Assembly (NCBI GenBank): GCA_029834535.1
Contig: JAQMWT010000187.1
Span: 1-20,217, forward strand
Length of the DNA: 20,217 nucleotides
Direction: 5' to 3'
Source of the DNA: Chrysophaeum taylorii
Taxonomy: Eukaryota > Sar > Pelagophyceae > Pelagomonadales > Pelagomonadaceae
A program made the translations under genes and the position numbers. The notes under the pieces were generated by a model. The model searched no databases. It was not told the DNA's origin and saw nothing but the letters and a program-made list of their open reading frames with translations. Below are positions 1 to 20,217 of the stretch, in pieces; positions within the stretch are counted from its first letter, which is position 1; every line of letters starts with the position of its first letter.

Positions 1-1762
1 TCTAGTCGACCTTGAAATTTCCGCAGTCGCACATATTCCGCATCCAGGCGTCTTTCTCTCGCATGCTGGGCCTCGGGTTCGCTTCCACTTCGGGCTATTC
101 CTGCTGCGTCGCGTATGCGCAGGGTTTCCTGCGGTCGCGCGGGTCGCGCGGCGGTGGGTTGGTGGGCTTGCCGGGGTGCGCCTTCTGCCACGCGTCGAAC
201 TGGATCTCGTGCCGGAGGATCAGGCTTTGTACTTCAGCGAAGGTGTTGTACTGGTTGGGCTGATCGCATCGCGCCATGTGAATCTTTTGCTGCAGCTTCG
301 TCGATGCCAGTCCGGCGATCATTTGGTGGATCATCTCGATGCTATCCATCCACGTTCCCGTCAGCGCCGTATAGGCCGTGGCCTCCTTCCGCAGCGACTT
401 GAGGTAGGTCAGAACCCAAGACTCGCCCTCCTTCGGCGTGATGGCTTGCGTGATGTTCCGGACTTTGAGGGACGCTCCCTCGGGTCGAGGCGCGGGCCAA
501 CAGGCTTGGCGGAGCTGCTGGAGGATTCGTTTCACGTGGGAAAGGTTCAGGTCGCGAAGCTGCCGGGTCTGTCCCTTGTACGGCATCTTGCTGTCGACGT
601 GGAATTGCAGATAAAACGACTCGTGGTGGCCGAGCGAAGTACGCAATGCCTCTGCCGCCATTCGCCCTTCCTCCAACGTCGGATTCACGGCCTGGCGCAC
701 GTTGTCCGCGAGGCCAAACGAAAGCGACTTGATGGCATAGTGGTCCTTCGACAACTCCCCGACGATGAGGGCGGCCTCGTGATCGAAGTGCCGCTGGTCC
801 TTGCCCTCGATGTCCAGCTTGATCATCTCCAACTCGAGGCGTCGGTGCTTCGGGGCGGCCGCGTCCTCGTATCCTCGGGAAGCCAGGGCGGTGGATGGCC
901 CTTGACCCGTTGCGGCCCTTACCAGCGCGGCGACGATCTTGTCGGCCTCCGTGGGCTCCTTCTCTTCCTCTTGGGCTCGCGTGCGATTCGCCTGCTCCGT
1001 GCGTCGGACCGGCGGTTCGCTGCTCGGCGGTTCGGAGTCGGATTCTTCGCGATCCGATCCGCGGGGCGATTCGGGTCGCGGTGATTGCGCTCGCTGCTCT
1101 CGACGCGTCTTTAGCGAGCGCAATTCCGCCCGGAGATCTTGGATCTGGGTCGCTGCGGCTTCGCGAGCGTGCTCCGCGTCCTCGCGAGCGCGTCGGAGCT
1201 CGTTCTGAAGGGCTTCCTTCAACTCGCGGGTGGCGGTTTCGAGTCGAGCCGTCGCCGCCTCCTCGATCTGCGCCGCGATTTCTTGGGCAATCAAGCTGCG
1301 CTCTTCCTCGCGCTCTTGCGCCTGCTTCTGTATCTCTCGGGCAAACCTATCGCGCTCTTCCTCGCGCTCTTGCGCTTGCTTTCGACTCTCCTCGTCTTGT
1401 ATTCGGATCCGCTCTTGCAGCAGGCTTCGCACTTCTTCATCTTGCCGGGTGCGCTGCTGCAGCTGGTCTTGGAGCAGCGATACCATCTCCCGCAGCTCGC
1501 GAACCTCTCGGGAGCTTTCGGCGGTGCGCTCGTCGGCTGGTTCGGTTCGAGTCGTAGTCGTGGCGCTTGGCTGCTCGCCCGTCGACTCTTCCTCCTTTCT
1601 CTCTTCGGCTTCTGCCGGTCTTTCGGTTTCTCGGCCTCGCTCGTGTTCGGCGGCCGGCGCCGGCGCGTGTGGCTGCGTCGGCGGGGTCTCTTTTTCTTCC
1701 GCCCCTTCTCTCCCGGCGTCGGTGGGGACGTCTTCGTCTCGTATAATGCGTCGCTTCGGCAT
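1..1762 (-). pseudogene. gag: Ty3/gypsy Gag polyprotein, left-edge element
   Basis: The reading frame starts at an ATG at 1762 with A at -3 and runs 555 codons to a TAG at 97-95. The first ~90 residues are acidic and low-complexity. Residues ~90-215 form a long Glu/Arg-rich coiled coil. Residues ~310-525 align with the Gag encoded on the plus strand at about 8350-9030: shared landmarks are GKDQRHF versus GRDQRQF, SFYLQF versus SFYLKF, TQAITPKEGESW versus TQASVPKKTGEW, and an I-x-G-L-x-S/T block. This is therefore a capsid-like retroelement Gag, not a host gene. After the TAG the same frame continues with a basic stretch and an MCDCGNF motif resembling the TCKDCGFF zinc-binding-like motif of the other Gag, until another TAG at 4-2. 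The TAG at 95 is thus probably an internal nonsense mutation. Pol would lie beyond the left edge. The gene is clearly more GC-rich than APC5. Confidence 0.85.
1298..1405 (-). repeat. 54-bp tandem repeat in Gag coiled coil
   Basis: Two adjacent copies of a 54-nt unit begin at 1298 and 1352 and share the run gcgctcttcctcgcgctctt. Each encodes an 18-residue coiled-coil block containing KQAQEREEER. In-frame duplication lengthened the Gag coil without breaking it. Confidence 0.7.
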
Positions 1763-2773
1763 TGTTGCTGACGCTGTCTCTTTCAGTGCCTCTTTTTTGG
1801 CTTGGCCCGTTGTCTTGGACTCCGCTCACTCTTTTCCGGTGATCGGGTATTTTGTTGCCCTCGGGCTTGTCGGGCGAGTCGATGCTCGTCTCCGGATTGC
1901 GCGCAAAGATACGTTTTCACACGTATGCCGCGCTCGACGCTCCACTCAGGACCACGTCGGGAAGCTTCTTTGCCACTCAGTTCCCAAACTGGTGGTGATG
2001 CCGAGAGATGTTTTCTCGGCCGGGTACTCTTCTTGTTGTTGTGCGTGTCTTCACGCGAGCGTACGATCTCGTCGACGACCGTACGGAGCACGTAACTCGT
2101 GCTCGTCTTCTTCTCTCGAGCGCCTTGAAGAGCTTCGGGGGTGATCAATCCCCGCGGTAACTACCGGCGGTGCTTGTGCTGTTCCCAACGCTTGGCTTGC
2201 GGTTGCGGGTTCGGAGATCTCGCCGATATATAAAAACCTCGTATCCTCCTCCACCTGCGGCAGGAAAGGATTATGCGCACTGACTTCTTACCCTGCTTCG
2301 ACTGTGCCCTCGACGTCTCGAGGGTGCCGAGCGGGTTGAGGAGCGCTTCCTTCCTGTCGATCAACCTTCAAACTGCCCACGAGCTTCAACCCGAAGACTC
2401 GTGAAATGATTTATGGTTGAGATTAGTCGATTTGAAAGAAGTAAACGCCTGGTGGCGTTCCAAATACGTACGTCAGGGGTTGAAGTAGAGTCCAGTAAAC
2501 AGGAAGTGGGGTAGAGAGCTCGATGGAACTAAGGGTGCGGATGGCGGTGTAAGGGTTACCGCCACAATCGTGGTCTAGCGCGTCCCGCAGGTACGTAGTA
2601 ATTACATGTTACACTGATGTGTTGCTATGTATCGTCTGTCGTGTGCCGAGGCTAGTGAGGCCCTACATTTATCCAAGTTCCCTGAAACCTACTTATTCTT
2701 GCCAGACTCGCGCGGCGAGACGGGCTGGTCTCTCAGTGATCTAACCTAGCGGAATTCTCTGCAGGAAGTCTAC
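1763..2773. other. Presumed gypsy leader/LTR and unassigned DNA
   Basis: No convincing gene is present. The part next to the gag ATG (1763 to roughly 2400) should hold the untranslated leader and 5' LTR of the left-edge gypsy element, but only one LTR would be in the window, so its ends cannot be set by self-comparison. A TATATAAAAA run lies at 2227-2236; read as a TATA box it points to the plus strand, opposite to gag. From about 2400 to 2773 I see nothing assignable. Confidence 0.35.
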
Positions 2774-2985
2774 ATTCATGATCACTTCGCCACTCTACTT
2801 GGCAAACTCGTCTTCGTGCAGACAGCTTGCACGTGCAGACAACTTGCCGCCCTGGTTTCTCGCAGGCTCTGGGACGCTGCTCTAGAGGTATGCACTCTCC
2901 TACTTATGTGCATGTGCATATGCTCCAACACCTCCTGCGCTGCCTTAGCAAGCCGGAGAATAGAGCGCTTCGTCTTTAGTTCCAC
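2774..2985 (+). pseudogene. Ty1/copia pol relic, RT-RNase H connection
   Basis: Conceptual translation of the plus strand gives HDHFATLLGKLVFVQTAC in one frame from 2774. After a frameshift near 2866-2876 it gives RCSRGMHSP and then KPENRALRL, followed by TAG at 2977-2979. The copia element at the right of this window has HTFSTLLGKLTFVQLAC, RCSRGMHNP and SENRNLRLWYY in the same order and spacing. The TAG stands where the other copy has Trp, so a TGG-to-TAG change is likely. About 70 residues survive; no flanking copia domains or LTRs could be read. It ends about 50 bp from the APC5 stop codon, in convergent orientation. Confidence 0.75.
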
Positions 2986-3036
2986 CTTAAGGGTAATGCC
3001 ATCGACGCTAACCGAGTTGGACTATCTGCTGCCATT

Positions 3037-6000
3037 TCATTCAACCACTTTGCTTGTAAGTCGAGTGAGATCGCAGAAGATAGAGGCAGCTTGATTGCGC
3101 TCACGAACCTGTCCTCCACATCGATCATGAATTCTCGCCTTCAGGTAGCACACTACTCTCATGAGAGACCAGCTCCTTCCAGCTCTGAATTTAATGAATG
3201 CATTTTCAAGAAAGTACAAGGCGCGTTCGTACGTAACAGCTGTGTTGTCACACGAGAGAGCCCAGACGAGCTGGAGCTCGCACAGAGTCAGCCATACCTT
3301 ACCCTGCATCAAGACCTGCGAAAACAGTCAAGATAAAAATGAGACAGACGTGAGACAAGAAAAGGCTATTGTAAATCATGTTCAAATGGTAGAACAGAGC
3401 AAATAGACACGAGACTGACACACACGTGCAAAAGCATGGCATAAGAGCAGTGTGGTCATCAAAGTGTCCCTCAGTCCAAGGCACCAGCTTGTACTGTGGG
3501 AAGTTTCCAAGTGCACTGGGTGTTCATTACCGGCGCGTGCTCAAGAACCTTCGGTGTGACACTCGAGAGAAGAATGGCTGCATGCTGCACGTAGCCAAGA
3601 CGGAGCTGGGCTGCCGCGAGTAGAGAAATTCCAAGTGCATGACCCGAATCGTCTGCAGCTTGTTCACACAGCACGAGACTCACAAGATACGGCCTCAGGG
3701 CGAGGACAGGATCACAGAAACTGCACGAGTCAGCAAGCATGCACCCCCACGCACGGTAAACGACAGCAGAACCATCTAAGCAACCCTGTGATCACACATG
3801 TCGTTAGACAGATCACTACATAGTGTTAGGTGTTCATAAAAAAACATGTGACTAAATTGTCGACACCGAGACTTACATATCTACAGCACCTTGATCCTGC
3901 ACTTAGGAACACAGCATTCGACGGCAGAAAATGCTGCTTCATGTTCCTATTTACCTTTATCTTCATAGTGGCATGACAAGGACTCGAATCGTTTTCTCCG
4001 TCACACACCAGGTCAGGGAACTTTGCGCCGTTGAGAATGTACGCGCGCTGAATTGATAACCAATCACTGAGCATGGAGCATAAAAGCTGATGTGGCGATG
4101 ATATCATGGAATGCGTAAGTCTTCTTTGAGCGCGAGAGATTTTGCCTGGTGTCTGGGAGGGTGCTTTCATATAATCCCTCCGTGTTCGCATAACGCTAGT
4201 AGTCTGGTTGCCAAAACCAAACCCTTTTTCCCCAAGATGTCGAGCTAATGCAACTGCAATGGTCAGACATGAAAGTTTGCTATGCCCGCAGCGCTTCCAT
4301 GCCGAGAGAGTAACAAGATCGCGGAATACGGATTTGTGCCGAATCAACACGGACGGCAGACAAAACGGATGCAACGTCGATGTATGGGTTTCGCGCGTCT
4401 GCGATCGCAACACAGCTAATGTACGCATCACCTCGACATCTATCGAGCGCACCGTGTGACTTGAACGGGATCGCCCAGACAAAGAACTGTAAGAGCATTT
4501 ACATCGCATGAGAGTATAATCAAAGCTGCCCATCGACGCCAAGGCCTTTAACCATGGCCACGCATGCAAGTTCGTTGCCACCCCCGGTTGGTAGCAAACA
4601 TTCATAACTGAATGTGCGGTATACGGAGGAACACTCGACAAGGCAGCCTGTTGTGAACCTAAGTTGTCTCGCATGTCAAGCGTGGCCGTAGACCGCATGA
4701 TGTGCACTGGACAGAATCCAGTGTCCAAACGGTGGCTTGCCATGGCAAGTGCCACGGCTGCACGCAGGTCACTCGAAACTATACTTAGATCGCTCAGGTC
4801 ACACTGATAGTCACAACTGTTGAAGACTCGAGCCGCGCATCGTGTGAGCTTATCACTCTCAGTGGATTGCATCTTACGACACCCAGTGTGTAAGTGATGT
4901 GGTACACTGTAAATGTCCCCACCTTGCTTCAGACATGAGGCACCGCATGTGCTAGAGGGATTAATCTTCTGATTAATTCCCATCAAAGCACATTTGTGAT
5001 GGGCACAAACCAGTTCCAAGTAATGCAGCCATGCTATTGCATATGTTACGCAAGTGTGGTCACGGCGCTGCTGCGCAATTCTCAAGGCTTCCTCCACAGA
5101 AATAGCTGCGGCACTGGTGTCGCCAAACCGGAATTGTAAGACAGCCAGGCTCAACGCGGCATACTGTACCATGCCATGATGTTTGCCGTTCAGGTCACAT
5201 TCCTGGACATGATCATGAAATCTGTGAAGACTATCCACCGAACCTTGAAACTCGCGCTGACTTAAGAAGAACTTAAGTCTTAACAGTTCTGCGTGCGCAG
5301 AATCCACTGCCAGGGTCATACCTGTATCTTGTGGATGTCTAACACTGCCGTTTGGATAAAAGAGGGCACAGCTGCCGCGGTTATTGCAGATGTTGATTAC
5401 ACGGTTTGTCTCATTGTCACTTCGAGAGCGCATGTGTGACAATTTGCTCCATGGATGCGATGAACCACCAAATACAAACACATGCAAATCATCATAGCAG
5501 TCGGCTAAAGAATCAAACAAGCCTAGGGCATTTCCCAGCGCTCGTCGGATGTAACTGCCAATCTTGCTCGCAGGATCAAGACAGAGCATACCATTGTTTT
5601 CACAAAGCCATTTTGTTTGGCCAAGCTCCACGTAAGCATTCGGATATACGCAGCGTCTTAAGTCATGAAGCACATCGAGGATGGCATGTGGTGACTCACA
5701 AAGTTGGCGCAAAACTGCACGGATCCAATATTCAACTGCAACGCAAGTAACAGAGGTCTCTTTATCGAAATCTGATGTACATCCATCAGGAAAGCCATCC
5801 ATCTGCGCTTCTCTTAGTTCCACCAGAAAAATATCAAGGGATGGACAACCTACTGCCCTACAGGGTACACGGCGTACATGTGAATTTATCCTTCGTAACA
5901 GCCACTTAAGCAACCTTCGAGCACACTCGGAACGAAGTTCTGGCATTTGACGCAACAATCCTGCGAGTCGATGCTTCCTATCGTGATTGCAAATCAATTG

Positions 6001-6069
6001 ACCGGGGGAGATTGAAGTTCGAGTCAACTCGAGCAGGAGGACCATGGTGACCGCGTGTGGTCTTTCCAT
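3037..6069 (-). CDS. APC5: Anaphase-promoting complex subunit 5 (three exons)
   Basis: APC5 is a TPR-containing scaffold subunit of the APC/C ubiquitin ligase, which drives exit from mitosis in the nucleus. Exons are 6069-3877, 3785-3531 and 3315-3037, joined in phase 0, for 908 residues. Animal APC5 is about 750 residues and plant APC5 about 900. The N-terminus (PHAVTMVLLLELTRTS) matches the family start. Residues ~297-350 carry the APC5 TPR signature: a YAALSLAVLQFRFGD helix pair, then EEALRIAQQRRDHTCVTYAIAWL. Exon 2 encodes the LRLGY...LLSSVTPKVLEHAP segment. Exon 3 encodes the family's C-terminal block, with YLKARIHDRCG followed by RERNQAASIF, and ends in TGA. The start at 6069 is the first ATG and fits the family alignment. 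No frameshift or internal stop was found, so the gene looks functional. Exon 1 has a long, less conserved segment at residues ~360-700. The identity is confident; the exact end of exon 2 is less so. Confidence 0.88.
3316..3530 (-). other. APC5 intron 2 (215 nt)
   Basis: The proposed donor is CCG|GTAATG at 3530 and the acceptor is TTTTCGCAG|GTC at 3316, after a pyrimidine-rich tract. Splicing is phase 0 and joins LEHAP to VLMQGKVWL, as expected for the family. The acceptor is convincing. The donor is weaker than that of intron 1 and could be displaced by a few codons. Confidence 0.65.
3786..3876 (-). other. APC5 intron 1 (91 nt)
   Basis: The donor is TAT|GTAAGT at 3876 and the acceptor is CACAG|GGT at 3786. 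A CTAAC branch-site-like motif (TGTCTAACGAC) lies about 20 nt before the acceptor. The unspliced frame hits TAA at 3826. Removing the intron joins two APC5-like segments in phase 0. Confidence 0.8.
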
Positions 6070-6167
6070 TTCGCGCTTTGTTATTAGGCCCTAAACAAGT
6101 GCAGGCCAGTGCACGCGCACTACATACTGAACATTCATGATTTGACGCACTTTTCCAGCCTCTGAGA

Positions 6168-6212
6168 GGAATTCTCTAGAAATGTCTGGAAACTTCATTT
6201 CCAGAAGTTTCC
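6168..6212. promoter_or_regulatory. Heat-shock-element-like array upstream of APC5
   Basis: Nine contiguous 5-bp units can be read from 6168 to 6212: gGAAt, tCTCt, aGAAa, tGTCt, gGAAa, cTTCa, tTTCc, aGAAg, tTTCc. Seven are exact nGAAn or nTTCn units, and the alternation of orientation is broken once. It contains a perfect 9-bp inverted repeat, GGAAACTTC at 6188-6196 and GAAGTTTCC at 6204-6212. HSF trimers bind such arrays. It lies about 100-140 bp upstream of the APC5 start codon, but it also overlaps the end of a doubtful ORF. Function is inferred from the motif alone. Confidence 0.4.
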
Positions 6213-6905
6213 ATCTTCTTTTCCGCGCGAGTCATAACTCGCGTTGGGGCGCAGACAAAGGTGTGTGGGAACTCGGAGAAGGAATGGTGTGATGCTAGGG
6301 CGGTGATGGGAGAAGGGTCGTAGCCCGTGGAGTGCACCATCACGCGGGTGGAGGCGGAAATCGGGGGGACAGCGACTTTCGAACGATGATGAAGATCGGG
6401 CAGGAGGGCCCGATGATCGGGCGGCAGAAGCCGCGGGAGGGGCATGTTCAGGGATGGGGTTGCCGGGGCCGTCATGGCCGTAGGTGGCATGGTCTTGTGG
6501 AAAGGAGTGGTTGTCGTGGCGAGTAGATGGGAGCGGGTGATGGGGAACTTGAGAAGGAAATGGTGGAGAGGGAGTCGCCGAAAATAGGGAGGAAGGCTCC
6601 AGTGAAGGAGGTGGAGCCTCCGGTGGCGTTGGTGGAGTGAAGGGGGTAATGAAGAGTGGTAGTGGAGTGTTCAACATCGCTGGTGTGATATTCGAACAAG
6701 GTGGAGTGTCATCGTGGAGATTCGAACAAGGTGGAGTGTCATCATGGAGATGGGGAGTGCCAGGTTGTGGAGTAACTTTGGCTATACCGGGGTCTGGAGT
6801 GACGGCTGTGGGGGCCGAGACTTTGACGTGGGGTGTTTGACATCCGGCGGGGTGGATGGCAGAAGGTGGAGGTTGTCCATGTTCGAGAACGAGTTGTGGC
6901 GGCAA
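6195..6905 (-). CDS. Proline-rich hypothetical ORF, doubtful
   Basis: A 236-codon open frame lies on the same strand as APC5 and 125 bp upstream of it. The product would be rich in Pro, Ser, Thr and His, with no recognisable domain, membrane segment or signal peptide. It contains two copies of LHDDTPPCSN produced by a 30-bp tandem repeat. Its base composition (G-rich on the plus strand) alone could keep this frame open, and an HSE-like array overlaps its end. It may be a rapidly evolving gene, retroelement debris or a chance frame; I favour chance or debris. No function is assigned. Confidence 0.25.
   Translation of the reverse strand: MPPQLVLEHGQPPPSAIHPAGCQTPHVKVSAPTAVTPDPGIAKVTPQPGTPHLHDDTPPCSNLHDDTPPCSNITPAMLNTPLPLFITPFTPPTPPEAPPPSLEPSSLFSATPSPPFPSQVPHHPLPSTRHDNHSFPQDHATYGHDGPGNPIPEHAPPAASAARSSGPPARSSSSFESRCPPDFRLHPRDGALHGLRPFSHHRPSITPFLLRVPTHLCLRPNASYDSRGKEDGNFWK
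6691..6750. repeat. 30-bp tandem repeat, two copies
   Basis: The unit beginning ttcgaacaaggtggagtgtc occurs at 6691 and again at 6721, with a single g/a difference near its end. It lies inside the doubtful proline-rich frame and stays in phase with it. Confidence 0.8.
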
Positions 6906-7654
6906 CTCCTGACCGCTAAGGCTTACCCTCCCTTTCTCGAGGCTTGATGCCCGTTCAACGGGACGCCTTTCCCCACCTTCCTAGTGACATCATACCTCTC
7001 TCTTGTGAGAAGCATTCTTGTAGTATTCTTGCAGCATTCTTGCTATCATGTACCATCTCTCCATCTTGTTGAGAGGCTTGGTGAGCGTGAGCAAGGTGTG
7101 TGGCGAGCATATCCGACCCCGAGTCTATGTTTTCCTCGTTCAGTGGGGTCTAGGACGAGTCGGTGAGTGCCCCCTTTGTCACCAGGGGGTCGGGAGTGGT
7201 TTTTCTGTGCCGCCATACGTGGTGGAGTACACGAGATCGTGCGACTACATCGGTCGCCGACGAACGAGTGCTGCCGTACGTATTGTATTACGTGGTCCGG
7301 ATTTGTACGTGTGCCCTGATCAAGCACGCGGAGTTCCAGTGGACCGGTTTGCGTTGAGAATATACGCGAACTTTATTGTGTTCGTGCGTTCCGAGAGACG
7401 ACGAACACGCGTGCGAGTTGGAAATCGCAGCGCATTCTCCCGGGAATTGATTTTGGTAGAGCTGAACGGCGGAAGCTGTTAGCGAGTGGGATCGCTACCC
7501 ACGGGCATTTTGGGGCATTTTGGATTGCCAGCGGATTGGAATTCCGTGAGTGCTGTTTTTACAGCGACAGATAGCGTTGTTGGGATCAACGTGCATTACT
7601 TCGAGTGATCGGATCCGGACGTGTTTCGAGATTCTCATCGACATTTGATATAGT
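6906..7654 (+). other. Presumed 5' LTR/leader of plus-strand gypsy
   Basis: No gene is supported here. By position it should contain the 5' LTR and leader of the gypsy element whose gag begins at 7655. No 3' LTR is present for comparison, so the limits are unknown. Three 11-bp near-repeats (agcattcttgt, agtattcttgc, agcattcttgc) lie at 7011-7043. A direct repeat of cattttgg occurs around 7505-7523. I could not identify a convincing tRNA primer-binding site. Confidence 0.3.
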
Positions 7655-9885
7655 ATGGATACAGACGCAGACGTGCGTGAGGCAGAGTCTCCTCCAGTTC
7701 TTCCCGCCGCCCCTGAGATAGGCCGCGAGGAAGGTGAATTAAGAGAGGCCGAGGCAGTCGACGTTGCTGACTTGCCCCCTGACGTGCCTCCGGATACTGC
7801 CATTTTTCGCCGCTGAGTCCAACGACCCCGGACCGTGGCGAGCGTGTTACGATTGAGCGCGGATCTGCAGCCCGAAGTCGACTTCATGAAGACCTCGAGC
7901 GGAGACGTCACGAAAATGAACGATTAGCTGAGCGTTTTTGCCCGTGAAAGCCTGACGCGAAAGAGGAAGCGGCTCGACGGGAAGTTGACATGCTCAATGA
8001 CGCATTGCAGCAAGAGATTGAGACATCGAAGACCCTACGTGAAGAGGTTGAACGATTTCGTCGTGAACGAGATGAATTGTTAGCCGAACGTACGCGTCGT
8101 GAGAGTAGCCGCGAACGACCCGTGAGTCGACCCAAACCGGAAACGCCCGTGAGGCTGCCTGAACCGGAAAGGAACACTGAAACGGGGAATGAACATCCGC
8201 CCCGAGTCGACACGGAGACTGAGGGTAGGGCGGAAGCTGAGGATGAAGGTACGAAAATTTTGCGGGGATTATCGCGGGGAATAACGCAGACGGTTGCGGA
8301 TCCCTTCGAAAAGGCCAACTTGAGCCGATCCCGTCGCCCCACTTCCAGTTTGAAGCCTGACAACTTCAAACTCGTCATCGACGGCCGAGATCAACGGCAA
8401 TTCAATTTGGATCAACGGCAATTCAATTTGGATTCGGCAGCGGTGATGCATACTTTAGCGGAAAACCATTACTCGGTCGAGAAATTACGTTACTTATTAC
8501 CGGTGCATCTACGGGACACCGTTGCACCAATTTTTGAGGAACACTTGCGGAAATATGAGGAGCTCTGCGATGAGCTACCGCACGGTCCGTCGTTTTACTT
8601 GAAATTTGATGCTGACGATGAAGAGCATGGAGCCTCGGTTCGTCGCATCCGTCGTCTTAATAAGACGTATTGCGCTAAAATTCTGGATTACTTTAGATCG
8701 ACTTGCCGACCTCCGAGCACGCAGCAGGAGCTGCTCGGCAAGCTGCGGAAGGTCACCCAGGCTTCAGTTCCGAAGAAGACTGGGGAGTGGCACGTGCAGA
8801 CGTATTGTACCAAATTTCAATCGGAGGCCTTGGCTTTTTTTTCCGTATCCAGCCGCACGATGGATGATGTCGATATCCTCGACAAGCTTATCAGTGGGTT
8901 GACATCCAAGGAGTTGAGGACCCGTGTGCGGACTATGAGGGGCGGACATCCTGATAGTTACTTGACTTTTAAGTCGATGGTGTTGCTTATTACGCGGCTC
9001 GAGAACGACTTGCGAAAGTTGATGGAGGAGGAGAAGGACCAAGGCCCTCCTAATCCGAAATCGAATAAACCGCCGCGAGGGCGGGGAGGTCGAGCTATGG
9101 CCTCCGATCAACAAGCCAAGCAAGATGCGGATAAGCCGTCTGGGAATACGGATCCGCTGATCTTACGAGATCCTTCTTGGTGGTGCAAGAAGACGTGCAA
9201 GGACTGCGGATTCTTCTGGACCATCCATGATGAAGATGAACACGGAAATCGCGTGGTTTGCAACCGCGATCCGGACCGTTATTACTGTGCGATGTGGAAG
9301 CGCATTCGAATGCAGAAGAAGCAACCCATATCGCGTTCCGATTGGGAGAAGCGTGATGATGCATCTCATGCGAACGCCACGCGCGGATCGGAGCCTTCTA
9401 ATGAAATTCAAACGGCCCTCACCGAGCTTGGAACCACAATGGCGACCATGGTGAGCGAGGTCAGAGGCATCAAGGATAGCAAATCGTCTTCTACACGACA
9501 GCGAGACGGACGATCACCTTCTAGACGATCGTCGCGCCGACATCGAAGCAAGAGCCCTGATCGAAAGGCCAGTACTCCTCAAAACAGCCCGAGTCCCCGC
9601 CGTCGCCGCCATAGCCGGAGCTCTAGTAGCAATTCGCGCCGGCGCAGACGTCATCGACAGCGCGATGACGAATATGACGGAGGCCGATATCAGGATAGTT
9701 CGAGACATTCGAGCGCAACTTTCGCGTTCCGATCTTTATGCGACGCGCCGCCATCGTCGGGAGTTGTCTTTTACCCGACGGCGCGCCCCGCCCGAGTCTC
9801 CGATGATGTTGCCGATGTCGCTGTGACTAGCAGCAATCGCTTGCAACAGGAGCAAAATACCACCAACGCTCGGATCGTTCGGTAG
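7655..9885 (+). pseudogene. gag: Gag of plus-strand gypsy, with SR-type tail
   Basis: Translation from the ATG at 7655 gives an acidic N-terminus, then loses frame near 7805-7814 (T5 run). A second pair of apparent compensating indels lies at about 7936-7960, where the nominal frame reads TGA at 7945. From 7990 the frame is open for 631 codons to TAG at 9883-9885. Features in order: a coiled coil (~7990-8110), the conserved capsid-like block shared with the left-edge Gag (~8350-9030), a Cys/His cluster with WCKKTCKDCGFFW and later C residues (~9175-9300) that could bind zinc, and an Arg/Ser-rich segment (~9484-9669). Gag packages element RNA; the Cys/His and Arg-rich parts are the expected nucleic-acid binders. 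The downstream pol region is in the same frame after the TAG, which could be a stop, a decayed codon or a readthrough site. Confidence 0.82.
8389..8430 (+). repeat. 21-bp tandem duplication inside gag
   Basis: A 21-bp unit, gatcaacggcaattcaattt plus g, occurs twice without mismatch at 8389-8409 and 8410-8430. It duplicates DQRQFNL in frame. The left-edge Gag has this segment only once (DQRHFDH), so the duplication is specific to this copy or family. Perfect identity suggests it is recent. Confidence 0.9.
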
Positions 9886-10386
9886 CCTTCTACATCGTAT
9901 GTGGAAGCAATATCAGATGCCACTTTGGATTCTCTGTGGGGAGACTCAGATTCGGAGACCGACGAACCCATGCCGCAGGTTCCAGTGTCCCCCCATTCGT
10001 CAATGTGCATGTCTTGCGGGGCAGTTCACGATGATGACGGTAGACCTTTTGAGTTGACGTCGGGGACGACGTCTTTTCCTACGCCCCCCCCGAGACCGTT
10101 TTAGCTGATACCGTTTTAGCCGATGTTGAGACCGTTTCGATGTTTTAGCGATACAGTTTTGGTCGCAGCAGAGCAGACCACAGCGGCGCAGATGGAGGAG
10201 AAGTTGACGGGAATGTCCGATTTGATGGACGAGAAACGACGATTGCCAGAAGAGATAAAGGAGGAAATATATGTGCCTCCGTTTGAGAAGTGTCAGAATT
10301 TGTTGTCAGCGAAACTGGGGAATGAGGAAGCAGCCGAAGCGGCGAGCGCCAATGTATATTCATAGGCGAGATGTGGAACGCCAGAT
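9886..10386 (+). pseudogene. Gag-Pol spacer coding region, unknown domain
   Basis: This region is in the same frame as gag and as the protease, and is interrupted by TAG at 9883-9885 and 10363-10365. TAGs at 10102 and 10117 lie in a locally shifted segment: between the C8 run at ~10084-10091 and the TTTT at ~10143-10146 another frame reads ETVLADTVLADVETVSMF, which fits better than the nominal one. The encoded protein is acidic, with a CMSC pair near 10012 and a Glu/Lys-rich helical stretch from ~10190 to 10345. I recognise no domain. It may be the N-terminal part of Pol. Confidence 0.5.
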
Positions 10387-10950
10387 ATGGCATCGGTGAC
10401 GATGCAGATGCCGGGCGATGCGAAACCGGAGATACGATGTCATCACACTGCACTTTCGCCGAGCGATGGGGAAAAGATCGAGCAAGACCTCGTCACCATC
10501 GGTTGTTTGGACCCTGGTACACTTACGTTTATAAATGGTCATATTTATAGACGACGAGACGGGCCGAAGTTCGCAACGACTTTAGGCGTGGATGGAATGG
10601 CTGATGTCTCCTATATTTGTCGTGGGATGGTCGAAAAACTGGCAAAGGATAGCATCATCCTTGACCGGGGCGATCTTCCAGTCGAGCGCACCCTGTACGG
10701 GTCAGGATTGAACAAGACGACTATCCACAAATGGGTCGCATTGCGGATTGCGCTTGCGGACGACGTGGCCGTTCCAGTTGTTGCTATTGTGGCCGATACT
10801 AATCATCTATTTTTGCTGGGAGCGCGCGATATTCGGGTGTTGGGAGCCATAGTGGACTACCCGCGAAATCGCATTGCGTTTCTCCGCACACAAGTCGCTT
10901 ATGGGCGCAAGAAGTTAAAGGTGCAGGATCGACGAGTCGATTCTCCGATT
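10387..10950 (+). pseudogene. pol: Retropepsin-like aspartic protease domain of gypsy Pol
   Basis: Within the 648-codon frame that starts at 10387, residues ~60-170 have retropepsin architecture. The catalytic loop is TLGVDGMADVSYI (Asp69), a mid-domain strand precedes PVVAIVADT, and the C-terminal LLGARDIRVLGAIVDY (~143-158) matches the family's I/L-L-G-x-D motif followed by a hydrophobic strand. The usual triad D-T/S-G is here D-G-M, so the Thr/Ser and Gly positions are altered while Asp and the following A-D-V-S are kept. That may mean an inactive or unusual protease. Its role would be polyprotein maturation inside virus-like particles. The segment from ~10950 to 11700 is a poorly conserved linker without recognised motifs. 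Confidence 0.65.
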
Positions 10951-11739
10951 TTGACGTTCAGAACAACTTATGACGAGCGCAATCCCGTGGTAGTTCAGGT
11001 TTATGGGCAACAGCACCATGCGATGCAAAAGAGCCTGAGCACAGTTGAGAGCCGAGTCTACGCTCGCTTGTGCAAGATTAAAGACCTCCAGCGTCCACCG
11101 CCGAAACGAGCGGGAGCTTCGACGACTTGGGGAGTCCCTCCAGTTACGCCTTCTCAAAGTTCGAACAGCGATGCCTATGAAGTGATAGCCTATGCTGCGC
11201 GCACGATGAAGGTCGAGCCTGGGCGCACCTACTGCGTGCCAGTCGCTCTTTCAGAGCCCATGGAAACCGGGCAAGTTTTCGTTGCTACGTCTTCTGGGTA
11301 CGAGCAACTCGGGGTAGTCGATGGAATGTGTTCTTCTCCTGAGGATCATGATAAGTTCGCAGCTCGAGTGGCGATATCCTCTACCCAGGATGTGCCGACC
11401 GTGATTACTCAAGGTGAAGTCCTTGCTTTGGGCGATATTGTTCGTTTTGATGACGAGCTGAATGCTGAGACGGTCGACGATTTAACGAAGGATGGTGAAG
11501 CCGAATCTAACAAGGCTAACCTATCATTCACTGTTTCGGTCGCAAGCCATCTGACTCAAGGCGATGCGGCTCCCGAACCGATGCTTTTGAGCTCGGTGCA
11601 GAAGGCGTCTCCTTCTGCCGATAAGAAGAAGAATTCTCGTCAAGAATCGCTCGGTAACGACGATTTCGACCGACGAACTGACGAGGAGGAAAAGAAATGC
11701 CGAGAAGTTACAGAAGGCGAGATTCGCCGAAGGTTTGAA

Positions 11740-12620
11740 AAGGTCCACTGGGTGCCGATCACGTATCGCAAGGTTGTGATGCTCTTTAGCGGCGCCGGAG
11801 GAAGTACTTTAGGACTGCAACGAGCGAACGAGTTGTGCGGGACGTCGTTTCGAGTCGTCCTTGCTCTTGACTCTTCAACAGCTGCCAACAAGGTTCATCA
11901 GAAGAATTTTCCGAAGATACCTGTGGTTCAGCACACGCTCTGCGGACGATATGACTCGACCCTCCGATTGATCAAGGCTTATTTGCCTGAAGCGGAATGG
12001 TCATCGTCGATGTGTATAGCGTCTCCACCCTGCGTTCATTCAGCACTCTGCAACTTGACATCCAGAGATGTTGGCAGGGGTGTTACGGCCACTAATTGGA
12101 CGATGAAGCTGTGCAAAATGGCTGGCTTCATGATGTGGCTGATTGAACAGGAGGCGTCCATTATTTCTTATATAGCGCGCTTACACCCTTACGTGTACGT
12201 CGTCAATTTTCATGATATCACGCCCACTCTGATGAGCTCTCGCGTGCGATTGTTGGTTTCCAGTCACCCACTGCACTTGCAAGAGGCTCCGAAGACATGT
12301 GTGAACATGCAACAAAATTTGCTGCAGCTTTAGGTTATGCTCATGAACGCCACCTGCTCCAGCTGAATAATCTCGGCTCGTCCCGAGAAGCAACAGATAC
12401 GGCTTACACCGTTACGCGAGTTCCTCTTCGTTTGGGACCGCATCGCTCGGACACTCAGCCTTTGACTCTCGAGATGACGGCCGAGTTGCTCACGATGCCG
12501 GTGGACCATGATTGGGCTAGCTTGTCTAAGACAGATTCGTTCAAACATTTAGCGTCTGTCGTCCCTCCAGACACTCTTGCGATTTTAGCAGTCGATCTGC
12601 ACAACTCCGTGACCAGAGGT
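11740..12620 (+). pseudogene. C5-cytosine DNA methyltransferase domain in gypsy Pol
   Basis: This domain would transfer a methyl group from S-adenosylmethionine to cytosine C5. Motif I is MLFSGAGGSTLGLQ (11779-11820). Motif II-like is VVLALDSSTAANKVHQKNFP. Motif IV is ASPPC, with the catalytic Cys at 12031-12033. Motif VI appears as WLIEQE: Glu (12145-12147) is kept but the usual ENV is EQE. Motif VIII ends in SSRVRLL (Arg at 12241 and 12247). After a single-base shift near 12250 the next frame continues with IVGF, a short target-recognition region, motif IX PLTLEMTAELLTMP, and motif X LASVVPPDTLAILAVDL, ending ~12605. It is fused in frame downstream of the protease and upstream of RT. The frameshift makes this copy nonfunctional unless frameshifting occurs. 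A host gene is unlikely because it lies inside one Pol frame. Confidence 0.88.
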
Positions 12621-14200
12621 TTCCGCCAAAGTGGCGAAGTCCTGCCGACCGCGTTGAGCCCGACAGATCGATCCTTTGAGCAGTATTTGCGAATCTCCGA
12701 CACCACCTTTCGTCACGTACAGATTCCGCTGTTAAATACGCGTACTCGTGTCGTTAAGTGGGTGTCAAAAGATGATCTCCAGGATCCCACTAAATGGGAA
12801 CCGCCAGAAGTCCCTATGCTTCCGCTTCCAACAGATGCGCCGGGGACGGCTCATGCTTTTCTGCTGGGCACCCCCGACAATCAAAAGTGGACGTTCCGCC
12901 GGATCCTGAACCTGAACAGGAGCCGAAAGTAAGGAGCGAGCCGAATGTGCGCGTCAAAGGTGAAAAGATCAATAAGAGCCACCCTGAGGTGAGGTTCAAA
13001 TACGAAGAAAAGTTCGATGTGCCATGGAAGGATGCGCCGCGCGATGCGGACGGTGTACCGTTACCGCAGACTCCTGAGCACGTCAAGGACAATGAGGCGA
13101 TGAAAGTCGTAATTCCGACGAAGGAAGAAGTCGAAAAGGTTGTTCGAGAACTGGGAATTCCCGACAACCCGCATCTGGATGATGATGCGAAGATGATGTT
13201 GAGCCACTGCGTGCAATACGCGTGGGCTTTTTTTGATCCGATTATGAGACCCGTGGACTCGCCACCGGTTTCTCTACGATTTAAAGACGCAAACCCACGA
13301 CCGATCAAGATGACGCCTTATAGGTTGACGCCAGCAAAGCTCGAGTGTCTCAGAAAGCAGATCACTGAGTGGTGTCGCGATGGAGTCATCCGACCGGCGA
13401 ACTCTCCGTGGGGATTCCCTGTACTGATGCTGCCTAAGAAGGGAGCAGAGGCCGGGACGTCGAATGCTTTTCGTGCTGCAGTTGACTTGCGTCAGCTCAA
13501 TGATCAGCTGGTCAATGACAGTTGGCCGAATATTCGTCAAGATGATGCTTTGGCTTTTCTTGCCATGCGCCGTTGGCGGACGTGCATTGATATTCGATCG
13601 GGTTATCATAACCTACGTTTGGACGCCGGCGCTCAGGACGCCGTTACGATGGTTAGTCCACTTGGGGCCCGTAGTTTCTTGCGCTTGCCTCTGGGAGTAA
13701 AAACAGCCGGAGCTCTCTTTTGTAAGCAGATGGCTAGCGATTTGTCCACATGGATGTATAAGGACTTGGTCGCGTTTGTCGACGATATTATGATGGGATC
13801 GGATGAACTCCACCGACATTTACAAGTATTGATTGAAGTGTTGTGCCATTTAGTGCAGCGAGGATATAGTGGACGAACTTCGAAGTTCCATCTCCTCGAG
13901 GATGAAATCGAGTTTTTGGGACACATTTCGACTCCGGAAGGCTTGAAGCCGAATCCCAAGACGTTAGAAGCGTTGCAGCAGATGCCGATTCCCGGTACGT
14001 TGCCTAACACGTCCCCGAAGACCCAGATTCGATCTTTCATCGGCACGAGAAACTATTGCCGCCGATATGTGAAGAATTGTTCGAAGATTGTGGAGCCGCT
14101 GTGGAGAGATTTGACCCACTCCGGGTACATGGTAGAGACTGCGTGCAGTCTTAGGCGTGTACAGACCATTCCGCTTGTCACATGCTACTACACAAGGTAG
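12621..14200 (+). pseudogene. pol: Gypsy reverse transcriptase, truncated after thumb
   Basis: A linker follows the methyltransferase. Near 12880 the frame shifts again: one frame ends in TAA at 12930-12932, while the open RT frame continues to 14200. RT motifs, numbered from the first start in that frame (12794), are: RLTPAKLECL...WCRDGVIRPANSPWGFPVLMLPKK (~177-216); VDLRQLN (230-236); CIDIRSGYHNL with catalytic Asp266; SPLGARSFLRLPLG (288-301); AFVDDIMM with FVDD at 328-331; and FLGHI near 374-378. The connection segment IRSFIGTRNYCRRYVKNCSKIVEPL follows. After DLTHSG (~14130) similarity ends; the last ~25 codons are probably foreign sequence. RNase H and integrase are absent. The RT copies element RNA into cDNA. 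The catalytic Asp residues are intact, but the reading frame from gag is not. Confidence 0.9.
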
Positions 14201-14532
14201 GGATTTGGGCCCTAACTCCTTAAGGACATTAGGTCCCATAGAAGCGCTTACACTGACAACGGGGAACGAAGTCTCTGTTAATTAAACAGAAAACCCCGTA
14301 CCCGACGGTACGCACCTGGAGGCCTACTCCATGTTGGAAAAGAGCTTCAGACTGGGTTCTTCATATTCATGAAATAAAAAGGGCGGAAGGGTAAGGAAGG
14401 AAAGAAATCGGGAAAGCCGTATTACGGAGAGAAAACCCTCGTGTAGAGATAGGTGTGAAAATGTTCCAGTGTCGCACACATAACAGTGTAGCTCTCTGGA
14501 CCCCCTCAACGTGTGGAAACGGTTTATGCATT
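14201..14532. other. Gene-free junction between gypsy and copia blocks
   Basis: No gene is supported. The junction between plus-strand gypsy coding and the minus-strand copia block falls here or just before. If the copia element ends here its 3' LTR should occupy part of this stretch. On the minus strand a purine-rich GAGGGGG tract occurs near 14503-14509, which might be a remnant polypurine tract. A 6-bp hairpin, TCTGTT/AACAGA, lies at 14274-14290. Neither is diagnostic. Confidence 0.3.
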
Positions 14533-16219
14533 TCAGACGTTCTTGAGGCGGAACTTGTGCAATATACATGAAAACAGTGGACAATGGAACAAACAACAAC
14601 AGAACAGGACAAATACAGCAGAGGACGGGATTATGGTGTCCTGATCCATCTGAAGACTTGACAAGATGTTGTCTAATAGAGACACATGCTTGATGTTCTC
14701 AATCACTTGAGTGTTTAGATTTTCGTAAGTCTCTTGCATCTGTGTGAGAGATGTTAATGCAAGCGATAGTTGTTGATCTCGCGCCATCAATGGCTGTTCG
14801 GTATTAGTGAGACGTTAGGATAAAGACCGAACGTCTTCTTTTAATTGATGTAAAGATTCAGCCATATTGTCGTTAGCTTTATCTGGCGTGGGTTCGGCGG
14901 GTGGATTGTCGATCGGCGCTGGTGAAACATCTTCAGAAGAAGCATAATCTGAAAAGACATCAATTATGTCCGAAGGGTAGCCAACCTGGATTAGCACATT
15001 TTTAAAGGCAGTTTGCTGTACAGGTGATAGTTGACGAACATAATTAAGCATTGGCGGTAACGTCTCGGAGGAGATTGCGTTAAATTGGTGGGAAACATCA
15101 TTAACGAAGCGTTCGACAAGCACGTTAAGTAGCTCATCCGGGTTGGTTACTACACATGCTTTATCTTCAACAGAATGTAACAAAGACCAAGCTGCTACAA
15201 GAATCTCCAGATTTACACTTGAGATAAAGGGCAGCGGAAGTAAAAGCATGGTGCTATCGTCAAGGTTAACAATGATTTTAGAGGCATCAACTTCAAGGGA
15301 TGTCGCAGTCTGCATGATTGCCTCTTTGAGCTGCTTATTAATAGCAACTGACTTTCCAAGGCGGAGGATTATAGCTCTAGTGTGAGCAGCCGGATCATTA
15401 AAACAAGACAGTTGGAATGGCTGCTGGCTGTTGCGAATTAAGGCTATCCCATGGTTGTGGCCGATCGCACAGCGCACAAATCAACAAAAAGAAAGGGCGC
15501 GGTACGTCAAAGCAGTGGGGTGCGTGTTGCTCAGACGCGAGATGATCCTCCATAATTTGGCGAATCCTGTCAGTTTTAAGTTCATCTTCCTTACAGATGA
15601 TGAGCACGACTGGTGTGCCCGGCATATCAGTTTTATTGTAGCACTTTGTACACGTCACATGTACTTTGACAACCCCTTTAATGGGTGGGAAGCGATGAAG
15701 ACGTATTCCCTCGTTAGGAGATATAGCGGGGGCGTTTCGAATACGCTTATTTTTGACACACAGCAATGAACTGAGATATTGTACATTATCTACAAACTCT
15801 GTCTGTTGTGCTTCCGTAAGCAGCTGCTGCAAAGACTTAAGCCAGCACTGGGGGTCCTTGTGTTGCGGAATAAGAAAGTTGGGTGGCGATGAACCAAGAG
15901 CAGTAACGTTCCCGGACATCATCGCTAATATGTCAAACTTAGCGTGTTTGAGCAGAAAATACTCGGAATTTGCTGCTTGCGATTTAGACTGTTGTTGGGC
16001 AGTTGCCTTGGGCGCCTTGGGCGTCACGGGCGTATATTGATGTCCTTGCGCCACCGACAACTAGGTTTGATGTTTCCGATTAGGGGAACTAGTCGGTGCA
16101 ACGCTTGGAGTTAGAGCATTAAAAGGTGGAGACAGTGACAGTACACCACCACCGCGACCACGGTTCAGGGTAGAGTGGCGTCGGCTCGCAGCATCTTTGT
16201 TTTTAGTGGGATTCATCAT
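14533..16219 (-). pseudogene. Unrecognised coiled-coil protein downstream of copia pol, broken
   Basis: The frame begins at ATG 16219 (or 16216) and ends in TGA at 14535-14533, about 530 residues once three breaks are allowed for. The breaks are TAG at 16063-16061, a frameshift near 15418-15431 where a 7-bp near-duplication (tggctgc, tggctgt) explains the shift, and TAA at 14817-14815 inside a continuing heptad pattern. The N-terminus is basic (SRRHSTLNRGRGGG). The middle has scattered Cys pairs (CTKC, CALC) and mixed alpha/beta composition. The last third is a helical coiled coil (ESLHQLKEDVRSLS, then LTSLTQMQETYENLN), followed by a hydrophobic Cys-rich stretch at 14625-14551 that could be a membrane anchor. 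I recognise no family. It lies 113 bp after copia pol in the same direction, so it may be an extra 3' ORF of that element, the Gag of a neighbouring one, or an unrelated gene. Confidence 0.6.
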
Positions 16220-16331
16220 GAGAGGAATCTCCACATCACATTTTATGTAGCATTTCACATTTTAGCAAGCCAGTATCCTGCGCATAGCAGGGTTAGTTTA
16301 AAGTCACTTCGGGCATAATGAAGGGTAATGA

Positions 16332-18349
16332 TTAACCATCTTGTTGAGCTATGGGTTGTTGTAAGCCGAGTAACACGCGAAATCTGCTGAAGAGCGGAGC
16401 TCCAAAGGGTTTGGTAAATCCATCGGCGATATTGTGGGTACCGGAAACATGATGTAGGCGTATTCGTTTTAACTGTACGTAGTCGCGTATACGGAACCAG
16501 CGTGTGCTGATAGCTTTAGCCTTAGTCGCGCTATCGGGGTTATTTGATATATGAATAACAGAGGCCGAATCTCCAAGTATAGGACTGTTACGTATGAACG
16601 ACATGTCCGATGGGAGGGGATTGTCGTGAGCATCATAATCTAGTCGCAGATCCCTGAAGGTTGGCGGAGATAGAAGTGGGGATTTATAACGAATGCCATT
16701 TCCGTTAGCAATTTGCGCAACCAAACCACATCATCGGCACACATATTAAGGGCGATAAGTTCACTCTCATGCGTAGAAGTAGCTGTAATAGGTTGTAGCT
16801 TAGACTTACAAGTGATGAGAGAACCAAACAAAAAGATAGCGCAACCGGTTGTAGATTTGCGGTCTTGTTCATAAGAGTGTGCATTATCGGCATCAACGAA
16901 TGCGACCAATGGATCAAAATTACCTGAATTAACTTGTTCTTTAGTGTAATCCAACATGGTGGCCATGTCAGTACGATTACCGACAAGAAGTCGAAGATGG
17001 TCCATTAGAGCGGAAGAGCCAGAGTAGTACCAGAGGCGAAGATTGCGATTTTCGCTCTTGCGCGAGTAGCGGAGCGTTCCTGTTGGTACTTGAACATGTA
17101 GAAATACTGGATTATGCATTCCTCGAGAGCAACGACTAAGGCTTTGGGATAAATCAGGGCGACAAGCTAATTGGACAAAAGTAAGTTTGCCGAGTAAGGT
17201 AGAGAAGGTATGAAGAATAAACTTGTCCATATCAGAAGATGGCTCTCCAGTTTTATACGTGGTTGATGGTGACATCGGTGTAGAAGTGGGACGTAACTGC
17301 ATTAAAATGGGGTACTCTTCGAACAATGCGTCAAGTTTAGCCTGACAATCCAGTGATATAGAGCCATCTGTTTTACGCGTTATGCGCATGCCTAGGAGAG
17401 TATGGACTTCCTCGAAGGTGTCGACTGAGTATTCCTTTTTCAGGGCTTGCTGGAGCTCACGACGTAGAGTTTCCGAAGTACAAGTAATGACGACGTCGTC
17501 TACTGAGAGCGTGCAAATTCGAAATGTAGCGTCAGCTTGGACTTTAGCGTAAATGCATCTGTCTGTTCGAAATCGTGTGTAGCCTAATGAATCAAAGAAG
17601 CTGTTTATGGTTTGATTCCAAAGGGCAGGGCTCTGACGCAATCTATAGAGAGATTTAAGTAGCTTTGGAAGACGGCGGCCTTGGTATTTAGTATCTTCGG
17701 GATCGAGAAGGTAAATGCCTTTTGGCAGTTTAACATAGACATGCGAATCGATGGGAGCTTGAACAAAAGCGTTGGGGACGTCGACATGATAGACGGGAAG
17801 TCGCAGATGAGCTGCTAGCGCCAAAACACAACGGATGCCGGTAAGCTGCGCCATAGGGCTGAATGTGTTGAAGAAATCGGTGCCCAGAGAGGCTAAGAAT
17901 CCTCGTAGTACCAGGCGTGCTTTATGTTTAATGTACTGACCAGCAGCGTTGGTTTTTATACATAGGACGAGACGGGTATCAATAGGCTTCGAGTTGACCA
18001 TTGGCAGCGCTAGTTTAAAGCAGCCAAACTCAACAATGTCAAAAATCTCATTGGAGATGGCAGCAACATAAGCTTTGCGATCAGCGTCTGAGTGACCTTT
18101 GAGGCAGGTCAACTCATATTCATCAATTTTGATATCTTTGGCTTGAATCTTGTATTCGTCCGAACCAACCGTGCTGGGGTCATGAGTCGTCGTCAGATAA
18201 GTAATTGCGTAGGAAGCGACATTATCGAGCAGATGATCGTGATCGGGATCTTCGATGAGTTGAACGACTAGTAGAGGAGCATCACCAAGGTGGGCTTCGA
18301 TGTAATGCGATTGCACGGTGATATAGTCTTCGATGGCGGAGAGATGAGG
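16332..18349 (-). pseudogene. pol: Copia Pol: reverse transcriptase and RNase H
   Basis: The main frame is open from 18349 to 16640, directly after an in-frame TAA at 18352-18350. Numbering from 18316, RT motifs are: DTRLVLCIKTNAAGQYIKHK then ARLVLRGF (113-140); FSPMAQLTGIRCVLALAA (152-169); HVDVPNAFVQAPID with catalytic Asp179; LYRLRQSPALW (223-233); and CTLSVDDVVI at 268-277, where the usual Tyr of YVDD is Ser. LLGMRI and LLGKLTFVQLACRPDLS follow. RNase H has FVDADNAHS (473-481), RKSTTG (486-491) and STHESELIAL (514-523). Near 16700 the frame shifts; the last RNase H part (HISNNPDSATKAKAIS, HVSGTHNIADGFTKPFG) is in the frame ending with TAA at 16334-16332. Catalytic acidic residues are present, but the frameshift and upstream TAA break the polyprotein. 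Confidence 0.92.
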
Positions 18350-19250
18350 TTAGGAAGCACCATAAGAAGCGTCATTATGATCCAAAATGGAGTGGGGCGT
18401 GAACAAAGCATAAGCATATTGAGAGGGAGGAACTTGAAAGGCGTGAGCATGTTCAGAAATTAAATGAACGAGAGAGCTCGAGGAAGGTGAAAGTCTGCAA
18501 GGTTGACGTCGTCGTAGAGTGAACATGAGGAGCATCAGGCGATGGGTGGCTATGGCTCCTATGACACATAACAGAAGAGGACTGTGAAATCGCTTGGTGC
18601 ACAATGGTGATGAAGGGATGGTGTAAATTACCCCTGGAGGTATAGCCGTCCAGTGGATGCCATGAGCGATAAGAAGGATGAGGGTGGGGTCGCAGAATGT
18701 TATGTACTGCTTGTGAGAGGTCATACTTGAAGTCGGCAAGCGTACCACCGGCTTGTTTATAAGCGGCAACAGTAGGCAAAGCAGCAATACGAGTAAGAAC
18801 ATCCTTGAGATTGGTTTTGCGGACGGGCTGATGGTGATGAGGACCACGGTTGAGACAGAGGACATCCTGGGAATAGAGAGACCGATAATATGGTAAAAGT
18901 GGCAGGTGTCGGGAGACACCTCGGAGATGTCAGTGTGGTGGCGGAAGTAGCGGGCGCAGGCGCAGCTGGGGAGCAAATGGGAGCGGGACAAGGAGCATGG
19001 AGATGAGAAGAAGTCCCCCTCTCATGGTCAGTGTCAGTAGCATAGCATTCCCCATCTGCGCCGCATCAGTGGGGGTGCTGTGAACAGAGAAGGGAATGTC
19101 GGGTGAAGGTGCGGGCGGTGGATGTTGTTCATAATCAGGAGGAGATTTAGAAGTAAGGTGAGGAAAGTCAGTTTAGAGGAACACGGACTTGGCCGTTTTC
19201 AGGATTAAGGACAACATCGGCTTAAAAGGATTTAACTAGCTTAAACTTAA
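18350..19250 (-). pseudogene. Decayed integrase-RT linker of copia Pol
   Basis: Coding-like stretches alternate between frames on the minus strand. They include VRKTNLKDVLTRIAALPTVAAYKQAGG (split here as VRKTNLKDVLTRIAAL and PTVAAYKQAGG, ~18820-18745), DLSQAVHNILRPH, a Pro/Ser-rich run, and SQYAYALFTPHSILDHNDASYGAS, which ends in TAA at 18352-18350 and continues in the same frame into RT. Pro/Ser/His-rich low conservation is usual for the copia integrase C-terminus and the linker to RT. At least two frameshifts are needed. Around 19170-19300 another fragment reads VVLNPENGQVRVPL in one frame; I cannot place it. Confidence 0.5.
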
Positions 19251-20217
19251 ACCACATAAGACCTGTATCGAGATGGGAGCCAGGCCGGACCGCAGGTTGC
19301 CAAACGCAATCACAGAGGAAAATTCACGCAGTTGTTGGGCACATTGCGGGGCGATGGGGGACGAACTTGTTGGGGGTGGACTTTCAATGCCGACGGTCTT
19401 GTGAGAGGTCTACGAAGCGTATAACAGCCCACGGGTAGTGTGGTGCCGGATCGACCTTCCGTCTTAAGCATATGCTAAATGATTACATGGGGTGTTATTA
19501 AAAGGGTTTTAATGTTAGCACCACATAAGTAGATGTAGGGACGGCATCGGGGTTCAATATTTATGAAATTCGTTAGGTTCCAAATGCAAATAACAAACAG
19601 AACCAAAAGGTTTGAGTAGTCTTGTTGGGAACTTACTTGGTCTAACAAAACTTGTTGGGGGCTTAGGACTTTATTATAAATACGTTCGAAGGAAACGTTA
19701 GGAGAGAGATTATACGATTGGATAGGCATGATAACAGCCCACGGGTAGTGTTGTGCCGGATCTGTTAGGGGTGACCTTTATAGGATACATTAAGCATATG
19801 CCTGAGTTCGTGTAGACGCGGCAGTGGCTATGTGACCAACAGCGGCTTCGACTTCATGATTAAAGACATGTAATTAAGAGGGGAACGCGGGGACATATTA
19901 ATACCATGTTCCACACGGAAGGGGGTTGTAACATCTGGGATAAATAGGGTTTAAAGGAATCACAATAAATTTGTTTTAGTTGTACATGAACACAATAGAG
20001 CAAAAATTACGAACAAACTCAAGGGCGTTACAAAATTCGCTGGAGTTGGTGCTACGACGAAAGTACACTAACAGAAATTTAGAAATGAGGCACTTGAAAA
20101 CAATGATATGTCGAAAGGATCCCCATTCCGAGAGCACAGAGACGTAACCACCGTCACATGCCCAGCTTCACCAGGTTAAAAATTTTCGAATGATGGTTGC
20201 TGATAAGGTGGTGTGGA
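19251..20217. other. Gene-free AT-rich stretch with decayed duplication
   Basis: No gene is supported in this last kilobase. It contains a diverged direct duplication with a spacing of roughly 285-310 bp. It may be retroelement leader or LTR sequence, but no second LTR is available for comparison. The integrase core expected upstream of the copia RT was not readable here. Confidence 0.4.
19363..19801. repeat. Diverged direct duplication, units ~300 bp apart
   Basis: Unit 1 (19363-19475) and unit 2 (19648-19801) share three blocks in the same order: aacttgttggggg near 19363 and 19648; a 31-bp block starting ataacagcccacgggtagtg at 19421 and 19731 with one mismatch; and taagcatatgc at about 19465 and 19790. 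Spacing inside the units differs by small indels. This is an old tandem duplication or paired subterminal repeats. Confidence 0.75.

Follow-up and report, generated by a model that had tools for sequence, protein, structure and literature searches.

Cytosine methylation usually serves to silence transposons. DNA methyltransferases (DNMTs) are also carried by retrotransposons themselves: de Mendoza et al. (2018, PMC5890265) describe them in Symbiodinium, where they sit in DIRS and LINE elements, and in Klebsormidium, where the carrier is a Gypsy element. The initial annotation of the locus described here likewise named C5-methyltransferases (C5-MTases) inside retrotransposons of dinoflagellates and charophyte algae. 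In the same text, the DNMTs of SymbioDIRS-Dnmt3 methylate CG de novo in yeast, and the results for the LINE and Klebsormidium enzymes are inconclusive. SymbioDIRS-Dnmt3 and SymbioLINE-Dnmt are high-copy retrotransposons with C5-MTases, residing in genomes with Dnmt5 and Dnmt2, while KnitGypsy-Dnmt3 of Klebsormidium nitens is a Gypsy element with its C5-MTase inside the Pol polyprotein (PMC5890265). LTR Copia elements with DNMT3 are named in one sentence of the accessible text of PMC12344493, which cites the 2018 work; the wording may be a slip, since the 2018 text says Gypsy for the streptophyte element. Sola1-1 of Ectocarpus, as described in the available part of PMC12477816, is another mobile element that brings a DNA methyltransferase along and may use it to mark its own DNA.

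The window, that is, the whole stretch of DNA analysed here (contig C187, positions 1-20217), encodes a C5-methyltransferase-like domain at 11713-12611, with a protease-like stretch before it and a Ty3/gypsy reverse transcriptase (RT) after it. As in KnitGypsy-Dnmt3, the element is a Gypsy with a C5-MTase inside Pol, and purifying selection is seen in both (Ka/Ks < 0.2 in KnitGypsy-Dnmt3 and 0.08-0.10 here). KnitGypsy-Dnmt3 is a Dnmt3 by its tree and has DIRS-like repeats, whereas the element here has plain LTRs, seen in one copy, and an MTase of weak placement; the host probably belongs to another lineage than Klebsormidium nitens, KnitGypsy-Dnmt3 being compared by its description in the available text (PMC5890265). 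The Symbiodinium elements are DIRS and LINE elements, while those here are LTR gypsy and copia elements in which rve, but no tyrosine recombinase, is recognised by Pfam. Sola1-1, unlike the gypsy element, is a DNA transposon whose methyltransferase is of the N4C/N6A class and lies in a separate gene (PMC12477816). DNMT2/TRDMT1 and the bacterial and phage dcm-type C5-MTases resemble the gypsy domain from motif I to motif IV, although both retrotransposon domains of this genome are far from all 19 reference enzymes. None of the available texts of PMC9998398, PMC6338049, PMC12477816 and PMC11244446 reports an LTR element with a C5-MTase from another alga, and a literature search by title and start of abstract, with most subscription journals outside its scope, returned no report describing the gypsy family. 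DNMT-bearing retrotransposons are thus already known; what is new is the host lineage, probably, and the plain-LTR layout of protease-like region, MTase and RT. Further new points are a copia family that shares the genome and has an MTase of its own, built as a gag-like ORF followed by protease-like region, MTase, integrase and RT in one frame, and a DNMT5-type gene in the same genome.

The features of the element in the window, all on the + strand, are as follows.
6895..6928, +, beginning of the 5' LTR (TGTGGCGGCAACTCC...), 34 bases that match the LTR starts of the copy on contig C5 at 85-88%
7948..9885, +, gag-like ORF of 645 aa, named by its position and without a Pfam family
10366..12333, +, 5' part of the pol ORF, 655 aa, with the protease-like region and the N half of the MTase
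10585..10614, +, protease-like motif VDGMADVSY, by motif reading only
11713..12321, +, N part of the MTase domain, motifs I to VIII by reading
11782..11802, +, motif I LFSGAGG, SAM binding
12022..12033, +, motif IV SPPC, whose candidate catalytic Cys is encoded at 12031-12033, aligned by hhalign to the Pro-Cys column of the references
12142..12156, +, candidate motif VI IEQEA, in place of ENV, 39 aa from PC
12235..12252, +, candidate motif VIII SSRVRL, by motif reading
12216..12932, +, ORF in another frame covering the C part of the MTase, in which candidate motifs IX and X lie, and the linker that leads to the RT
12459..12611, +, candidate motifs IX (PLTLEMTAEL, 12459-12488) and X (LHNSV, 12597-12611)
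12558..12587, +, the string VVPPDTLAIL, located in the window
12794..14200, +, RT ORF in the third frame, RVT_1 5.8e-14 (Pfam)

The C5-MTase motif strings claimed in the initial annotation are all where it placed them, including the Cys codon, and the domain does stand ahead of a Ty3/gypsy RT. Its aspartic protease is motif-like (VDGMADVSY), with no Pfam protease match at E <= 10. The single frame shift proposed at ~12250 has to be revised: the reading frame changes a first time within the MTase, somewhere in 12,273-12,333, and a second time ahead of the RT, so that the N part of the MTase, its C part and the RT are in frames 0, 2 and 1. The N part is 83.7% identical over 203 aa to the open MTase of the contig-C5 copy, and the stretch from 12273 to 12857 is 69.7% identical to the same copy; the ORF 12216..12932 gives no Pfam match by itself. 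RNase H and integrase are missing from the window because sister copies can be followed only as far as 14,100-14,107; the 3' LTR is missing as well. With two frame changes and a break-off at about 14,100, the window copy is dead. On its 5' side the element adjoins an ORF matching anaphase-promoting complex subunit 5 (3829-6069, -; PF12862, 5.2e-17). A distant Ty1/copia element lies at 16643-18349 (-) and 19988-20155 (-), where the window ends (RVT_2 8.8e-40); it is separate from the gypsy element and 32-33% identical to the copia copy L054 described below. Short direct repeats of 54, 30 and 32 nt are found at 1278-1385, 6687-6746 and 19421-19762, respectively.

The window copy is one of many. 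In the assembly searched (70.8 Mb in 697 contigs), the signature of the catalytic loop occurs at 306 places and that of the RT at 302, with none for either signature read backward; both signatures demand exact motifs, and these counts are lower bounds. Pairing covered the places listed up to contig C183, leaving out those of the window itself (99 RT and 90 loop places). Among these, 65 of 99 RT places are preceded on their own strand by a loop at a distance of 1.5-2.9 kb, which is 1.73-1.77 kb in 53 of the 65; an exact loop is missing upstream in the other 34, some of which may be copies with a clean empty site, and an RT motif is missing downstream in 25 of the 90 loop places. Searching the assembly with the ORF 10366-12333 gives at least 74 matches (68 of 1346 candidates scored), one cluster being mostly 81-100% identical and another ~70%. 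MTase similarity is present upstream in 11 of 12 RT loci cut out, a set that includes the window itself and three copies also found among the loci of the protease-MTase ORF (in L044 it is the C part alone, as far as the locus covers). The exception, L042 (C105:119768 region), has no MTase similarity at 1e-5 and an RT 95% identical to that of the window; its sequence passes directly from the equivalent of window position 10252 to that of 12804, with a 7-base overlap. Since protease region and MTase are missing together, L042 is a deletion and no ancestral empty site, and none of the 12 RT loci is a copy that lacks the MTase with clean flanks. Another locus, L047, was considered as a module swap with a diverged MTase (47%, 6 stops) and rejected, being a decayed copy 91% identical to the window by nucleotides.

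The intact frame that the window lacks is found on contig C5 (L051, L052), where a single open frame of 3063 aa between two LTRs encodes, downstream of a protease-like motif, MTase, RVT_1, RT_RNaseH, Integrase_H2C2 and rve, in this order. The LTRs are 341 bp long and 98.2% identical (C5:544100-544439 and C5:554039-554379), with TG...CA ends by reading; no clear target-site duplication is seen by reading at this copy. Two gypsy-element copies with an open frame of >3060 aa each stand 24 kb apart at C5:525016 and C5:549074. The initial annotation's call for further copies with protease, MTase and RT in frame is answered by the contig-C5 copy, with its protease-like motif. The data support the MTase as a regular component of a Ty3/gypsy family of LTR retrotransposons that is present in many copies, rather than as a one-off insertion.

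Profile comparison supports the gypsy domain as a C5-MTase, although only motifs I-IV are secure at the level of sequence. The PF00145 search proposed at the outset gives a match for the window piece 11740-12330 (E=1.2e-4, 22.1 bits, cut-off 22), while within the whole window ORF the score is 19.4 bits, below the cut-off of 22; the absence of the window copy from the PF00145 matches of the whole-genome profile search is consistent with this weak score. Fourteen copies of the gypsy MTase are stop-free, and PF00145 matches all 10 of those scanned. The contig-C5 copy behaves like the window, with 19.0 bits in the long ORF (cut-off 22) and 24.7 for the domain alone. By itself the gypsy domain has only C5/DNA methyltransferase families among its matches with E <= 0.002; for the contig-C5 copy, these include TIGR00675 dcm (E=0.0018, at 17.9 bits against a cut-off of 100.65) and the phage DNA methyltransferase families phrog_116 (1.4e-6) and phrog_363 (about 1e-6), all three matching at residues 20-75, that is, motif I and the stretch that follows it. 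An alignment of 10 gypsy copies (A1, leaving out L019, L025, L038 and L041, the last being the same copy as L013) was compared by hhalign with 19 C5-MTases, namely 8 phage and 9 plasmid enzymes and the host DNMT2 and DNMT5; the phage locus L056, which has no annotation, was left out. The two profiles align with a probability of 96.1% and E=3.1e-9 for a single comparison, and SPPC is aligned to the Pro-Cys loop, a column in which 3 of the 19 references do not have the letters PC. Reversed controls reach a probability of 0.1-0.2%. The PDB chains found with the gypsy domain are DNMT2 enzymes only, at an insignificant E of 0.15-0.44; tblastn against phages has an insignificant best E of 0.4; protein-database searches, some of which saw only proteins of similar total length, and viral scans with the gypsy and copia domains return no relatives; and a single-sequence fold of window 11713-12312 has a pLDDT of 30.9.

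The hhalign statistic covers motifs I to IV, and the names of motifs VI, VIII, IX and X were given by pattern reading to strings that we take to be their equivalents. The part with motifs VI-VIII is not significant in hhalign on its own. The part with motifs IX/X of the sister copies aligns weakly with the C-terminal end of C5-MTases (E=0.024; reversed 0.059). The string IEQE follows PC by 39 residues, and among the 16 references with both strings EN stands at 38-44 in 14 and at 48-50 in 2, although the whole-domain hhalign alignment pairs the reference ENV with a stretch other than IEQE. NFxDITPxLMSxRVR is motif VIII-like by reading, its RxR appearing as CRVR or SRVR at a plausible spacing. 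Across 38 loci, some of them broken or partial, the exact string of motif I is present in 31, that of IV in 33, of VI in 31, of VIII in 32 and of X in 31, and IEQ and CRV are recognisable in all 3 of 3 older, broken, distant copies picked by their loop, RVQ replacing RVR in one. Catalysis by the gypsy MTase is likely but not secured, since EQE takes the place of ENV in motif VI and profile comparison misses the stretch of motifs VI-VIII when it is used alone.

Between the subfamily B copy L051 and eight copies of subfamily A, the Ka/Ks of the MTase is 0.08-0.10 at Ks 1.4-1.6 in all 8 pairs, which shows that purifying selection held the MTase as a protein between subfamilies A and B. The RT, with Ka/Ks of 0.02-0.03 (5 of 10 loci gave a comparable frame), is more constrained than the MTase. 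When one pair is divided into parts, Ka/Ks is 0.05 in the N part, with the SAM site and the loop, and 0.23 in the linker, while Ks is saturated in the TRD-X part and gives no ratio. Four pairs within subfamily A range from 0.08 to 0.43, as expected for copies decaying since insertion. On all this evidence, we give a probability of about 0.7 to the main reading, that the MTase domain is present as a regular part of the gypsy family and is kept by purifying selection between subfamilies.

The same observations weigh on an account in which a host MTase gene was inserted by chance into one copy, or in which the motifs coincide without homology. It could appeal to the broken frame of the window, to a Pfam score at the cut-off and to the missing domain in 1 of 12 RT loci, but L042 is also without the protease region, and 306 loop signatures, a near-constant spacing to the RT, a Ka/Ks of ~0.09 between subfamilies and an hhalign E of 3e-9 make it a very remote one. 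A domain devoid of catalysis, kept in Pol as a structural or DNA/RNA-binding module, deserves more attention and is still unlikely: EQE instead of ENV in motif VI, the failure of the profile to recover motifs VI-VIII and the missing mutational trace of 5mC, described below, would suit it, but such a module does not readily explain why the SPPC loop is kept at 306 places, why Ka/Ks falls to 0.05 in the N part (one pair) or why IEQ is kept in distant copies.

About equally doubtful is an enzyme that acts on RNA, either the genomic RNA of the element or its tRNA primer, rather than on DNA. DNMT2 is a tRNA methyltransferase, and it is DNMT2 alone that the gypsy domain reaches among PDB chains, if at the insignificant E of 0.15-0.44; a trace of CpG deamination is absent, and RNA methylation is raised for SymbioLINE-Dnmt in the available text of de Mendoza et al. 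(PMC5890265). The likeness to DNMT2 is, however, largely that of motif I and the following stretch, which is common to C5-MTases at large, and DNA methyltransferase families score better (phrog_116 1.4e-6, TIGR00675 0.0018).

An MTase active on DNA might act on the element that encodes it. Once the Pol polyprotein is processed, the MTase would be released from between the protease-like region and the RT, and could methylate the double-stranded DNA of the element, either at the cDNA stage or shortly after integration; the host DNMT5-type enzyme could then copy such marks. New insertions so marked might look like host DNA, or their expression might be toned down. We regard methylation of the element's own DNA in this manner as possible, with somewhat less than an even chance; the SymbioDIRS-Dnmt3 enzymes that methylate CG in yeast are a precedent (PMC5890265). 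Lasting CpG methylation is expected to leave more CpG transitions behind. The singletons of 38 copies, with 3 duplicates dropped, show no such excess (odds ratio 1.06, p=0.70), with 62 singleton transitions per 12,636 site-copies at CpG, 30 per 6,155 at CHG and 97 per 21,361 at CHH, and no NCN context reaches p<0.05, the highest being ACG (18 observed for 12.6 expected, p=0.09). These counts argue against CpG methylation of the copies that is both strong and lasting, unless repair is good; the test is blind to a brief methylation of cDNA.

The gypsy family is not the only MTase-bearing element in this genome. At least 57 PF00145 matches are found genome-wide (123 of 474 candidates scored, introns ignored), of which 49 lie beyond two host genes and six loci (L003-L008; C96, C120 and others) that were read further and all belong to a Ty1/copia family. 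Copy L054 (1399-8951) of this family has a gag-like ORF without a Pfam family, followed by a frame of 1952 aa with a protease-like motif, an MTase (PF00145 1.1e-7), an integrase (weak, 0.006) and RVT_2 (1.6e-38). Its protease-MTase piece has at least 87 matches in the assembly (78 of 722 candidates scored), and the catalytic signature FTLPCQHL occurs at 108 exact places, the backward control at 0. L053 is another locus of the family. In hhalign the copia MTase is aligned with C5-MTases at a probability of 97.5% (E=5.9e-12); the alignment takes in PCQ, ENV and the region of motif VIII, while the C end is not recovered. Of 10 pairs compared, nine have a copia MTase Ka/Ks of 0.11-0.17, and the closest pair has 0.30.

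The two host genes are a DNMT2 gene on contig C634 (L001:1498-2577, +; 1g55, 3.9e-39) and a DNMT5-type gene on contig C621 (L002:1006-3537), whose open frame of 2086 aa matches 7r76 (3e-143), an assignment based on residues 46-685, with the SNF2 part outside the comparison. The DNMT2 gene adjoins a light-harvesting protein at about 990-1450 (-), with VCPI-6 as its best PDB match (2.3e-17); because C634 also bears a gypsy RT copy, the DNMT2 gene, the light-harvesting protein and the gypsy element belong to one genome. Judged from such proteins, the host is probably a photosynthetic alga with a plastid of the red lineage, perhaps a stramenopile; Perkinsus, considered as a host, was rejected in view of the light-harvesting protein. 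Among the 123 of 474 PF00145 candidates scored, with introns ignored, the clearest host DNA methyltransferase is predicted to be a maintenance-type DNMT5, and a DNMT1 or DNMT3 gene may be present besides it. In the available text of PMC10538959, DNMT5 is called a maintenance methyltransferase and C. neoformans is said to be without de novo activity.

The origins of the two retrotransposon MTases are probably separate. By hhalign, the gypsy MTase and the copia MTase are not similar to each other (probability 0.2%). In a tree of 24 rows, whose 19 references are phage, plasmid and host DNMT2/DNMT5 enzymes, with Dnmt1, Dnmt3 and the known retrotransposon DNMTs outside the set, the stems of both measure 3.4-3.5, where the median end branch is 0.74, and their placement is weak; neither a single clade of the two (p-AU 0.277) nor a grouping of the gypsy MTase with the host DNMT5 (AU p=0.191) is rejected. 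An independent capture of the gypsy MTase is plausible from these comparisons, and two captures, one for each family, are likely. The most far-reaching account would be that in one genome a Ty3/gypsy and a Ty1/copia element separately took different C5-MTases to a position just after the protease, and that the elements methylate de novo what the DNMT5-type enzyme maintains; taken as a whole, we consider it improbable.

That two LTR superfamilies conserve C5-MTase domains in one genome suggests a recurring advantage from the enzyme. With a DNMT5-type gene alongside, heritable methylation seeded by an element is testable in one organism and, if it is true, selfish DNA would write marks that its host inherits.
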